Shown here in pieces: positions 1 to 64,000 of a stretch of DNA of 64,000 nucleotides (position 1 is its first letter; each line of letters opens with the position of its first letter). The stretch is from Clostridiales bacterium (GTDB lineage: Bacteria; Bacillota; Clostridia; Lachnospirales; Lachnospiraceae), in the NCBI GenBank assembly GCA_020859985.1, contig JAJBVD010000008.1, positions 1 through 64,000 of the forward strand. The letters run 5' to 3'. Below the pieces are notes generated by a model. The model was not told the origin of the DNA, searched no databases, and was given only the letters and a program-made list of their open reading frames with translations. The position numbers and the translations under genes were made by a program.

Positions 1-73
1 TTGTGCCTTTTAAGCGTAAAAATTAAAGATTTTTGTCTTGGAAGCCGATTTTTCTAGCCTAAAGGTCATTTAA

Positions 74-538
74 TCAGCGTATCCTTAAGAATTTTTCGGC
101 ATGAATGTCGAGGTCACTCGAATAAACATACGGAATCAAATACTGTGAAAGCGCGTCTTCTTTATTGAAGCACTCCTTACTATACTCGCCCACAGAAGTG
201 ATTGTAACCATGTTTAGCCCGCAGCGGAGTATCCCTGTAAAAGAGATGGAAAACCACGCGGATGCAACATCCTCTTCATAGTCACGTCTGGACCAACCTT
301 TGACAATGATATCCGCCTGAATCGCCGCCCGAAATAAAATCCGGTCGTCTTCGGTTTCCTTAAATGTCACACCCATCACATGGAGATCGTCGAGTTTAGC
401 ATAATTTGGATCCGCAACAAGACTGGTATGTAAATTCAGCCTGCTGCGGTTCTGATAGATATACGAATTGAGTCGATTAAACATCAGGTCGTAATATTCA
501 TCTTCCAGATATGCTGCAAAAGTTCTGGTCTTACTCAT
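74..538 (-). CDS. Unknown protein, last gene of the type I R-M operon
   Basis: This 154-residue protein has no motif that fixes a function. The start is ATG at 538, nine bases after an AGGAGGG ribosome site. That ATG lies inside an ATGAGTAA overlap with the stop of the half hsdS upstream, so the gene is probably co-translated with the restriction operon. The acidic tyrosine-rich N-terminus and the pattern ending in a FLR motif recall the N-terminal domain that precedes an ImmA/IrrE protease domain in some Firmicute proteins. If so, the HExxH domain is missing, because the frame stops right after FLRIR. That family link is a recollection, not something the sequence proves. No membrane segment or signal peptide is evident. 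Confidence 0.55.
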   Translation of the reverse strand: MSKTRTFAAYLEDEYYDLMFNRLNSYIYQNRSRLNLHTSLVADPNYAKLDDLHVMGVTFKETEDDRILFRAAIQADIIVKGWSRRDYEEDVASAWFSISFTGILRCGLNMVTITSVGEYSKECFNKEDALSQYLIPYVYSSDLDIHAEKFLRIR

Positions 539-1166
539 CAAAGGAATCCCTCCTGTCTACTACTATATCGTAGTGTATTTCATGCCTCATAGCTCGTGAG
601 GTGTGATATTTTGATTTATCGCTCTGCCGGACAAAGTCGGCGAACTGTTGTTGAATGTCCAAACCTGGAACAGGGAAAATGACTTGTCCGAGGTTCTTAC
701 GACTGATACGCTTACGAGTGCTGCCTGTTACAGAAGTACCTATTTGGGAAGCATATAGCGGTGTAAGCGTATATGCGACAAAGAACTCCGGCAATATCAT
801 TTCTTTTAGACGTATAATACTGCAATCGACAGCAGTTATTGCTTTACCTAAACCTTTTGGTATTACGCAGGCTCGTCCAACTGGATCAGGAAGTCTTGAA
901 ATAAGGATGTCATTAGGTAAAACTTCTGTACAATGCAGTCGGTCAAAGGTCGGTTCATCTATGAATCTGGCACGTTCTCTCTTGTCCAGATAGACACCAT
1001 TACCCACATTGCCAGTCTGAATCAACCTGATACCTGTATCAGACTGGTCTTTGCTTTCAATCCAGTCCCCATCCGCAAATAAAGTACATACATTTTCTAT
1101 GGTAGAGCATTTTGTTTCATCCCCTATATAGGAAGCGAACTGCTCCATAAATTGAGATTTGAACAT
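531..1166 (-). CDS. Half-length HsdS (single target-recognition domain)
   Basis: The 211-residue product has one target-recognition domain and starts inside the conserved central HsdS spacer (KSQFMEQF). It ends soon after the second conserved motif FVRQSDKSK. A normal HsdS has two TRDs and about 380-400 residues, so this is half a subunit. Its start overlaps the altered 3' end of hsdS2 in a different frame. The stop overlaps the next ATG as ATGAGTAA. Half HsdS proteins can dimerise in some type I systems, but this copy may equally be a silent TRD donor for the full genes. Both readings are inference; the single TRD and the repeats at each edge are directly visible. Confidence 0.75.
   Translation of the reverse strand: MFKSQFMEQFASYIGDETKCSTIENVCTLFADGDWIESKDQSDTGIRLIQTGNVGNGVYLDKRERARFIDEPTFDRLHCTEVLPNDILISRLPDPVGRACVIPKGLGKAITAVDCSIIRLKEMILPEFFVAYTLTPLYASQIGTSVTGSTRKRISRKNLGQVIFPVPGLDIQQQFADFVRQSDKSKYHTSRAMRHEIHYDIVVDRRDSFDE
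608..636. repeat. Direct repeat copy C at 3' end of the half hsdS
   Basis: An imperfect copy of the 3457-3489 repeat, with a few substitutions, in the same orientation. With the central-spacer repeats near 1141-1165, 1711-1745 and 3986-4020 it makes the hsdS region a mosaic of exchangeable TRD cassettes. Confidence 0.75.
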
Positions 1167-2245
1167 CTCAGAGCGGCAAATTTTGATTTATCGCTCTGGC
1201 GGACGAAGGTGGCAAACTGCTCCTGTTGCTCGATTGGCGGTACTGGAATCACCAAATCTGCTATATTCTTGAGTGTCAAGTTGATTTGAGCAATCCCTTT
1301 TTTCTGCAAATTGTACTGTTTTTCAACAAAGGGCGATGCAAGCGCAGAAAGCAGGTATGACTTAAGGATAGAGGTGCTTTTCTTAAGCCTTATAATAGCT
1401 AACGCCTGATTAGTATTTGCAGGTAAAATATCTGCTGGAACGACCGCTATACGACCAATTGCCCCTGCTATCGAAAATAAAATATCTCCGTCCATCAGTT
1501 GCGAGCGACTTAGCTTCTCATGACATTCAGAAGTAATGTGCATTAAATCAGAAAGCATGATCTGTCCAGTTGCGGTGATATTTTCTACCTTTATGAAGTT
1601 GACGCCTTCCTTTACAAAGTTAAAACCAATCGTGGTAGGAGTTGTCCCCTTTGTTATTACATCAGACATTTCGCCGACACGCTGGAGCGGATAATCTTTT
1701 TCACCGAACTGCTCCATAAATTGAGACTTAACGAGCTCGTCGGTGGCAGCAATCAGCTTTTTGTAGGCCTCCATCGTGTCATTTATAGACCACAGCACCT
1801 CTGCCAGTTTGTGCTGAGTTTCTAAATCAGGCAACTCAAACTCAAGGTTTTTAAGGTCACGCCAGTTTATTGTAGGCGAGAGCGAACCTACAGAGATTTC
1901 GATGGCGGCGTCCAAAAAATAATCTGAGCTGATGAATAATGGAAAGAAGTCCTTATCAACTACATCTTCCTTGGGGCGTAACACCATACCGTGAGCAGAG
2001 AAAATACCGTCAAAAGGTGCGATAGCAACCTTCTTCTGATATGCTCGTCGTTTACCAAAAAGCACATCACCTTTTCTCATTACCAGCTTTTCTCCTATGG
2101 GAGCTACCTCCGCTCCAAATCGAGTCACCTTCAGACTGCCAGAATCAAGATGCTCCAGACCAAGGTATGTAAAGCGGTCTTCCTCAACGGGCTTTTTCTT
2201 CTCGGTACTGTTAATTGCAATCTCTTCAAACCGATATTTCGCCAT
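1124..2245 (-). CDS. hsdS: Type I restriction specificity subunit HsdS, second copy, altered C-terminus
   Basis: HsdS subunits choose the DNA target of the type I methylase/nuclease. This copy has two TRDs separated by the conserved spacer ATDELVKSQFMEQF. The start is ATG at 2245 behind AAGGAGG with eight bases of spacing. After the second conserved motif FVRQSDKSKF the sequence diverges: the closing helix seen in the upstream copy (ending TYKRIIAENLG) is replaced by a short unrelated tail. The reason is that the DNA runs straight into another copy of the central-spacer repeat in a different frame. It may be a silent or weakly functional cassette. It lies downstream of the recombinase gene. 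Confidence 0.85.
   Translation of the reverse strand: MAKYRFEEIAINSTEKKKPVEEDRFTYLGLEHLDSGSLKVTRFGAEVAPIGEKLVMRKGDVLFGKRRAYQKKVAIAPFDGIFSAHGMVLRPKEDVVDKDFFPLFISSDYFLDAAIEISVGSLSPTINWRDLKNLEFELPDLETQHKLAEVLWSINDTMEAYKKLIAATDELVKSQFMEQFGEKDYPLQRVGEMSDVITKGTTPTTIGFNFVKEGVNFIKVENITATGQIMLSDLMHITSECHEKLSRSQLMDGDILFSIAGAIGRIAVVPADILPANTNQALAIIRLKKSTSILKSYLLSALASPFVEKQYNLQKKGIAQINLTLKNIADLVIPVPPIEQQEQFATFVRQSDKSKFAALRCSNLNLWSSSLPI
1177..1209. repeat. Direct repeat copy B at 3' end of hsdS2
   Basis: A 33-base segment here is identical to 3457-3489, in the same orientation. It encodes the conserved FVRQSDKSKF region of HsdS. A third, imperfect copy lies at 608-636 in the half hsdS. Recombination between B and A would excise or duplicate the interval holding the recombinase and most of hsdS2. 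Confidence 0.85.
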
Positions 2246-2337
2246 TATGCACACCTCCTTACGAACGAGGTATGAACGGAGAAATCTTCAGGGGCTATAG
2301 GCCCGATAAATTGAGAATTGCAAACAGCTGATAGCGA

Positions 2338-3315
2338 CTACCCGATGTATTTCCGGTGTGATTCCTTCACGTTATTCTGGTTGACCATAGCATATTGTAG
2401 CGTGGTGTCGATACTTTGATGCCCCAAGAGCTGCTGCACCTGTTCTATAGGCATTCCCTTATCAATCGCCATCGTTGCCAATGTCCTGCGAAACTTATGT
2501 GGATGAACCTTCTGAAAGTTCAGTTCACGTCCAATTTTGCGGAGCCGAATTTCGACACCGCTAATCTGGAGCCGGTCAAACGGCTTAAGAAGGGAAACAA
2601 ACAGTGCCTCGTTATCATCAGTTCTTTCGGTCAGATAACGCTGGAGATGAATCTTGGTGCGGGCATCAAAATACACCTTCCTCTGTTTATTGCCTTTGCC
2701 AAAGACGATACACTCACGATTTTCAAAATCGACATCTGAGCGGTTCAGCTTAACCAACTCGCCGACACGAATGCCTGTGGAAGCAAGGATGTCAATCATC
2801 GCCAAGTCACGTGTATTGTCGCAGTGGTCACGCATCAGTTCTAATGATTCATCGGAGTAGGTTTCTTTTACCGTCTTGCCGGTTTTCACCTTGTGAATCC
2901 TTCTCACCGGACTCTTTACAATATAGTCTTCGTCTTCCAACCATGAGAAGAAAGATGAGAGAATACGTCTCACGTTATCCAGCGTTACTTTGCTGACAGT
3001 ACCACGGCGCTGATATGTGTCGAGATAACCACGCAAATCTTCCGTGGTTATCTGGCATTCCGGTTTGTTAATTGCCTCCAGCATATTGCGAATGGTTGAT
3101 TCGTAATAGCGGAGAGACTTTTCTGAGCAGCCCTCTACACGCTTCGCTGAAATAAACAGCGGCAGCATATCTGTCTTTTTGTTGGCGTCCTCTGATGGGA
3201 CGTTTTCCAATGGCGCCAGGTGCTTATTCAACACCTGATACACCTGCTTCATTTGTTCTTCAGTCAGGATATTAGATAAATCCTGCTGTATGTTTTCGAT
3301 TACTTGAGCGATCAT
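2338..3315 (-). CDS. Tyrosine recombinase (XerC/D-like) inside the hsdS array
   Basis: This 325-residue integrase has an N-terminal SAM-like core-binding domain and a C-terminal catalytic domain. The visible catalytic residues are Arg in TGIRVGEL, the His-x-x-Arg of HPHKFRR, His in LLGHQ and the nucleophile Tyr in TLQYA. Phase-variable type I loci often carry such a recombinase that shuffles hsdS modules (known, for example, in streptococci and Bacteroides). Here it sits between two same-strand hsdS genes whose 3' ends share an exact 33-base direct repeat. The start is ATG at 3315 after AAGGAGGAAACTTT. That ribosome site is complementary to a segment about 40 bases upstream. Confidence 0.9.
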   Translation of the reverse strand: MIAQVIENIQQDLSNILTEEQMKQVYQVLNKHLAPLENVPSEDANKKTDMLPLFISAKRVEGCSEKSLRYYESTIRNMLEAINKPECQITTEDLRGYLDTYQRRGTVSKVTLDNVRRILSSFFSWLEDEDYIVKSPVRRIHKVKTGKTVKETYSDESLELMRDHCDNTRDLAMIDILASTGIRVGELVKLNRSDVDFENRECIVFGKGNKQRKVYFDARTKIHLQRYLTERTDDNEALFVSLLKPFDRLQISGVEIRLRKIGRELNFQKVHPHKFRRTLATMAIDKGMPIEQVQQLLGHQSIDTTLQYAMVNQNNVKESHRKYIG

Positions 3316-3316
3316 A

Positions 3317-3374
3317 AAGTTTCCTCCTTTTCATATCCTCCGTTACCGGTGTTTCCACGAGCCGGAGGAAACTT
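3317..3374 (-). promoter_or_regulatory. Hairpin burying the recombinase ribosome-binding site
   Basis: An 11-base inverted repeat, AAGTTTCCTCC at 3317-3327 and GGAGGAAACTT at 3364-3374 as written on the plus strand, encloses 36 bases. In the minus-strand mRNA the 3' arm contains the GGAGG ribosome site of the recombinase gene. Folding would therefore hide the site, which may limit recombinase translation. The same repeat could alternatively be a recombinase arm site. The pairing is seen; the function is inferred. Confidence 0.5.
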
Positions 3375-3388
3375 CATGCCCTTTTCAA

Positions 3389-4513
3389 TTAGCCAAGATT
3401 CTCTGCAATGATTCTTTTGTAGGTCGCAGTCAGTTCAGACAGTGCCTGTTCGAGTTCAAATTTTGATTTATCGCTCTGGCGGACGAAGGACACAAATTCT
3501 CGTTGCACATCGATTGGAGCCTGCGGAATTTGCGATGCCTTTACCAGATCCGACGGTATACCTTTAATTGTTGCACCACGCTTCTGACTCTCATAAAATG
3601 GGCAGTATTGCTCGATTACCTTCTTGATAAAGAGCAGGTCGTACTTGCCAGTATCAATATCGACGAATGATAAAATATCTTGGTTAGTACACATTTCGCA
3701 CTGATTGATGGAGCTTTTACCTACGCCAACACGGTTTCCCACCATAAGAGAGTGCGCAGGGACGACGTGGGTCGACGACATTTGCACGCCGAGCGGCGTC
3801 AGCCAATTTTGTGCTGCGGAGGCATCGATATAGTTTGGTCCGAGGCAGGGCGTAGATACAAATGGAATATCGCCTCCAAAGTATTCTGGATGTTTACTGG
3901 ACGGAGTGCCTCCAGATATCATATTGCTGATGCTACCAAGAGCAACTGTTGGATATTTGGATTGTCTTCCGGCCCCACCAAACATCTCTATAAATTGAGA
4001 TTTCACCAGTTCATCTGTTGCTGAAATCAGTTTTTGATATGCCTTCTTCGTATCGTCAATTGCCCACAAAAGCTCTGCAAGCTCTTTCTGCTTGTCCATA
4101 TCGGGCAATTCAAATTCATAGTTCTTCAGATGTTCCCATTTCACGCGCGGAGAAAGGGAACCGGCAGACTTACCGACAGCGAAGTCAAACAAGGCATCAT
4201 TTTGAATAATGAACGGAAGTAGCTCCGGCAAAATGCGGTCGGGTTTCGCTTCAATAACCGTGATGTCACCGGAACAGATGCCGTCAAATGGTGCGACAGC
4301 AGCTTTTTTCAAATAGGCACGGCGACGTCCAAACAGGACATCTCCTTTGCGGAACATTTTAGTGAAGGTGTTATCGCTGTCTTCGTCCCAAGTAGTCAAA
4401 GTAATTTCTTCCGGCACAAGGTGCTCAAGACCGACAATAGGATATCCATCTTTACTGCCTTTGCAGGTTTCCTTATGTTCCACGGCGACGTCGCCAAGAA
4501 AGACCTTACTCAT
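3389..4513 (-). CDS. hsdS: Type I restriction specificity subunit HsdS, full copy
   Basis: This 374-residue subunit has the full HsdS plan: TRD1, the conserved central spacer SATDELVKSQFIEMF, TRD2, the conserved motif FVRQSDKSKF and a closing helix ending in TYKRIIAENLG. It is the only copy here with an intact C-terminus, so it is the best candidate for the expressed specificity subunit. The start is ATG at 4513, nine bases after AAGGAGG, and it overlaps the hsdM2 stop as ATGAGTAA, which implies translational coupling. A longer upstream start is less likely. The recombinase gene follows immediately. Confidence 0.92.
   Translation of the reverse strand: MSKVFLGDVAVEHKETCKGSKDGYPIVGLEHLVPEEITLTTWDEDSDNTFTKMFRKGDVLFGRRRAYLKKAAVAPFDGICSGDITVIEAKPDRILPELLPFIIQNDALFDFAVGKSAGSLSPRVKWEHLKNYEFELPDMDKQKELAELLWAIDDTKKAYQKLISATDELVKSQFIEMFGGAGRQSKYPTVALGSISNMISGGTPSSKHPEYFGGDIPFVSTPCLGPNYIDASAAQNWLTPLGVQMSSTHVVPAHSLMVGNRVGVGKSSINQCEMCTNQDILSFVDIDTGKYDLLFIKKVIEQYCPFYESQKRGATIKGIPSDLVKASQIPQAPIDVQREFVSFVRQSDKSKFELEQALSELTATYKRIIAENLG
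3457..3489. repeat. Direct repeat copy A at 3' end of hsdS1
   Basis: Identical over 33 bases to 1177-1209 and in the same orientation. It lies at the 3' end of the intact hsdS, upstream of the recombinase in transcription order. Confidence 0.85.
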
Positions 4514-6005
4514 TGACATCTGCCTCCTTTCCCAACAGTGCATTTAATTTCTCATAGCTCAACTTCATCATTTCCGAGGAGGCTCTCCAGCTATCATAGT
4601 GTTCCTGAATGGTACGGTTGTCGGTTTCTGCTTCATTAACCTCCGGTTTTACATACAGCGGTATGCTCAATGAAAAGTTGTTATCCGCAATATCTTGAAT
4701 GGTGGCTACTTTTGCAAAATCTCCATCATCAGTATAGCTGTCATAGGCAGCGGCAATTCGAGCGATGTGTCGTTCCTCCAAATAGCTTTGTGCGTTTTTG
4801 CGTTCCACTTCATTCACAGCATTAATGAACAGTACCTGTCCTCGACGGTCGGGACGCTTGGTCATACGGCAAATCATGATGCAGGCTTCCATCGGTGAAT
4901 TATAAAACAAATTGGGACCAAGGCCGATAACACATTCTACCTTGTCGCTGCGTACCAGCTTCTCGCGCATTGTACTTTCTTCGTTACGGAAAAGAACTCC
5001 GTGCGGGAAGAGAATCGCGCATCGACCGGTATCTTCCTTGAGACTCGCAAGGATGTGCTGCAAGAAAGCATAGTCGGCGCGCCCTTGCGGAGGTACACCT
5101 AAGAAGTTGCGTCCGTATTTATCGCTTTCAAATGCTGCTCGATCCCACTGGCTGATAGAGTAGGGCGGATTTGCGAGGACAAGGTCGAACTGCTTAAGTT
5201 TTCCGTCCTCGATAAATGCGGGGGCGGCAAGTGTGTCGCCGTTTACAATGTTAAAATCCTTGACACCATGAAGGAACAGATTCATTCTTCCGATAGCGGA
5301 AGTGAGGCTGTTGATTTCTTGCCCGTATACCGCAACATTGCGCCATTCCTTATTTTTTTCTTTGAGATATGCGATTGCCGAAATGAGCATACCTGCGCTT
5401 CCACAAGTTGGGTCATAGATGGACTCGCCGGATTCTGGCTTCAGCATCTCCGTCATCAAATGCACAACAGTACGATTCGTGTAAAATTCCTGCGCGGTAT
5501 GTCCGCTGTCGTCTGCAAATTTTTTGACAAGATACTCATATCCTTGGCCGAGTTCGTCTTCTGGGCAGTTCGCAATTGAGAGTGTTTTTGTGCTGAAGTG
5601 TTCCAACAGGTCTTTCAGTAGGCGGTCAGGCAGCCGGTTTTTATTCGTCCATGCTCCGTCGCCGAAGATACCATGCAATTTGTCGATGTTTGCATTCTCT
5701 ACCTTGCGAAATGCCTCGACAATAGCAACACCGACATTTTCTGATACTGCACGAACATCATTCCAATGGTAACCCTGCGGCACCACAAAAGTGTGGATTT
5801 CATCATCGTCAAATTCGGCTGCGTCTTCACCATACTCTTCAATAGCCTGTGCCGTCTCTTCATCGTAAACATCACAAATGCGTTTGAAGAACAGCAGCGG
5901 GAAGATATATTGCTTATAGGCACCGGCGTCAATATTGGTTCTCAGAAGAACTGCCGAATTCCAAAGGTAAGACTGCAATTCCTCAATTGTTATTCTTTTA
6001 CTCAC
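4506..6005 (-). CDS. hsdM: Type I DNA adenine methylase HsdM, second copy
   Basis: This is a 499-residue N6-adenine methyltransferase subunit. It has an N-terminal HsdM helical domain, an AdoMet motif DPTCGSAG at about residues 198-205 and the catalytic motif NPPY at about 279-282, so it should be active. It starts at GTG (6003-6005) and ends in an overlap with hsdS. The neighbouring upstream hsdM domain is a different paralogue, not a duplicate: motif I reads CGSAG here and CGTGG there. One hsdR with two hsdM genes is unusual, because the textbook complex is R2M2S1 with identical M subunits. A mixed M1/M2 complex or an exchange copy are both possible. Confidence 0.9.
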   Translation of the reverse strand: MSKRITIEELQSYLWNSAVLLRTNIDAGAYKQYIFPLLFFKRICDVYDEETAQAIEEYGEDAAEFDDDEIHTFVVPQGYHWNDVRAVSENVGVAIVEAFRKVENANIDKLHGIFGDGAWTNKNRLPDRLLKDLLEHFSTKTLSIANCPEDELGQGYEYLVKKFADDSGHTAQEFYTNRTVVHLMTEMLKPESGESIYDPTCGSAGMLISAIAYLKEKNKEWRNVAVYGQEINSLTSAIGRMNLFLHGVKDFNIVNGDTLAAPAFIEDGKLKQFDLVLANPPYSISQWDRAAFESDKYGRNFLGVPPQGRADYAFLQHILASLKEDTGRCAILFPHGVLFRNEESTMREKLVRSDKVECVIGLGPNLFYNSPMEACIMICRMTKRPDRRGQVLFINAVNEVERKNAQSYLEERHIARIAAAYDSYTDDGDFAKVATIQDIADNNFSLSIPLYVKPEVNEAETDNRTIQEHYDSWRASSEMMKLSYEKLNALLGKEADVNE

Positions 6006-6114
6006 TGATGTAACCTCCCTTCAGTAAGAGCTGACGCATTTTTTCTTCAGCAGTAATCATCTCTTCGTAAGCCTCAAAATACTGCCTGCGGATTTCTGCC
6101 GGAGGAACGGTTTC
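5998..6114 (-). other. In-frame continuation of HsdM1 behind an amber codon
   Basis: The hsdM1 frame closes with TAG at 6115-6117. The next 38 codons remain open and end at TAA 5998-6000. They begin ETVPPAEIRRQYF and close with LLLKGGYIS-E, which looks like the normal C-terminal tail of HsdM proteins. The terminal TAA overlaps the hsdM2 GTG start as GTGAGTAA, the same coupling arrangement as hsdM2/hsdS. A CAG-to-TAG change would explain this. The tail may be lost or made by readthrough. Confidence 0.7.
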
Positions 6115-8415
6115 CTACTCTTTCTTTTCGATGTAGTTGTTAATGGCAAGCGAGTAGTCTTTATCCTTGATTTCGGGTATAGTCACGATTTTAACTTTTT
6201 CGATAACGTCTTCATACGCGGTATAAAGGCTGTAGACCGTTTGAATATCGTTCTCGCTCATTATGTTCTGTGCCCGCTGTGGTGTATAGATATTGGAGCC
6301 GTCAATCATGCAGATGCGACCTCTGTGCGAGACAGCCTTATTGTTGTTCAAGAACAGAATACAAGCCGAAACACCGGTGGAGTAAAAAACACCACTGGCC
6401 ATCGTAATGATAGCTTCGAGCTTATCTGATTCAACAAGTTGTCTCCTGATTTCGCCCTCCTTGCCACCTCTAAAAAGTACACCTTGCGGAAGCACAACGG
6501 CACAGCGACCGGTCTTTGGATTCATGGATTTTACCATGTGCTGAAGCCAGGCAAAGTCACCATTGGAGTCTGTCGGGCAACCCCAGATATTTCTTCCGTA
6601 AATATCGCTGCTGAATTGCTCGGCTCCCCAGTTCTTGAGCGAAAACGGGGGATTTGCGACCACACAATCAAATGTCTGCAAAGACCCACGCTCCAGATAA
6701 TTCGGGGAACGCAAGGTATCGCCCTGCGTTACTTTGAAATCTCGCGCACCGTGCAAAAACAGATTCATTCTTGCAATAGCAGATGTAGCAAGGCTTTTTT
6801 CTTGCCCATAAATTTTGCCATAAGTCAGCTTATCATCATGCATAAATCTGATAGCTTCGATTAGCATTCCCCCGGTTCCACACGCAGGGTCATATACAGT
6901 TTCTCCAGCTTTTGGAGCCATCAGCATAATCAGCAATTTTACAATAGAACGGGGTGTGTAAAACTCACCGGCGTTCTTCTTTGATAGATCGGCAAATTTC
7001 TTAATGAGAAACTCGTAACTGTCGCCCATAACATCTGCAGAGTAATTTTCATTTCCTACCTTGATTTTTGACATATGTTCAATCAAGTCTTTCAAGCGTT
7101 CGTCGGACAATTTGGTTTTATCCGTCCAGTTCGCATCATCAAAACTACTGAACACGCCGCTGAGAGTATCGGGATTAGCACGTTCAATACCATTCATGGC
7201 ATTAACAATCGCCACACCGACATTTTCACTTGCCTCACGGACATCTTGCCAATGGCATCCTTCCGGTATCACAAAACGATGGTTCTCCGGAAAGCTGGCA
7301 TATTCTTCATCGCCGCCGGATTCCTCAAGTGCCGCCTGCGTTTCTTCATCATATACGTCGGAAAGGCGCTTATAAAAGAGGATAGGAGTTACATAACTTT
7401 TGTATTCGTCCTGATTTATAGGGCCGCGCAAAATGTTACAGGCTTCAAACAGGTGTGAGAAGAGCTTTTGACTTGTTGTTTCCTCGTGATGTGCAACGCT
7501 GGCTTCAAGCTCCGTATCTGCAACATCCATAGCTGATTGCATCATTTCCGCACGACCTCCTATTTCTGCTTTTTTACCAGTAGAAGGTTCCACACCAACA
7601 CTACCGCTTTCTTGAATCTTTTCGAATTTGGGTGGATATCGATTTTCAAATTCCAACAAAATCTTTAAGAGCCGCTCGTCTAAAAATGTGAGGGCGTGCT
7701 TTCTTATATTTGTTGGCACACCATAATATGCTTCAGCTACAGCGCCGGTAATAGCAGCAATGGTATCGCTGTCGCCGCCAATAGAAATAGCATTACGAAT
7801 TGCGTCCTCAAAGCTGGTGGATTCGAAGAATGCTTCGAGCGCTTGTGGCACAGTATTTTGACAGGTTTCGTTGAACTGGTAGGTATCACGGATGGAATCC
7901 AGCGTAAAGTCAATGGGATAATAGTGCTTTACGATATAATCCTGAATTTCCATAAGACTGTTGCCTGTTCGAGCAAGAAAAACTGCAACCGCAGTAGCTT
8001 CCGCACCCTTGATGCCTTCCGGGTGATTGTGGGTGATTTCAGTGACACTTTTTGAAAGAATGATGGCTTCTTCAATAGAGTTTGCCACATATCCGCATCC
8101 ACTGACTCGCATAGCCGCACCATTACCGTAGCTGTTGTATGGATGTGGACGATCGGAATATATCCATTTGCGGAACGAACCGCCATAACCGCAGTTCGGA
8201 TATGGACGACCGATTTTTTGCATGGAATCAACTGTCTGTTCGCCGAGGTCGCTATAGTCAGAATTGCTTCGCATAAGAGCGTCACATATGGCCAGTGACA
8301 TTACAGAATCATCTGTAAAGAAACATTTATGGGTGAGCAGGTCGAAATCCTTTGATTTGTGGTTATCCCACTCAAAGCGCGATCCGACGATATCACCGAT
8401 GATTGCTCCAATCAT
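6115..8415 (-). CDS. ADP-ribosylglycohydrolase-HsdM fusion
   Basis: One 766-codon frame joins two domains. Residues 1 to about 262 are an ADP-ribosylglycohydrolase (DraG/ARH family): it starts MIGAIIGDIVGS, has a metal motif FTDDS at about 33-37 and the second motif GGDSDT at about 213-218. After a linker, residues about 310-766 are a type I HsdM with DPACGTGG at 509-516 and NPPF at 588-591. Both halves keep their catalytic residues. ARH enzymes remove ADP-ribose from proteins or nucleic acids; HsdM methylates adenine. The start is ATG 8415 behind GTGAGG, 22 bases after hsdR. A ribosome site inside the linker could also give a free HsdM. The frame ends at a TAG that cuts off a conserved tail. 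I know of no characterised protein with this layout. Confidence 0.88.
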   Translation of the reverse strand: MIGAIIGDIVGSRFEWDNHKSKDFDLLTHKCFFTDDSVMSLAICDALMRSNSDYSDLGEQTVDSMQKIGRPYPNCGYGGSFRKWIYSDRPHPYNSYGNGAAMRVSGCGYVANSIEEAIILSKSVTEITHNHPEGIKGAEATAVAVFLARTGNSLMEIQDYIVKHYYPIDFTLDSIRDTYQFNETCQNTVPQALEAFFESTSFEDAIRNAISIGGDSDTIAAITGAVAEAYYGVPTNIRKHALTFLDERLLKILLEFENRYPPKFEKIQESGSVGVEPSTGKKAEIGGRAEMMQSAMDVADTELEASVAHHEETTSQKLFSHLFEACNILRGPINQDEYKSYVTPILFYKRLSDVYDEETQAALEESGGDEEYASFPENHRFVIPEGCHWQDVREASENVGVAIVNAMNGIERANPDTLSGVFSSFDDANWTDKTKLSDERLKDLIEHMSKIKVGNENYSADVMGDSYEFLIKKFADLSKKNAGEFYTPRSIVKLLIMLMAPKAGETVYDPACGTGGMLIEAIRFMHDDKLTYGKIYGQEKSLATSAIARMNLFLHGARDFKVTQGDTLRSPNYLERGSLQTFDCVVANPPFSLKNWGAEQFSSDIYGRNIWGCPTDSNGDFAWLQHMVKSMNPKTGRCAVVLPQGVLFRGGKEGEIRRQLVESDKLEAIITMASGVFYSTGVSACILFLNNNKAVSHRGRICMIDGSNIYTPQRAQNIMSENDIQTVYSLYTAYEDVIEKVKIVTIPEIKDKDYSLAINNYIEKKE
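7540..7562 (-). promoter_or_regulatory. Possible internal ribosome site for a free HsdM
   Basis: On the minus strand TAGGAGG (7562-7556) is followed after ten bases by two in-frame ATG codons (7545-7540), residues 291-292 of the fusion. They lie in the linker about 20 residues before the conserved HsdM start. This could yield a standalone HsdM beside the fusion, and may be the relic of two once-separate genes. Confidence 0.45.
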
Positions 8416-8437
8416 TTATGAACCTCACTTTCCCCAA

Positions 8438-11362
8438 TTAATAATACTGCTCAATATAGTTATAGGCTTTATCAAAGACATCCTTGTCTTTGATTTTGTA
8501 TTTAATCCAGACGACACTGCGGAGAGCTTTTTTAACTTCTTGCTTACCGGCTGTGGTGTTCTGCCAACCATCAAACCGAACAATTTTTACGATGCTGTCA
8601 ATGTCCGCAACGATGCGCTCCACAATAACAGGTGTACTGCGGTTTTTTACGCCATTAAAAAGTTTAGTAAGCGCTGCGATACCTTTATCCACCTCTTCCT
8701 CTGGTACAACTTCCTTTTCAGCCTGTGCAGCCTCCTTAGCCAATTCAAGTAGAAGTTTCAGAAATTCGATGCTGGTGATGAGTCCCTGCTCGTGTTTTTC
8801 ACGCAAGGATTCTAACTTCTCACCCAGCCGTACAAACTTCGGGTCGTTAGAGTGATGCAGTATTTTCGCAACGAGATTAATTTCAACCTTCTTCGTTGTC
8901 TTCCTCAAATCCTTCTGTTTCTCTAAGAAGTCATCGATAAGGTCGGCGTCCATAGAAAGAATATCCATGTCTTCATCGGCCTCACCGACAGTGACATTCT
9001 GATGGACAAGTTCAATAGTTTTCGCGCCAAGAGATGCCCAGATTAGTCCGCCGCGACCGTCTGTCGGTTTTACAGATTCATATACACGGGAAAGCCACTG
9101 ATAATCGACCTTATATGGATTTAGAAAGCTGTCAGGAGACAGGGCATCCCATGCGCGATTTAGGACACGGTAATCCGCTGCAAATGCATCCTTTTCTTTG
9201 TTTGTGGGCAAGCATTCCTGTGCGGCCATCAAACCTTCCCAGCCTTCAACAGTCCTGTCTACGCCCATAAAATAACTCAGGCATTTTTTTAAGAGTGCCG
9301 GAAGCTGCTTTTTGATTTCTTCAATGTTGGTAATGATACGGCGCATACTGTTTTCATCAAAATCAAGAGCTTTTGCCACATCATCAAAGATGCCGATATA
9401 GTCAACAATCAGTCCATGTGTCTTTCCTTGGTCATAGGTTCTGTTGGTACGACATATGGCCTGAAGGAGGGTGTGGTCTTTCATTGGTTTGTCAAGATAC
9501 ATAACTTGAAGAATCGGTGCGTCAAATCCGGTCAACAGTTTCGCTGTGACAATCACAAGTTTGAGAGGGCTGTTTGGGTCACGGAAATAATCCAGAACTT
9601 TTCCTTCCTGGTCACGGTCACGGCGATATTTTTTATATCTATCCTCTTTATCGTTATTCGTATCCATGACAATCGTGGTAGCTTCTTCGCCGAGCAGTTC
9701 GTCAAGGACAGCCTTATACATCAAGCAGCATTCACGGTCATAAACGACCACTTGTCCTTTGTAACCGTTAGGCTCTATCTTCTCCTTAAAATGCTTGGCG
9801 ATGTGTTCGCACACCTTACGGATACGAGCCGGATTGTACATAATGGCTTTCATATTGACACGACGTGAAAGTTCATTCTTTTCATCTTTTGAAAGCCCAG
9901 CCTCGTTAGTCATTTCATCAAACTCTCGGTCAAGTTTATCCTTGTCCACATGGAGTTCTACCGGAACTGGCTCAAAGTGGAGAGGCAGGGTTGCCCCATC
10001 ACGGATGGAATCTGAGAAGGAATATCGACTCATATATCCGGTGCGGTCTTCTTCAGCGCCGAATGTGGCAAAAGTGTTCTTGTCAACACGATTGATAGGT
10101 GTACCGGTCAGACCGAAGAAGAAAGCATTCGGAAGCGCCATCCGCATTTTTTCGCCGAGGTTGCCCTCTTGCGTTCTGTGTGCTTCGTCCACCATGACAA
10201 TGATATTGTCTCGTGCATTCAATTCGCCGTCAACCTCTCCAAACTTGAAAATGGTTGTAATAAGGATTTTCCTCATATCCCCACGGAAAAATGAAATCAA
10301 TTCTTCCTTTGTGGATGCGCTCGAAAGGTTAGGTATATCGGATGCATTAAAGGTAGCTGTGATTTGCGTTTCAAGGTCAATGCGGTCATCAACAATTACG
10401 ACCGTTGGATTCCTAAGCTCTGGAATCATACGGAGCTTCTGCGCGGCAAATACCATCAGAAGAGATTTGCCGGAACCTTGGAAATGCCAGATGAGACCCT
10501 TTTTCGGATAGCCTGCGACCACACGATTAACAATCAAATTTGCACCTTCAAACTGCTGGTACAAGCAGATAATTTTATATTTGCGGTATTTCTTATCAGT
10601 CGCAAACATAGTGAAAAATTGAAAGATGTCCATTACCTTTTCTGGAACAATCATATCTTCAATACTAATTTTTACATCGGCAAGACCGCCTTCCGCTTTG
10701 TGGGTAGCGGTATGCCAAGGTCCCCACATATTGATGGGCATATTAATTGAACCATAGCGGTAGCATTTTCCCTCTGTTGCAAAGTTAAATACGTTCGTCA
10801 CAAACATAGCTGGTATGCTCTTTTCGTAGGCAGAAATATCTCCGGCGGCATCAAGCCATGTAATCGCACTGCGAACAGGCGTTTTAAGTTCGCCAACAGC
10901 AATCGGAAATCCATTAATGAGAAGCACAATGTCAAGCCGTTTGCCGCCTTCCGCCTGCGGATATACCCATTGATTCGTAACGACATATTCATTGAGAGCA
11001 AGGTCTTCTTTATTCATGGTTCCAAAAAATCGAATTGGTATCATGCGTCCGTCCTTGCCAAAGGGATAGGAATTTTCTTCAAAAATCATCTTTTTGAAAA
11101 TTTCGTTCTGGGTGACAAGGTTATGCGGCTGAACAGACAAAATAACCGTTCTGAGCTTGTAGATGACTTCATCTGCACGAGAAGGTTCTTCTGCAATTTC
11201 AGGATTTAATCTTATCAGCGCTTCTTTCACCATAGGCTCAACAAGTACGTCCGAATACATACGGGGAAGCTCCTCGGCGGGAATATACTGCCACCCGTTG
11301 CCTTTGAGTGTGGAAATAATCATCTGCTCGATGGTGTTATCTTCGTTAAAATTCTTAGTCAT
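8438..11362 (-). CDS. hsdR: Type I restriction endonuclease/translocase HsdR
   Basis: This 974-residue motor and nuclease subunit cuts unmodified DNA at a distance. The N-terminal PD-(D/E)xK nuclease motif is seen as LDIV (D144) and GELK (E158, K160). The SF2 helicase carries Walker A GSGKS near 296-300, DEAH at 392-395 and GLTGTP further on. The C-terminal region is helical and charged, as expected for the HsdM-binding end. It starts at ATG 11362 after GGAGGAAGCATT. It lies 62 bases after the degenerate methylase gene and 22 bases before the ARH-HsdM fusion, so it is in the same operon. All catalytic motifs are intact. Confidence 0.95.
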   Translation of the reverse strand: MTKNFNEDNTIEQMIISTLKGNGWQYIPAEELPRMYSDVLVEPMVKEALIRLNPEIAEEPSRADEVIYKLRTVILSVQPHNLVTQNEIFKKMIFEENSYPFGKDGRMIPIRFFGTMNKEDLALNEYVVTNQWVYPQAEGGKRLDIVLLINGFPIAVGELKTPVRSAITWLDAAGDISAYEKSIPAMFVTNVFNFATEGKCYRYGSINMPINMWGPWHTATHKAEGGLADVKISIEDMIVPEKVMDIFQFFTMFATDKKYRKYKIICLYQQFEGANLIVNRVVAGYPKKGLIWHFQGSGKSLLMVFAAQKLRMIPELRNPTVVIVDDRIDLETQITATFNASDIPNLSSASTKEELISFFRGDMRKILITTIFKFGEVDGELNARDNIIVMVDEAHRTQEGNLGEKMRMALPNAFFFGLTGTPINRVDKNTFATFGAEEDRTGYMSRYSFSDSIRDGATLPLHFEPVPVELHVDKDKLDREFDEMTNEAGLSKDEKNELSRRVNMKAIMYNPARIRKVCEHIAKHFKEKIEPNGYKGQVVVYDRECCLMYKAVLDELLGEEATTIVMDTNNDKEDRYKKYRRDRDQEGKVLDYFRDPNSPLKLVIVTAKLLTGFDAPILQVMYLDKPMKDHTLLQAICRTNRTYDQGKTHGLIVDYIGIFDDVAKALDFDENSMRRIITNIEEIKKQLPALLKKCLSYFMGVDRTVEGWEGLMAAQECLPTNKEKDAFAADYRVLNRAWDALSPDSFLNPYKVDYQWLSRVYESVKPTDGRGGLIWASLGAKTIELVHQNVTVGEADEDMDILSMDADLIDDFLEKQKDLRKTTKKVEINLVAKILHHSNDPKFVRLGEKLESLREKHEQGLITSIEFLKLLLELAKEAAQAEKEVVPEEEVDKGIAALTKLFNGVKNRSTPVIVERIVADIDSIVKIVRFDGWQNTTAGKQEVKKALRSVVWIKYKIKDKDVFDKAYNYIEQYY

Positions 11363-11424
11363 AATGCTTCCTCCAGAATACTTAGATTTTATTGTGTCAG
11401 ATTAGCTGCTTCACAAAATGTGCA

Positions 11425-13032
11425 TTAAAACAGCTTTGATTCAATGTCATGCCGGACACCACGCCAACCTTCCTCGGCGGCTGCAATTGTTTCCTTATAG
11501 AATTTCAGCCCGGTGTTATATTCTTGTATCAGAGCATCTTGAGCTTCGAGTGGCAACACAGGTACCTCCAGTTCAATGATATCTCTATAGTTAATATTTA
11601 CAACTACAGTACCTCGTTGCAAACTTTGAAGCATCTTGATTCCCACCGGTGACTCAAGAAAGAGCTTTAAATAGCCACCACGCAACATCTCTTTTGGTCG
11701 GATTACATTTATATTAGCGGAAGGAATGCAGATCGTTGGCTGCTTTTCAAAAACAGCAACTTTTACCGTAGTACCTCTTGCGGTCACCAGGACATCTCCA
11801 TCTTCAAGAACATAACGTGATACCTTTCGCGGTTCTTCCTCAATGAAATCAAGGGCTTCGTAATCAATTCCTGTATCGGTAATATTCGAGATGTTGATTA
11901 CTGCGATATTCCCACTTTCGGATTTTGTGTTTACTGCCTTGCCACGAAACACCGTCGCAGCGTCCTTTAATCGCAGCTTCTTTACAGGAGAAGAAGCAAA
12001 AGATTTCATGTCCTCGTCTTCTTCAGAAAAAGCCATATCGATGTTCCAGCCGTTTAGGTCTGCAAATTCATCGCTAAATAGAAGAAGCTCGTTTTCAATC
12101 ACCAGTTTCTTGCAGGGCGAGGTCTTGCGAATAGGTTTGTCAGAGCTGTATTGTCTCAGTACCACATCATCAGTTTGACCTGTGGAGAATACAAACAGGT
12201 AGGTGCGGATGGATGTATACGGAGTAAACAGTCCGGCGGGCAAAGCGCTGATTTCCTTAATTTTATAATTACTTTCAATGTATTCACGCAGCGCGGCGGC
12301 GCTACCACCACCAAATGTTATCTTTGCGGGCAACACAATCACGAGCTCGCCGTCCATATTAATATGGTACAGAAGATTCTGTACAGCTATTAAATCGGGC
12401 TCCCTGCTGATAAAGTCCTCCCCATTTACCAGCATTCGTCCGCCGAAAATAGGAACGCAGAAAATTAGGTCGAATTTTCTGTCTGTAAAACCATAGCTGT
12501 AAATGTCTGCAGAAATCATTTTTACATTTTCAATGTGACTATAAGCGATTGAAATCAGCTCGGCTTTTATTGCCTGACGAGACACAAGAGTAAACTCAAT
12601 TTCTGGGTTTGCCTCAACCAAATCAAGAAGAGATGGACCATATTGCTCACATTCAGTAACCAGTATCTTTTTCGTATTGTCGTTGAAATATTTAGAAAAA
12701 TTTTCGACTAAAACATCTGGCACGTAAAGCTCCCGACCATCATTGGCTATATTCATAAAGGAAAGAATGCTTCGCTCATCAATTGGAGAGAGTGTTTTGT
12801 AGATTGAAAAAAACAGCTCGGCATCTCCGGGGAAGCGTGGCAAAGAAGTGGATACCTCCTGCATAGTCTTGTAAACTATATCGGCGTTGTCGTCTTTTCC
12901 AGAGGATGATTGCTTGGTCTTGACAACTCTATAGAGGAGATCAATCATGCTTGACTGGTCTCCAAATCCATAACTTCTCATCACGTCTACTGCGTTGCGT
13001 AAATCCTTGTCTATTATTACGTTTCTACTCAT
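11425..13032 (-). CDS. Degenerate methylase domain fused to a single HsdS TRD
   Basis: The 535-residue product opens the restriction operon. Residues about 100-310 follow the methyltransferase fold, but the motif I region (VTECEQYGP) lacks the AdoMet glycine motif. The catalytic NPP[F/Y] position reads CVPIFGG, so it is probably not an active methylase. Residues about 350-535 are one HsdS-type target-recognition domain (conserved stretches VFRGKAV and GTVVVNINYRDI). It may be a DNA-binding modulator or competitor of the HsdS subunits, or a distinct accessory subunit. The start is ATG 13032 after GGGAGG, just below a consensus promoter. The function is not known to me. Confidence 0.75.
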   Translation of the reverse strand: MSRNVIIDKDLRNAVDVMRSYGFGDQSSMIDLLYRVVKTKQSSSGKDDNADIVYKTMQEVSTSLPRFPGDAELFFSIYKTLSPIDERSILSFMNIANDGRELYVPDVLVENFSKYFNDNTKKILVTECEQYGPSLLDLVEANPEIEFTLVSRQAIKAELISIAYSHIENVKMISADIYSYGFTDRKFDLIFCVPIFGGRMLVNGEDFISREPDLIAVQNLLYHINMDGELVIVLPAKITFGGGSAAALREYIESNYKIKEISALPAGLFTPYTSIRTYLFVFSTGQTDDVVLRQYSSDKPIRKTSPCKKLVIENELLLFSDEFADLNGWNIDMAFSEEDEDMKSFASSPVKKLRLKDAATVFRGKAVNTKSESGNIAVINISNITDTGIDYEALDFIEEEPRKVSRYVLEDGDVLVTARGTTVKVAVFEKQPTICIPSANINVIRPKEMLRGGYLKLFLESPVGIKMLQSLQRGTVVVNINYRDIIELEVPVLPLEAQDALIQEYNTGLKFYKETIAAAEEGWRGVRHDIESKLF

Positions 13033-13064
13033 TCAAAAGGCACCTCCCTCGACTTTCTGATAGT

Positions 13065-13093
13065 ATTATATCGCACTTAATTTAGTATGTCAA
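13065..13093 (-). promoter_or_regulatory. Consensus sigma-A promoter of the restriction operon
   Basis: On the minus strand TTGACA (13093-13088) is followed by exactly 17 bases and TATAAT (13070-13065). Both hexamers are perfect. The first start codon is at 13032, with GGGAGG between. This should drive strong transcription of the whole minus-strand island. Confidence 0.85.
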
Positions 13094-13291
13094 TACCAAA
13101 ATAAGAGTTCGGCGTAAATTTTCTGTGAAGTTTTCGCTACTCCCCGTTTCACTGGAGTGTGAAGTCATTCGGCAGACTTTAAATCTTTTAATTTTTCCTC
13201 ACACTTTTTAATTTTTCCTCCGCTCTCAAATTTGCGGGGTAAGTTGAAAAAAGGGGAGCAAACACCATCAGCGAGATTTGACAGAAAGGAG

Positions 13292-13361
13292 TGAGCCGAT
13301 GCAGGCAGCAGTACAAGCGAAAATGCCCAGAAATCAAGCCTTTTTCGGCTCATTCTGGGCA
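13292..13361. other. Paired inverted repeats at the island junction
   Basis: TGAGCCGA (13292-13299) pairs with TCGGCTCA (13345-13352), and TGCCCAGAA (13324-13332) pairs with TTCTGGGCA (13353-13361). They lie between the restriction island and a truncated transporter. A short open frame runs across (13302-13487) but has no recognisable product. The two hairpins cannot form together completely. They may mark an end of the inserted island. Confidence 0.35.
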
Positions 13362-13404
13362 GATGGCAGATATGTAGATTGTATCAAAGACAACGTGCAG
13401 ATAG

Positions 13405-13644
13405 AGAAAAATCGGACAGGCTGCTTCCTCGGGCTTAAGTGGTGCTCTTTTGACAATGATCGGATACTCGGCTGCAACGGCGTATGACACGAGCGTGTTA
13501 AGCGGTATTTATACGATTGCAACTCTTGTTCCTGCCATCGGGTTTATTATTCTGGCACTCGTATTGGTGTTCGTCTATCCGCTGGATAAAAAATCCGTGG
13601 AAAAGAATACGGCGATCCTGCAGGAACGGAAAAAGAATAAATAG
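13405..13644 (+). pseudogene. 3' remnant of a GPH-family sugar:cation symporter
   Basis: About 79 codons remain, beginning with the equivalent of KIGQAASSGLSGALL and running through two hydrophobic segments to a charged tail QERKKNK. This is the C-terminal end of a glycoside-pentoside-hexuronide symporter (MelB-like, normally about 450 residues). The frame is closed upstream by TAG at 13402-13404, and no further transporter sequence is present. The inserted restriction island or a deletion removed the rest. The gene would have formed a uptake/degradation pair with the GH79 enzyme 18 bases downstream. Confidence 0.75.
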
Positions 13645-13662
13645 TATATAGGAGTGTGATTG

Positions 13663-15198
13663 ATGATGTCGGAATGTATTGAATTAAAAAAGGAAGGGCT
13701 GCTTCCCATACAAAATGGCAATCCGATGCTGGTATCCTACAATATTGAATTCGCTGAAGTCACGGGGGGTACATTCTGGAAAGCTTACACACCTGAGCAG
13801 GTTGCTGGCACAGAGGATTTTACCATTCCATCGAAAGGAACCAGCTTTAATGAAATGTTTGCGGATCTGATGCAGTCCTATCCGCCAATCAACCTGTATG
13901 ATGAAAAATTACGTAATCTGGCGCGGGAATTAGGACCGGTGTGGGTACGTGTTTCCGGTACTTGGGCGACGAAAACATATTATGACTTTGACGGGACAAC
14001 AGACGGAAAGGTGCCGGAAGGATATTTAAACGTACTGACAAAAGAACAATGGCTTGGGGTGCTGGATTTTGTCAAAGCTATTCATGCGAAATTGCTGATT
14101 TCTGTTTCCAACTGTCCGGGGCTTCATAAGGCGGAAGAACCTTTTCCGACAAGGGAGGCGGAAAAGCTGTTTTCCTTGAGCAAAGAGTATGGAGTACCGA
14201 TCAATGCGGCAGAATTTACGAATGAACCGAACATGATTGACAGCAGCGGATTCCCGGAAGGGTATACGCCGGAGGATTATCATAGAGACCAGGACATTTT
14301 TTTCCGCTGGGTACGCGCAAATTATCCTGAATGCCTGTGTGTCGGCCCATGTACTACTGACAGTGGAGAAATAAGAAGCGGGAAGTCTGATGATGAGGGG
14401 TCTCCGGGAGATGTGGAACGGGTTATGGGAACCCTGTGCAGTACGGATGATCTGATGAGCGGTACGAAAGAACCGCTGGATGTATACAGCTATCATTACT
14501 ATAATGGGGTATCGGAGCGGCTGGCAAAAGTGATTGCCAGTGCACACTGGCCGGCGTCTGAGGCGCTCTCAGAGGCTTATCTGGATGGCGCTGTCGGTTT
14601 TGCAAAAGATTCCGCAAAGCTGCGCGATAAATATTGTCCGGATGGGGAAATGTGGGTAACGGAGTCCGGAGACGCAGCCGGCGGCGGCGATACATGGGCA
14701 TCCACCTATATGGATGTATTTCGTACTCTTAATGAACTGGGCGGATTTTCTAAAATAACAGGCGGTGTAGTTTTCCATAATACTTTGTGCAGCTCTGATT
14801 ATGGCCTTCTTGAACATGGGACATTCAATCCGAGACCAAATTATTTTGCATTCCTGATCTGGAACCAGCTGATGGGAACGGTTGTTTATGACGCAAAAGA
14901 AGAAATCAGAGAGGGAGCTCACGTTTTCGTTCACAGCAGAAGGGACGGGAAAAAGGGCATTGCCTATCTGATTTTGAATAACTCTTTAACAGAGTCAACG
15001 TCGGCAGTTCTCCCGAAAGAAGCGGAACGGTATACTCTGGCTGGTGAAGACGGAAATCTCCGGGCCACTGTCATGACTTTAAATGGAAAGCCTCTGGCGC
15101 TGGGGCCGGATAATGAGTTGCCGGAAATCATACCGGAATATTGCCCCGCAGGTCCCATTACTTTCGCACCGGCTACGTGTACATTTGTGATTTTGTAA
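13663..15198 (+). CDS. GH79-type glycosidase (heparanase/beta-glucuronidase-like)
   Basis: This 511-residue cytoplasmic enzyme has no signal peptide. It shows a TIM-barrel glycosidase pattern with the acid/base motif TNEPN near residue 190 and a likely nucleophile in VTESG near 335, followed by GGGDTW. A C-terminal beta domain follows from about residue 410. The arrangement matches family GH79, which includes beta-glucuronidases and heparanase. The start is ATG 13663, eight bases after AGGAG. The transporter remnant immediately upstream fits import of a uronic-acid glycoside, but the transporter is now broken. The exact substrate cannot be told. Confidence 0.75.
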   Translation: MMSECIELKKEGLLPIQNGNPMLVSYNIEFAEVTGGTFWKAYTPEQVAGTEDFTIPSKGTSFNEMFADLMQSYPPINLYDEKLRNLARELGPVWVRVSGTWATKTYYDFDGTTDGKVPEGYLNVLTKEQWLGVLDFVKAIHAKLLISVSNCPGLHKAEEPFPTREAEKLFSLSKEYGVPINAAEFTNEPNMIDSSGFPEGYTPEDYHRDQDIFFRWVRANYPECLCVGPCTTDSGEIRSGKSDDEGSPGDVERVMGTLCSTDDLMSGTKEPLDVYSYHYYNGVSERLAKVIASAHWPASEALSEAYLDGAVGFAKDSAKLRDKYCPDGEMWVTESGDAAGGGDTWASTYMDVFRTLNELGGFSKITGGVVFHNTLCSSDYGLLEHGTFNPRPNYFAFLIWNQLMGTVVYDAKEEIREGAHVFVHSRRDGKKGIAYLILNNSLTESTSAVLPKEAERYTLAGEDGNLRATVMTLNGKPLALGPDNELPEIIPEYCPAGPITFAPATCTFVIL

Positions 15199-15430
15199 TC
15201 AAAATGCTGTAAGGAACAAAAGGCCATGAATGGAACGTTAATATTCCTGTTCATGGCCTTTATGACAGCAATAAAATGAATTTTCCATATTATCGTGGAT
15301 CAGAGAAACAGACAAATTCTTTTGTTTACTCAAATTTTGAGCAATTTTGAGAAATTGTCCATTGAAAGGAAGAACTTCAAAAGCTACTTTTATGTTGAAA
15401 AAGAAAAGGAGCGATTGGGGGTACCGCGAT

Positions 15431-16216
15431 ATGTATTCCTTTACAAGTATGGTTCGTTATAGCGAAACGGATGAGACAGGACATTTAAGCCTGATCAATC
15501 TGATGAATTATCTGCAGGATTGCTGTCTGTTCCACTCCGAATCATTGGGAGTCGGTCCGGACAACCTGAAAGAACGTCATCGTTTGTGGCTGTTGTCAGG
15601 CTGGCAGATTGTGATTGACCGATATCCAAAAATGTTTGAAAAGATAACAGTTGAAACGATTCCTTATGCATTTGAAGGATGCCTCGGATGGCGCAACGTA
15701 GCAATTTTGGATGAAGACAGAATATTTATTGTAAGAGCAAACTCTTCCTGGGTGTATTTGAATACAGACACTGGAAAACCGCTGCGCCCCGAAGAGAAAG
15801 AGAAAGCGGCGTACGGTACAGAAGAACGTATTCCGATGGAGTATGCGCCTCGTAAAATCAAACTGCCTGAGAATATGCAGAAAGGGAAACCGATTCTTGT
15901 GGTTCAGGACTATATAGATACAAATCACCATGTCAATAATGCTCAATATGTAGAAATTGCTTTGAGGATGGTGGAGGAACTGCAGCCGGAATACGGGATT
16001 ACTTTCGTTCCGGATCAGGATGGGAACTTCTCTCCGTACGATAATAAGGCCTTAATCCCACGACTTTTTATTAAGGAAATCCGTGTGGAATATAAGAAGC
16101 AGGCACAGCTGGGGGACGTTCTTTATCCTAAGATTGCCTGGCAGGATGACTGGATGTATGTGTCACTGGAAGATGGGGACGGACATCCATATGCTTCGGT
16201 TGCCATGCGGACATAA
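15431..16216 (+). CDS. Acyl-ACP thioesterase
   Basis: This 261-residue protein has the two hot-dog domains of acyl-ACP thioesterases. The first starts MYSFTSMVRYSETDETG and contains LLSGWQIVIDRYP. The second carries the typical DTNHHVNNAQYVE, with the catalytic Asn/His region. It would release fatty acids from acyl carrier protein in the cytoplasm. ATG 15431 matches the usual family start; an upstream ATG at 15392 is in frame, but the extra residues are basic and not family-like. The gene stands alone, about 230 bases after the GH79 stop, in the opposite functional context, so no operon partner is suggested. Confidence 0.88.
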   Translation: MYSFTSMVRYSETDETGHLSLINLMNYLQDCCLFHSESLGVGPDNLKERHRLWLLSGWQIVIDRYPKMFEKITVETIPYAFEGCLGWRNVAILDEDRIFIVRANSSWVYLNTDTGKPLRPEEKEKAAYGTEERIPMEYAPRKIKLPENMQKGKPILVVQDYIDTNHHVNNAQYVEIALRMVEELQPEYGITFVPDQDGNFSPYDNKALIPRLFIKEIRVEYKKQAQLGDVLYPKIAWQDDWMYVSLEDGDGHPYASVAMRT

Positions 16217-16365
16217 TTCAATTTTTATAAAGCTTAAAAGACAATAAAATCGTAGCTGCAGATATTGACCTGTGTTACCTTTAATGCTATGTTAGATAGA
16301 ACAAGTAGAACAACCTGTCAGGCAATATAACGTCTGATAGCAGCATTAGAAAGGACAGGTAGACT

Positions 16366-16698
16366 ATGGGAAAAACAGATAAAATAAACAAGCTGGCTGA
16401 AAAAGGAAAGACGGATAAATTAGCAGCATTGGCAAAAGATAAGGACCGGGAGGTCAGACTGGCTGCGATTGAGGGGCTGCAGAAAACTCCGGAAACGGAA
16501 GCATCGCTAAATACTCTGATTGGCATGTTGGATGATAGTGATGTGGAAATTCGGAAAGCAGTGGTTGCAACACTTGGCTACTCCCGCGGAAGCTATGTAG
16601 AAACACATTTACGCTACTGCCTCTCACATGAAAAAGATGAAAGCGTTCTGGAAGCAATCCAAGAATCATTGGCTAAGATAAAACTCGCGGGCAAATAA
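16366..16698 (+). CDS. Small HEAT-repeat protein
   Basis: The 110-residue soluble protein consists of two to three HEAT-type helical pairs. One spans about residues 20-48 (DREVRLAAIEGLQKT) and another about 55-85 (DSDVEIRKAVVATLGY). Such small HEAT proteins serve as binding scaffolds, and no enzymatic motif is present. The start is ATG 16366 after AGGACAGGTAGACT. A strong terminator follows 36 bases after the stop, so it is likely monocistronic. The partner is unknown. Confidence 0.75.
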   Translation: MGKTDKINKLAEKGKTDKLAALAKDKDREVRLAAIEGLQKTPETEASLNTLIGMLDDSDVEIRKAVVATLGYSRGSYVETHLRYCLSHEKDESVLEAIQESLAKIKLAGK

Positions 16699-16713
16699 TT
16701 GTTCCCGAATGAA

Positions 16714-17188
16714 TCAGAATATGATATGTAATTCCCCGCGGTTAGTGATGCTGTTGATTCCGACCGCGGGGTTTTCATAGCATTGTTTTCTTGATTTTGT
16801 GTGCCTTCCATCCCGCACGGTGTTTGCTTGAACATGGGCTTCGAAGGCTTCTGATTTATCTGACGAATTCAATAAGCTTTGTATAGCCTGCTTGAATTCA
16901 CTGTCTTCACGGCCGGTTTGCACTGCATGTAATTTGTCCATAAGATGCTGGGAGTGCGTATTGTCTGACCTCACTTTTGCGATGAAATAGTCGGCGTATC
17001 TGACGGTTTGGTAAGTGCGCATAAGCAGGGTCAATGCCTGGTAACCGATTCCTTTGCATTGAAATTCTTTTGGCAGGTTGATTCCGATTTCTGGAGTTGA
17101 GGTATCTATGTATCGTAAATTACAAAATCCATTGTAAGTATTTGTTGCTTTTTCAATGATGCAGAATATCCATTCATATAACCCATCT
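16714..17188 (-). pseudogene. GNAT acetyltransferase, C-terminal part cut off by IS110
   Basis: Reading the minus strand from the IS left junction gives DGLYEWIFCIIEKATNTY and then CKGIGYQALTLL, the acetyl-CoA loop region of a GNAT enzyme, and AKVRSDNTHSQHLMDKL. The N-terminal 62 codons lie on the far side of the IS110 element (18843-19029). Removing the element with one CT core copy restores a continuous frame: PEDK joins DGLYEW. The frame then runs on over the HEAT terminator to a stop at 16714, so the true C-terminus may also be altered. The gene is inactivated. Confidence 0.85.
16734..16775 (+). terminator. Intrinsic terminator after the HEAT gene
   Basis: CCCCGCGGT (16734-16742) pairs perfectly with ACCGCGGGG (16763-16771) and is followed by TTTT. 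The hairpin lies just beyond the HEAT stop on the plus strand and inside the convergent, broken GNAT frame. Confidence 0.7.
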
Positions 17189-17273
17189 TTCTGCGAAAGA
17201 CACCGATGTGGTCATGAAACCCGACCGGTTTTTCGCTATCAAAATTTGTTACCTTCTGATATTATGGTTTCTT

Positions 17274-17459
17274 ATAAGACCGACACACTACACAACACGT
17301 GGAGGTGAGTGGCGGGGCTGTATAGCGGCGACCTCGCATTCATATATGTCGTCGGTCATCCGTTAAGGCATCAATGAATGGCGCATACCGTAGCCCGTAA
17401 ACTTATCTCTTCCAAAGTCGACTCGATTTTGCCGGATGACCAGTCACTGTCGGTCTTAT
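17274..17459 (+). ncRNA. Predicted IS110 bridge RNA
   Basis: The leader folds into a closed structure. The outer stem is ATAAGACCGACA (17274-17285) with TGTCGGTCTTAT (17448-17459). An inner hairpin is GAGGT (17302-17306) with ACCTC (17331-17335). A second hairpin is GGTCATCCG (17354-17362) with CGGATGACC (17433-17441), enclosing a 70-base internal loop. Two loop-bearing arms upstream of the recombinase match the known bridge-RNA plan of target-binding and donor-binding loops. I could not assign the guide bases with confidence. Confidence 0.65.
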
Positions 17460-17486
17460 GACTATAAATTTCAGGAGGTATTTTTA

Positions 17487-18743
17487 TTGTTTAAAATTAT
17501 CAAGAAAAACTGCTGTGGGCTTGATGTCCACAAAACATGGATCTTTGCCTGCATCGGCATTACCGATCCCAACGACCGCACAGAGTATAAGCAGGCTCGT
17601 TTCTCTTCCTTTTCAAAAGGTTTGCAGGAACTGTGTGACTGGCTTGCCAAATACAACTGTAAGGATGTCTGTATGGAATCGACCGGAAAATACTGGATCC
17701 CTGTTTTTAATATCCTCGAAAAAAATAACCTGTGGGTTACGCTTTCTCACCCCAAATACACAAAACCTATGAAAGGTAACAAGACCGACCGCAAAGACGC
17801 CAAATGGATCTGCGACTTATATATGTGCGGCATGGTCAAACCTTCCTTTATCCCGCCCGCTGACATCCGTCATCTCAGAGATCTGGTCCGGTACCGGTTT
17901 AAACTCACCTGTATGATCACCGGAGAGAAAAACCGTGCCCAAAACTGTCTTACCGTTTCCAATCTCAAGCTTGATGATGTCTTCAGCGATGTTTTTGGGA
18001 AATCCTCCCGTTCCATCACGGAACATATGCTCGCTCACCCTGGGGAAATCTTTGACGTCACACCTTTTGTTGACAAACGCTGCAAAACTCCGATCAAGGA
18101 GATCCAAGCCGCTGTAGATGGTGCTATCTCGCCTGAACAGGCTGTAAAACTTCGCCAATGCCTTACCCACATCGACGAACTGGAAAAGCACATAGAACAG
18201 GTGGAACAGGAAATCCTTCGTCTCTCTGATAAATACTCTGCAGCGCTTGATCTGATACGTACCGTTCCCGGATTTGATAAAAACCCGATGACGGCTATAC
18301 AGGTCCTTTCCGAGATCGGTGGTGATATGTCTGTCTTCCCCACAGCGAAACACCTCGTATCCTGGGCAGGATGCTGTCCACGTAATGACCAGAGCAATAA
18401 GAAAATCAAATCAACTCGGATTTCCCGTGCCGGTTCTTATTTTAAACCCATACTGGTGCAGGTTGCAAATGGTTTATTATGTTCCAACAAACATCCTGAG
18501 ATTATAAACCGTTACCGCCGCATCAAAGCACGCCGTGGCCACAAAAAAGCCATCATCGCTGTCTGCCGTATGCTCCTGACCGCTATCTGGCACATACTCT
18601 CAGATTTAAAGCCTTATACACCGGATGGTTATCTTGAACCACGCCCTGTGAACAAAGAAAAAACTTTAACTACTTCACAGGCACTTAATCTGTTGCGGCA
18701 AAGGGGATACACGATCAGCGATGATCCTGTAGCAGCTATCTGA
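17487..18743 (+). CDS. IS110-family DEDD recombinase
   Basis: This 418-residue transposase has the N-terminal RuvC-like DEDD domain (GLDVHK with D near residue 11, CMESTGKYW with E near 60, DRKDAKW) and a C-terminal Tnp domain containing SEIGGDMSVF, SWAGCCP and STRISRAGS, where the serine nucleophile of this family lies. Start TTG at 17487 is chosen because AGGAGG sits eight bases before it and the family begins close to GLDVHK. It should act with the leader RNA just upstream. The frame is intact, so the copy may be active. Codons are GC-richer and more C-ending than those of its neighbours, which fits transfer. Confidence 0.93.
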   Translation: MFKIIKKNCCGLDVHKTWIFACIGITDPNDRTEYKQARFSSFSKGLQELCDWLAKYNCKDVCMESTGKYWIPVFNILEKNNLWVTLSHPKYTKPMKGNKTDRKDAKWICDLYMCGMVKPSFIPPADIRHLRDLVRYRFKLTCMITGEKNRAQNCLTVSNLKLDDVFSDVFGKSSRSITEHMLAHPGEIFDVTPFVDKRCKTPIKEIQAAVDGAISPEQAVKLRQCLTHIDELEKHIEQVEQEILRLSDKYSAALDLIRTVPGFDKNPMTAIQVLSEIGGDMSVFPTAKHLVSWAGCCPRNDQSNKKIKSTRISRAGSYFKPILVQVANGLLCSNKHPEIINRYRRIKARRGHKKAIIAVCRMLLTAIWHILSDLKPYTPDGYLEPRPVNKEKTLTTSQALNLLRQRGYTISDDPVAAI

Positions 18744-18842
18744 TTAGGTGTTGCGTCAATATTTTCTTTATAAAGCCACCAAATGATGGCTTGCTTGTGA
18801 TGTCCTTTAATTTTTTTCTATCCACTACCTATTTGTTTCAAA

Positions 18843-19029
18843 CTTTATCTTCCGGTGTTGATTTCCAGACATATTCTGCGAAACCATCCATCTCGTATGC
18901 TCTTGGAATGTTGCTGTTTTGTATCTGGGTTCTCATGTAATCGTCTTTGTCTGAATCCTGCAGGAAGCGGAGAGCATATTGTTCGTTTTCTGCAAAAACA
19001 GTTCCGGCATAATCGCCTTTATAGCTCAT
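18843..19029 (-). pseudogene. GNAT acetyltransferase, N-terminal part
   Basis: The fragment starts at ATG 19029 (MSYKGDYAGTV) behind a GAAAGGACGG ribosome site and runs 62 residues to STPEDK before entering the IS110 end. It contains the first strand and helix of a GNAT fold. It continues in frame into 17188 once the element is removed. A short hybrid peptide ending KV-stop could be made. Confidence 0.85.
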
Positions 19030-19106
19030 AATATATACCGTCCTTTCTCTTTTTTATGTAAGCAAGTGTTATTCGGTTTTGTCCTGTAACGAATAAAAAT
19101 TGCGGG

Positions 19107-19754
19107 TTAGCCAGCTGGAGAAAGTCTTAACCCTGTAAGCATATCTCCAATAGAGAACGAGAGATGCTCCGGACGGGATAAGTAATACTCGTTGATCTCA
19201 TAATCCGGTGTCTGGCGCAGTTTGGCAAAGAGGAGAGCAGTATTATATGCGTCCACCCATCCGTCATGAGCCCCGTCCTTGTATGAAATATTGGAGAGAT
19301 TCAATGCTTCCGTCAGGCTGTAAGCGCGCTCTGCGGATAGTTTGGCAGTGAACATGGCCTGACAGTCAATCCATGGTTCTTCGAAGTGTTCAATACCGTC
19401 GAAAGAAATGGACTTACCGGTAATCTCGTGACGAATCTGTGTGTGATCGCTGTCGCTCCATTCCACGAACCGGGTATCCTGTGGGAGCCAGTCGGAAAAT
19501 AGCTTCAGAGCATCTTTCATAAAGGGTGCGCCTTTCACTTTCTGATCTGAAATCCGCGTCATTTTTTCTATAAAAGGATCGATTATGCCAAACTGCGGAC
19601 AGACATAGGTCGAAAATGAGTCGGTTATCTCATAAGAGTCATTCAGCAATACGGCCCCGATCTGTATGGTTTCTTGGGACCAGTGGTATTCGCTTGTTTG
19701 TAATCTTTTTGGTATCCTGCACATTTCCAGGTCAACGACTGCGTACTGACACAT
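19107..19754 (-). CDS. DEDDh 3'-5' exonuclease-domain protein
   Basis: The 215-residue protein has an RNase T/DnaQ-like exonuclease fold. Motif Exo I is VVDLEM (D-x-E), Exo II appears around FVEWSDSDH, and Exo III is H-x5-D in HDGWVDAYNTALL. It would trim DNA or RNA 3' ends; proof-reading, RNA turnover and repair are all possible. Start ATG 19754 lies seven bases after AAAGGAG, so the longer upstream frame is rejected. It stands alone on the minus strand, divergent from the SGNH hydrolase gene. Confidence 0.8.
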   Translation of the reverse strand: MCQYAVVDLEMCRIPKRLQTSEYHWSQETIQIGAVLLNDSYEITDSFSTYVCPQFGIIDPFIEKMTRISDQKVKGAPFMKDALKLFSDWLPQDTRFVEWSDSDHTQIRHEITGKSISFDGIEHFEEPWIDCQAMFTAKLSAERAYSLTEALNLSNISYKDGAHDGWVDAYNTALLFAKLRQTPDYEINEYYLSRPEHLSFSIGDMLTGLRLSPAG

Positions 19755-20047
19755 AGAATTTACTCCTTTGTTTGTTATGACAAGTATCATTTAAAATGTT
19801 TTTAATATATTTTCTATATTAAAATTAGCAAAAATAGAGTCCCAAAAGCAGGACTTGTTTACAGAACAAAGGTTCGGAATTTTTGAAATAAAAATGGTCG
19901 CAGGAGCAGTTTAAAACAATAGTTGTATTATACGTCTGATTGTGTTATTTTGCATTTGATCAATGGTTTAATCAATGGGTTTTATGAAGAACGATTGCTG
20001 ACGAAACCAGAAGACAGGCTCTGAAAAGATGGATGACGGTGAGTAAA

Positions 20048-20611
20048 ATGAGAATTCTGATGCTGGGAAACAGCTACATATTTACAAATGATATGCCAAA
20101 GATGTTAGCGGAGCTTACCGGAGCGGAAGTTGTGCATCATACGCGCGGTGGGGCAAGGCTTTCAGAACAGTTGAACCCCAAAACGGGGATGGGAGCAAGG
20201 ACTTTGAAAGCGCTTGCGGAAGAACATTGGGATTATGTGGTACTGCAGGAGATGAGCAACGCACCTGTGACGACGAGGGAAAGATTTCTGGCAACGGCGG
20301 CTGCACTTTGTGATAAAATACATTCGGCTGGTGCCACCCCGGTTTTTTACATTACATGGGCATACCAGAAGGGCGGCTTACAACTGGAAAAGTCAGGGCT
20401 GGATTATGATGAAATGTATCATGGCCTGCAGGACGCATACCGAACAGCGGCATCAAATGGCAATGCCCTGATTGCTGATGTGGGAACTGTCTTTTATGAG
20501 AGAAGCCCGGAGGAAAATCTCTATGCGGACGATGGAAGCCATCCGAATGAGGCAGGGTCAAGACTGGCTGCAGAAACTATAGCGGCGGTTATTCTGGCTG
20601 ATTCCAAATGA
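20048..20611 (+). CDS. SGNH/GDSL-like hydrolase
   Basis: This 187-residue cytoplasmic hydrolase begins MRILMLGNSY, with the nucleophile serine in GNSY (block I). It ends with DDGSHPNEAGS, which supplies the Asp and His of the triad (block V). Family members remove acyl or acetyl groups from lipids or carbohydrates; the substrate is not visible. ATG 20048 follows GGTGAG at a good distance. An alpha/beta hydrolase follows about 120 bases downstream, but no shared pathway can be shown. Confidence 0.8.
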   Translation: MRILMLGNSYIFTNDMPKMLAELTGAEVVHHTRGGARLSEQLNPKTGMGARTLKALAEEHWDYVVLQEMSNAPVTTRERFLATAAALCDKIHSAGATPVFYITWAYQKGGLQLEKSGLDYDEMYHGLQDAYRTAASNGNALIADVGTVFYERSPEENLYADDGSHPNEAGSRLAAETIAAVILADSK

Positions 20612-20728
20612 GGCAGCCTTTTATGATTGGAAGCAGTCCGTCCATAACGCCCAGAACCGGGATGCGAGTGGAATATGTCAGATTATGGAACAGGATTTAA
20701 ATGTTGACGGATACAGGGAGGGATTTCT

Positions 20729-21643
20729 TTGATAGAAAAGGATTATCACTATCTGTCGTCGGACAGAAAAACAAAGATACATTTCCATGAATGGCTGCCG
20801 GAAGGCCATCCGAAGGCAGTGGTCCAGGTATCACATGGGATCACGGAGCATATCGGCCGGTATCATAAACTGGCGTCTGCTCTGGTGGAAAAAGGCTATG
20901 CTGTGGCCGGGAATGACCATGCGGGACATGGAGAATCCGAAAAGCCGGACCGTTACAGGTGGGAGTATCTTGTGAAAGATACACATCGTCTGCAGGAGTA
21001 TTTAAAACAGCAGTACCCGACGGTGCCATTTTACAGCATCGGTTTTTCTCTTGGCTCCTTTGTGGTACGGGATCTGCTCGCACATTACCCTGACAGCACA
21101 GATGCAGCGATACTGATCGGAACTGGTTTCCAGAGTGCATCGCAGCTTTCGTTTGCCAAAGCAATCGCCGGTCTGGAAGCAAAGCGGGTCGGAGATGGCA
21201 ACCGGAGTAAACTCATACAGGCTTTGTCTTTTGGCACATATAACCGTTATTTTAAACCGAATAAGACAGAATTTGACTGGCTCTGTGAAAGTGAGGATGG
21301 GAGAAACGATTATATTCAGGATGATGCCTGTGGAAAATATATGCCTGCGGGATTATTCAGGGAACTCCTTTGCGGGATGCTGGCGACAGGCAGTAAGGAG
21401 AGTATAGAAAAAATCCTGAAAAAGCTGCCTGTGCTTTTACTTTCCGGAAATGATGACCCGGTCGGAGAGATGGGGAAAGGCGTAGAGCGGTTAATGAATG
21501 CGTATAAGGAAGCACAGATCTATGATGTTTCTGTAAACTTCTATTCGGGACGCCATGATATCCTGCATGAAGCATGTCAGGACCATGTCATTGGGAATAT
21601 CGTTGAATGGCTGGACGGGCTTTACTGGCAGGAATATCTGTAA
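20729..21643 (+). CDS. Alpha/beta hydrolase, monoacylglycerol-lipase-like
   Basis: The 304-residue enzyme has the alpha/beta hydrolase fold. It has an oxyanion HG motif in SHGITEHIGRY, the nucleophile elbow GFSLGS near residue 108, an Asp in SGNDDPVG and a His in SGRHDILHE. The pattern resembles bacterial monoacylglycerol lipases and lysophospholipases. The start is TTG 20729 after GGGAGGGATTTCT. It ends 36 bases before the polymerase gene and may share its transcript. Confidence 0.85.
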   Translation: MIEKDYHYLSSDRKTKIHFHEWLPEGHPKAVVQVSHGITEHIGRYHKLASALVEKGYAVAGNDHAGHGESEKPDRYRWEYLVKDTHRLQEYLKQQYPTVPFYSIGFSLGSFVVRDLLAHYPDSTDAAILIGTGFQSASQLSFAKAIAGLEAKRVGDGNRSKLIQALSFGTYNRYFKPNKTEFDWLCESEDGRNDYIQDDACGKYMPAGLFRELLCGMLATGSKESIEKILKKLPVLLLSGNDDPVGEMGKGVERLMNAYKEAQIYDVSVNFYSGRHDILHEACQDHVIGNIVEWLDGLYWQEYL

Positions 21644-21679
21644 AAAACAGACAAAATTCAGATCGGGGAGGTGAACCAC

Positions 21680-23188
21680 TTGACAGAACGATCCTATATC
21701 GCCATCGACTTAAAATCCTTTTACGCCTCGGTGGAATGCGCGGAGCGCGGTCTGGACCCGCTGACTACGAATCTGGTGGTAGCGGACCTAAGCCGTACAG
21801 AGAAAACGATCTGCCTTGCAGTTTCCCCTTCTTTGAAAACCTATGGTATCCCCGGCCGGGCAAGATTATTTGAAGTCGTCCAGCGGGTGAAGGAAGTCAA
21901 TAATGAACGGCAACGCCGTGCGCCGGGGCGAAGCTTTACCGGTTCCTCCTGTGATATTAATGAACTGAATGCAGACCCGTCGTTATCTTTGGATTACATT
22001 GTGGCGACACCGCAGATGGCGCATTATATCCAACGCAGCACAGAAATTTACCAGATCTATCTGCGTTACATCGCACCAGAAGATATCCATGTTTACAGCA
22101 TTGACGAGGTGTTCATGGATGTGACGGATTATCTGCGGACGTATGGATGTACCCCTCATGAACTGGCAATGAAGATGATTCAGGAAGTCTTAAAGGAAAC
22201 GGGAATTACCGCCACTGCAGGTACCGGCACGAACCTGTATCTTTGTAAAATTGCGATGGATATTGTGGCGAAGCACATTCCGGCGGATAAAGATGGCGTG
22301 CGTATTGCGGAACTGGATGAGATGAGCTACCGCCAGAAGCTGTGGGCACATCAGCCTATCACAGATTTCTGGCGTGTGGGGCGTGGCTATGCCAGACGAC
22401 TGGAAAAAATGGGGCTGCACACGATGGGCGACATTGCCAGATACTCTTTAAGCAGCTATGGAGAGGATCAGCTTTATAAGGAATTTGGCATCAACGCGGA
22501 ACTTTTGATCGACCACGCATGGGGATGGGAGCCCTGCCGTATTTCTGATATTAAAAGCTATAAGCCGGAAAATAACAGCATCAGCTCCGGGCAGGTACTG
22601 CAGTCGCCCTATGAATTTGACAAGGCAAAACTTGTCGTCCGCGAAATGGCAGATTCCCTTTCGCTTGACCTTGTGGATGAAGGCCTGGTTACTGACCAGA
22701 TCGTGCTGACCATCGGATACGATACAGGAAATCTGGCAGACCCTGCGCGGCGGAAATCATATAAGGGTGAAGTCTCTACCGATTATTATGGCAGAAGCGT
22801 TCCAAAACAGGCGCATGGTTCCATCAATCTTGGCAGGCAGACAGCTTCTACGGTTCTGATCACCAATGCGGCTATGGAACTGTTTGACCGTATCGTTGAC
22901 CACAATCTGCTGGTGCGCCGGATGTATGTAGTCGCCAACCACGTTGTAAGCGAAGATCAGGTAAAGCCCCCGGAGCCGGAACAGCTGGATTTATTTACGG
23001 ATTATGCCGCACTTGAAAAACAGCGGGAAAAGGAACAGGAAGAACTTGATAAAGAAAAACGCAGGCAGAAAGCGGTTCTGGAGATCCAGAAGAAATTTGG
23101 GAAAAACGCGCTGCTGAAAGGGATGAATCTGGAAGAAGGAGCCACCGGACGGGATCGCAATGCGCAGATTGGCGGCCATAGAAAGTAG
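21680..23188 (+). CDS. Y-family DNA polymerase (UmuC/DinB-like), copy 1
   Basis: This 502-residue lesion-bypass polymerase has a metal-binding Asp and aromatic gate in IAIDLKSFYASVE at the N-terminus. The catalytic pair lies in YSIDEVFMDVTDY near 141-153, a thumb HhH region follows (GRGYARRLEKMG), and a little-finger domain completes it. A C-terminal coiled segment ends with IGGHRK. Start TTG 21680 lies eight bases after GGGGAGG; the in-frame GTG at 21671 overlaps that site. yolD follows 68 bases downstream. Such pairs are usually damage-inducible, but I saw no clear LexA box here. Confidence 0.93.
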   Translation: MTERSYIAIDLKSFYASVECAERGLDPLTTNLVVADLSRTEKTICLAVSPSLKTYGIPGRARLFEVVQRVKEVNNERQRRAPGRSFTGSSCDINELNADPSLSLDYIVATPQMAHYIQRSTEIYQIYLRYIAPEDIHVYSIDEVFMDVTDYLRTYGCTPHELAMKMIQEVLKETGITATAGTGTNLYLCKIAMDIVAKHIPADKDGVRIAELDEMSYRQKLWAHQPITDFWRVGRGYARRLEKMGLHTMGDIARYSLSSYGEDQLYKEFGINAELLIDHAWGWEPCRISDIKSYKPENNSISSGQVLQSPYEFDKAKLVVREMADSLSLDLVDEGLVTDQIVLTIGYDTGNLADPARRKSYKGEVSTDYYGRSVPKQAHGSINLGRQTASTVLITNAAMELFDRIVDHNLLVRRMYVVANHVVSEDQVKPPEPEQLDLFTDYAALEKQREKEQEELDKEKRRQKAVLEIQKKFGKNALLKGMNLEEGATGRDRNAQIGGHRK

Positions 23189-23256
23189 AGAATATAGCAG
23201 AGAATTCACTGTGAAAAACAAATGCCGAACAGTTATGAAGAGGAGATGCAGGATAA

Positions 23257-23703
23257 ATGGCTGACAGAAAAACAGAAGAGTATCAGGATATTATCAATCT
23301 GCCTCATCATGTCTCTCAAAAACGTCCGCATATGTCCATGACAGACCGGGCGGCGCAGTTTTCACCGTTTGCAGCACTTACCGGTTACGATGCTGCGGTA
23401 AAGGAAACCGCGCGACTGACGGATCAGCGTATGGAACTGAACGAGGAAGAACAGCAGAAAATCTCGGAGCGCATCAACCTGCTCAAGTCCCATCTGGATG
23501 AATCGCGGGTGGTCGAAATTACGTATTTCGTTCCGGATGAAAGGAAGAGCGGCGGTGAATATAATACTGTGACGGGCGTTGTGAAGAAGCTGGATGAATT
23601 CCACCGGACTCTTATTATGACAGACGGTACGAGAATTCCTGTTCAGGAGATTGTGGAGCTAAACGGTGCATTGTTCCGCTCTATTGATGACTCGTTTGCG
23701 TGA
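23257..23703 (+). CDS. YolD-like protein, copy 1
   Basis: This 148-residue YolD-family protein is recognised by MTDRAAQFSPFAALTGYDAAV near the N-terminus and a C-terminal beta domain ending in a conserved VEL segment. YolD proteins are encoded beside Y-family polymerases in Firmicutes and are thought to modulate them, as UmuD does in other bacteria. The start is ATG 23257 after GAGGAGATGCAGGATAA. The gene lies within the polY-yolD-unknown-macrodomain run. A second YolD at 29716 has only weak similarity beyond the core motif. Confidence 0.88.
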   Translation: MADRKTEEYQDIINLPHHVSQKRPHMSMTDRAAQFSPFAALTGYDAAVKETARLTDQRMELNEEEQQKISERINLLKSHLDESRVVEITYFVPDERKSGGEYNTVTGVVKKLDEFHRTLIMTDGTRIPVQEIVELNGALFRSIDDSFA

Positions 23704-23789
23704 AACGTAATACTGGTATCCATGGATGTCAGACTGATAAAGGGAATCCTGTGGCTTTTACAGGCACAGCAGTAAGGAGAACACACCAT

Positions 23790-24068
23790 ATGAAACAAAA
23801 ATCAGCAGTAAGCCAGGAATTATATCAGATCATGCTGGATAAAGGATATTCAGAACGGTTCTGTGACCTGATCACGCAGAGCCTCAATACGGATTTTACA
23901 GCGCGGAGGATGATCGGTTATTTGTCCCATTACAGTGAACTTCCGGAAGGGGAGGTTGTGGATGAGATGCTGGCGATTTTAAGTGACCGGGAGCGGATCA
24001 TGCAAAAGAAAGAACTGGAACACAGCAACGCAGTTTATAACGAGTATCTGAACAGCAGAGAGAGGTGA
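23790..24068 (+). CDS. Small unknown helical protein next to yolD
   Basis: The 92-residue protein is soluble, helical and rich in charged residues (ending NEYLNSRER). It has no motif I can name. The start is ATG 23790 after AAGGAG; the longer upstream frame has no ribosome site. It lies between yolD and the macrodomain gene with short gaps (86 and 7 bases), so it belongs to the same operon. Small proteins of this kind recur beside YolD genes in Lachnospiraceae, as far as I recall. Confidence 0.7.
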   Translation: MKQKSAVSQELYQIMLDKGYSERFCDLITQSLNTDFTARRMIGYLSHYSELPEGEVVDEMLAILSDRERIMQKKELEHSNAVYNEYLNSRER

Positions 24069-24075
24069 GTGCTTA

Positions 24076-25203
24076 ATGCCTTTTACAATCGTCCGGCAGG
24101 ACATTACAAAAATGAAAGTTGACGCAGTTGTCAATGCTGCTAACACGGATCTTCGGATGGGCGGCGGTGTATGTGGAGCAATCTTTCGCGCAGCAGGGGA
24201 GAAAGACCTGCAGAATGCCTGTGATAAGATTTCTCCCATTGAGACCGGTCAGGCTGTGATCACGCCGGGATTTCAACTTCCGGCAAAATATGTGATTCAT
24301 GCGGTCGGTCCTGTCTATCACCAGAACATAGCTAAACGATGTGAGGAACAGCTTCACTCTGCCTATCTGGAATCTCTTAAACTGGCATTGCAGCATGATT
24401 GTGAGAGCATTGCTTTTCCTTTAATCTCTTCCGGGATATATGGTTATCCGAAAAAGGAAGCTCTGCAGGTAGCAGTAACTGCGATACGGGACTTTCTGGA
24501 TTTGTATGAACTGGATGTCTATCTTGCTGTTTTTGATAAAGATGCTCTTTCTGTAGGAGAACAGCTGCAGGGAGCGGTAAAGCAGTACATAGACGATCAT
24601 TACGTGGAGACTCACATACATTCCCGAAGGAAACTCCTCGATTCTGAAGAACGTGCGTTGCTGGAACCGGATGCTTCGGTATCCCCGTATCCATCAGTGA
24701 TTCGTCCGGAAAAATCTGCTGCAAAGCCATCTAAGCCGGAAACGGATGGACAGATAAAGAAATCCGGAGCCAGGCATCCGCAGCCGGATGATATGGAAAC
24801 TCCGATTTGTTTTGCACAGCAGCCGCCAGCCGGTAATCTGGATGATTGGATAGAGCATCTGGATGAGCCATTTACGGATACACTGCTTCGCCTGATTGAC
24901 TCAAAAGGGAAGACGGATACAGAAGTTTACAAGCGGGCAAATATTGACCGCCGACTTTTCTCAAAGATACGAAGCGGCAACGGATATCTTCCAGGCAAGC
25001 GGACCATACTTGCGCTGGCAATCGCACTGGAACTTACTCTTTCTGAGACAGATGACCTGTTGGGAAGAGCAGGCTATGCACTGTCCCATAGTCAGAAATT
25101 CGACGTCATTGTGGAATTCTTTATTGTGAACGGTATCTACGATATCTTTCAAATCAATGAAGTCCTCTTTGAGTACGATCAGCCGCTGTTAGGAAGCAAG
25201 TAG
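24076..25203 (+). CDS. Macrodomain protein with C-terminal HTH-like domain
   Basis: The 375-residue protein has an N-terminal macrodomain (about 1-170) with VDAVVNAANTDL and GGGVCGAIFRAAG, the loops that bind ADP-ribose, and ISSGIYGYP. Macrodomains hydrolyse O-acetyl-ADP-ribose or remove ADP-ribose from proteins or DNA. After a flexible linker (about 195-255), residues about 265-375 form a helical region resembling an XRE-type DNA-binding fold (DRRLFSKIRSGNGYLPGKRT). The start is ATG 24076 seven bases after the previous stop. The link to a polymerase cassette suggests DNA-damage biology, which is inference. Confidence 0.85.
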   Translation: MPFTIVRQDITKMKVDAVVNAANTDLRMGGGVCGAIFRAAGEKDLQNACDKISPIETGQAVITPGFQLPAKYVIHAVGPVYHQNIAKRCEEQLHSAYLESLKLALQHDCESIAFPLISSGIYGYPKKEALQVAVTAIRDFLDLYELDVYLAVFDKDALSVGEQLQGAVKQYIDDHYVETHIHSRRKLLDSEERALLEPDASVSPYPSVIRPEKSAAKPSKPETDGQIKKSGARHPQPDDMETPICFAQQPPAGNLDDWIEHLDEPFTDTLLRLIDSKGKTDTEVYKRANIDRRLFSKIRSGNGYLPGKRTILALAIALELTLSETDDLLGRAGYALSHSQKFDVIVEFFIVNGIYDIFQINEVLFEYDQPLLGSK

Positions 25204-25350
25204 AAGCTGCGGAATTGCCTTAATAAGATATGAAGTTGTCGCTTTGAGAACGACCATTGCCGGATACTCCTGTGATAATCTATGAGTACATCGTAACTGA
25301 GAAAAAGCGGAACAGCTACGGTAAATCAAATATCTCGGGAGGACAGGACA

Positions 25351-26013
25351 ATGAAGAAAAATCTTACAGAACTGGTATTTATTTTGGACAAAAGCGGATC
25401 TATGGGCGGGCTGGAGAGCGATACGATCGGCGGCTACAATTCCATGCTGGAAAAGCAAAAGGCGCTCGATGGAGAATGCCTGATTACAACGGTATTGTTT
25501 GATAACCGATATGAGCTGCTGCATGACCGGATCGACATCCGGGCAGTAAAACCGATAACCGATAAAGAATATCAGGTGGGCGGCTCTACGGCACTTTTGG
25601 ATGCGATAGGGAAGACCATCCATAAAATCGGAACAGCGCAGAAGAACACAGCAGAAGATTATCGGGCAGAAAAAGTGATGTTTGTGATCATAACCGACGG
25701 AGCGGAAAATGCCAGCCGGGAGTATTCTCTGCAGATGGTCAGAAACCAGATTGAGAGACAGAAAGAAAAATACGACTGGGAGTTTATCTTTCTCGGAGCC
25801 AATATGGACGCTGTTACGACAGCCAGAAGTTTTGGAATCAGCGAGAACCGGGCGGCCGATTATGTAGCGGATGGCGAGGGGACGGAGCTTAATTTCCGCA
25901 TGATGAGTGAAGCAGTCGCAAATTATCGTGTAAGCGGTGCAGTTCCGGAAGCATGCCTGGAATCAATACGAAAGGATGCCAGAAAAAGAAAAGCCGCGTC
26001 TGAGAAATCATGA
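25351..26013 (+). CDS. von Willebrand factor A domain protein
   Basis: This 220-residue protein is essentially one vWA domain. The MIDAS metal site is visible as DKSGSMGG near residues 12-19, GGSTAL near 78, and ITDGAEN near 112. It should bind a protein partner through a divalent metal. It has no signal peptide, so it acts in the cytoplasm. The start is ATG 25351 after GGGAGGACAGGACA. It lies 147 bases after the macrodomain gene on the same strand; a shared transcript is possible. The partner is unknown. Confidence 0.85.
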   Translation: MKKNLTELVFILDKSGSMGGLESDTIGGYNSMLEKQKALDGECLITTVLFDNRYELLHDRIDIRAVKPITDKEYQVGGSTALLDAIGKTIHKIGTAQKNTAEDYRAEKVMFVIITDGAENASREYSLQMVRNQIERQKEKYDWEFIFLGANMDAVTTARSFGISENRAADYVADGEGTELNFRMMSEAVANYRVSGAVPEACLESIRKDARKRKAASEKS

Positions 26014-26083
26014 CACAAAACCCATAGCGCGTATTCATAAAATGCTCTTTACATTTTTATACTGATTTCCTATAATGTGACAT

Positions 26084-26205
26084 GAAGAGATTTGCGCTGC
26101 TTGCAGCAGAAAATCTCGAGTGTCAACGAGCAGCTGTGCTGCGAGAGAAGAGATTTGCGCCGCTTGCGGCAGGAAATCTCGAGTGTCAACGAGCAGCTGT
26201 GCTGC
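26084..26205. repeat. Two tandem 63-base hairpin repeats
   Basis: Unit 1 (26084-26146) and unit 2 (26147-26205) differ at three bases in 59. Each holds a long hairpin, GAGATTT pairing with AAATCTC around an inner stem, and a second one, GCAGC-TGT-GCTGC. The inner stem reads GCTG/CAGC in unit 1 and GCCG/CGGC in unit 2, a paired change that keeps the base pair. This points to selection on RNA or DNA structure. The units lie just upstream of a small coiled-coil gene. Confidence 0.8.
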
Positions 26206-26234
26206 AAATAAAAAACAATCAGGAGGTCTTACCC

Positions 26235-26498
26235 ATGGCAGAAAAACGTGCGCGCAGATCGAAAAAAGAAATAGCACTTGCAAAAATTGAAACGATTGAT
26301 CAGAAGATAGCCGATCTTCAGGAAAAGATATCTGGGCTGGAATCACAGAAAGATGAAATTCAGGCGGAGATTGATGCGATTGACGCTGCTGCAGCAAAAG
26401 CAGCAGAGGAAGAAGCATTAAAGGAAGTCCTCGCCATCATGAAAGAAAAAGGACTTTCGGCTGCTGATCTGAAAACTGCAATCGAGAATAAGGAATGA
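26235..26498 (+). CDS. Small coiled-coil protein
   Basis: The 87-residue product has a basic N-terminus (MAEKRARRSKKE) followed by a heptad-rich coiled coil (about residues 15-55, IDQKIADLQEKISGLES). It ends with a short helix resembling the tail of H-NS-like or MvaT-like DNA-binding proteins (EKGLSAADL), although no firm match can be made. The start is ATG 26235 eight bases after a perfect AGGAGG. An in-frame extension across the hairpin repeats has no ribosome site and is rejected. It is probably well expressed. Confidence 0.75.
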   Translation: MAEKRARRSKKEIALAKIETIDQKIADLQEKISGLESQKDEIQAEIDAIDAAAAKAAEEEALKEVLAIMKEKGLSAADLKTAIENKE

Positions 26499-26582
26499 TG
26501 GTTAAAACAGGCATATCGGATAAGGAGTATCTGGTATGCCTGTTCATACGTGAAATGGCTTTATGACGAGGGAGAGGCTAAT

Positions 26583-27221
26583 ATGCGGATCACATGGATT
26601 GGGCATTCGTGTTTTAAAATAGAAAAAGACGGTTATTCCATCGTCACCGACCCTTATGGAGATGGAAGTGTACCGGGGTATACTGGTATATTGGAAACAG
26701 CGGACATGGTATTATGTAGCCATGAGCATGCGGATCACAATTACCGGGATGGAGTGGAATTGGTAGAGCGTACAGGAATTCCCTTCACGGTCAGAACCAT
26801 TGATACTTATCATGACGAAGCTCATGGGACAAAGCGGGGTGCCAATCAGATTTTTATCATTGATGACGGGGAGAATCGGATTGCGCATTTTGGCGATCTT
26901 GGTTGTGAACTAACACCCGCACAGATGGAACAACTGCAGGAACTGGATGCGGCAATGATTCCGGTTGGCGGTTATTTTACGATAGATGCGAAGCAGGCAG
27001 CCGAACTTGTTCATGAGCTGAATCCCCGGATTGTGCTTCCAATGCATTACAGGAGTGCTGCAGATGGTTTTGGATATGATGTGATCGGGACGGTTGCGGA
27101 ATTTACGGAGCTTATGGACAGCGTAAAGACAATCGCCGGGAGTGAAATCGAGACCACGGATGATCTGGGTGCGCAGGTGATCGTGCTGCAGCCGAAGAAT
27201 CTGCGAAAACGGATGAACTGA
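26583..27221 (+). CDS. UlaG-like metallo-beta-lactamase-fold hydrolase
   Basis: This 212-residue metal-dependent hydrolase has the zinc motif CSHEHADHN near residues 44-52, further ligands in HFGDLG and PMHYRS, and the compact UlaG-type fold starting MRITWIGHSCFKI. Members act on lactones, phosphodiesters or nucleic acids, and the substrate is not evident. ATG 26583 follows GAGGGAGAGGCTAAT. The in-frame upstream codons match no family member. It converges with the ImmA gene seven bases away. Confidence 0.85.
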   Translation: MRITWIGHSCFKIEKDGYSIVTDPYGDGSVPGYTGILETADMVLCSHEHADHNYRDGVELVERTGIPFTVRTIDTYHDEAHGTKRGANQIFIIDDGENRIAHFGDLGCELTPAQMEQLQELDAAMIPVGGYFTIDAKQAAELVHELNPRIVLPMHYRSAADGFGYDVIGTVAEFTELMDSVKTIAGSEIETTDDLGAQVIVLQPKNLRKRMN

Positions 27222-27228
27222 CGAAACG

Positions 27229-27756
27229 TTATTTATCAAACTTCAAAAAGTCGCTCTCATGATCCAGGTGTCTGAACCGATAGCCTTGTGAGATCAGGGT
27301 ATCATTTTTGAGCGCAACCAGATTGATATCAGAATTCATGGCGCTGGCAATCTGCTGGATGTCATAGCCGTTCTCAATATAGGTCAGGATTTCCTCATCC
27401 GGAAGCGAAATCTGGGAAGCAAAGACATTGGCTTCATACTCCATGCGGTTGACACTCATATCAAAAATATTAAATTCCTGAAATCCACCATTAGACATGG
27501 CCACTTCCCGGTGAAGCTGGTCGTGTCCTATTTCATGTAGCAGCACAATATTCTCAAGAACCGGATTCAAGCCGTCTTTAATGAAGATAAAACGGTTGTT
27601 CAGAATCACCTTATATGCGCCTTTTTGTGAATGAAAGGCCCTTGGAGGCATGATGATGATACCCAGAGCGTCAGCAAGCTCTCTGGGATTTCGTGTCTGA
27701 TATTTGTCATAGAGTCGGTTGGCGAGGGCAACGATTTTACCGGTTGGGATTCCCAT
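27229..27756 (-). CDS. ImmA/IrrE-family metalloprotease
   Basis: The 175-residue zinc protease has the motif LLHEIGHDQLH (HExxH near residue 95), and the acidic third ligand lies in EYEANVFAS. ImmA proteases inactivate a partner XRE repressor, as in the B. subtilis element ICEBs1, usually in response to DNA damage or signals. The gene follows the XRE gene by 17 bases on the same strand, with its own AGGAG site. The pair is divergent from a polymerase-yolD operon, the likely controlled target. Confidence 0.9.
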   Translation of the reverse strand: MGIPTGKIVALANRLYDKYQTRNPRELADALGIIIMPPRAFHSQKGAYKVILNNRFIFIKDGLNPVLENIVLLHEIGHDQLHREVAMSNGGFQEFNIFDMSVNRMEYEANVFASQISLPDEEILTYIENGYDIQQIASAMNSDINLVALKNDTLISQGYRFRHLDHESDFLKFDK

Positions 27757-27773
27757 CAGCTAACATCTCCTGT

Positions 27774-28196
27774 CTATTGATACTTTTTCGGAGTAAATCT
27801 CTGGTTATTCTTCTTGGCTACCCAGTAGGCATCCTGGATCGCTTTCATCATCTCGTCTTTATCTTCTTCAGAGAGTTCTCCGCCGGCGAAGCAGCCGGTC
27901 ACCTCTGCTATGAGCTGCTGTGCCTGCTTTTTCCCGCGACTGCCATATTGCTCTGCAGCTTCGGAAATGAATTCAGAATCGCGGTCATTGGCCTCTGTGT
28001 CAAACATTAGCAGATCATTCACATCGCAGGATAAAGCTTCCGCCAGTTTTTTATATGTATTTCTGTACCGTGGATAGCTGTCGCCGGATTCATAGGAATG
28101 CAGGGTTCTGGTCGAGACTCCGATGGCTTCTGCGAGTGCGGCCTGCGAAATCTTCTTTTCTTTTCGAAGCTGTCTGACTTTTTTTCCAAACTCCAT
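27774..28196 (-). CDS. XRE-family repressor paired with ImmA protease
   Basis: This 140-residue regulator has an N-terminal helix-turn-helix (about residues 8-55: KKISQAALAEAIGVSTRTLHSYE). Its C-terminal tail (about 60-140) is charged and would host the protease-sensitive part. ATG 28196 is the likely start; TTG 28202 is in frame. Divergent from it is a consensus promoter overlapped by three AACTTCAT repeats, probably its operator. By analogy with ImmR/ImmA it should keep the downstream polymerase off until cleaved. Confidence 0.88.
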   Translation of the reverse strand: MEFGKKVRQLRKEKKISQAALAEAIGVSTRTLHSYESGDSYPRYRNTYKKLAEALSCDVNDLLMFDTEANDRDSEFISEAAEQYGSRGKKQAQQLIAEVTGCFAGGELSEEDKDEMMKAIQDAYWVAKKNNQRFTPKKYQ

Positions 28197-28231
28197 AATC
28201 AACCATACCTTTCACAGAAAATAAGAAGATG

Positions 28232-28318
28232 AACTTCATATAAAATTTAAAAAACTCTTGACATGTGAACCACAACTTCATATAATTGACGAAAAACAGG
28301 AAACTAAACTTCATGTAC
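28232..28318. promoter_or_regulatory. Candidate operator: three AACTTCAT repeats
   Basis: AACTTCATATAA occurs exactly at 28232-28243 and 28274-28285, and AACTTCATGTAC occurs at 28307-28318. All three run in the same direction. The middle copy covers the -10 box of the polymerase promoter. Binding by the divergent XRE protein is inferred from the position. Confidence 0.65.
28258..28286 (+). promoter_or_regulatory. Perfect sigma-A promoter of polymerase cassette 2
   Basis: TTGACA (28258-28263) is followed by a 17-base spacer and TATAAT (28281-28286). The first plausible start codon downstream is ATG 28429, leaving a leader of about 135 bases. Such a strong promoter on an error-prone polymerase requires repression, which fits the overlapping operator repeats. 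Confidence 0.85.
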
Positions 28319-28428
28319 AGTATAAAATGAATTGCTTGGATTGTCAAGAAGTGCAGGTTAAAAGTTTTCCGGCTTATGTGAAAGCTTTTTGGGCTTTCAG
28401 AATATGGTTTTTTAAAGGAAGTGATTTT

Positions 28429-29697
28429 ATGAGCGAGCGTATGTATATAGCAATTGACCTGAAATCGTTTTACGCGTCGGTGGAATGCGTGGAGCGCGGC
28501 CTTGACCCGTTTCAGGTAAATCTGGTCGTGGCAGACCCGACGCGATCCGTTTCTACCATTTGTCTGGCGATAACTCCTGCGATGAAGCAGCTCGGTGTGA
28601 AGAACAGATGCCGGATTCATGAAATCCCACCGACCGTGAAGTACATTACCGCTATGCCCAGGATGCAGCTTTATATTGATTACTCCGTCCGCATATATGG
28701 CGTCTATCTAAGATATTTCAGTCCGGATGACATCCATGTATATTCCATAGATGAATGTTTTATCGACGTGACGGACTATCTGGAACTTTATGGAAAGACA
28801 GCAAAGGAGCTGGCGGTGCTTTTGATGGATGAAGTCATGAAAGAGACCGGCATCTGCGCAACGGCGGGGATTGGCACGAATCTTTACCTGTGTAAGATTG
28901 CTATGGATATTGTGGCAAAACACGTGGATGACCATATCGGATATCTGGATGAAATGGATTATCGGGAAAAATTGTGGGGACACCGTCCCCTGACAGATTT
29001 CTGGAGGATCGGACCAGGTACGGCCAGAACCCTTGGCCGCTATGGAATCCTCACCATGGGTGATATCGCACGTTCCAGCTTACGACAGCCGGAATGGCTG
29101 CACAAGTTGTTTGGTATTGACGCGGAACTGCTGATCGATCATGCATGGGGATATGAACCGTGTACCATGGAAGATATCAAAGCCTATGAACCGGAGACGA
29201 ACAGCCTTTCCTCCGGACAGGTGCTCATGCGGAATTATTCGTTTGAGGAGGCGTGGGTGATCGTGCGTGAGATGACGGATCAGCTTACTCTTGATCTGGT
29301 TGATAAGGGGCTGGTTACAAACTCGCTCTCCCTCTATATCAGCTATGATCATCGCTTTGGAATCCCATCCACTGGAAAGAGCGTCCGACTCAGTTATTTT
29401 ACAAATAGTACATCGGTGCTGCTTGAAGCAGTCGAAGCGTTGTATCAGGAGATTGCGGACCGGTATACCGGTATCCGCAGGATCAATATCTGCTTCGGAA
29501 GAGTGCGGCCGGAGGGATGCGAGCAGCTTAATCTGTTTACGGATTACGAGGCGCAGGAACGTGAGAAAAACCTGCAGAAAGCACTTCTGCAGATCAGACA
29601 CCGATATGGAGCGAACGCTGTTATGCGGGGCTGCAATCTTCTGGAATGCTCAAATTTCAGGGAGCGGAATAACCAGATTGGCGGACACCGGGCATAA
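28429..29697 (+). CDS. Y-family DNA polymerase, copy 2
   Basis: The 422-residue lesion-bypass polymerase shows IAIDLKSFYASVE near the start and the catalytic YSIDECFIDVTDY near 103-115. It has a helix-hairpin-helix region and a little finger, and ends IGGHRA. Compared with copy 1 it lacks about 45 residues in the fingers region and the charged C-terminal segment. ATG 28429 follows AAAGGAAGTGATTTT; an open frame back to 28258 covers the promoter and is not coding. The two polymerases are clear paralogues rather than recent duplicates. Confidence 0.93.
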   Translation: MSERMYIAIDLKSFYASVECVERGLDPFQVNLVVADPTRSVSTICLAITPAMKQLGVKNRCRIHEIPPTVKYITAMPRMQLYIDYSVRIYGVYLRYFSPDDIHVYSIDECFIDVTDYLELYGKTAKELAVLLMDEVMKETGICATAGIGTNLYLCKIAMDIVAKHVDDHIGYLDEMDYREKLWGHRPLTDFWRIGPGTARTLGRYGILTMGDIARSSLRQPEWLHKLFGIDAELLIDHAWGYEPCTMEDIKAYEPETNSLSSGQVLMRNYSFEEAWVIVREMTDQLTLDLVDKGLVTNSLSLYISYDHRFGIPSTGKSVRLSYFTNSTSVLLEAVEALYQEIADRYTGIRRINICFGRVRPEGCEQLNLFTDYEAQEREKNLQKALLQIRHRYGANAVMRGCNLLECSNFRERNNQIGGHRA

Positions 29698-29715
29698 ACG
29701 AAAGGTATGATTGTT

Positions 29716-30114
29716 ATGGATGATTACGGAGATATTTTATACTCAAGCAGACCGGTTTCTTTTAAAAGGAATCCGATGCAGAGGGCGCACCGCGCCAAAC
29801 AGTTTGCTGCTTTTGATGCTTTAAAAGGATATGAGGAAGCAGTCCGTGCGCAGGAGTGGCTATATGAGCCATATCAGGAACTTTCTCCGGAAAAATCAGA
29901 AGAGATTGACCAACAATTACACCTGATTCGGCCTCATGACCAAGTGCGTATAACATGGTTTCAGAGCAGAGGAGCAACCGATAAAGAGACTGGGAATTAC
30001 ATGACCGATAGCGGTGAAGTACAGATGATTGATACGCAGGAGCATATATTGCTGGTCAATGGGAGATTGATTTTATTCTGTGACATTACAAATTTAGAGA
30101 GAGATGAAATCTGA
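29716..30114 (+). CDS. YolD-like protein, copy 2
   Basis: This 132-residue YolD-family protein has the motif MQRAHRAKQFAAFDALKGYEEAV near residues 18-40 and a C-terminal beta domain (VRITWFQ, HILLVNGRLILF). It lies 18 bases after the polymerase stop and is read from the same promoter. Start ATG 29716 has AAAGG nine bases before it; ATG 29707 is too close to that site. It probably regulates or partners polymerase copy 2. Confidence 0.85.
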   Translation: MDDYGDILYSSRPVSFKRNPMQRAHRAKQFAAFDALKGYEEAVRAQEWLYEPYQELSPEKSEEIDQQLHLIRPHDQVRITWFQSRGATDKETGNYMTDSGEVQMIDTQEHILLVNGRLILFCDITNLERDEI

Positions 30115-30618
30115 GTTCTGAATTCTGCCAGGTGAATGCGGATCATTATGTTAGCCAAAAGAATATACAGTGTATGCTATAAAGCATATATATCTTATTT
30201 TTAAATCATGTCAATAATAAATTCAATTCAGTATCAAACTATTCTATTTTAAAAATTAAGTATAGAATTTATAGGAAATTTATAATGTTCATAAAATAAT
30301 TAGATTGATTTTATGAATTTTACACAGGATTGCCATATTTGGAAATTATTGTTTTTCCAAATAAGGGATAATCCTTGTTTTGTGTGGTCATTATCAGGGG
30401 AGATGATCACGCGCTTTAGACTAAATAAAGCCAGAATAATTTCAAATCATGGAGCACAATACTATGACAGAAAATGATATTTGCCTCATTGCGAAATGAT
30501 TCTGACCGATTATTGCAGAAGCGAATTGCGGAGGAGCAGATAACAAGATAAGGGGTATAATCGGCTGCCAGCCAGACGTCGAACGCAGAGCATCAGCAGC
30601 GAGAAATCAGGAGAACGC
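30115..30618. other. AT-rich intergenic stretch at the left side of the mobile region
   Basis: I see no convincing gene in these 504 bases. They hold an AT-rich block (30170-30330) and a 10-base inverted repeat, TATTTGGAAA (30336-30345) with TTTCCAAATA (30354-30363). An 11-codon open frame starts at ATG 30464. The change in base composition may mark the left boundary of the mobile element. Confidence 0.5.
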
Positions 30619-30798
30619 ATGGAAGAAGAACAGGAAAAGCCATTATGGATTCATTGCCCGATATGTAAGGGAAAGACCAGAACAAGAGTATATTACGATA
30701 CTGTTTTAGTGAATTATCCGCTGTATTGTCCGAAATGTAAAAAAGAAACTTTGATAGATGTTGTTCGGCTGAAGATGGTCATACACAGTGATACATGA
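30619..30798 (+). CDS. Cysteine-rich KTR-domain protein
   Basis: This 59-residue protein has two CxxC knuckles, CPICKGKTRTR near residue 13 and YCPKCKKETLIDV near 38, which bind zinc. The KTR motif gives its family name. Such proteins occur in conjugative and mobilisable elements of Clostridia, and their role is unknown. ATG 30619 follows AGGAGAACGC. It stands alone before a terminator and faces the XRE gene, supporting the mobile-element assignment. Confidence 0.8.
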   Translation: MEEEQEKPLWIHCPICKGKTRTRVYYDTVLVNYPLYCPKCKKETLIDVVRLKMVIHSDT

Positions 30799-30812
30799 AA
30801 AGCAGAGCAAAG

Positions 30813-30835
30813 TGCCAGATCGGGTTCTGGCTTTT
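30813..30835 (+). terminator. Intrinsic terminator after the KTR gene
   Basis: GCCAGA (30813-30818) pairs with TCTGGC (30825-30830) and is followed by five T residues. It lies 15 bases after the KTR stop. Confidence 0.75.
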
Positions 30836-30847
30836 TGCCCTGCTTGT

Positions 30848-31204
30848 TTATTGTATTTTTTCTGCCTGACTGCTTCTGAACGCTGCAAGTACAGGTGTGA
30901 TAACGGAAATCAGTAATGAAATCTCTTCATCAGTACAGTCTGACAGCAAAAGCTGTAATTGATGCATTGCGGATGTATTTTTTCCGGACTCTGGATAAAA
31001 AATATTGCACGGGTCAATCTTCAGAGTGCGGATCAGAGGATAGAGGACTTCCATCTTTGGATTTCCACGATTATTTTCAATATTCAGTATTGTTCTAGAT
31101 TGAACCCCAATCATAGCTGACAGCTGCTCTTGAGTCAGCCCGGATCTTTCTCTGGCAGATCTAATCGTATCACCCAGGATACGAGAAAATTCATATTCCT
31201 GCAT
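30848..31204 (-). CDS. XRE-family regulator of the mobile element
   Basis: The 118-residue protein has an N-terminal HTH (about residues 10-60: SGLTQEQLSAMIGVQSRTILNIE). Its C-terminal helical part (CTDEEISLLISVITPVLAA) is typical of regulators in Clostridial transposons. Start ATG 31204 is the family start. It is divergent from the sigma-factor gene about 500 bases away and probably regulates element genes. Unlike the XRE at 27774 it has no protease partner. Confidence 0.85.
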   Translation of the reverse strand: MQEYEFSRILGDTIRSARERSGLTQEQLSAMIGVQSRTILNIENNRGNPKMEVLYPLIRTLKIDPCNIFYPESGKNTSAMHQLQLLLSDCTDEEISLLISVITPVLAAFRSSQAEKIQ

Positions 31205-31374
31205 TTTAGTTCACCTCGTAAGAATTCTACAATACATACCCTCTTTCTAGAATGCTTCACAGTACATATGTAACCTGTATCGCAGTTCACGCTTAATAAA
31301 TCATAATCTGTGCGGGGAGAAAGACAGATGAGCGTGATATGCAACATAATATTACATAATGTGGATTTCAGGAT

Positions 31375-31398
31375 GGCGCAGTAGATCACTGCGCCTTT
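31375..31398. other. Hairpin upstream of the sigma-factor gene
   Basis: GGCGCAGT (31375-31382) pairs with ACTGCGCC (31388-31395) around a five-base loop and is followed by TTT. It is a weak terminator or attenuator candidate. The rest of 31205-31700 shows no gene I can support. Confidence 0.45.
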
Positions 31399-31700
31399 CG
31401 ATGTGTATTTCAGTTCACATTACATGAGAAAAGTCAAAATATATCGGGATGCCGATCACCACCTTCATTTTAGTCCAACACAAGTAAAACTTGAAACCTT
31501 GGATTGAAATGGAGGTTTTTTGTGCATTACCGCCATCTTACCTGCCTTAATCTGGCAACCGAAAACTGTGCAAATTATAAAACTTCTATAAAGTTTTCAA
31601 AAGAGGTAAACATTTGGCCCTTTCCAAACGGGAGAAATAATGGAAGGGAAAAAACCGAATATTTTTCTTATGTCGTAACGGGAAGGGAGGTGAATCCCGT

Positions 31701-32135
31701 ATGAAGAAACCTTCCTGCCCTGATGAAAGGACAATCTGTCACCAATTTGACCGGTTGTGCCAGATGGCTCTCAAAGGCGAAGCCATAGATTATCACAGAC
31801 GTATGAAATATCTGAATGAAAATGAAGTCAGTTTTTCGGAATTGTCTGAAATGGAACTGAACCAAATGATTCATTTTGATGATTATGATGCAGAGAACAG
31901 TCATTTTACTGTCCTTGGATATGACATCGAAGTGAAAGATATGTTGATCGCGGAAGCTTTGCAGAAGCTCACAGAAAAGAAACGGAATGTAATACTTCTT
32001 TCTTATTTCATGGACATGAGTGACACAGAGATTGCGAAAGAAATGCATCTTGTGCGAAACACAATCTACAAGCATCGTGTTCGGTCACTGGAGATTTTAC
32101 GAAAGATTATGGAGGAACAAAAGGATGAAGACTAA
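31701..32135 (+). CDS. Sigma-70-family factor of a mobile element
   Basis: The 144-residue protein has a sigma region-4 HTH (about residues 95-138: LTEKKRNVILLSYFMDMSDTEIAKEM). It has only a short N-terminal part, as in the small sigma-like proteins of Tn916-type and related elements. The start is ATG 31701 after AAGGGAGGTGAATCCCGT. The stop overlaps the next gene by 11 bases, so the two are translationally linked. It probably promotes transcription of element transfer or recombination genes. Confidence 0.85.
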   Translation: MKKPSCPDERTICHQFDRLCQMALKGEAIDYHRRMKYLNENEVSFSELSEMELNQMIHFDDYDAENSHFTVLGYDIEVKDMLIAEALQKLTEKKRNVILLSYFMDMSDTEIAKEMHLVRNTIYKHRVRSLEILRKIMEEQKDED

Positions 32136-32373
32136 GACAAAATACAGAGAAGAGAAAAAAGATTTATTGCCGCTTCATACGATCAAGGCGGCTTCATCGG
32201 GCGACATCACTGCTCTTAGTGAGGTGTTGGATCACTATGAAGCGTACATAATCAAATTATCTACTACAAAAATGTACGACAGGTCCGGCCGGGTTCATTA
32301 CTGTGTCGATGAATCACTGCGGCGCAGGCTTGAGATGAAGCTGATCATGAAGACTCTGGAATTTAAGATTTGA
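32125..32373 (+). CDS. Small HTH protein of conjugative-element type
   Basis: This 82-residue protein contains LHTIKAASSGDITALSEVLDHYEAYI, the signature of the helix-turn-helix proteins that follow the sigma-like factor in Tn916-type elements. The start is ATG 32125, inside the end of the sigma gene, with GGAGGAACAAAAGG before it. Its role there is probably in the control of excision or transfer; this is family knowledge, not visible in the sequence. Confidence 0.8.
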   Translation: MKTKTKYREEKKDLLPLHTIKAASSGDITALSEVLDHYEAYIIKLSTTKMYDRSGRVHYCVDESLRRRLEMKLIMKTLEFKI

Positions 32374-32963
32374 TGATTGCTATTCTGATGACCGTGTAAT
32401 TTTCGGTCAACAGGTTATATGCAATAGATGTACATTGACAGCTAAATAGTTCAGTAATAACTGACATGACATACCATGCGGGGAGCACTGGGAAGATGCC
32501 GCCATTGACGATATCATTCCTGAAAGCGTGAGAATGAAAGAGTCCGCGAAACAGCACTGTCCCAAAATCAGTCGGCAGGCTGATGATGCGACGATCCGTA
32601 TGGAGTGAGAGACTTCTGCAGGCCGTGGAACACCTGCAGCCGGCATCCCTACGAACTGCCGGAGCCTGATTGCAGCAATGCTTTTGGGTTATGGCCGGGA
32701 AAATGCATCCTGGCAGGTTATTATTCCCTTCCTGCGCAGCAGGATAACGATTCGGGGCGTCGAGGACAAATAGAATCGAAAATGACCTTTCCTTATAAGT
32801 ATTTGTTTTAGCGGCAAGGCCTCTTGCGGCCACTTGTGGGCCTTGCTGCACACCACCAAAAACCAGGACGATGAAATACGTAGCAAAAGCGAAAGACATA
32901 GATTATGAAATAAACAGGCTTGATGAAGTCTGAGGATTGCAGAATAGCAGCGAGGTAGACGAG
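32374..32963. other. Decayed sequence between HTH gene and recombinases
   Basis: Only fragments are readable. One plus-strand frame gives EHWEDAAIDDIIPESVRMK and ends at a stop near 32609, without a start. Another, at 32870-32932, encodes a 20-residue peptide KYVAKAKDIDYEINRLDEV. They look like leftovers of deleted element genes (for example transfer functions). No intact gene is supported. Confidence 0.5.
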
Positions 32964-33197
32964 ATGGGAGCAAAGGACTTAAGTGGTATTGATATCAGAA
33001 ATGTAAAAAAGGAAGATCTGGTTGATATGCGTGAGCTGGAGAAAAAGGAGAAAGAGAATCCGGAAGCGGTCAGGAAGGAACTGAACAATCCGCAGAACTG
33101 GCGTCTTCACAGGCGAGGCGATGTTGTAATTGAAAATTCATACACAGAAGGGAAAACGATCAATGAACTCTTTGCCGTGCTTGTAGCGTCATCCTGA
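32964..33197 (+). CDS. Small conserved mobile-element protein
   Basis: The 77-residue acidic/basic protein begins MGAKDLSGIDIRNVKKEDLVD and ends with a short beta region, DVVIENSYTEGKTINELF. Similar small proteins with a LSGIDIR-type opening accompany recombinase genes in Lachnospiraceae elements, as far as I recall. The function is unknown. ATG 32964 has only a modest ribosome site (GAGGTAGACGAG). It sits about 190 bases before the first recombinase. Confidence 0.6.
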   Translation: MGAKDLSGIDIRNVKKEDLVDMRELEKKEKENPEAVRKELNNPQNWRLHRRGDVVIENSYTEGKTINELFAVLVASS

Positions 33198-33388
33198 AAC
33201 GGATGCGGCATCCTTGAATGACGGAAAAGAAAAATGTTATATTGCCAGTCAGAAACCAATTTGGCATCAGACTCACTCAGAGACTGGCTGGTAACAGTTT
33301 CTGGAAATCGGCCTGATTCACAGGTGTGGATCGGGACGCAGTAAAGGTAGATTTCCTTGATAATTTTATTAGGAAGAAGGGCATTTTT

Positions 33389-35059
33389 ATGGAAGCGAAA
33401 AACACAGGATGCTTTCATGCGGCCATCTACTTAAGATTATCAAAGGAAGATGGGGATGTGGCATCTGGAAACAAGCAGGAAAGCAACAGTATTTCAAACC
33501 AGAAAGAACTGATACTGGATTTTTTGAAGGATAAACCGGATATCAGCGTAGTGTCCATCCGGACTGATGACGGGTACAGTGGGGTGAATTTTGACCGTCC
33601 GGAATTTCAAAAAATGATGGAGGATGTAAAGAAAGGTATCATTAATTGCATTGTTGTAAAGGATTTATCGCGCTTTGGAAGAAATTACATAGATGCGGGA
33701 CGCTATATTGAAAAAATATTCCCTGCGCTTGGCGTCCGTTTTATAGCGGTGACGGACAATTACGACAGCTGCTGCGATCAGGGTTCACAGGACATCATAA
33801 TTGCTTTTAAAAACCTGATCAATGATTCTTATTTACGAGACCTGTCGACAAAGATACGCAGCCATTTAGCAGTCAAAAGGAAGAATGGAGAATTCATTGG
33901 GAATTTCGCTGTGTATGGATATTTAAAAGAAGAAGAGAACAGGAATCATCTGGTTGTTGATCCGTTTGCGGCTGAAATCGTGAAGGATATCTTTAGGATG
34001 AAGCTGGAAGGTATGAGCCCCCGCACGATTGCAGACAAATTAAACAGCGCACATGTCCTGTCACCTATGGAATATAAAAAAAGCCTTGGAATCAATTATG
34101 AGACGGGGTTTAAAACCGGACAGCAGGCGATGTGGAGTCCAAATGCAGTGACTCGGATATTAACTAACAGAATTTACACAGGGGTGTTAGAACAGGGAAA
34201 ACGGACAACTCCAAATTACAAGATAAAGTCCACTGAAAAGGTCGCGCCAAATGAATGGGTTCGGGTGGAAAATTCCCATGAACCGATTATTGACGACGTT
34301 TATTTTGATATTGTACAGAACCTTCTTGGACGGGACACCAGACAGTCCCAGACGATAAAAGAAACATATCCGCTGTGCGGACTGGTATTTTGCGGAGATT
34401 GCGGAGCACCGATGCTGAGGAAGACAAATCTTGGGCGTGTAAGGGATGGACAGGAAAATCCGAAACGATACGTGTACTATATGTGTAAAAACGGTCGGAA
34501 GTCTGGGGGATGCACCAGTCACCGGATACGGGAAGATGAACTTATAAATGTGGTTTTTGAAGAACTGAAATCCCATATCAGAAATGTTCTGGATATGAAA
34601 GATGCATTGGAGAAGATTGATGTGGCGCATACGCAGGAATTTCGTGTAAAAAAATTTATGCGCCGGTTGGAGAAAAAGGAAGAGGAGCGTATGAAAGCCG
34701 AGAAGCTAAAACTGGAGCTGTATGAAGATTTAAAAGAAGGGCTGATTGACAGGGAAGAATACCAGAGCTTTCGAAGCGAATTTAATAAAAGGATAACAGA
34801 TGCAGAGGATGCGATACGTATTTATCAGGAGGAGATTGAAAAGGCAAAGGATTATAAATCCGGAATCTGTGAGTGGATGAATTATTTCAAGAAATATCAG
34901 AATATCGAATATCTTTCCAGAAGTGTTGCATCTATATTCATAAACCGTGTCATGGTTTATGAGAAAAAAAGGATTAGGATAGTGTTTAATTTTGAAGAAC
35001 GGATGGTTGATGCCTGTGAATATCTGAACAGTGCAGACACAGAGAAAATTGCAAATTGA
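33389..35059 (+). CDS. Large serine recombinase 1
   Basis: This 556-residue recombinase has an N-terminal resolvase domain with the nucleophile serine in YLRLSKED near residue 18 and DLSRFGRNY near 95. A recombinase domain follows (about 165-290), then a zinc ribbon (CGLVFCGDCGAPM with later CKNGRKSGGC). A coiled-coil tail (about 420-500) completes it. Start ATG 33389 follows AGGAAGAAGGGC. It is the first of three consecutive recombinases on the same strand. Large serine recombinases excise and insert elements at short attachment sites. Confidence 0.93.
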   Translation: MEAKNTGCFHAAIYLRLSKEDGDVASGNKQESNSISNQKELILDFLKDKPDISVVSIRTDDGYSGVNFDRPEFQKMMEDVKKGIINCIVVKDLSRFGRNYIDAGRYIEKIFPALGVRFIAVTDNYDSCCDQGSQDIIIAFKNLINDSYLRDLSTKIRSHLAVKRKNGEFIGNFAVYGYLKEEENRNHLVVDPFAAEIVKDIFRMKLEGMSPRTIADKLNSAHVLSPMEYKKSLGINYETGFKTGQQAMWSPNAVTRILTNRIYTGVLEQGKRTTPNYKIKSTEKVAPNEWVRVENSHEPIIDDVYFDIVQNLLGRDTRQSQTIKETYPLCGLVFCGDCGAPMLRKTNLGRVRDGQENPKRYVYYMCKNGRKSGGCTSHRIREDELINVVFEELKSHIRNVLDMKDALEKIDVAHTQEFRVKKFMRRLEKKEEERMKAEKLKLELYEDLKEGLIDREEYQSFRSEFNKRITDAEDAIRIYQEEIEKAKDYKSGICEWMNYFKKYQNIEYLSRSVASIFINRVMVYEKKRIRIVFNFEERMVDACEYLNSADTEKIAN

Positions 35060-35078
35060 AGGAAGGAGCATCGTCAGG

Positions 35079-36821
35079 ATGGCACGTAAAAAAAGAACAG
35101 ACGCGCAGATGATATTATCTGATGCAAACGAAGCTGCGGAGATCAATTCATATTTTGAAGCGGAAACGAAGGAAATGTCTTATTTGACCGCATTGTATGC
35201 AAGGCTTTCTGTGGAGGACAGCGGTAAAGAGGATGGCTATAGTCTGGAGAATCAGATCTGCCTGCTGCAGGACTACATTAAGGAGAAAGAGGAATTTTCT
35301 CTGTATAAAATTTATGTAGATAACGGACAAAGCGGGGTACGGTTTGACAGGCCATCGTTTAATGAAATGATTGCGGATATGCGCGCCGGGAAGATTAATT
35401 GCATCATCGTAAAAGACCTTTCAAGGCTGGGGAGGAATTATCTGGAAGCAGGGAATTATATGGAAAAAATATTTCCGTTCTTCCATGTCCGCTTTATCTC
35501 CATCATGGATCATTATGACAGCTTGAATAACAGCACACTGGACGAGGGCATTACCGTACCGCTGAAAAATATCATAAATGAAAGCTATGCGATAGACATT
35601 TCCAGAAAAGTCAGTGCAATAAATGATGCGAGAAGAAAGAGAGGGGAATATATTTATTTCCGCCCGCCATATGGCTATTTATCAGATCCCGAAAAGAGCG
35701 GACACTTGATCGTTGACCGAGAAGTGGCTGATAATGTGAAAATGATATTTACGTGGAGAGCTGAAGGAATCAGCCCCGGAGCTATAAGCAGGAAATTGAA
35801 TGCGCAACAAATCCCATCACCGCATATGTATTTTTATGAGAAGGGGATGGTAAAAAGTGAACGGTATAAGGACAAAAGATGGACGAGAGAAATAGTTGAT
35901 GGATTATTGCGAAATCCTGTTTATATCGGGAACATGGTAACAGGTAAGGAAAGAACATCTTTTGCAGAGGGTATTCACAGGAAGAAAATGCCAAAAGAAT
36001 CATGGTTTGTTACGGAGAATACTCATGAAGCTATCATAAGCAGGGATTTATTTGGAAAAGTCCAAAACATGATTGATGCTGCGGCAAAAAAATATGAAGC
36101 TTATTGCGGATCATATAAAGATTTTGAAGTGGAAAATATATATCGCGGGCATATTCGATGCGGATGTTGCGGGGCGGCAATGCATATGGTCAGAATTCAG
36201 AGAAAGAGGAAACGGAAAGACATAAAAAACATGGTCTTTTATGATTGCTGTAACCGCACCAGACTGGTTTCTCCTGAGTGTAAGACGTCAATGATTTATA
36301 AAAAGGCACTGGATGCTATTGTACTGGAGGAATTACAGAATTTTATACAGAAATTCGTTGATGCGGAAAAGGTTATCCGGCTAATGAATATGGAACCGGA
36401 AGTTGTGAGAAAGCGCCGGGGATTAAGCGAGGATATTCGAAAAAAACGGACTCGTCTTACAAAATTGCAGAATCTGAATACCGAACTCTATCAGGATCTG
36501 AAGGAGGGCCTTTTCAGTGAAGCGGAATATCTCCGAATGAAGGCAGGCTACAATGAGGAAAAAAACCTTCTGGAAAAACAGATAGAGGAAATGGAAAAGG
36601 AACAGAAAATGTATAAGCCAGATTATTGCGTGTCCGAAAAAGTTCACAGTATGATTCAAAAATATTCAGACACAAAAGAATTGTCCGCAGAGTTGGTAAA
36701 CACGTTCATAGAAAGTATCATAGTACTTGATAAAGAGCATATACAGATCAGGTATACGTTTCAGGAGGAAATGGATGGCCTGATGCAGATCTGTAGCAGA
36801 CAGGAGAAAGAAGGGGAATGA
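35079..36821 (+). CDS. Large serine recombinase 2
   Basis: The 580-residue protein carries a 45-residue N-terminal extension before the resolvase domain (YARLSVED; DLSRLGRNY). It then has the recombinase domain, a zinc ribbon (IRCGCCGAAM with CCNRTRLVSPEC) and a coiled-coil tail. All catalytic residues are present. ATG 35079 follows GAAGGAGCATCGTCAGG, 19 bases after recombinase 1. It differs strongly from its neighbours, so the trio is not a recent tandem duplication. It may act jointly with them in integration or excision. Confidence 0.93.
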   Translation: MARKKRTDAQMILSDANEAAEINSYFEAETKEMSYLTALYARLSVEDSGKEDGYSLENQICLLQDYIKEKEEFSLYKIYVDNGQSGVRFDRPSFNEMIADMRAGKINCIIVKDLSRLGRNYLEAGNYMEKIFPFFHVRFISIMDHYDSLNNSTLDEGITVPLKNIINESYAIDISRKVSAINDARRKRGEYIYFRPPYGYLSDPEKSGHLIVDREVADNVKMIFTWRAEGISPGAISRKLNAQQIPSPHMYFYEKGMVKSERYKDKRWTREIVDGLLRNPVYIGNMVTGKERTSFAEGIHRKKMPKESWFVTENTHEAIISRDLFGKVQNMIDAAAKKYEAYCGSYKDFEVENIYRGHIRCGCCGAAMHMVRIQRKRKRKDIKNMVFYDCCNRTRLVSPECKTSMIYKKALDAIVLEELQNFIQKFVDAEKVIRLMNMEPEVVRKRRGLSEDIRKKRTRLTKLQNLNTELYQDLKEGLFSEAEYLRMKAGYNEEKNLLEKQIEEMEKEQKMYKPDYCVSEKVHSMIQKYSDTKELSAELVNTFIESIIVLDKEHIQIRYTFQEEMDGLMQICSRQEKEGE

Positions 36822-36822
36822 T

Positions 36823-38412
36823 TTGGCAACAGGAAATAGTGGGGACACAGCTGTTTCGGTGATTATTATATACATTCGCCTGTCACTGGAAGATGAGGAT
36901 GTAAGGAGTGGCGTTAAAGAAGAAAGCAACAGCATTACAAATCAGAGGTTATTAATCCATGATTATATAAAATCAAATCCAGAGTTGAAAGAGGCAAAAA
37001 TTATCGAAAAATGTGATGATGGATATTCTGGAAAAAGATTTGACCGTCCCGCGTTTCAGGAGATGATTGAACTCGCCAAACGAGGAGAAGCGGACTGTAT
37101 TATAGTGAAAGATTTTTCCCGATTTGGCAGAGATTATATAGAGATGGGGAATTATCTGGAACAGATCTTTCCGTTCCTCGGAATCCGCTTTATATCAGTA
37201 AATGATCATTATGACAGTGCATCGTCCCATAATCAAACACTTGGGCTGGATATGGTATTTAAAAATTTCGTTTACGATTCATATAGCCGGGAACTATCAA
37301 AAAAGGCACATGATGCGTGGGTGAAGATAGGGGTAGAAGGCAGTTTCAGAAGTACATATGCTCCATATGGTTATCGGAAGTCCAAAGAAAATTATCATAA
37401 GCTCGAAATTAATCCTGAGACGGCTCCGGTAGTCAGGGAAATATTTGAATTACGGTTATCGGGCTACAACGCAGCTAAAATCGCAAGGCTCTTAAATGCC
37501 AGAGGCGTTCCATCACCCGCACAGTACGCCATCGAACATAATGAAAGAAAGTATGGACAAAATGTAAATCCCAGAGAGCAGGGGTGGAACAGCTGCAGTA
37601 TAACGCGTATCCTTCGTAATGAAAAATATGCCGGTAATATGGTTAACATGCGAACAAAATCGGATGGTATTCGTGGAAAAATGATTGCTCGCGACGAGCG
37701 GGAATGGATTAAGGTGGAAGACACTCATGAAGCAATCGTATCGAAGGAAATGTTTCAGAAAGTAGAAGCAATGCTGCCTAAGTATAAAAAACCATATGCA
37801 GGAAGAAGAACGAATGTATTTTGCTGTGCATACTGTGGAAAGAAGATGTCCAGATCAGGAAACAAAACATATTATTCCTGCAGGTATGGCGAAACGAATC
37901 CAAATGTCTCCTGTTATCGATTCCGTGTAGATGCCCTAACTCTGGAAAATGTGGTACTTGAAGAGTTGAACAGCCATATCCAAAGATTTATCACGGAGGA
38001 TTTACAACCTCATGAAGGAAAAAAGTCAGTGAGGCTTGCATCGAAAGCATCCGAACGAAAGCTTTATCAAAGAGAGATGGAGTCTATCGAAAGAGAAAAG
38101 ACGAAACTGTATGAAAAATACAAGGATGGGAAGTTTTCGCGGGAAGAGTATTTAAGGCAAAAGCGAGAATGTGATACAAAATTGAAAGAGTGTAAGAGTG
38201 ACCTTTTGGCTGCAGAAACTGAAACGGAGAATTCAGAGGGAACTGCGGAGGAAATTGCAGAAAGAGAAAGTGTTGCAGAACTGATTCGGAAGCATTCAGA
38301 TTTGGATAAGCTTACGCCGGAGTTACAGGAAGCATTCATCGAGCGCGTAGATGTCTATTCCGCGGATCGAATAAAAATTACATGGAAATTTGCCCGCGTG
38401 TTCGGCGAATGA
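36823..38412 (+). CDS. Large serine recombinase 3
   Basis: This 529-residue recombinase has YIRLSLED and DFSRFGRDY in the resolvase domain, followed by the recombinase domain, a zinc ribbon (CCAYCGKKM with SCRYGETNPNVSC) and a coiled-coil tail. It starts at TTG 36823, one base after the stop of recombinase 2, with AAGGGGAATGAT before it, so translation is coupled. Its stop lies only tens of bases from a truncated Uma2 gene, so the element edge should be there. Confidence 0.92.
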   Translation: MATGNSGDTAVSVIIIYIRLSLEDEDVRSGVKEESNSITNQRLLIHDYIKSNPELKEAKIIEKCDDGYSGKRFDRPAFQEMIELAKRGEADCIIVKDFSRFGRDYIEMGNYLEQIFPFLGIRFISVNDHYDSASSHNQTLGLDMVFKNFVYDSYSRELSKKAHDAWVKIGVEGSFRSTYAPYGYRKSKENYHKLEINPETAPVVREIFELRLSGYNAAKIARLLNARGVPSPAQYAIEHNERKYGQNVNPREQGWNSCSITRILRNEKYAGNMVNMRTKSDGIRGKMIARDEREWIKVEDTHEAIVSKEMFQKVEAMLPKYKKPYAGRRTNVFCCAYCGKKMSRSGNKTYYSCRYGETNPNVSCYRFRVDALTLENVVLEELNSHIQRFITEDLQPHEGKKSVRLASKASERKLYQREMESIEREKTKLYEKYKDGKFSREEYLRQKRECDTKLKECKSDLLAAETETENSEGTAEEIAERESVAELIRKHSDLDKLTPELQEAFIERVDVYSADRIKITWKFARVFGE

Positions 38413-38669
38413 GAAATTTGTTTGGTCATAAATTGACACAAGCAGATCGCACATTAAAGCTGACAAAATACAAAAGAGCCGGAGTGCGGGAATACTGGAT
38501 CATCGATCCGATTCATAAGAGAGTCTTTGTCTATGAATTTGAAAAAGAAGATGGCTATCGGATATACAGTTTTGAAGATTCTGTGCCGGTCGGCATTTAT
38601 GGCGGGGACTGTGTGGTGGATTTTGCACAGATTTACGAGGAGATCCGGTTCCTGTATGACACTATGTGA
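38413..38669 (+). pseudogene. Uma2-family nuclease, 3' fragment
   Basis: The readable part gives TLKLTKYKRAGVREYWIIDP and a C-terminal beta region to stop 38669. This matches the end of Uma2-family (PD-(D/E)xK-like) proteins of about 190 residues. The N-terminal half with the first catalytic residues is missing. The sequence becomes non-homologous just after the recombinase 3 stop, so the element probably inserted into the gene, near 38413-38460. I did not find the 5' half elsewhere in the window. Confidence 0.75.
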
Positions 38670-38764
38670 GGGGAGTGCAGATGGCACATCCCCCGGATTT
38701 CCTGATATATGTTGTTGCAGGAAAATGGCAGTTATAATCTGGGTTTTTCTAAAAAAGGAAATTA

Positions 38765-39379
38765 TTACGGAGTTGATATTCTGCATGCCGCCAACTCCTT
38801 GCTGGCTTGCTCCTGACTCTGAAAGACGATACCGTGAAAACCAAGTACGCAGGCAGCTTGAATATTTGCGGGCGAATCATCGAAAAAGACGGATTCATCC
38901 GGATGGATTTCAGGAAAACGCTGCAGAAAAGAATGAAAGATCTCCGGTTCGGGCTTAATCTGACCGACCTCGTAGGAAAACAGTCCGCCGTGCAGATACG
39001 GCAGGAAATCCAGCGCTTCCTGCGTCCGCTGGATCATCCAGTCCGAATAGTTGGAAAGATACCAGGTCCTGAACCCCTGCTCCTGCAGGGAGAGAATCCA
39101 TGGAATCGCAAAATCCCGTCTGTGAATGGTCTCGTGAGAGTGGTCAAAGACCCGCAGCACATCCTCCCGGTCTTCCGGAAGGGCAAGGGCGGCAAGCTTC
39201 TCGCGAAGCTGCTTTACGGGTATGACGCCGCGGTCGTATTCACGCCAAATAGGACCGTCAAAAGTGATTTCGCGGATCCTATTTTCTTTTTCGGGAGCGA
39301 AGCCAAAGCTTTTCAAATAAGTTTGTGAGTCAAAATCGACCAGCACATTTCCGATATCAAATATAATATTTTTTATCAT
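38765..39379 (-). CDS. HAD-family phosphatase (YihX-like)
   Basis: The 204-residue hydrolase begins MIKNIIFDIGNVLVDFD, motif I of HAD subfamily IA. It has motif II in YLSNYSDW, the Lys in GQIKPEPEIF and the final acidic motif FFDDSPANI. It should dephosphorylate a small sugar phosphate or nucleotide in the cytoplasm. The start is ATG 39379. The gene lies on the opposite strand to its neighbours and is probably monocistronic. It resembles alpha-glucose-1-phosphatase-type enzymes; the substrate is unproven. Confidence 0.88.
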   Translation of the reverse strand: MIKNIIFDIGNVLVDFDSQTYLKSFGFAPEKENRIREITFDGPIWREYDRGVIPVKQLREKLAALALPEDREDVLRVFDHSHETIHRRDFAIPWILSLQEQGFRTWYLSNYSDWMIQRTQEALDFLPYLHGGLFSYEVGQIKPEPEIFHSFLQRFPEIHPDESVFFDDSPANIQAACVLGFHGIVFQSQEQASKELAACRISTP

Positions 39380-39712
39380 AACAGGAATCTCTCAATCTTT
39401 ACGTAATCTTTCGTGACTGTTTTGTAAGTCCGCTGTTCTATGAATTGCTTCCGCCTTAGGAAGGGGCTTATCTCTGTTACATTATGGCAATTTATAAGCT
39501 CAGATGTCTGCGCAGCCCATCATATCAGATATTTGCTGATTGTACAAGCGGCCGTTTTATGTTATTCTGTCAGAAGAAAAACTGTGCAACCATTAAGAAC
39601 CGTATTTTAAAATCATATTTTAGAAGCGTATTCTGCGTTTGCTGCGAATTATCTATGAGAACGTGAAAAAACGGATCTGATAAGGAGCTGCCCGGAAAGG
39701 AGGCTACCACCT
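39380..39712. other. Intergenic region before cbiA
   Basis: I looked for a cobalamin riboswitch because cobamide genes follow, but could not recognise a B12 box or a convincing fold. The stretch holds divergent promoters at most, and an AAAGGAGG ribosome site for cbiA. Confidence 0.4.
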
Positions 39713-41272
39713 ATGCTGCATTTACCGAGAGTCATGTTTGCCGCGCCGTCAAGCGGCAGCGGGAAGACCATGATCACCTGCGGGATTCTGCAGGCATTTT
39801 GTGAACGAGGCCTGAAACCGGTTTCCTTTAAATGCGGTCCGGACTATATTGATCCGATGTTCCACTCCAGAGTGATCGGTACGCCGTCGAGGAATCTGGA
39901 TACCTTTTTTACGGATGAGCAGGTCACGCGCCACCTGTTTGCAAAAAATGCAAAAAACGCCGGCATTTCTGTGCTGGAAGGCGTCATGGGGCTGTATGAC
40001 GGATTGGGAGGGATTTCGGTGAAAGCGTCCTCTTATGACCTTGCTTCCGTGACAGATACACCGATCATCCTTATTGTGAATGCGAGAGGCATGAGTTTGT
40101 CGGTGATTCCGCTGATCCAGGGGTATCTTGATTACGAGACACAGGTTTGTGAAAGAGCAAACGACAGAAAGCGGATCTGCGGTGTCATCCTGAATCAGAC
40201 GACTAAAATGACATACTTGTTATTAAAAGAAGAAATTGAAAAACAGACAGGCGTGCGTCTGTATGGCTACGTCCCAAGAATGGATGACGCGGTGATAGAG
40301 AGTCGGCATCTCGGGCTGGTGACGCCGGGAGAAATTGTGGGTCTGAAAGAAAGGTTGACGCGGCTGGCAGCGGAGCTGGAACAGTGTCTTGATCTGGATG
40401 GGATTTTATCTCTTTCGCAGGAAGCAGAAGATTATGAGGACGAGGTGCTGAATCTGCCGGAGAGTGTACAGAGTTTGATAACGGGTTCAAAAGGCTGTGC
40501 GGATATCCGGATGAGTGACGCTGCTGACAGGAATCCAATCAAATTAGGAGAACACATTCCGTGTGAGAGCCGGGAAACTGCTGCTCCACGAATTGCCATC
40601 GCGCAGGACGAAGCCTTTTGTTTTTATTATCAGGATAATCTGGACTTACTTCACTCACTGGGGGCGGAACTGGTGCCATTTTCGCCGCTGCACGATGCGC
40701 AACTTCCGGAGCGCATCAGTGGTCTGCTCTTGGGAGGAGGCTATCCGGAATTGTATGCTAAGCAGCTTTCGGAAAATGAATCAATGAAATGCGCGATTCG
40801 GGAGGCGATCGCGAGCGGCATGCCTTATCTGGCGGAGTGCGGCGGATTCATGTACCTGCATGAATCCATGGAGGATATGGAAGGGCAGGTGTGGCCGATG
40901 TGCGGCTGCATAGCGGGGCGGTCTTACCGGACGCCGAAGCTTGGCCGGTTCGGGTATATTACACTTACAACTGAGCATTCAAACGCAGGCTTTCTTCTTC
41001 CGGGCGAGACCATTCGCGCACATGAGTTTCACTACTTCGACAGCACAGCTCCCGGAAACGACTATGCTGCGCAGAAGCCGGCCGCAACTTTTTCCGGCAC
41101 AGGCCAGCCCGCTTCACCGGAGAAACCTGCGGGGAAAAGGCGTACATGGCAATGTATTCACGCAACCGATCACAGCGTGGCGGGATACCCGCATCTGTAT
41201 TACTGGTCTGATCCCGGCTTTGCTGCGAGATTTCTCGAATGCGCACGGAAGTTTTCCGTGAGGAAACGGTAA
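39713..41272 (+). CDS. cbiA: Cobyrinate a,c-diamide synthase
   Basis: This 519-residue enzyme amidates cobyrinate side chains a and c, using ATP and glutamine. The N-terminal part is a P-loop domain (SSGSGKTM near 14-21, CGPDYIDPMFH near 43). The C-terminal part is a class I glutamine amidotransferase with the nucleophile Cys in LAECGGFMYL near 382 and a His in HEFHYFD. A 50-residue linker (about 230-285) separates them, and a proline-rich loop interrupts the amidotransferase near 455-480. The start is ATG 39713 after AAAGGAGG. cobT follows about 170 bases later. Confidence 0.92.
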   Translation: MLHLPRVMFAAPSSGSGKTMITCGILQAFCERGLKPVSFKCGPDYIDPMFHSRVIGTPSRNLDTFFTDEQVTRHLFAKNAKNAGISVLEGVMGLYDGLGGISVKASSYDLASVTDTPIILIVNARGMSLSVIPLIQGYLDYETQVCERANDRKRICGVILNQTTKMTYLLLKEEIEKQTGVRLYGYVPRMDDAVIESRHLGLVTPGEIVGLKERLTRLAAELEQCLDLDGILSLSQEAEDYEDEVLNLPESVQSLITGSKGCADIRMSDAADRNPIKLGEHIPCESRETAAPRIAIAQDEAFCFYYQDNLDLLHSLGAELVPFSPLHDAQLPERISGLLLGGGYPELYAKQLSENESMKCAIREAIASGMPYLAECGGFMYLHESMEDMEGQVWPMCGCIAGRSYRTPKLGRFGYITLTTEHSNAGFLLPGETIRAHEFHYFDSTAPGNDYAAQKPAATFSGTGQPASPEKPAGKRRTWQCIHATDHSVAGYPHLYYWSDPGFAARFLECARKFSVRKR

Positions 41273-41289
41273 AGGGAGGAGGAACGACG

Positions 41290-41361
41290 ATGGGGCTGAT
41301 TGCGATAGAACTGGCTGCACTCAGCCGCGTGAATTGCCTGAAAGAGAAAAAAGACAGATGA
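41290..41361 (+). CDS. Possible 23-codon leader or remnant between cbiA and cobT
   Basis: ATG 41290 with a good GGAGGAGG site opens a 23-codon frame MGLIAIELAALSRVN ending at TGA 41361. It matches nothing I know. Downstream, to 41430, the segment AAAGACAGATGA.../TGGTATAGAAGA recurs about two and a half times. The arrangement looks like the start of a lost gene followed by repeats. Confidence 0.3.
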   Translation: MGLIAIELAALSRVNCLKEKKDR

Positions 41362-41440
41362 ACATGGTATAGAAGAAAAAGATGATCATGAAATAGAAGA
41401 AAGACAGATGATTGTGGTATAGAAGAGGAGATACGTGAAA

Positions 41441-42523
41441 ATGAAGGAAGCTCAATTCAATCAGATCGAATTACAATTCAGTCAGATCCTGGGGAGTATC
41501 ATTCCGGGCGACGCGGCAGCGGCCGCTGTCAGCCGGAAAAAATGGAACAGCATTGCCAAACCCCTGCACAGCCTTGGCTGGATGGAAGATGCCATCATGC
41601 GCATCGCAGCGGCACAGCACAGTCCGGAGGTCCGCACGGCGAAAAAAATTCTTGTGCCGATGTGTGCCGATAACGGTGTCGTTGAGGAAGGCGTGACGCA
41701 GACCGGGCAGGAGGTGACCGCAATCGTGGCGGAGAACTTTCTGGATGAGAAGTCCTGCGCGGCGATCATGTGCTGCCTTGCAGGCGCAGATATTCGGCCG
41801 ATTGATATCGGCATTGCGGTCGATACACCTCGCGTAGAAAAACGAAAAATTGCATATGGAACGAAAAACTTTGCAAAAGAGCCTGCGATGACGCGCGAGG
41901 AGGCAGTGCGTGCGCTGATGACCGGAATCACTCTGGCCGGCGAATTAAAGGAACAGGGGTATGATTTGATTGCGACCGGTGAGATGGGCATCGGCAATAC
42001 CACGACCTCCAGCGCAGTGGCGAGTGCGCTGCTTAAGGTGCCTGCTGCTGAGATGACCGGCCGTGGGGCAGGACTTTCAACGGATGGGCTGAACACAAAA
42101 ATCCGTGTCATTCAGGAAGCCATTGACCGCTGGGACCTTTACGGGCAGGATGCGCTCACGGTACTCGCAGATGTTGGCGGATTTGACATTGCCGGGATTG
42201 CGGGGCTGTTCCTTGGGGGAGCTGTTTACCATGTGCCGGTGCTGATCGACGGCTTTATTTCTTCGGTTGGTGCGCTGCTCGCGGCGCGACTTTGTCCGGC
42301 GGCGAAAGACTATATGCTGGCGACCCACGTCTCGAAAGAGCCTGCGGCCCGCAGAATCTTAAAGGAACTGGATCTCGAACCGGCTCTTGATGCCGGAATG
42401 TGCCTCGGCGAGGGAAGCGGCGCGGTGGCTGCGTTTCCGCTGATTGATATGGGCGCGGAGATTTACCATCGGATGAGCACCTTTGACCAGATACAGGTGG
42501 AGGCATATCAGGAGCTGGTTTAA
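41441..42523 (+). CDS. cobT: Nicotinate-nucleotide-dimethylbenzimidazole phosphoribosyltransferase
   Basis: CobT transfers ribose phosphate from nicotinate mononucleotide to a lower-ligand base to make the alpha-ribazole-type nucleotide of cobamides. The 360-residue protein shows the conserved MCADNGVVEEGVTQTG near 74 and GEMGIGNTTTSSA near 180. The catalytic glutamate lies in LGEGSGAVAAF near 330. Start ATG 41441 follows GAGGAG by ten bases; GTG 41435 is too close. It ends the short cobamide operon and is followed by a strong terminator. Confidence 0.95.
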   Translation: MKEAQFNQIELQFSQILGSIIPGDAAAAAVSRKKWNSIAKPLHSLGWMEDAIMRIAAAQHSPEVRTAKKILVPMCADNGVVEEGVTQTGQEVTAIVAENFLDEKSCAAIMCCLAGADIRPIDIGIAVDTPRVEKRKIAYGTKNFAKEPAMTREEAVRALMTGITLAGELKEQGYDLIATGEMGIGNTTTSSAVASALLKVPAAEMTGRGAGLSTDGLNTKIRVIQEAIDRWDLYGQDALTVLADVGGFDIAGIAGLFLGGAVYHVPVLIDGFISSVGALLAARLCPAAKDYMLATHVSKEPAARRILKELDLEPALDAGMCLGEGSGAVAAFPLIDMGAEIYHRMSTFDQIQVEAYQELV

Positions 42524-42549
42524 ATGCTTGTTGCAAATAATCATAGAAT

Positions 42550-42578
42550 AAAAAGAGCGGCGCAGGGTCGCTCTTTTT
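42550..42578 (+). terminator. Intrinsic terminator after cobT
   Basis: AAAAAGAGCG (42550-42559) pairs perfectly with CGCTCTTTTT (42569-42578) around a nine-base loop, and the 3' arm supplies the T-run. Confidence 0.88.
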
Positions 42579-42678
42579 AAGTTGTCTGTAAAAGAAAGTG
42601 ATACAGAGATTCAGTACGTTTTGTGCCGGATTAATTACAGGACGAAAAATTATTCCACAAAATCATAAGATTAACACA

Positions 42679-42707
42679 TTGGAAGTATTATTGTGTTCCT
42701 ATATAAT
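42679..42707 (+). promoter_or_regulatory. Promoter of the MBL-MFS pair
   Basis: TTGGAA (42679-42684), a 17-base spacer and TATAAT (42702-42707) lie 55 bases before ATG 42762. Confidence 0.6.
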
Positions 42708-42761
42708 GTTGATAATAAAGCCAGATGAAAAATCAGTGTATTATATGAGGAGAATATTTAT

Positions 42762-43847
42762 ATGGAAAGATTACCGCAGCAACCATGGAATAGGGAAGGA
42801 TGTCTGCTCTCACATCTGAAATCCAGACGGATATATTGGAATGTAGAAGAGCCTCCGCTTAGAGAAGCATATGAACGATTGATACGTACTGTAGATACAA
42901 CCAGAAAAATTTATGCGGTTAATCCCTATGCGGAAGTATATCGTATGCGGAAAAACGTATATGGAATTTTAACGGACAGTCTGGATGGCTATGGAGATCC
43001 GTGGATGTTTCTGATTGAAGGCCCCAAACGGGCGCTCCTGATTGATACAAGCTTTGGTCTGGGTGATTTAAAGGGGCTGATCCGTGAGCTGATAGGCGAT
43101 AAACCATATGATGTGGCAAATACCCATTCACATTTCGATCATGCCTATGGAAATTATCAGTTTGACAGGGTATATTGTCATGAAAATGAAGTATATGCGC
43201 TTCAAAGCGCGATGAACGGACAGGTGTGGGATTATCTGTTTGATGAGAATGGAAACTGCAAATGGACGGAGTTTGACAGAAAGGATCTGATCCCGTTCCG
43301 CGAATATGAAATTGCAGGTGTGCCGGATGGATTTGTCTTTCCCTTAGGAGATGGCTATGAAGTAGAACTGGTGTTTATGCCCGGGCATACCTGCGGTCAT
43401 GCGGCGTTTCTGGATAAGCAAAACAGGATTTTATTTGGAGGCGATAATGTCTGCTTTGGGACGGTAGGGATTGGAGTGCCGAAACAGGGAGATCCGAATC
43501 GAAAATATGCTACAGTGGAAGGCTTTTATGAAGGTCTGTGTCGGCTTATTGCCCGAAGGGCAGAGTTTGATGTTGTATTTCCGAGCCATGGAATGGTAGA
43601 TGTGGACGCTGGGATTCTGGAAGATTTGGCAGCGACCTGTAAGGCGGTTCTGGATAACCCGGAAGATTATAATGACCGGAGAGTATTCCTGAAAAATGGG
43701 AAAATACCGGTTACACAGTATTGCAGGCAAATATATGAATCCGGATATCTGACCTGGCAGAAAGGACAGATTTACTACAAAGACACCATGGAAAGAGACA
43801 TTGCAGAAACATGCAATGGGAAAAGAGGAAAACAAAATGGCACGTGA
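42762..43847 (+). CDS. Metallo-beta-lactamase-fold hydrolase
   Basis: The 361-residue enzyme has the zinc motif THSHFDHAYG near residue 125, GHTCGHAAF near 212, GGDN near 230 and a final SHG near 270, a complete MBL metal site. The fold resembles glyoxalase II-like and lactonase-like hydrolases. The N-terminal 60 residues are unusual and may bind substrate. The start is ATG 42762 after GAGGAGAATATTTAT. The stop overlaps the start of the following transporter by 11 bases, so the two probably act on the same compound. Confidence 0.85.
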   Translation: MERLPQQPWNREGCLLSHLKSRRIYWNVEEPPLREAYERLIRTVDTTRKIYAVNPYAEVYRMRKNVYGILTDSLDGYGDPWMFLIEGPKRALLIDTSFGLGDLKGLIRELIGDKPYDVANTHSHFDHAYGNYQFDRVYCHENEVYALQSAMNGQVWDYLFDENGNCKWTEFDRKDLIPFREYEIAGVPDGFVFPLGDGYEVELVFMPGHTCGHAAFLDKQNRILFGGDNVCFGTVGIGVPKQGDPNRKYATVEGFYEGLCRLIARRAEFDVVFPSHGMVDVDAGILEDLAATCKAVLDNPEDYNDRRVFLKNGKIPVTQYCRQIYESGYLTWQKGQIYYKDTMERDIAETCNGKRGKQNGT

Positions 43848-45036
43848 GAATCAGATGGCTGCTAAGGTTTGGAATTCCGCTTTTAAACAGATATTTGCCG
43901 CAAATTTGTGCCTGAATTTTGGCCAGCAGATTACCAATACACTGGTTGCAAAATATGCCGATTATCTGGGAGCAGGCGCTGTTATTGTGGGATTGATTTC
44001 CAGCGCGTTTGCCATTACTGCTCTCGTGTTTAAAATCTTTTCCGGACCGTCAATCGATGCGTTTCAAAAAAAGTATATCGCCATGGGAGCAATGCTGGTT
44101 ATGGCGGTTTCCTTTTTTGGGTTTTCCCTGTCACAATCGGTAGAGGTGCTGTTTGGCTTCCGGCTTCTGCAGGGAGCCGGTCAGGCGTTTTCGGCAACCT
44201 GCTGTCTTGCGATCGCTTCGGAGTTCCTTCCGGCCGAGCGGTTTGGGACAGGGATTGGCTATTTCTCGCTGGGCACAGCGGTTTGTCAGGCAATTGCTCC
44301 TACTTCTGCGTTGTATATTGCAGAATTTCTGGGGTATCAGGGAGCCTTTTTGATGGCTGCAGTGATTCTTCTGATTGGAGCCGGCCTGTGCTCCCGACTT
44401 CCGCGGACATGCGCAGACAGAAGAAAGTTCAAAATCAGCTTGTCCAATATTATTGCGATAGAGGCAATTGTGCCGACGGGGCTGTTGTTTTTCCTGAGCA
44501 TGTCTTACGTGGTTATCAATTCATTCCTTGTCATTTATGCTGGAGAGCAGGGAGTGAACAGTAATATCGGTCTGTTTTTTACTGTGTATGCGGTGACTAT
44601 GATTTTTACAAGACCTTTTTTAGGAAAAATGACGGATCGATATGGATATGTAGTGACCCTGATTCCCGCTATGGCTTGCTTTGCCCTTTCATTCCTGCTT
44701 ATCAGTATGGCAAACGCGCTGCAGCTGTTTTTACTGGCGGCATTTGTTTCAGCCTTTGGATTTGGAGCCTGTCAGCCTGCCCTGCAGACACTATGTATGA
44801 AGTGTGTACCTGAAACGCGCAGAGGAGCAGGGAGTACCATGAGTTATATCGGCAATGATCTTGGAAACCTGATTGGACCGGTGATTGCCGGAGCTCTTGC
44901 GGAAAGCTTTGGATACAGTGTTATGTGGCGCATTATGATTCTTCCAATTGCGGCGGCTATCGTTTTGCTGCTGCTCACCAGAAACAGGATAATCCGTGCG
45001 GATAATGCCTTCCGTGAGAAAGTTTCGACGGATTAA
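43837..45036 (+). CDS. MFS transporter
   Basis: This 399-residue membrane protein has about 12 hydrophobic segments. The major-facilitator motif appears in the loop after TM2 (FSGPSIDAFQKKY) and again as FLGKMTDRYGY near residue 265. It is likely an efflux or uptake permease driven by an ion gradient. The start is ATG 43837 after AAGAGGAAAACAAA, inside the end of the hydrolase gene. Its stop overlaps the convergent regulator gene by a few bases. The substrate is unknown. Confidence 0.9.
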   Translation: MARENQMAAKVWNSAFKQIFAANLCLNFGQQITNTLVAKYADYLGAGAVIVGLISSAFAITALVFKIFSGPSIDAFQKKYIAMGAMLVMAVSFFGFSLSQSVEVLFGFRLLQGAGQAFSATCCLAIASEFLPAERFGTGIGYFSLGTAVCQAIAPTSALYIAEFLGYQGAFLMAAVILLIGAGLCSRLPRTCADRRKFKISLSNIIAIEAIVPTGLLFFLSMSYVVINSFLVIYAGEQGVNSNIGLFFTVYAVTMIFTRPFLGKMTDRYGYVVTLIPAMACFALSFLLISMANALQLFLLAAFVSAFGFGACQPALQTLCMKCVPETRRGAGSTMSYIGNDLGNLIGPVIAGALAESFGYSVMWRIMILPIAAAIVLLLLTRNRIIRADNAFREKVSTD

Positions 45037-46619
45037 CGATCCCTTTCATAAATTCGGCGGTATTCAGTAGGACTGATGCCTACGTATTTTTTAAATACCT
45101 TGCTGAAGTATCGACTGTCCGTATAGCTTACTGTGGCAGCGATTTCCATAATACTCAGATGACTTTCCTGCAGCAGTTTTTTTGATACATCGATGCGATA
45201 ACTGGTCAGATAGCCGGAAAAACTCTGACCGGTTTCTTTTTTAAACAGAGTTGAAAAATACACCGGGCTGAGACTTGCCTCCTGGGCAATGCGGTTCAGG
45301 CTGATTTGCTGTCCGTAATTTTTGTCAATAAAAGACAGCGCCTGTCGAATCGGTCTGGAGTATCGACTGTTAATATTATCCATCAGAATGTTAATGACAG
45401 GAATAATTTCCGAGAGAAATAATTCCTGAAATTCCTTCAGGGAAGAAGCATTGTGCTGTATGCTGCGTGTCAGCTTCCGGAGCTCATCCACCTTTGCCGG
45501 AGACAGGGAATGACGGTTTGCATCAAAAAAGGCGTCAAGCGTTTTCCAGATAAAGTCCATGGTCTCATAGCGGCACAGAAAAGAAGTGGGAAGCTGGAAT
45601 AACTGATTGATATAATCCTGCAGTGCAGGGGCATTGAAGGATTCCAAAGACTTTACGATCTCTGTTTTCAATTTTGAATATTTTTCGTCAAAGAGAGAAG
45701 CCTCGGTTTTTCCGATCGCGTCCGCATAAAGAATTTGATTCGTGCCATATACAAGCCTTGCCCATTCTGCAAAACGGGCCTGATTGGCGGATTGTTCAGA
45801 AAGACAGGGGGAGTCGACCGCTGTCCCTACGCAGACAGTAACAGCAATAGCATCTGAAATCGCGTTTTGTTTTTTCAGTGAATCAAAAAAGAACTCCAGA
45901 GTTTCCATAATCTGTTCGTTTTTTTGCACCTCATAATTAATAAGAGCCATTACCCCGTCTTTTTTTTCATCAAAAACGATATCGGAACAGCAGGATTCAA
46001 AAAAGTTGATAAAGGTATTTTCCGTTTGCCGGATGGCAGCAGTAAAGGCAGGCTTTGGCGCGGCTTCCGAACCGGAAATGTCCAGCTTGACAAAGATCAT
46101 ACGATACAGACCATTGCAGAAGCTGGTGCCGTATAAGGAATTGATTTCCGAAACAGATACGGGATGCTCTTCCAGATCAGGCAGAACCTTTTTTACAAAA
46201 TAATTGCGGATTACAGTGTTGGTTTCCCATGGGCGTGCAGGAACTGCCTGTGCGAGCAGACGCTGTGCTATCTCTTTGATGGAGACATTTACGTCGGTGG
46301 CTGAAAGAGGTTTCAACAGAAAATAGTCTGCATGAAGCTGGATAGCCAGATAAGCATCCTCAAATTTACGGCGGCTGCTTATCAGAAAAATGAGGGGGCT
46401 TCTGCAATTCTCACGGGCAGAAGCGATCAGTTTTGAAAAATCTGGATAATTATCAATATCTATAAACAGCAGATCCAGGGCAAAACGGGAATCTTCAGAA
46501 AATGGCTTATAATTCGTATTTTCTTCTGTTCTGATATCTGGCAGCTGCATGGCTGAACGCAGTGTCCGACAGGCCCTGGAATCTGTGGATAAGATACAGA
46601 AAGAAAATATCTTATACAC
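45033..46619 (-). CDS. AraC-type response regulator (YesN-like)
   Basis: The 528-residue regulator opens with a receiver-like domain (about 1-125, possible phospho-acceptor in LLFIDIDNYPD and a Lys in FLLKPLS). It continues with a long helical middle region and closes with a two-HTH AraC domain (about 425-528: SLNRIAQEASLSPVYFSTLFKKETG, SRYFSKVFKKYVG). Start GTG 46619 lies five bases after GGAGG. It is divergent from the peptide ABC operon, the natural target, and no cognate sensor kinase gene is beside it. Confidence 0.88.
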   Translation of the reverse strand: MYKIFSFCILSTDSRACRTLRSAMQLPDIRTEENTNYKPFSEDSRFALDLLFIDIDNYPDFSKLIASARENCRSPLIFLISSRRKFEDAYLAIQLHADYFLLKPLSATDVNVSIKEIAQRLLAQAVPARPWETNTVIRNYFVKKVLPDLEEHPVSVSEINSLYGTSFCNGLYRMIFVKLDISGSEAAPKPAFTAAIRQTENTFINFFESCCSDIVFDEKKDGVMALINYEVQKNEQIMETLEFFFDSLKKQNAISDAIAVTVCVGTAVDSPCLSEQSANQARFAEWARLVYGTNQILYADAIGKTEASLFDEKYSKLKTEIVKSLESFNAPALQDYINQLFQLPTSFLCRYETMDFIWKTLDAFFDANRHSLSPAKVDELRKLTRSIQHNASSLKEFQELFLSEIIPVINILMDNINSRYSRPIRQALSFIDKNYGQQISLNRIAQEASLSPVYFSTLFKKETGQSFSGYLTSYRIDVSKKLLQESHLSIMEIAATVSYTDSRYFSKVFKKYVGISPTEYRRIYERDR

Positions 46620-46884
46620 GGGAACCTCCAATGTTTTTCTTTAAATATACACAGAAATCGTTCTGCTTGTCAATGAAGGATTATTGACAGTAGAGTCAGT
46701 AAAATAATCCACATATTCTTAAAAAAGGAGAATGTACAATCAGGAATCCGAATGCTAAAATTGTAAAAAATAAGAACCCGTAAACCTTTCATTTTCGTCA
46801 TATTGACTAATTTTATACAATGCTTATGGTTTTGATGATGTGAAAAAGTTTAATTACATGCCACAGCGCAGAAAGGAAGAAAAA

Positions 46885-48471
46885 ATGAAACGATTAAAGA
46901 AAACAGTAGCTATGCTGACTGCAGTAGCAACGATGAGTACCATGCTGTTTGGATCCGGAGCGGTAGTGAACGCGAGCGAGGAGGAAACCATTCTGAGGAT
47001 CGGTGTAGACGGAGATATCACAGATATCTCGCCGTATGGAACAATGTCAGCAGGAAGAGGATATGTGTTCCGCTATATCTATGAATACATGGCGCAGAGG
47101 GTAGAATATGGCGCAAGCCTCGATGAAATGGAACTGATCTGCGCGAAGAGCATCACAGAGGTGGATGATCTTACTTATGATATTGAAATGTATGACTATA
47201 TAGAGGACGCTGCGGGAAATCACATTACCGCGGAGGACTATGTGTGGTCGGCTAATATGATGAAGGAAGCAGGAAATTACGAAAAGGTCAATTCCTATCT
47301 GGAATCTGTGGAAGCGATTGGAGAATATGAGGTAGAGATGGTGCTGACCGAGGCTTCTCTCGGAGCAGTTGAATATCTGCTCAGTTATATTCCGGTTATT
47401 TCACAGACCGCGTATGAAAACAGTGATGACAGTATGATGATGAATCCAATCTCTACGGCAACGTATCAGGTAGAATCCTATACGTCAGGCTCCAGCCTGG
47501 TGCTTGTGAAAAATGAAAATTACTGGCAGACCGATGAGAGTCTTCGCTATTCATGGGCGGAACAGAACGTAGATCGGGTAGAATTTTCAATCATTACGGA
47601 AGCAGCGCAGATGACGATTGCTCTTGAAACAGGTACGATTGATGTGGCGGAACGTATATCGTCCAGTGAACTTCCTTACTTTTACAATGACGGAGAGGTG
47701 ACAGAAGGATATCTGGTATCAGAGTCAGCTGCTTCTACAGTGAATTCTATTATTTTCAATTGCTCTGAGGACAACCCGCTTTCGGATGAAAGAGTAAGAC
47801 AGGCAATCTGCTATGCGATCAACAGTGACGATGTGATGACAGCTGCGGTAAATGGACTTGGATTTTCCCTGAACGCTTTTGCAAGCCCGTTGGCAAGTGA
47901 TTATGTATCCTCCTGGGATGAGAATGACTACTACAGCTATAATGTAGAAACGGCGCAGGAGCTTCTGGAGGAGGCTGGTTATTCATCGGGTGATCTGACA
48001 CTGACCTTGATGCTTGAAAATGATGATACGATCTTAAAGGCCTGCCAGGTTATTCAGGCAGAGCTGGCAAGCGTGGGCATTAATCTGGAGCTTTTATCAG
48101 TAGAGAGCGCGCTGTTTTCCAGCTATGAAAGCGATCCGGACCAGTGGGATATTATATATGTAAAAGCTGGCTGCGATGATTACTGCTCATTCACCTGGAC
48201 ACTGACTTTCAATGCAAACAGCTTTACCTGGGATGGCTGCCTTGGATTTATTGTTGATGATGAACTGCAGAGCCGCTATGATGCAGCAGCGAACATTGAC
48301 ACGCACAGTGAAGAAACGGTTGACGCATTCCAGACCTATCTGACGGACAATGCGTATGGCTATGCACTGTTTGGGCAGTACAGATACATCGTAGCAAATG
48401 CTGACACGGTATCGTCTCTGGTCGTAAGGGACGGCGGCGAACTGGTACCGGGCTGCTGTGTAATGCAGTAA
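46885..48471 (+). CDS. Oligopeptide/nickel-type ABC substrate-binding protein
   Basis: The 528-residue family-5 solute-binding protein has a signal peptide (MKRLKKTVAMLTAVATMSTM). The usual opening ILRIGVDGDITDISPYG follows, then NPISTATYQVESY and a domain with DERVRQAICYAIN. It would deliver peptides or similar ligands to the permeases downstream. No lipobox cysteine is visible; the cleavage region reads VVNA-SEE, so membrane attachment is unclear. The start is ATG 46885 after AAAGGAAG. It opens a five-gene operon. Confidence 0.92.
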   Translation: MKRLKKTVAMLTAVATMSTMLFGSGAVVNASEEETILRIGVDGDITDISPYGTMSAGRGYVFRYIYEYMAQRVEYGASLDEMELICAKSITEVDDLTYDIEMYDYIEDAAGNHITAEDYVWSANMMKEAGNYEKVNSYLESVEAIGEYEVEMVLTEASLGAVEYLLSYIPVISQTAYENSDDSMMMNPISTATYQVESYTSGSSLVLVKNENYWQTDESLRYSWAEQNVDRVEFSIITEAAQMTIALETGTIDVAERISSSELPYFYNDGEVTEGYLVSESAASTVNSIIFNCSEDNPLSDERVRQAICYAINSDDVMTAAVNGLGFSLNAFASPLASDYVSSWDENDYYSYNVETAQELLEEAGYSSGDLTLTLMLENDDTILKACQVIQAELASVGINLELLSVESALFSSYESDPDQWDIIYVKAGCDDYCSFTWTLTFNANSFTWDGCLGFIVDDELQSRYDAAANIDTHSEETVDAFQTYLTDNAYGYALFGQYRYIVANADTVSSLVVRDGGELVPGCCVMQ

Positions 48472-48583
48472 ACCGAAGTATTTGTTCACGATAGAATGAG
48501 ATCGAAATGGCGGGTGTGTTTTTTGGCAGGTTGAATGCAGGATAACACATCCGCCGGGAATCCTTCGGGAGATGGAGACAGGC

Positions 48584-49528
48584 ATGATAAAATATGTTGT
48601 AAAAAGAATACTGCTTTTGATACCGGTAGTATTATGTGTAATGATATTGATTTTTACGATTATGTATTTTGTGCCCGGGGACATGGCATCAATTGTTCTG
48701 GGCAATGATGCCACTGAGGTGGCAAAGGAAGCATACCGGGAAAAAATGGGGCTGAATGATCCGTATTTTGTGCGCTTGTTTAACTATGTAAAGGATATTG
48801 TTCTGCATTTTGACTTCGGAACTTCTTATGTTCACGGAACTTCAGTGACGGCTGATTTGATGGAGCGCTTTCCGCGAACCCTGATTATCGCTGCGGGTAC
48901 AGTGCTGATTGGCTTCGCAATCGGGATTCCGCTTGGCATTCTGGCTGCGGTAAAGCAGAATACGATCGTAGATCAGATTGCACTGCTGATTTCTCTGATC
49001 GGCGTGTCGATGCCTGGTTTCTGGCTTGCGTTGATGCTGGTTATTGTGTTTTCGTTGAATCTGGGCTGGCTGCCACCGTCCGGTATCGGAGGATTTGAGT
49101 ACTATATTCTGCCCTGCGTGGCGAATGCAGTTGCGGGTATTGCAGGAAATGTGAGGCTGACCCGTTCCTGTATGCTGGAGAATATACGCTCCGATTATGT
49201 GGTTACAGCACGTTCTAAGGGGCTGTCTGAATTCAGAGTACTTGTAAGACACGCGCTTCCGAATGCGGCGATTCCAATCATCACCTCCATGGGTAACTGT
49301 TTTGGCGTTATGTTGGGCGGCACGCTGATTATCGAGAATGTATTTTCCATTCCGGGAATCGGCGCCTATATGGTAAAAGCCATCAATAACCGGGATTATC
49401 CGGCAGTACAGGGTTCAGTGATCTTTCTGGCAGTAGCCTTTGGAATCGTTATGCTGATTGTGGATCTGCTTTATGCGTTTGTCGATCCGAGAATCAAAGC
49501 TCAGTACGAAGGAAAGAATGTGGGGTAG
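48584..49528 (+). CDS. Peptide ABC permease (OppB/DppB-like)
   Basis: The 314-residue inner-membrane permease has six predicted hydrophobic segments. The permease signature EFRVLVRHALPNAAIPI lies near residue 215, the loop that contacts the ATPase. It follows the binding-protein gene by 112 bases and precedes the partner permease by four bases. The start is ATG 48584. It forms a heterodimer with the next gene in such systems. Confidence 0.93.
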   Translation: MIKYVVKRILLLIPVVLCVMILIFTIMYFVPGDMASIVLGNDATEVAKEAYREKMGLNDPYFVRLFNYVKDIVLHFDFGTSYVHGTSVTADLMERFPRTLIIAAGTVLIGFAIGIPLGILAAVKQNTIVDQIALLISLIGVSMPGFWLALMLVIVFSLNLGWLPPSGIGGFEYYILPCVANAVAGIAGNVRLTRSCMLENIRSDYVVTARSKGLSEFRVLVRHALPNAAIPIITSMGNCFGVMLGGTLIIENVFSIPGIGAYMVKAINNRDYPAVQGSVIFLAVAFGIVMLIVDLLYAFVDPRIKAQYEGKNVG

Positions 49529-49532
49529 GCGC

Positions 49533-50396
49533 ATGGAGAAAAAGAAAATCCGGGGAAACAGCAATGGCGCCCTGGTTATGAAACGGCTTTTCAAAAAGAA
49601 GAGCGCTGTAGCAGGCATGGTGATTGTGGCACTTTTGATATTGAGCGCGATAGCGGCGCCCCTGCTGACACCATATTCCAGCACGGAAATTGATCTGCTG
49701 AATGCCTATGCGACGCCATCTCTTGCACATTGGTGTGGCTGCGACGATTTGGGCAGAGACATTCTGACAAGACTTTTGTATGGCGGGAGATATTCCATTG
49801 CCATTGGAGTCCTTTCCGCTGCGCTGTCGACGGTTCTGGGTCTTACAATCGGCGCAATAGCGGGATTCTTCGGAGGACGGACAGACATGATTATTATGCG
49901 TATCATGGACGTCTTTCAGGCAATACCCAGCATGCTTCTGTCGATTCTGATTGCCGCGGTATTGGGCAGCGGTTTTGGAATGACGGTGCTGGCTCTTGGA
50001 ATCAGCGGTATGTCTGGAATTGTCCGTATGTCCAGAGCTTCTATTTTAAGTGTAAGAGAAATGGAATATATAGAGGCGGCTACGGCTATTAACTGTGGCA
50101 CGAGACGTACTATTATAAGACATGTAATGCCAAATGCGATCGCGCCGGTACTGGTAAATATTTCAAACCTTGTATCAAATGGGGTACTGCAGGCAGCAGG
50201 GCTGAGTTATATTGGACTGGGTGTACAGCCGCCGACCCCGGAGTGGGGCGCTATGCTGACGGCAGGAAGAAATTACATTCGCTCTTACCCGCATATGGTG
50301 TTGTTCCCGGGAATTGCGATCTGTATTTTTATACTGGCATTCAATTTATTCAGTGATGCGCTGCGGGATGCGCTGGATCCGAAGCTGAAGAAGTAA
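49533..50396 (+). CDS. Peptide ABC permease (OppC/DppC-like)
   Basis: The 287-residue permease has an N-terminal OppC-type segment and the motif CDDLGRDILTRLLYGGR near residue 70. The ATPase-contact region is CGTRRTIIRHVMPNAIAP near 190. Start ATG 49533 lies four bases after the previous stop. It is translationally linked to both neighbours and pairs with the preceding permease. Confidence 0.93.
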   Translation: MEKKKIRGNSNGALVMKRLFKKKSAVAGMVIVALLILSAIAAPLLTPYSSTEIDLLNAYATPSLAHWCGCDDLGRDILTRLLYGGRYSIAIGVLSAALSTVLGLTIGAIAGFFGGRTDMIIMRIMDVFQAIPSMLLSILIAAVLGSGFGMTVLALGISGMSGIVRMSRASILSVREMEYIEAATAINCGTRRTIIRHVMPNAIAPVLVNISNLVSNGVLQAAGLSYIGLGVQPPTPEWGAMLTAGRNYIRSYPHMVLFPGIAICIFILAFNLFSDALRDALDPKLKK

Positions 50397-50410
50397 ACAG
50401 GAGGGATATG

Positions 50411-51409
50411 ATGGAAAGAAACAATAATTTTTTATCTGTGGAAGATCTCTCCGTGGAATATACATCGGAAGGGAAAATTGTACACGCGGTGAATCATGTC
50501 AGCTTCAGTCTTCAAAAAGGACATACCCTTGGACTTGTGGGAGAGACTGGGGCGGGAAAGACCTCGATAGCAAAAGCAATTATGCGGATTTTGCCGGATT
50601 TTTCAGCAAAAGTTACGTCTGGGAAGGTGATTCTGGATGGAACGGATATTCTTCAGATCAGTGAAAAGGAAATGCGAAAACTGCGCGGTAAAAATATCTC
50701 CATGATTTTTCAGGACCCAATGACGGCATTGAATCCGGTGATGCGGGTGGTTGACCAGATTGCGGAGGTTATTCGTGAACACCATAAAACCAGTGCGGCA
50801 GAAGCGACTGCGGAAGCGATTCGAATGCTGAAAAAAGTGGGAATCGCAGAAGACAGGGCGAGAGAATATCCGCATCAGTTTTCCGGCGGAATGAAACAGC
50901 GTGTAGTGATTGCTATGGCTCTGGCCTGTGATCCGGATCTGCTGCTGGCGGACGAGCCGACTACAGCACTGGATGTAACGATTCAGGCACAGGTATTGGA
51001 TATGATTAATGACCTGAAACAGGAATACGACACGGCGATGATTATGATTACGCATGATCTGGGAGTTGTTGCGGAGGTATGTGATGATGTGGCAGTGATT
51101 TATGCCGGCGAAGTGATTGAAATGGGAAGCAAAGAAGACATTTTTGATGAAGTGGCGCATCCATATACCATTGGTCTGTTTGGTTCTCTGCCGGATCTGA
51201 ATGTGGATGTGGACCGCCTATCGCCAATAGAAGGACTTCCGCCGGATCCTACGGATTTGCCTCATGGCTGTAAGTTTTGCCCGCGGTGTTCTTATGCGGA
51301 AGAAGCGTGCCGGGAGAACGAAGTAGCCTTAACAGAAATTACGCCGGGACACTGGTGCCGTTGCAGAAAGCCAGGGAAAAAGGAGGCGCCCCATGGGAAC
51401 AATCATTGA
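50411..51409 (+). CDS. Peptide ABC ATPase (OppD/DppD-like)
   Basis: The 332-residue ATPase has Walker [10 protein letters not shown] near 40, the Q-loop [12 protein letters not shown], signature FSGGMKQR near 158, Walker B LLLADEPT and the switch His in MITHDLG. The C-terminal oligopeptide domain holds the cysteine motif [14 protein letters not shown], which in family members can bind an iron-sulfur cluster. It starts at the second ATG (50411) after AGGAGGG. The stop overlaps the next gene by 17 bases. Confidence 0.93.
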
Positions 51410-52349
51410 ACTCAGTCATTTAAAGAAATATTTCAATTCACCCAAAGGGAAAGTGCATGCGGTGGACGACGTGACGCTCAAAATTGAAGAGGGCAGTACA
51501 CTTGGCGTTGTAGGTGAGTCCGGATGTGGAAAATCCACACTTGGACGGACTATGATTCATCTGCAGGACAGTACGGACGGGAAAATCTTTTTTGAGGGGG
51601 AAGATGTCACCAGGGTAAATAAAAAGAAGCTCAGGGAGCTGCGTGAAAAAATGCAGATTATTTTCCAAGATCCCTATTCTTCGCTGAATCCTCGCATGAT
51701 GGTGCGGGATGTGATCCGCGAACCGATTGTCCTTGCCGGTAAACTGAAGGATGATGAGATTGAAAGAGAAACCAATCGAATTATGGATCTGGTGGGAATC
51801 GAGCAGAGGCTTCGCTATGCATACCCGCATGAGCTGGACGGCGGAAGGCGTCAGAGAGTAGGAATCGGGCGTGCCCTGGCATTGAATCCTAAATTTATTG
51901 TATGTGATGAGCCGGTTTCTGCACTGGATGTTTCTATTCAGGCGCAGATTCTGAACTTATTAATGGATTTGCAGGAAGAGTGCAAAATAACGTATTTGTT
52001 TGTTACACATGACCTGTCGGTAGTGAGACATATTGCTACGGATATTTGTGTGATGTATCTTGGACAGCTTGTAGAAAAAAGTCCGTCAAAGGAGTTGTTT
52101 CGAAATTCTCTGCATCCTTATACGAAGGCGTTGCTGTCTGCCATCCCTACAATCGATATTCATAAGCCGAAGCAACGGATTGCACTAAAAGGGGAAATCA
52201 CGTCTCCCATCAATCCCAAGCCTGGCTGCAGGTTTGCTTCCCGCTGCCCGTATGCCTGTGACCGCTGCGCAGAACCGCAGAAGATGGAAGAGGTTCTTCC
52301 GAATCATTTTGTATCCTGCTGCAGGGTCAGAGAATTAAATGAATTATAA
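51393..52349 (+). CDS. Peptide ABC ATPase (OppF/DppF-like)
   Basis: This 318-residue ATPase partners the preceding one. Walker A GESGCGKST lies near 42, Q-loop IFQDPYSSLNPR near 92 and Walker B FIVCDEPVSALD near 170. The signature reads LDGGRRQR, with Asp replacing the usual Ser, a variant that may lower activity or be tolerated in this family. The C-terminal CRFASRCPYACDRC motif is present. The start is ATG 51393 after AAAGGAGGCGCCCC. It ends the operon. Confidence 0.92.
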   Translation: MGTIIELSHLKKYFNSPKGKVHAVDDVTLKIEEGSTLGVVGESGCGKSTLGRTMIHLQDSTDGKIFFEGEDVTRVNKKKLRELREKMQIIFQDPYSSLNPRMMVRDVIREPIVLAGKLKDDEIERETNRIMDLVGIEQRLRYAYPHELDGGRRQRVGIGRALALNPKFIVCDEPVSALDVSIQAQILNLLMDLQEECKITYLFVTHDLSVVRHIATDICVMYLGQLVEKSPSKELFRNSLHPYTKALLSAIPTIDIHKPKQRIALKGEITSPINPKPGCRFASRCPYACDRCAEPQKMEEVLPNHFVSCCRVRELNEL

Positions 52350-52527
52350 AACGGGAAGGACTGCTTTACTCCAGCTTCAGGTTCTGCCGACCGTGCGTGG
52401 ATTTCCAGATTATTCTTGATGGTATATTCAAATGATCTCATAATGATACCTGTTTTTTTGCTTTATATCTTTCCTGTTTCCCGATTTTTATGATACAGAA
52501 ATCCATGACAGGGTAATTATCGAGCAG

Positions 52528-52577
52528 CAGCAGGAAACGCTTCCGTATTTCTTGCCGGCAGCGTTTCCTGCTGGTGT
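52528..52577. terminator. Long terminator hairpin between convergent operons
   Basis: CAGCAGGAAACGCT (52528-52541) pairs perfectly with AGCGTTTCCTGCTG (52560-52573). GTGTTTTG follows on the plus strand. It separates the peptide operon from the convergent ABC pair and could act in both directions. Confidence 0.75.
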
Positions 52578-52581
52578 TTTG

Positions 52582-53409
52582 TCAGCGCGAGAGCTTTTTT
52601 TCTAACAAACCCAAAAGCCCATACAGCACTACGGCAATCACACAGAGGATGACGATTGATAGTATAACGACATCCAATTTGAAAATCTGGCTCGAATAAA
52701 TAATCAGATAGCCCAGCCCCTGTCTGGCCCCGATGAATTCTCCAATGACGACGCCGACCAGACAAAGCCCGATGTTGACCTTCATAATACTGATCAGCAG
52801 CGGCAGCGTTCCCGGAAGGACGACTTTAAATAGAGCGTCCCTTTTTGTCCCATGAAGTGTGTAGATCAGCTTGATCTTGTCTGGCTCCATTTCTGAAAAT
52901 CCGGTATAGAGGTTAAGAACAGTTCCAAAAATCGCGACGGAAATACCGGAGACTATGATGGTCCTCATATTTGCACCGAGCCAGACGATCAGAAGCGGTG
53001 CGAGCGCGGATTTCGGCAGACTGTTCAGGATGACCAGATAGGGCTCCAGTATTTCGGACAGCCTGCTGCTGTACCAGAGCAGTGTCGAGAGAAAAACGCC
53101 AATTAGGACGACAAGCGCAAAACTGATCAGCGTTTCGGCCAGCGTAATACCTGTATGCAGGAGAATGCTCCCATCTTCCCACATACTCCGGAACGTATTC
53201 CATATACGGGAAGGACTGCTGAAAATAAAGCCATCCATCCATTCCAACCGGACGGCGCTTTCCCAGAGAAAAAGAAACAGGACAAAGATCAGAATCCGGA
53301 TTGCGATGATCTGATGACGGCGTTTTTGAAGCTCGCGCAGATACTTTTTTTGAGATATTGAAATCGGGCTGCTATTTTCATTTCTGCTATTTGCAGCTAT
53401 ATTCATCAT
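52582..53409 (-). CDS. ABC permease of the SsuC/TauC (BPD) type
   Basis: The 275-residue membrane protein has about six hydrophobic segments. The conserved ATPase-contact loop (LIYTLHGTKRDALFKVVLPGTLP) lies near residue 175. It belongs to the nitrate/sulfonate/thiamine-precursor permease group. It overlaps the upstream ATPase gene by 23 bases, so the two are coupled. A substrate-binding protein is not encoded beside it, so the ligand cannot be inferred. Confidence 0.88.
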   Translation of the reverse strand: MMNIAANSRNENSSPISISQKKYLRELQKRRHQIIAIRILIFVLFLFLWESAVRLEWMDGFIFSSPSRIWNTFRSMWEDGSILLHTGITLAETLISFALVVLIGVFLSTLLWYSSRLSEILEPYLVILNSLPKSALAPLLIVWLGANMRTIIVSGISVAIFGTVLNLYTGFSEMEPDKIKLIYTLHGTKRDALFKVVLPGTLPLLISIMKVNIGLCLVGVVIGEFIGARQGLGYLIIYSSQIFKLDVVILSIVILCVIAVVLYGLLGLLEKKLSR

Positions 53410-54238
53410 GCGGATTCAGCTCCTTCCATAGATAATTAAAATAACCCTGAAATTCCGGCGCGTTTCGGCGCGCAAAGGGGGAGAGATCCTTTTCTGCGAA
53501 ATTTACCCTCAGAATCGAGCGGATACGTGCCGGACGTTTGGTCAGTACGATCACCCGGTCTGCCATGCTCACCGCTTCCGAGAGATCATGCGTCACCAGA
53601 AGCGCTGTTTTCTTCTCCCTGCGCAGAATAGCCGTCACATCATCACACACGGAAAGCCTCGTCTGAAAATCAAGCGCCGAAAAAGGTTCATCAAGCAGCA
53701 GAAGCTCCGGGTCCGGCGCGAGAGTGCGAATCAGTGCGGCGCGCTGCCGCATGCCGCCGGACAGCTCGGAAGGATATGCGTCCCGGAAACGGTACAGATC
53801 GTAATCCTTCATCATCTGTTCTACACGGAGGTGAGAATCCGCGTCAATACGCTTCGGCAGCAGCTCCAGTCCGAGCGTGATGTTTCGGTAAATGGTGCGC
53901 CATTCAAAAAGGTGATCTCTCTGCAGCATATATCCGATTTTGTCCTTGGCAGGCCGTTTCGCCCTGCAACGATTCCTTTTTTCCGCTCTGCGGATGTCTG
54001 AAGCACACACAGGATGAGAATCCTCTGCGGAACTGTTGAATAAAATGGAGCCGCTCTCTGGAACGAGCAGCCCGGAAATTAAAGAGAGCAGCGTGGATTT
54101 GCCACAGCCGCTCGGCCCTATTACAGCGATAAATTCTCCTGGGAATACCTGAAACGAGATATCGGATAAGGCATAAGTTTCGCCGTTTTTGCTGTGGTAG
54201 GCGTAGCTCACGTTATGAAGTTCAAGTAACGGGTTCAC
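53387..54238 (-). CDS. ABC ATPase of the SsuB/TauB type
   Basis: The 283-residue ATPase has Walker A GPSGCGKST near 42, Q-loop GYMLQRDHLFEW near 103, signature LSGGMRQR near 160 and Walker B LLLLDEPF. An arginine/lysine-rich insert of about 25 residues (around 75-98) lies between Walker A and the Q-loop; family members usually lack it. It starts at ATG 54238 after AGGAGG and is co-transcribed with the following permease. Confidence 0.9.
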   Translation of the reverse strand: MNPLLELHNVSYAYHSKNGETYALSDISFQVFPGEFIAVIGPSGCGKSTLLSLISGLLVPESGSILFNSSAEDSHPVCASDIRRAEKRNRCRAKRPAKDKIGYMLQRDHLFEWRTIYRNITLGLELLPKRIDADSHLRVEQMMKDYDLYRFRDAYPSELSGGMRQRAALIRTLAPDPELLLLDEPFSALDFQTRLSVCDDVTAILRREKKTALLVTHDLSEAVSMADRVIVLTKRPARIRSILRVNFAEKDLSPFARRNAPEFQGYFNYLWKELNPHDEYSCK

Positions 54239-54409
54239 AATTACACCTCCTGGTTTTTTATTGGGATATAGATAGAATATGCATTTTTCTGGAAATTCGT
54301 GTAGAAGCGGTGCTGCAGAGGATGAGGGAGCTTTTGCCTGTTTTTATCCGGCAAATGCCGGTTGATTTCCTTTGAGGAATGTGGCATACTGACAGAATCA
54401 TGTTTATAA

Positions 54410-54434
54410 GGTCTTCGCAGTGGGTGCGAAGACC
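54410..54434. other. Perfect hairpin between the ABC pair and queH
   Basis: GGTCTTCGCA (54410-54419) pairs with TGCGAAGACC (54425-54434) around GTGGG. It lies in the divergent leader region 54239-54489. No T-run follows on the plus strand. It may be a leader structure of either gene; no known riboswitch was recognised. Confidence 0.45.
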
Positions 54435-54489
54435 TGTCCTGAGTAGTTATCAGGGACCATAACAACGATGCTGCGGATGGAGTCAGAAG

Positions 54490-55257
54490 ATGCCAAATAA
54501 ACGTAATTATCAAAAAGAACTGGAACACATTTTAGAGTCGGAAGGGGTCAGGTACCGGGTGAGTGGCGCGCAGCCGCCCACGCTTCTGCTGCACAGCTGC
54601 TGTGCGCCATGCAGCAGTTATGTGATGGAATATCTGTCGCAGTATTTTCGTATCACGGTGCTTTACTATAACCCGAACATTTATCCGGAGCAGGAGTATT
54701 GGAAACGTGTGGCGGAAGAGCGCCGCCTGATTGAGGAGATGGGAGAGAATGGCGTTTTTCCCAATCCGGTGTGTCTGATCGAGGGGCGTTTTGACAGCCG
54801 TGAATTTTATGAGGCAGTACGCGGATTGGAACAGATCCCGGAGGGAGGGGCGCGGTGTGCCGCATGTTTCCGGCTGCGGCTTGTGGAAACGGCTAGGATT
54901 GCGGGAGGATATGCGGTTGATGATGCCGGGGCATGCCGCAGATTGGAGGCCCCGGATGCAGATGAACGCTATGCCGGTGAACACTATGCTGGTGTAGAAA
55001 AATATGATTACTTCACAACGACGCTGACGATCAGTCCGCTCAAAAATGCGCAGGTGATCAATGAAATTGGCGAAAAACTTGCGGCCGAATATCATGTGAA
55101 GTGGCTGCCGTGTGATTTTAAGAAGCGAAACGGTTATAAAAGGTCCGTGGAGCTTTCTGCGGAATACGGGCTGTACCGGCAGGATTACTGCGGTTGTGTT
55201 TTCTCAAAACGGGAGAGGGAAGAAGCAGCGAAAGGGAAGAACTCTGACAATCTGTAG
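54490..55257 (+). CDS. queH: Epoxyqueuosine reductase QueH
   Basis: QueH reduces epoxyqueuosine to queuosine in tRNA, the last step of that modification. The 255-residue protein has the family cysteines in LLHSCCAPCSSY near residue 34, RCAACFRLRL near 124 and YCGCVFS near 235. Conserved Asn-rich and Tyr-rich stretches (YYNPNIYPEQEY) lie near 57. A roughly 25-residue acidic insertion interrupts the family pattern near 145-170, just before YDYFTTTLTISP. The start is ATG 54490. The gene has its own terminator and is probably monocistronic. Confidence 0.92.
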   Translation: MPNKRNYQKELEHILESEGVRYRVSGAQPPTLLLHSCCAPCSSYVMEYLSQYFRITVLYYNPNIYPEQEYWKRVAEERRLIEEMGENGVFPNPVCLIEGRFDSREFYEAVRGLEQIPEGGARCAACFRLRLVETARIAGGYAVDDAGACRRLEAPDADERYAGEHYAGVEKYDYFTTTLTISPLKNAQVINEIGEKLAAEYHVKWLPCDFKKRNGYKRSVELSAEYGLYRQDYCGCVFSKREREEAAKGKNSDNL

Positions 55258-55287
55258 GTATATTTATAGAAATTTTGCAAAAAATAT

Positions 55288-55338
55288 GGAAGCACCCTTA
55301 TGCCTGAATTTTTCGGCAGGGCGCTTCCATTTTGTTTT
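55288..55338 (+). terminator. Intrinsic terminator after queH
   Basis: GGAAGC-A-CCCT (55288-55298) pairs with AGGG-C-GCTTCC (55318-55328), with one mismatch, followed by ATTTTGTTTT. The remaining 55339-55589 holds a leader with no recognised structure. Confidence 0.75.
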
Positions 55339-55589
55339 AAAGCAACAACACGGACGCGGGATAATCGTATCTTCGCAGCTGTTCTACATAAAAGAGTATG
55401 GTAACTGTCCAGTACGATCACAGTTACAGATTATGAGTAATTCTTTTATGGAATCTTGTGGAAGGAGCACAGGTCTGCGCTCCGCGGGAATGTTTCAGAC
55501 TGCATTCTTTTCACTGGTGCGTCAGGAGCCTGAGCCGTGACCGGGATGCAGATTGGACAGGAACGAACGGATGCAGATCAGAAGATACG

Positions 55590-57848
55590 ATGAAAGACAG
55601 AGTTTTTGGCGTGCTGCAGCGTATAGGACGCAGCTTTATGCTGCCGATTGCGATTCTGCCGGTGGCAGGGCTTTTGATGGGAATCGGAAGCTCGTTTACG
55701 AATGCGACGACGATTGAGACCTACCGGCTTACCCGGATTCTGGGGGAGGGCACCGTGCTGCATGCATTGCTGGTAATTATGAATGATGTCGGCAGCGTTG
55801 TCTTTGACAATCTGCCGCTTCTGTTTGCGATGGGCGTCGCTATCGGTATGGCAAAAAAGGAAAAAGAGGTCGCCGCGCTCGCATCGGTGATTGCATATTT
55901 TGTCATGAATGCCGCCATTCGTGCGATGCTGGAGATCAACGGACGGATTGTAGACGGAGAGATTGCGGAGTCAGTGCTGGAGGGGACGGTCACCTCCTCC
56001 TGCGGCATTTATACGCTGCAGATGGGCGTGTTCGGCGGTATCATTGTCGGGCTCGGCGTGGCTGCGCTGCACAACCGGTTTTACCGGATTCAGCTGCCGA
56101 ATGCCCTTTCTTTCTTCGGCGGCAGCAGGTTTGTTCCGATTATATCGACACTCGTCTATATGCTTGCCGGGATTCTTCTGTATTTTGTCTGGCCGGTAGT
56201 GCAGACGGGTATCTATGGACTGGGAAATCTGGTCACAAAATCAGGCTATATCGGGACGCTTCTTTTCGGACTGATCAAACGGGCGCTGATTCCGTTTGGT
56301 CTGCACCACGTCTTCTATATGCCGTTCTGGCAGACGGCGGTCGGCGGCACGATGGAGGTCGCCGGACGGCTTGTCGAGGGCGGTCAGAATATCTTTTTTG
56401 CACAGCTTGCGGATTCCGCGAATATCACGCATTTCAGCGCGGACGCGACGCGCTATTTTTCCGGTGAATTTATTTTCATGATCTTTGGACTTCCGGGTGC
56501 TGCGCTCGCCATGTATCATTGTGTGGGCAAAGGACCATATTCTGCATCCCGCCGGAGCGGGGAATGGGATGCGGAGAAGATAGCAGGAAGGAAAAAACAG
56601 GCGGGCGGCCTGCTTCTCTCCGCAGCGCTTACCTGTATGGCCACCGGCATCACGGAGCCCCTCGAATTCTCTTTTCTGTTTGTGACTCCGGCACTGTTCG
56701 CGGTGCAGGTGGTGCTGGCGGGCAGCTGCTATATGGTTGCGCATATGCTGAACATCGCGATTGGCCTGACCTTTTCCGGAGGCTTTCTTGATTTTTTCCT
56801 GTTCGGTATTTTACAGGGAAATGCGAAGACCAGCTGGCTGCTGGTGATTCCGGTCGGCATCATTTATTTCTTCCTGTATTATTTTATCTTCCGCTTCTTG
56901 ATATTGAAATTTGATTTCAAAACGCCGGGACGGGAGGACGAGGATTCCGCGGTCAGACTCTATACAAGGGCGGATGTGAATGCGCGCAAGGGCGCACAGG
57001 GCTTTGATTTGGAATTAACTTCTAAGGATGCTTTTTCCCGTGATCCGGTCAGCGCTGCGATCACACGGGGGCTTGGCGGAAAAAACAATATTGAGGACGT
57101 GGACTGCTGTGCCACAAGGCTGCGTTGTACAGTGAAGGATTCTTCTCTGGTCAATGATGGACTTCTCAGATCCTCCGGAGCTTCAGGCGTGATCCACAAG
57201 GGCAGGGGTGTGCAGGTAATCTATGGTCCGCAGGTCACGGTGATCAAATCGAATCTGGAAGAGTATCTGGAAAATGCACTTGAAGAATTGTCTGCAGAAT
57301 CGGATGATATGCGATCGGAAATTCTGAATCCATCGGCATCTAAAAATACAGTCGGGAACTATCGAAATGTGGGAAAAGAAATCCTTACAATTTCCAGCCC
57401 CATCACCGGCACAGCCGCGCTCCTTAGCTCCTGCCCGGATCCCGCGTTTGCGGAAGGCATGATGGGCGAGGGAGCAGTCGTGACGCCGACAGATCCAATC
57501 GTGCGGGCGCCGGAGGACGGGGAAATTGATTTCGTGTTCGATACGAAGCACGCGATGGGATTTATCACAGACACCGGCATCAGCATCCTGATTCATATCG
57601 GGATTGATACGGTAGAACTGAACGGACGCGGCTTTGAGGTGTTAGTAAAAGCAAGACAGAGAGTGAAAAAAAGCGACCCGATTTTAATGCTTGATCTGGA
57701 CTACCTGCGGGAGAATGCGCCCTCTCTGGCTTCTCCGGTGCTGTTTGCGGAATTGCCTGCGGATCGGCACATTCGGCTTTTAAGAGAAGGAGAAGTGAAA
57801 GCTGGGGAGCCGCTGTTCGAAATAGGTCGTTCCTCAGGAACTCTTTGA
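55590..57848 (+). CDS. PTS sugar transporter EIICBA (glucose/maltose/GlcNAc family)
   Basis: This 752-residue protein fuses three PTS domains. EIIC (about 1-440) has ten or so membrane segments and the sugar-binding region PFGLHHVFYMPFW. EIIB (about 480-560) has the phosphocysteine site in DVDCCATRLRC. EIIA (about 610-750) carries the phosphohistidine in ILIHIGIDTVEL. It imports and phosphorylates a hexose or a glucoside. ATG 55590 fits the family start; the ribosome site is weak. EIIB has two adjacent cysteines at the active site, of which one is canonical. No regulator or hydrolase is adjacent, so the sugar is not fixed. Confidence 0.92.
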   Translation: MKDRVFGVLQRIGRSFMLPIAILPVAGLLMGIGSSFTNATTIETYRLTRILGEGTVLHALLVIMNDVGSVVFDNLPLLFAMGVAIGMAKKEKEVAALASVIAYFVMNAAIRAMLEINGRIVDGEIAESVLEGTVTSSCGIYTLQMGVFGGIIVGLGVAALHNRFYRIQLPNALSFFGGSRFVPIISTLVYMLAGILLYFVWPVVQTGIYGLGNLVTKSGYIGTLLFGLIKRALIPFGLHHVFYMPFWQTAVGGTMEVAGRLVEGGQNIFFAQLADSANITHFSADATRYFSGEFIFMIFGLPGAALAMYHCVGKGPYSASRRSGEWDAEKIAGRKKQAGGLLLSAALTCMATGITEPLEFSFLFVTPALFAVQVVLAGSCYMVAHMLNIAIGLTFSGGFLDFFLFGILQGNAKTSWLLVIPVGIIYFFLYYFIFRFLILKFDFKTPGREDEDSAVRLYTRADVNARKGAQGFDLELTSKDAFSRDPVSAAITRGLGGKNNIEDVDCCATRLRCTVKDSSLVNDGLLRSSGASGVIHKGRGVQVIYGPQVTVIKSNLEEYLENALEELSAESDDMRSEILNPSASKNTVGNYRNVGKEILTISSPITGTAALLSSCPDPAFAEGMMGEGAVVTPTDPIVRAPEDGEIDFVFDTKHAMGFITDTGISILIHIGIDTVELNGRGFEVLVKARQRVKKSDPILMLDLDYLRENAPSLASPVLFAELPADRHIRLLREGEVKAGEPLFEIGRSSGTL

Positions 57849-58010
57849 TACCCTTTGCGAATTTTCTGTCTTGCAAGAGGGAAATGCTTGTGATAGACTC
57901 TCATAGAAGAATTCAGAACAGCGGAATATCCGGCATTTCGTGATTTTGCTGTTTTGAACGGGTACAACAGGATTTGTGCCGCGGACACCGGCGGCGGAAT
58001 GGAGAGCAGG

Positions 58011-59387
58011 ATGGCACAGTTATGGGGCGGCCGTTTTACAAAAGCGACCGATCAGATGGTATATGATTTTAACGCTTCGATTTCATTTGACAAACGTCTG
58101 TACAGGCAGGATATCGAGGGCAGTCTGGCACATGTAAAAATGCTCGCGAAGCAGGGTATCCTCACGGAGGAGGAGCGGGACGCGATCATTGACGGGCTGA
58201 ACGGAATCCTCGCGGATGTGGAGAACGGAACGCTTGCGATCACATCCGAATATGAGGATATTCACAGCTTTGTGGAGGCGAATCTCACCGCACGCATTGG
58301 GGATGCGGGGAAAAAGCTGCACACCGGGCGCAGCCGTAACGATCAGGTGGCGCTGGATATGCGCATGTATGTGCGGGATGCGGTAAAGGAGACCGACCGA
58401 CTTTTAAAAGAGCTTCTGAAGGTACTGTACCGCATCATGGAGGAAAATACGGACACCTTCATGCCGGGCTTTACCCATCTGCAGAAGGCGCAGCCGGTGA
58501 CGCTTGCGCATCACATCGGCGCGTATTTTGAGATGTTTAAGCGCGACCGGTCGCGGCTCGCTGATATTTATAAAAGAATGAATTACTGCCCGCTTGGAGC
58601 AGGCGCGCTTGCGGGCACGACCTATCCGCTGGACCGCGATTATACGGCCGAATTACTGGGCTTTGACGGGCCGACCTTAAACAGCATGGATTCCGTGTCT
58701 GACCGCGACTATGTGATTGAATACTTAAGCGCTCTGTCGACTGTCATGATGCATTTAAGCCGCTTTTCCGAGGAGATCATCCTCTGGAATTCCAATGAAT
58801 ACCGGTTTGTGGAGATCGACGACGCTTACAGCACCGGAAGCAGCATCATGCCGCAGAAAAAGAATCCGGATATCGCTGAACTGGTGCGCGGCAAGACAGG
58901 CCGCGTTTACGCCTCCCTGATGGGGATGCTGACGACGATGAAGGGCATTCCGCTCGCTTATAATAAAGATATGCAGGAGGACAAAGAGGGCACATTCGAC
59001 GCGATCGACACCGTCAATTCCTGTCTGCCGCTGTTTACGGGGATGCTGGACACGATGAAATTCAACAAAGACGTGATGGAGGCCTCCGCGAAAAATGGCT
59101 TCACGAACGCGACTGACGTGGCGGATTATCTGGTGAACCATGGCGTCCCGTTCCGCGACGCGCACAGCATTTCCGGCCGTCTGGTTCTTCGCTGCATTGC
59201 GGAGAATAAAGCGCTGGATGATCTGACACTTGATGAATTCCGCTTGGAGAGTGATGTATTTGAGGAAGATATTTATGACGCGATCAGCATGAAGACCTGC
59301 GTGGAAAAACGCCTGACAAAGGGCGCACCGGGCGAGGCAGCCATGCGGGAGGTGCTGGGTATTTATAAAGAATATTTGAATTTCTAA
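58011..59387 (+). CDS. argH: Argininosuccinate lyase
   Basis: ArgH splits argininosuccinate into arginine and fumarate, the last step of arginine synthesis. The 458-residue protein begins MAQLWGGRF and carries HTGRSRNDQV near 107, the Thr-His region FTHLQKAQP near 157 and the fumarase-superfamily signature GSSIMPQKKNPD near 280. ATG 58011 follows GGAGAGCAGG. argG is not adjacent. It is a clear housekeeping gene with GC-rich codons. Confidence 0.96.
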   Translation: MAQLWGGRFTKATDQMVYDFNASISFDKRLYRQDIEGSLAHVKMLAKQGILTEEERDAIIDGLNGILADVENGTLAITSEYEDIHSFVEANLTARIGDAGKKLHTGRSRNDQVALDMRMYVRDAVKETDRLLKELLKVLYRIMEENTDTFMPGFTHLQKAQPVTLAHHIGAYFEMFKRDRSRLADIYKRMNYCPLGAGALAGTTYPLDRDYTAELLGFDGPTLNSMDSVSDRDYVIEYLSALSTVMMHLSRFSEEIILWNSNEYRFVEIDDAYSTGSSIMPQKKNPDIAELVRGKTGRVYASLMGMLTTMKGIPLAYNKDMQEDKEGTFDAIDTVNSCLPLFTGMLDTMKFNKDVMEASAKNGFTNATDVADYLVNHGVPFRDAHSISGRLVLRCIAENKALDDLTLDEFRLESDVFEEDIYDAISMKTCVEKRLTKGAPGEAAMREVLGIYKEYLNF

Positions 59388-59710
59388 TGTCCATCCTCCT
59401 GAGTGCGCAAGCGCCTCTGGATTTGTTACGATTCGGAAAGCAAATCGAGGAAGTGGGCTGGCCGTTGAGAACGTTTTCTCGACAAAAAGGAGGGCGGGCA
59501 TTGCTGCCCGCCAGAGAAAAATGTATGAAAAACAAATGTTGGTCTGATGTCCTTCATTTGTTTCATACGCAGTATACCCGCAAAATGTGTTAAGAATATG
59601 TCCGATTTATGGCTTATATGTGAAAATCTGATTAAAAATATTACATATACGCATCTTTTCTCAACAGCAGGAAATAAAAGCAGGATGGATTGCCGGGCAT
59701 AAATTTTACT
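59388..59710. other. Intergenic region between argH and asd, with one hairpin
   Basis: GGCGGGCA (59493-59500) pairs with TGCCCGCC (59505-59512) around TTGC. On the minus strand it is followed by CTCCTTTTTG, so as a terminator it would work better leftwards; on the plus strand it may only stabilise the argH 3' end. I see no gene in the interval. Confidence 0.5.
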
Positions 59711-59744
59711 TGACATTCACAGGAAACAAGTATATTCTGTGAAG
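59711..59744 (+). promoter_or_regulatory. asd promoter overlapped by a palindromic operator
   Basis: TTGACA (59711-59716), 17 bases and TATTCT (59734-59739) form a promoter. TTCACAG (59717-59723) and CTGTGAA (59738-59744) form a perfect inverted repeat running from the spacer into the -10 box. A dimeric repressor binding there would block asd. Confidence 0.6.
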
Positions 59745-59843
59745 ACAAATGTGTGCCACACAAAGACACACTTAAATGTTTCGAGTGACAAAAGGGTTTG
59801 GTCCCCTGAAGCATTATAATATTACATGAGGAGAAATGAAAAA

Positions 59844-60932
59844 ATGGAGCAGAAGTTGAAAGTCGGTATCTTAGGAGCGACAGGCATGGTAGGACAGAGA
59901 TTTATTTCTCTGCTGGAGAATCACCCGTGGTTTGAAGTGGTAACGGTGGCGGCGAGCCCGCGCAGCGCCGGTAAGACGTATGAGGAGGCAGTCGGCGGAA
60001 GATGGAAGATGACGACCCCGATGCCCGAAGGCGTGAAAAAGCTGATCGTGAAAAATGTGAATGAGGTAGAAGAGGTAGCATCTACCGTCGATTTTGTTTT
60101 TTCTGCAGTCGATATGTCGAAAGACGAGATCCGTGCGATCGAGGAAGAATACGCAAAGACCGAGACACCGGTCGTTTCCAACAACAGCGCGCACCGCTGG
60201 ACGCCGGATGTTCCGATGGTGGTGCCGGAGATCAATCCGCAGCATTTTGATGTGATCGCTTCCCAGAAGAAGCGTCTCGGTACGACCCGCGGATTTATCG
60301 CGGTAAAGCCGAACTGCTCGATTCAGAGCTACGCTCCGGCTTTGAGCGCATGGCGAGAGTTTGAGCCGTACGAGGTGGTTGCCACTACATATCAGGCAAT
60401 CTCCGGTGCGGGCAAGACCTTTAAGGACTGGCCGGAGATGGTGGAGAATGTGATTCCGTATATCGGCGGCGAGGAAGAGAAGAGTGAGAAAGAGCCGCTT
60501 CGCCTCTGGGGCGTTGTGGAAGACAGCGTGATCAAGCCGGCAACCGAGCCGAAGATCACCTGTCAGTGCATCCGCGTGCCGGTACTGAATGGCCATACGG
60601 CGGCAGTATTTGTGAAATTCCGCAAAAAGCCGACCAAAGAACAGCTCATCGAGAAGCTGGTGAATTACTCCGGGCTTCCGCAGGAGCTGGAGCTTCCGAG
60701 CGCGCCGAAGCACTTTATCCAGTACATGGAGGAGGACAATCGCCCGCAGGTTGTTCTGGATGTGGATTACGAGAACGGCATGGGCGTGTCCATCGGACGT
60801 CTCCGCGAGGACACGATTTACGACTATAAATTCGTTGGCCTTTCCCATAACACCGTCCGCGGCGCGGCCGGCGGCGCGGTGCTCTGCGCAGAGACGCTGA
60901 AGGCGCTGGGGTATATTGCGGCGAAAGAGTGA
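59844..60932 (+). CDS. asd: Aspartate-semialdehyde dehydrogenase
   Basis: Asd reduces aspartyl phosphate to the semialdehyde, the branch point to lysine, peptidoglycan, threonine and methionine. The 362-residue protein has the NADP-binding GILGATGMVGQRF near residue 8, the catalytic Cys in KPNCSIQSY near 157 and GAGKTFKDW. The length and motifs match the archaeal/fungal-like Asd type that many Firmicutes carry. Start ATG 59844 lies ten bases after GAGGAG. It has its own promoter and terminator. Confidence 0.95.
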   Translation: MEQKLKVGILGATGMVGQRFISLLENHPWFEVVTVAASPRSAGKTYEEAVGGRWKMTTPMPEGVKKLIVKNVNEVEEVASTVDFVFSAVDMSKDEIRAIEEEYAKTETPVVSNNSAHRWTPDVPMVVPEINPQHFDVIASQKKRLGTTRGFIAVKPNCSIQSYAPALSAWREFEPYEVVATTYQAISGAGKTFKDWPEMVENVIPYIGGEEEKSEKEPLRLWGVVEDSVIKPATEPKITCQCIRVPVLNGHTAAVFVKFRKKPTKEQLIEKLVNYSGLPQELELPSAPKHFIQYMEEDNRPQVVLDVDYENGMGVSIGRLREDTIYDYKFVGLSHNTVRGAAGGAVLCAETLKALGYIAAKE

Positions 60933-60947
60933 AGCATACTAGAATGT

Positions 60948-60976
60948 GAGCCTTGCTGTCCGGCAAGGCTCTTTTT
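60948..60976 (+). terminator. Intrinsic terminator after asd
   Basis: GAGCCTTGC (60948-60956) pairs perfectly with GCAAGGCTC (60963-60971) and is followed by TTTTT. Confidence 0.9.
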
Positions 60977-60995
60977 CCATTAGAGGATCGTGACC

Positions 60996-61985
60996 ATGGC
61001 GAAAAGCTCAAACCAGAAATTAAAAATTGTGTATCTGATGAAAATAATGACGGAGCTGACGGATGAGACGCATTCTATCAGTATGGCTGAGATCATCGCG
61101 GAGCTCGGAAAATATGGAATTTCCGCTGAGCGCAAAAGCCTTTACAACGACATCGAAACCTTACGGCAGTTTGGCCTGGATATTATCGGAGAACAGCGTG
61201 AGCGCACGTATTACTATCACATCGGGAACCGTCAATTTGAGCTTGCGGAATTGAAGCTTCTCGTGGATTCCGTGCAGTCCGCCAAATTCATCACGGCGAA
61301 AAAATCAAATGACCTGATCAAAAAAATCGAAGGGCTCGCGAGCAAATACGAAGCCAAACAGCTGCATCGCCAGGTCTATGTGGCCGGACGTGTGAAGACG
61401 ATGAACGAGACCATATACTATGGCGTTGACTCAATTCACGCGGCAATCGCGGATAACCGGCAGATCCGCTTTCAGTATTTTCAGTGGAACGCGGACAAAG
61501 AGATGGAGCTGCGCCACGGCGGCGCTTACTATCGGGTCAGTCCCTGGGCGCTTAGCTGGGATGATGAGAATTATTACCTGATCGCGTATGACAGCGCGGA
61601 AGCAAAGATCAAACATTTTCGTGTGGACAAGATGCTCCACATAGAGATCACCCGCGAAAAACGCGAGGGGAGAAGCGCATTCCGAGAGTTTGATATGGCG
61701 CAGTACGCCCGGAAAGTCTTCGGCATGTACGGCGGCAGAGAAGAGACAGTGAAGCTTCTCTGTGAGAACCGGATGGCCGGAGTGATCATTGACCGTTTCG
61801 GGAAAAGCATCGGCATCCGCAAGGAAGACGGTGAACATTTCTCAGTCAGTGTCAAAGTCGAAGTGAGCAACCAGTTCATCCACTGGATCCTGGCGCTTGG
61901 CGACGGCGTCAAAATCATCGGACCGGAAACGGTCGTGTCGGAAGTAAAAGACGAGATCGCCCGCCTGGAAAAGCTGTACGCATAA
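60996..61985 (+). CDS. WYL-domain transcriptional regulator
   Basis: The 329-residue protein has an N-terminal winged HTH (about 1-75, with AERKSLYNDIETLRQFG) and a WYL domain (about 140-230). In this copy the WYL core reads VSPWALSWDDENYYLIAYD, and a C-terminal WCX-type region follows. WYL regulators sense nucleic acids or small ligands and often control DNA-damage or defence genes. ATG 60996 follows AGAGG at nine bases. A LexA-like palindrome begins three bases after its stop. Confidence 0.88.
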   Translation: MAKSSNQKLKIVYLMKIMTELTDETHSISMAEIIAELGKYGISAERKSLYNDIETLRQFGLDIIGEQRERTYYYHIGNRQFELAELKLLVDSVQSAKFITAKKSNDLIKKIEGLASKYEAKQLHRQVYVAGRVKTMNETIYYGVDSIHAAIADNRQIRFQYFQWNADKEMELRHGGAYYRVSPWALSWDDENYYLIAYDSAEAKIKHFRVDKMLHIEITREKREGRSAFREFDMAQYARKVFGMYGGREETVKLLCENRMAGVIIDRFGKSIGIRKEDGEHFSVSVKVEVSNQFIHWILALGDGVKIIGPETVVSEVKDEIARLEKLYA

Positions 61986-61987
61986 CA

Positions 61988-61999
61988 GAACATATGTTC
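61988..61999. promoter_or_regulatory. LexA-like palindrome
   Basis: GAACATATGTTC is a perfect 12-base palindrome that fits the Gram-positive SOS box (GAAC-N4-GTTC). It lies between the WYL regulator stop and the small membrane protein gene at 62119, so the latter may be damage-inducible. It is not near either Y-family polymerase. Confidence 0.55.
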
Positions 62000-62118
62000 T
62001 TTTTCGAGACCTGCTTTTGGGACACCCCAGAATGTATATTGGATTCAGAGTAAGGCTTAGGGAATCAAAAAAGATTCTGAGCAAACACTTTTAAAAATCC
62101 ATAAGGGGGAAAACAATT

Positions 62119-62322
62119 ATGTCAGGTAAGAACAAGAGGATGGAAGGCTATCTGGAGGCGCTGCTTTCTATGATCGGCGGAGTGCTGTTGACTGCGTTTA
62201 TTTTTAATGGTACGGGCATTGCCTTGCGGGATATTCCTTTTGCCCTGGTGCTTGTGATCTATGCGATCTGTACGCTGGTCGTGATGGATGTCGCAAGCAG
62301 TGTGGCGGCCAGGAGAGGATGA
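62119..62322 (+). CDS. Small two-helix membrane protein
   Basis: The 67-residue product has two hydrophobic segments (about 14-32 and 40-60) flanked by basic ends (MSGKNKR, SVAARRG). It resembles small membrane peptides, and no family can be named. The start is ATG 62119 after AAGGGGG. If the upstream palindrome is a LexA site, a role in the damage response, for example as a division inhibitor or toxin-like peptide, is conceivable but speculative. Confidence 0.6.
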   Translation: MSGKNKRMEGYLEALLSMIGGVLLTAFIFNGTGIALRDIPFALVLVIYAICTLVVMDVASSVAARRG

Positions 62323-62406
62323 GCGAAAAAGAGAGTGTTGGAAAAAGCCGGACATTATGCTAGAATAGCCCAAAAGAGCATTTGATCAGCATGAACAGCA
62401 GAGGAG

Positions 62407-63087
62407 ATGAACAGACAAAATGGACTTGACAACATTACAATCCATTCTTACAATCGGAATATTCTGGCGCGCGAGATGATCAGTAATGTTCTGATGCACC
62501 GGGAATTTACAAGCCCCTATATGGCGAAATTTGTCATTGAAAAAGAGCGAATGTATGTAGAGAATGCAAACAGAGCAACCGGCGATGGATTTATCACTCC
62601 GGATAATCTGGAGCCGAATCCGAAAAATCCGATTATTGCTTCTTTTTTCCGTAATATTGGTCTGGCAGACACGCTCGGTTCCGGCACCAGAAAGCTGTTT
62701 AAATACAGTAAATATTACTCCGGCCAGAATCCGGAATTTAAGGAAGGGGATGTGTTCCGGATTATCGTGCCGTTGAATGATGAGTATTCGTTTGATTTTG
62801 AACAGACCGGTCTAATTATTAAATCAAACCAATCAAACCAATCAGACCAATTAGACCAATCAGTTCAGACCAATCAGACCGGTTTGGCTAAGTATTCGAA
62901 TTATGAGATAAAGCTGTTGGCTATGGTTCGTGATAATCCGGAATTAACAAATCGGAGTTATGCGGAAAAACTCGGATGGTCAGTCAGTCAGGTGAAATAT
63001 TATATTCAAAAATTGAAAAAAAAGGGTGCAATTATACGTGTAGGATCAAACAAAAAAGGAAAATGGGAGCTGCTTAATGAGCAGTAA
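62407..63087 (+). pseudogene. N-truncated Schlafen/AlbA-type ATP-binding regulator
   Basis: The 226-residue product begins within the C-terminal ATPase-like region of Schlafen/AlbA_2 regulators: NVLMHREF, then ENPNPKNP-like LEPNPKNPIIASFF and GLADTLGSGTRKLFKY. After a Gln/Asn-rich repeat linker it ends with a winged HTH (NRSYAEKLGWSVSQVKYYIQKLKKKGAI). The normal N-terminal AlbA_2 domain of about 200 residues is missing. Stops close the frame just upstream, and the start has no properly spaced ribosome site. It is probably a remnant, though the HTH part could still be made. Confidence 0.7.
62821..62880 (+). repeat. Imperfect CCAATCAAA/CCAATCAGA repeats in a linker
   Basis: A 9-10 base motif recurs about six times in 60 bases and encodes an SNQ/DQ-rich linker between the ATPase-like region and the HTH. 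Whole-unit slippage would keep the frame and vary the linker length. Confidence 0.75.
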
Positions 63088-63144
63088 TAAAACAGTCAGA
63101 ATAATCCACAGCATTTTGCTGCTGAAAAGGAAGGGAACATACTC

Positions 63145-64000
63145 ATGAAAGTTTTATTTATCGGAGGAACAGGTGTCATCAGCAAGGCCATCTCAAAGCG
63201 GCTGCTTCTGGCCGGCCATGAGCTGTGGCTGATCAACCGGGGGAACCGTCTGGAGGGGCTGCCGGAAGGCGCACATCTGATTCGGGCGGATATCAATGAC
63301 GAGGAAAGAGTGGCTGAACTGCTCGGTGATGAGACGTTTGATGTGGTGGCGGATTTTATCGCGTTTGTTCCGGAACAGCTGGAGCGGGATCATAGACTGT
63401 TTTCCGGGAGAACCAGGCAGTTTATCTACATCAGCTCCGCATCCGCATACCAGAAGCCTCTTTCGGATTTCCGCATTGATGAGGGTACGCCGCTTGCCAA
63501 CCCATACTGGCAGTACTCGAGGGATAAGATCAGCGGGGAGGAGTTGCTGATGCGTTATTACAGGGAGGAAGGCTTCCCGGTGACGATCGTGAGACCCAGT
63601 CACACATACAACGAGGAGAAGATTCCGGTGTGCGTTCACGGTTCGAAAGGTTCGTGGCAGGTAATCAAAAGAATGATCGAGGGGAAACCGGTGATTATTC
63701 CCGGGGACGGCTCATCTCTTTGGACAGTTACATGGAATGATGATTTCGCGAAGGGCTTTATCGGGCTGATGGGCAATGTTCACGCGATAGGCGAAGCTGT
63801 GCAGATCACGGGTGATGAGGTGCTGACCTGGAATCAGATCCACCGGGTGATCGCGGATGCGCTGGGCGTGGAATTTAAGCCATATTATGTAGCTTCCGAG
63901 TTCCTGATTTCCTGTGCGCCGAAGGAATGGGATCTTCGGGGAAATCTGTGGGGAGACAAATCCAACACGGTTTTCTTTGACAATACAAAGCTGAAACGGC
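63145..64000 (+). CDS. NAD-dependent epimerase/dehydratase (SDR), runs off the window
   Basis: The visible 285 residues form an extended SDR. They have the nucleotide motif FIGGTGVISKAI near residue 5, ISSASAYQKP near 93 and the active-site Tyr in YWQYSRDKISGE (YxxxK) near 115. It would oxidise, epimerise or reduce a nucleotide sugar or related substrate. The start is ATG 63145 after AAGGAAGGGAA. The 3' end lies beyond base 64000. It starts a new plus-strand unit after the truncated regulator. Confidence 0.88.
   Translation, partial: MKVLFIGGTGVISKAISKRLLLAGHELWLINRGNRLEGLPEGAHLIRADINDEERVAELLGDETFDVVADFIAFVPEQLERDHRLFSGRTRQFIYISSASAYQKPLSDFRIDEGTPLANPYWQYSRDKISGEELLMRYYREEGFPVTIVRPSHTYNEEKIPVCVHGSKGSWQVIKRMIEGKPVIIPGDGSSLWTVTWNDDFAKGFIGLMGNVHAIGEAVQITGDEVLTWNQIHRVIADALGVEFKPYYVASEFLISCAPKEWDLRGNLWGDKSNTVFFDNTKLKR

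What the first reader, a model, noticed from the sequence alone, without database searches (positions are those of the whole stretch)
6115..8415. ADP-ribosylglycohydrolase fused to a type I HsdM methylase
One open frame carries a complete ARH/DraG domain (TDD and GGDSDT motifs) followed by a complete HsdM (DPACGTGG, NPPF), embedded in an intact R-M operon. ADP-ribosyl hydrolases and type I methylases are each well known, but I know of no characterised fusion. One hypothesis is that the ARH domain removes ADP-ribose placed by phage enzymes on restriction subunits or DNA, protecting the system from anti-restriction. Another is that it regulates HsdM itself.
Basis: partly seen in the sequence, partly recalled or inferred. 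Interest (0 to 1): 0.85.

Follow-up and report, generated by a model that had tools for sequence, protein, structure and literature searches.

The report
Restriction enzyme subunit carrying ADP-ribose-removing domain
A bacterial DNA-defence enzyme has, built into one of its two methylating subunits, a second enzyme domain of a kind that removes ADP-ribose tags; the same joined gene occurs in many distant bacteria, which suggests a restriction system that repairs itself when phages try to switch it off.

Summary
The fusion is real: window 8415..6115 (minus) is one 766-aa frame, an ADP-ribosylhydrolase (ARH) domain joined to a type I HsdM. It is conserved: 35 further loci carry it (a lower bound), 32 of them with a second hsdM directly downstream. 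Of 208 fetched loci (170 distinct ARH sequences) with an unfused ARH, none shows an hsdM ORF above 150 bits; one of them is itself a broken or cut fusion. The host system is the two-M 'non-canonical' m6A/m4C type I (best structures PacII M1 and M2), with the ARH on M1 only. ARH catalytic residues are invariant in 28 of 28. Fused M1s form one clade (100/100), but their ARH domains do not (AU p 2e-7), so the ARH module has moved between fusions and stand-alone genes.

Corrections: an in-frame TAG removes M1's C-terminal tail in the window copy, a tail required for assembly in PacII, so this operon is not intact. In 12 of 35 fused ORFs a Shine-Dalgarno and start lie at the junction, so a separate HsdM1 may also be made.

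Best mechanism (inferred): a built-in counter to phage or plasmid ADP-ribosyltransferases; substrate unknown. New variant of a known kind; no description found in the papers searched.

The parts
6115..8415 (-). ARH~HsdM1 fusion ORF, 766 aa, ends in an in-frame TAG
7636..8415 (-). ARH domain, residues 1-260 (E15, T34-D35-D36, N98, D215-x-D217-T218)
   Evidence: Pfam 1-233; model helices 2-259; residues invariant in 28 of 28
7477..7635 (-). linker (about residues 261-313): hairpin 264-275, helix 288-306; least conserved part
7543..7561 (-). possible internal ribosome site: AGGAGG (7561-7556), 10-nt spacer, ATG codon 291 (7545-7543)
   Evidence: same spacing in 12 of 35 fused ORFs examined, this one included
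6118..7458 (-). HsdM1 part: HsdM_N and N6_Mtase, motifs AGEF and NPPF
5998..6114 (-). open frame after the TAG, 38 codons plus TAA, matching the M1 C-terminal tail of relatives
4506..6005 (-). HsdM2, 499 aa, motifs AQEF and NPPY
3389..4543 (-). HsdS
2338..3315 (-). tyrosine recombinase, probably shuffling hsdS (inferred)
   Evidence: direct repeats
1124..2254 (-). second HsdS
531..1166 (-). half HsdS (one target-recognition domain)
8438..11362 (-). HsdR, 974 aa
11425..13032 (-). MS535: degenerate methylase fold joined to one HsdS-like domain; same family in 18 of 35 other fused loci

Best explanation
The ORF is the M1 subunit (adenine-methylating in PacII) of a non-canonical m6A/m4C type I restriction-modification enzyme (M1+M2+S+R) to whose N-terminus an ADP-ribosylhydrolase with a conserved active site has been joined. 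Shown here: the fusion, its conservation, the subtype by sequence and structure match, invariant ARH catalytic residues with purifying selection. Inferred: the ARH is carried at the jaw of the M1-M2 clamp beside the DNA and removes ADP-ribose that phage- or plasmid-delivered ADP-ribosyltransferases place on the restriction complex or on DNA near its sites, so restriction keeps working: a counter-counter-defence. In the window itself a premature TAG removes the M1 tail, so this copy probably cannot assemble unless the stop is read through or is a consensus error.
For: Fusion in 36 places including the window (35 besides it; full length 799-832 aa in 29 of those 35, the other six cut or broken; L072 and L173 identical). 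M1 best solved match 7vru_A (PacII M1, E 1e-134), M2 best 7vru_B (PacII M2, E 2e-164); motifs AGEF or AGEY plus NPPF in 32 of 32 fused M1 and NPPY in 28 of 28 M2, as PMC9613975 gives for the m6A and m4C subunits. Metal-site and catalytic residues invariant in 28 of 28 aligned fusions. ARH dN/dS 0.023-0.043 in the four of eight pairs with a finite dS (one of the four, window-L171, has dS 3.5, near saturation). No hsdM beside the unfused ARHs but for the fusion fragment L182 and the remnant in L122, and two-M systems without ARH exist, so the join is a derived and specific association. No ART in the 7 of 8 recurrent neighbour families scanned. Relatives of this ARH elsewhere are fused to SseB or HD+SseB (3 of 8 long ARH proteins scanned), partners that PMC9503650 section 3.8 (read) predicts for host systems against viral ADP-ribosylation. 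ARH exchange between genes fits an arms-race module.
Against: No substrate, activity or phage phenotype is known. No paper seen shows a phage ART acting on a type I enzyme. The Nudix/WYL, phosphatase or chaperone partners of the predicted anti-ADP-ribosylation systems are not among the recurrent neighbours scanned. The ART survey was partial: non-recurrent neighbours were not scanned, DarT is absent from the own genome, and the PF01129 search was uninformative because nothing rang in its controls. M2 has AQEF, not the AAEF of PacII-type M2. The window copy itself is probably crippled.
Confidence: 0.4

Rival explanations
1. The ARH works on DNA: it strips ADP-ribose from bases or ends at the recognition site so that M1/M2 and R can read or cut modified phage DNA.
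For: ARH is joined to a DNA-binding subunit; its best-scoring solved relatives by sequence are ARH3 proteins. That some ARH3 enzymes act on nucleic-acid ends is recalled, not from a call.
Against: No phage DNA of this kind was seen in any call; the passages seen link DNA ADP-ribosylation to macrodomain or NADAR partners (DarT-Macro/NADAR, PMC9503650).
Confidence: 0.18
2. Self-regulation: a host ART modifies the R-M enzyme and the built-in ARH reverses it, DraT/DraG-like.
For: DraG-type domain; the system is otherwise variable (recombinase and several hsdS).
Against: Not a DraG equivalog (55 bits against cut-off 337); no ART in the 7 of 8 recurrent neighbour families scanned.
Confidence: 0.15
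3. ARH degrades soluble ADP-ribose derivatives, tying restriction to another NAD-based defence or clearing its signal.
For: ARH-type enzymes also act on O-acetyl-ADP-ribose (PMC9503650 passage).
Against: Gives no reason for a covalent join to M1; PMC9503650 argues that these domains prefer macromolecular adducts.
Confidence: 0.1
4. Mostly a genetic join: the internal start makes a separate HsdM1 and the ARH is a passenger made from the same message.
For: GGAGG 10 nt before an in-frame start at the junction in 12 of 35 fused ORFs (window included, L254 not examined); only 13 such pairs elsewhere in all those ORFs; the first codon of Gly-Gly at the junction is GGA in 12 of 12 against 61 of 228 elsewhere.
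Against: 23 of 35 lack the site; the frame is open through the junction in every one of the 36 rows aligned. The 12 are related (L072 and L173 identical), so the counts are not independent.
Confidence: 0.12
5. Sequencing or assembly artefact.
For: Metagenome-type contigs for many loci; none of the 27 relatives in the full-length alignment has the window's stop.
Against: Same fusion in records that are not labelled MAG (Robertmurraya massiliosenegalensis JC6 L094, Paenibacillus pinistramenti L098, Colidextribacter sp. OB.20 L093) and in G genomes of several genera.
Confidence: 0.01

Closest known systems
PacII-type non-canonical m6A/m4C type I R-M (PDB 7VRU, 7VS4; PMC9613975)
   Same: Two different adjacent M subunits, M1 with AGEF+NPPF and M2 with NPPY, an S, an R
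   Different: The PacII M1 chain is 499 aa with no room for an ARH; here M2 has AQEF instead of AAEF; a degenerate methylase-S protein (MS535) is often beside it
ARG-centred predicted anti-viral systems (Iyer et al. 2022, PMC9503650 section 3.8)
   Same: An ADP-ribosylglycohydrolase domain, there defined by the lack of a coupled ART; predicted to reverse viral ADP-ribosylation
   Different: Those have Nudix/WYL regulators, phosphatases and chaperones; the section read does not mention a type I HsdM fusion
DraG / ARH3 ADP-ribosylhydrolases
   Same: Fold and metal ligands
   Different: Not joined to a methylase; the window protein scores far below the DraG and Tri1 equivalog cut-offs
Two-M type I loci of Streptomyces hirsutus and Exiguobacterium aurantiacum plasmids (L251, L252)
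   Same: M-M-S-R order; first M 49-50 % and second M 56-62 % identical to M1 and M2
   Different: No ARH and no MS535 found beside them. The Streptomyces first M is equally close to M1 and M2 (49 % each) and groups with single-M enzymes at 94/72
Conjugative transposon of Phocaeicola vulgatus (PMC11005914, passages seen)
   Same: Carries both an ARH gene and a type I R-M system on one about 75-kb element
   Different: Named there as separate items; its sequence was not examined here

Membership tests
m6A/m4C non-canonical type I R-M | two different, adjacent hsdM genes | tested here: met
   32 of 35 other fused loci; the three without: L095 and L102 end at the contig end, L097 is broken
m6A/m4C non-canonical type I R-M | M1 AGEF + NPPF | tested here: met
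   AGEF 28 and AGEY 4 of 32, NPPF 32 of 32; window AGEF
m6A/m4C non-canonical type I R-M | M2 AAEF + NPPY | tested here: inconclusive
   NPPY 28 of 28, but AQEF instead of AAEF in 28 of 28
m6A/m4C non-canonical type I R-M | M1 closest to PacII M1, M2 closest to PacII M2 | tested here: met
m6A/m4C non-canonical type I R-M | M1 C-terminal tail that assembles the complex | tested here: not met
   window copy ends before it at a TAG; present in the 27 relatives of the full-length alignment. A defect of this copy, not of the family
m6A/m4C non-canonical type I R-M | m6A on one strand and m4C on the other | not testable with these tools
   needs methylome data
ADP-ribosylhydrolase (ARH/DraG fold) | TDD and DxDT metal ligands (roles recalled) | tested here: met
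   invariant in 28 of 28; Pfam E 1e-32
ADP-ribosylhydrolase (ARH/DraG fold) | hydrolase activity | not testable with these tools
   needs purified protein
DraG equivalog TIGR02662 | score over curated cut-off 337 | tested here: not met
   55.3 bits
Tri1 equivalog NF041672 | score over curated cut-off 490 | tested here: not met
   27.8 bits
ARG-centred anti-viral systems (PMC9503650) | ARG without coupled ART | tested here: inconclusive
   8 recurrent neighbour families found, 7 scanned with Pfam, no ART; non-recurrent neighbours not scanned; own-genome ART search uninformative
ARG-centred anti-viral systems (PMC9503650) | Nudix/WYL regulator, phosphatase, chaperone partners | tested here: not met
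   not among the 7 recurrent neighbour families scanned

The most novel reading that the evidence does not exclude
A restriction enzyme with its own repair domain: an m6A/m4C type I system whose M1 subunit carries an ADP-ribosylhydrolase that undoes phage or plasmid ADP-ribosylation of the enzyme or its target DNA, with the hydrolase module repeatedly swapped between fusions and stand-alone genes as attackers change. It would be the first host counter to viral ADP-ribosylation physically built into a restriction enzyme.
Probability: 0.35. Interest if true: 0.87.

Novelty: new variant of a known kind. Interest (0 to 1): 0.73.

Why it matters
[quoted passage not shown] A covalent, conserved link between an ADP-ribosylhydrolase and the core of a restriction enzyme makes that question testable with one protein and two point mutants. 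It also means that defence catalogues may score these loci as plain type I: in the PADLOC matches shown, every best stretch starts at residue 306 or later (the 25 best of 44, 37 and 39 families for three fusions).

Tried and rejected
Artefact of the fusion: rejected (35 other loci). Separate ARH and hsdM1 genes in the same operon as the usual state: looked for in the 208 fetched unfused-ARH loci (170 distinct ARH sequences; longest stretch held 2.8-20.7 kb, 131 of 170 at least 8 kb), not found. These loci were fetched as best matches to the query, so they are not a random sample. Several independent fusions of M1: not needed, M1s are one clade; but a single clade of fused ARHs is rejected, so swaps of the ARH part or fissions must have occurred; direction not settled. 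One stand-alone ARH (L122) has a 48-aa HsdM1-like remnant downstream, a hint of fission in 1 of 209 ORFs. Internal start as a universal feature: rejected, 23 of 35 lack the Shine-Dalgarno. An M1 search in 398 genomes of the phylum (at most three candidates scored per genome) gave the own genome, G639 (L254, a broken fusion), G854 (44 %; better matched by M2 and joined to S, L255) and G1010 (38 %). Phage, plasmid and E. coli collections: no record covers 80 % of the fusion in plasmids (query: window protein) or phages (query: L091 protein; the best phage record matches the ARH alone at 67 %), and megablast of the L091 gene in E. coli finds nothing. Both contig scans kept only the best 80 loci, so the count of fusions is a lower bound. 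Rows dropped: L100 (same contig as L033) from counts; L095, L097, L102 and L100 from the M1 tree; L100 and L102 from the ARH trees; L182 and 26 other stand-alone rows from the second ARH tree (27 of 54 kept). L254 is not in the alignments, trees or junction counts. Near copies kept: L072/L173 (identical M1 and M2) and L034/L174.

Literature: nothing on an ARH~HsdM fusion in ten searches, of which I saw the listings. PMC9613975: abstract, introduction, start of results, assembly and DNA-contact sections and found passages seen, no occurrence of 'ADP-ribosyl' in its text. PMC9503650: section 3.8 in full and passages. PMC5512222, PMC3874165, PMC11005914, PMC3900703: passages only. Morgan et al. 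2016 (m4C in type I) is not held and was not seen; it may list fused M1s.

Full report
1. The observation. Minus-strand ORF 8415..6115 encodes 766 aa: ADP_ribosyl_GH at residues 1-233, HsdM_N at 320-448, N6_Mtase at 459-765, E-values 1e-32, 5e-26 and 4e-94. HsdR lies 22 nt upstream; a second HsdM, HsdS, a tyrosine recombinase, another HsdS and a half HsdS follow on the same strand. The window is positions 1-64000 of an 89,895-base contig of a 3.8-Mb, 97.8 % complete genome. A genome of the same family, G018, has the same 12,625-base contig, with the same ORFs, as the public record titled Candidatus Merdenecus merdavium (L033 and L100), a Lachnospiraceae genus; the match of name and genome is my inference.

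2. It is conserved. The ARH region was searched in 299 genomes of the family and 392 of the order (draws overlap): 56 and 73 genomes have matches at the limits used (1e-10 and 1e-40), and six distinct genomes, the own one included, have the ARH in one frame with HsdM; broken fusions could be missed this way. Scans of genome and viral contigs with the junction alignment A1 (only the best 80 loci of each kept) gave more, and an M1 search of 398 genomes of the phylum one more, L254, broken. In all, 35 places besides the window carry the fusion; L072 and L173 are identical and L034/L174 nearly so. Full length is 799-832 aa in 29 of 35; L034, L095, L102 and L178 are cut by contig ends; L097 and L254 are broken. 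Beside the fusion, within the DNA held: HsdM2 in 32 of 35, HsdS 28, HsdR 18, MS535 family 18, recombinase 11, the 'unk74' family 5 (many contigs end early, so these are lower bounds). Hosts by record title are mostly Bacillota, with single MAGs titled Synergistaceae, Deferribacteraceae and Sphaerochaeta; MAG binning may err, and eight places come from a viral collection. Of 208 fetched loci with an ARH that is not fused (170 distinct ARH sequences), none has an HsdM ORF over 150 bits in the stretch; one of them, L182, has HsdR and MS535 beside it and is a fusion broken or cut near the contig end. One more, L122, has a 48-aa HsdM1-like stretch downstream.

3. Which type I system. The best structural and sequence matches are PacII: M1 to 7vru_A (E 1e-134), M2 to 7vru_B (E 2e-164). 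[quoted passage not shown] All 32 fused M1s tested have NPPF with AGEF (28) or AGEY (4); all 28 M2s have NPPY but AQEF, not AAEF. Two-M systems without ARH exist on plasmids of Streptomyces hirsutus (L251) and Exiguobacterium aurantiacum (L252). In the HsdM tree the 32 fused M1s are one clade (100/100) and the 28 M2s with the two plasmid M2s another (100/100); the Exiguobacterium M1 stands beside the fused M1s (98/82), but the Streptomyces one groups with the six single-M enzymes (94/72) and is 49 % identical to both M1 and M2, so it is not shown to be a true M1. These are long branches and the tool warns about their places.

4. The ARH looks active. E15, T34-D35-D36, N98, H131, D215, D217 and T218 are invariant in 28 of 28 aligned fusions. 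By sequence the best solved matches are ARH3s, then Lmo0067, MJ1187, a 303-aa ADP-ribosylglycohydrolase (2cwc) and DraG; the model also matches ARH3 (5zqy, 6g1p). The match of E15 to the catalytic glutamate of ARH3 is from the alignment plus recall. dN/dS by Nei-Gojobori: ARH 0.023, 0.042, 0.043 and 0.025 in the four of eight pairs with a finite dS (the first with dS 3.5, near saturation), the other four being saturated; in those four pairs the linker is higher in three (0.111, 0.277, 0.079) and zero in one, and M1 is 0.009-0.097.

5. The ARH moves. In ARH trees fused and stand-alone sequences are interleaved; holding the fused ones together costs 335 log-likelihood units (AU p 2.4e-7; 34 fused against 27 stand-alone rows, L182 left out). 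In the earlier tree of 34 against 54 rows, with L182 among the stand-alone, starred branches alone force at least seven changes. Among 32 fusions ARH and M1 distances still correlate (Mantel r 0.52, 0 of 2000 permutations as high), with L108 most out of line. So the join looks old and largely inherited, with swaps or fissions; the direction is open.

6. The junction. In 12 of 35 fused ORFs (window included) a GGAGG lies exactly 10 nt before an in-frame ATG aligned to window codon 291; only 13 such pairs at any allowed spacing occur elsewhere in these ORFs, and the first codon of Gly-Gly pairs is GGA in 12 of 12 at the junction against 61 of 228 elsewhere. The rows are related, so this is suggestive only. 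Either a relic of a former hsdM start or a live second start would explain it. The annotated starts of the unfused first M genes lie about 14 and 22 residues downstream of this point, so the short product would be a whole HsdM1.

7. The window copy is damaged. After the TAG the frame is open for 38 codons to a TAA that overlaps the HsdM2 start by 8 nt; in 30 of 30 relatives measured the two genes overlap, by 8 nt in 11 of them. Those codons match the M1 tail of the relatives. In PacII, deleting the M1 tail abolishes assembly of the whole complex (PMC9613975, assembly section). The window copy is therefore probably inactive, unless the TAG is read through or is an assembly error.

8. Mechanism. 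Shown: architecture, conservation, subtype by match, conserved catalytic site. Inferred: in PacII the N-terminal and catalytic domains of M1 and M2 meet when target DNA is bound, so an N-terminal ARH would sit near the clamp's mouth. Known attackers of this class act by DNA mimicry (Ocr, ArdA). ARTs are the commonest predicted protein-modifying domains in injected 'polyvalent' proteins of phages and conjugative elements (PMC5512222 passages), and Iyer et al. predict hosts with ARG-centred systems against viral ARTs. Relatives of this ARH are fused to SseB or HD+SseB in 3 of 8 long ARH proteins scanned, partners named there. I therefore favour built-in reversal of hostile ADP-ribosylation, at 0.4. 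DNA adducts, self-regulation, a soluble signal and a mere passenger remain.

9. Novelty. No paper seen describes the fusion (ten searches, listed in Tried and rejected). The fused protein scores as type I methyltransferase in PADLOC, and in the matches shown the best stretches begin at residue 306 or later. One paper seen in passages names an ARH gene and a type I system as separate items on one Phocaeicola element (PMC11005914). Morgan et al. 2016, cited by PMC9613975 as the discovery of the m6A/m4C class, could not be read. I file this as a new variant of the m6A/m4C type I systems.

Noticed in passing
window 11425-13032 (-): MS535: methylase fold with no N-P-P-[FY] motif (18 of 18 rows aligned), joined to one HsdS-like domain that is 36-38 % identical to Esub1 (8vsq), a protein also crystallised with a protein called Prx (8vsr). 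Same family beside 18 of 35 other fusions; role unknown.
   Followed up: partly
window 74-541 (-); L171 14745-16625; L107 17770-19689: Protein family of up to about 640 aa near the system in 5 of 35 other fused loci, weakly like IrrE/ImmA peptidases (Peptidase_M78, under its cut-off) and CapP; the window has only a 155-aa ORF of it at the contig edge.
   Followed up: partly
window 531-4543: Recombinase with two full and one half hsdS and direct repeats at their conserved regions: probably variable specificity, all copies on one strand, no inverted repeats found.
   Followed up: partly
L097 9818-12372 (Streptococcus anginosus J4206): The ARH~M1 frame stops at 548 aa, is followed by a KilA-N gene, and no separate M2, S or R is found in the stretch: a remnant.
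   Followed up: partly
L122, downstream of 9821-10630: Stand-alone ARH followed by a 48-aa HsdM1-like remnant: possible fission of a former fusion.
   Followed up: no
L038 9787-11127, L089 1504-3465, L090 8940-10700: Other ARHs fused to SseB (L038, L090) or to HD and SseB (L089), as in predicted anti-viral ARG systems.
   Followed up: no
L099 7170-8987; L112 1246-2979; L108 7514-9256: These loci have a different methylase-like protein upstream of the fusion; in L099 Pfam finds N6_Mtase plus an HsdS domain, with a stronger methylase match than in MS535.
   Followed up: no
L072 8221-10065, L173 2328-3725, L097 6063-7862: Conjugation coupling protein, Toprim protein and serine recombinase beside fusions: some copies seem to ride on mobile elements; eight fusions come from contigs in a viral collection.
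   Followed up: partly
L051 (own genome C9) 9109-10191: The same genome has a second ARH, 46 % identical to the fused one, with no R-M genes of this system in the 20 kb around it.
   Followed up: no
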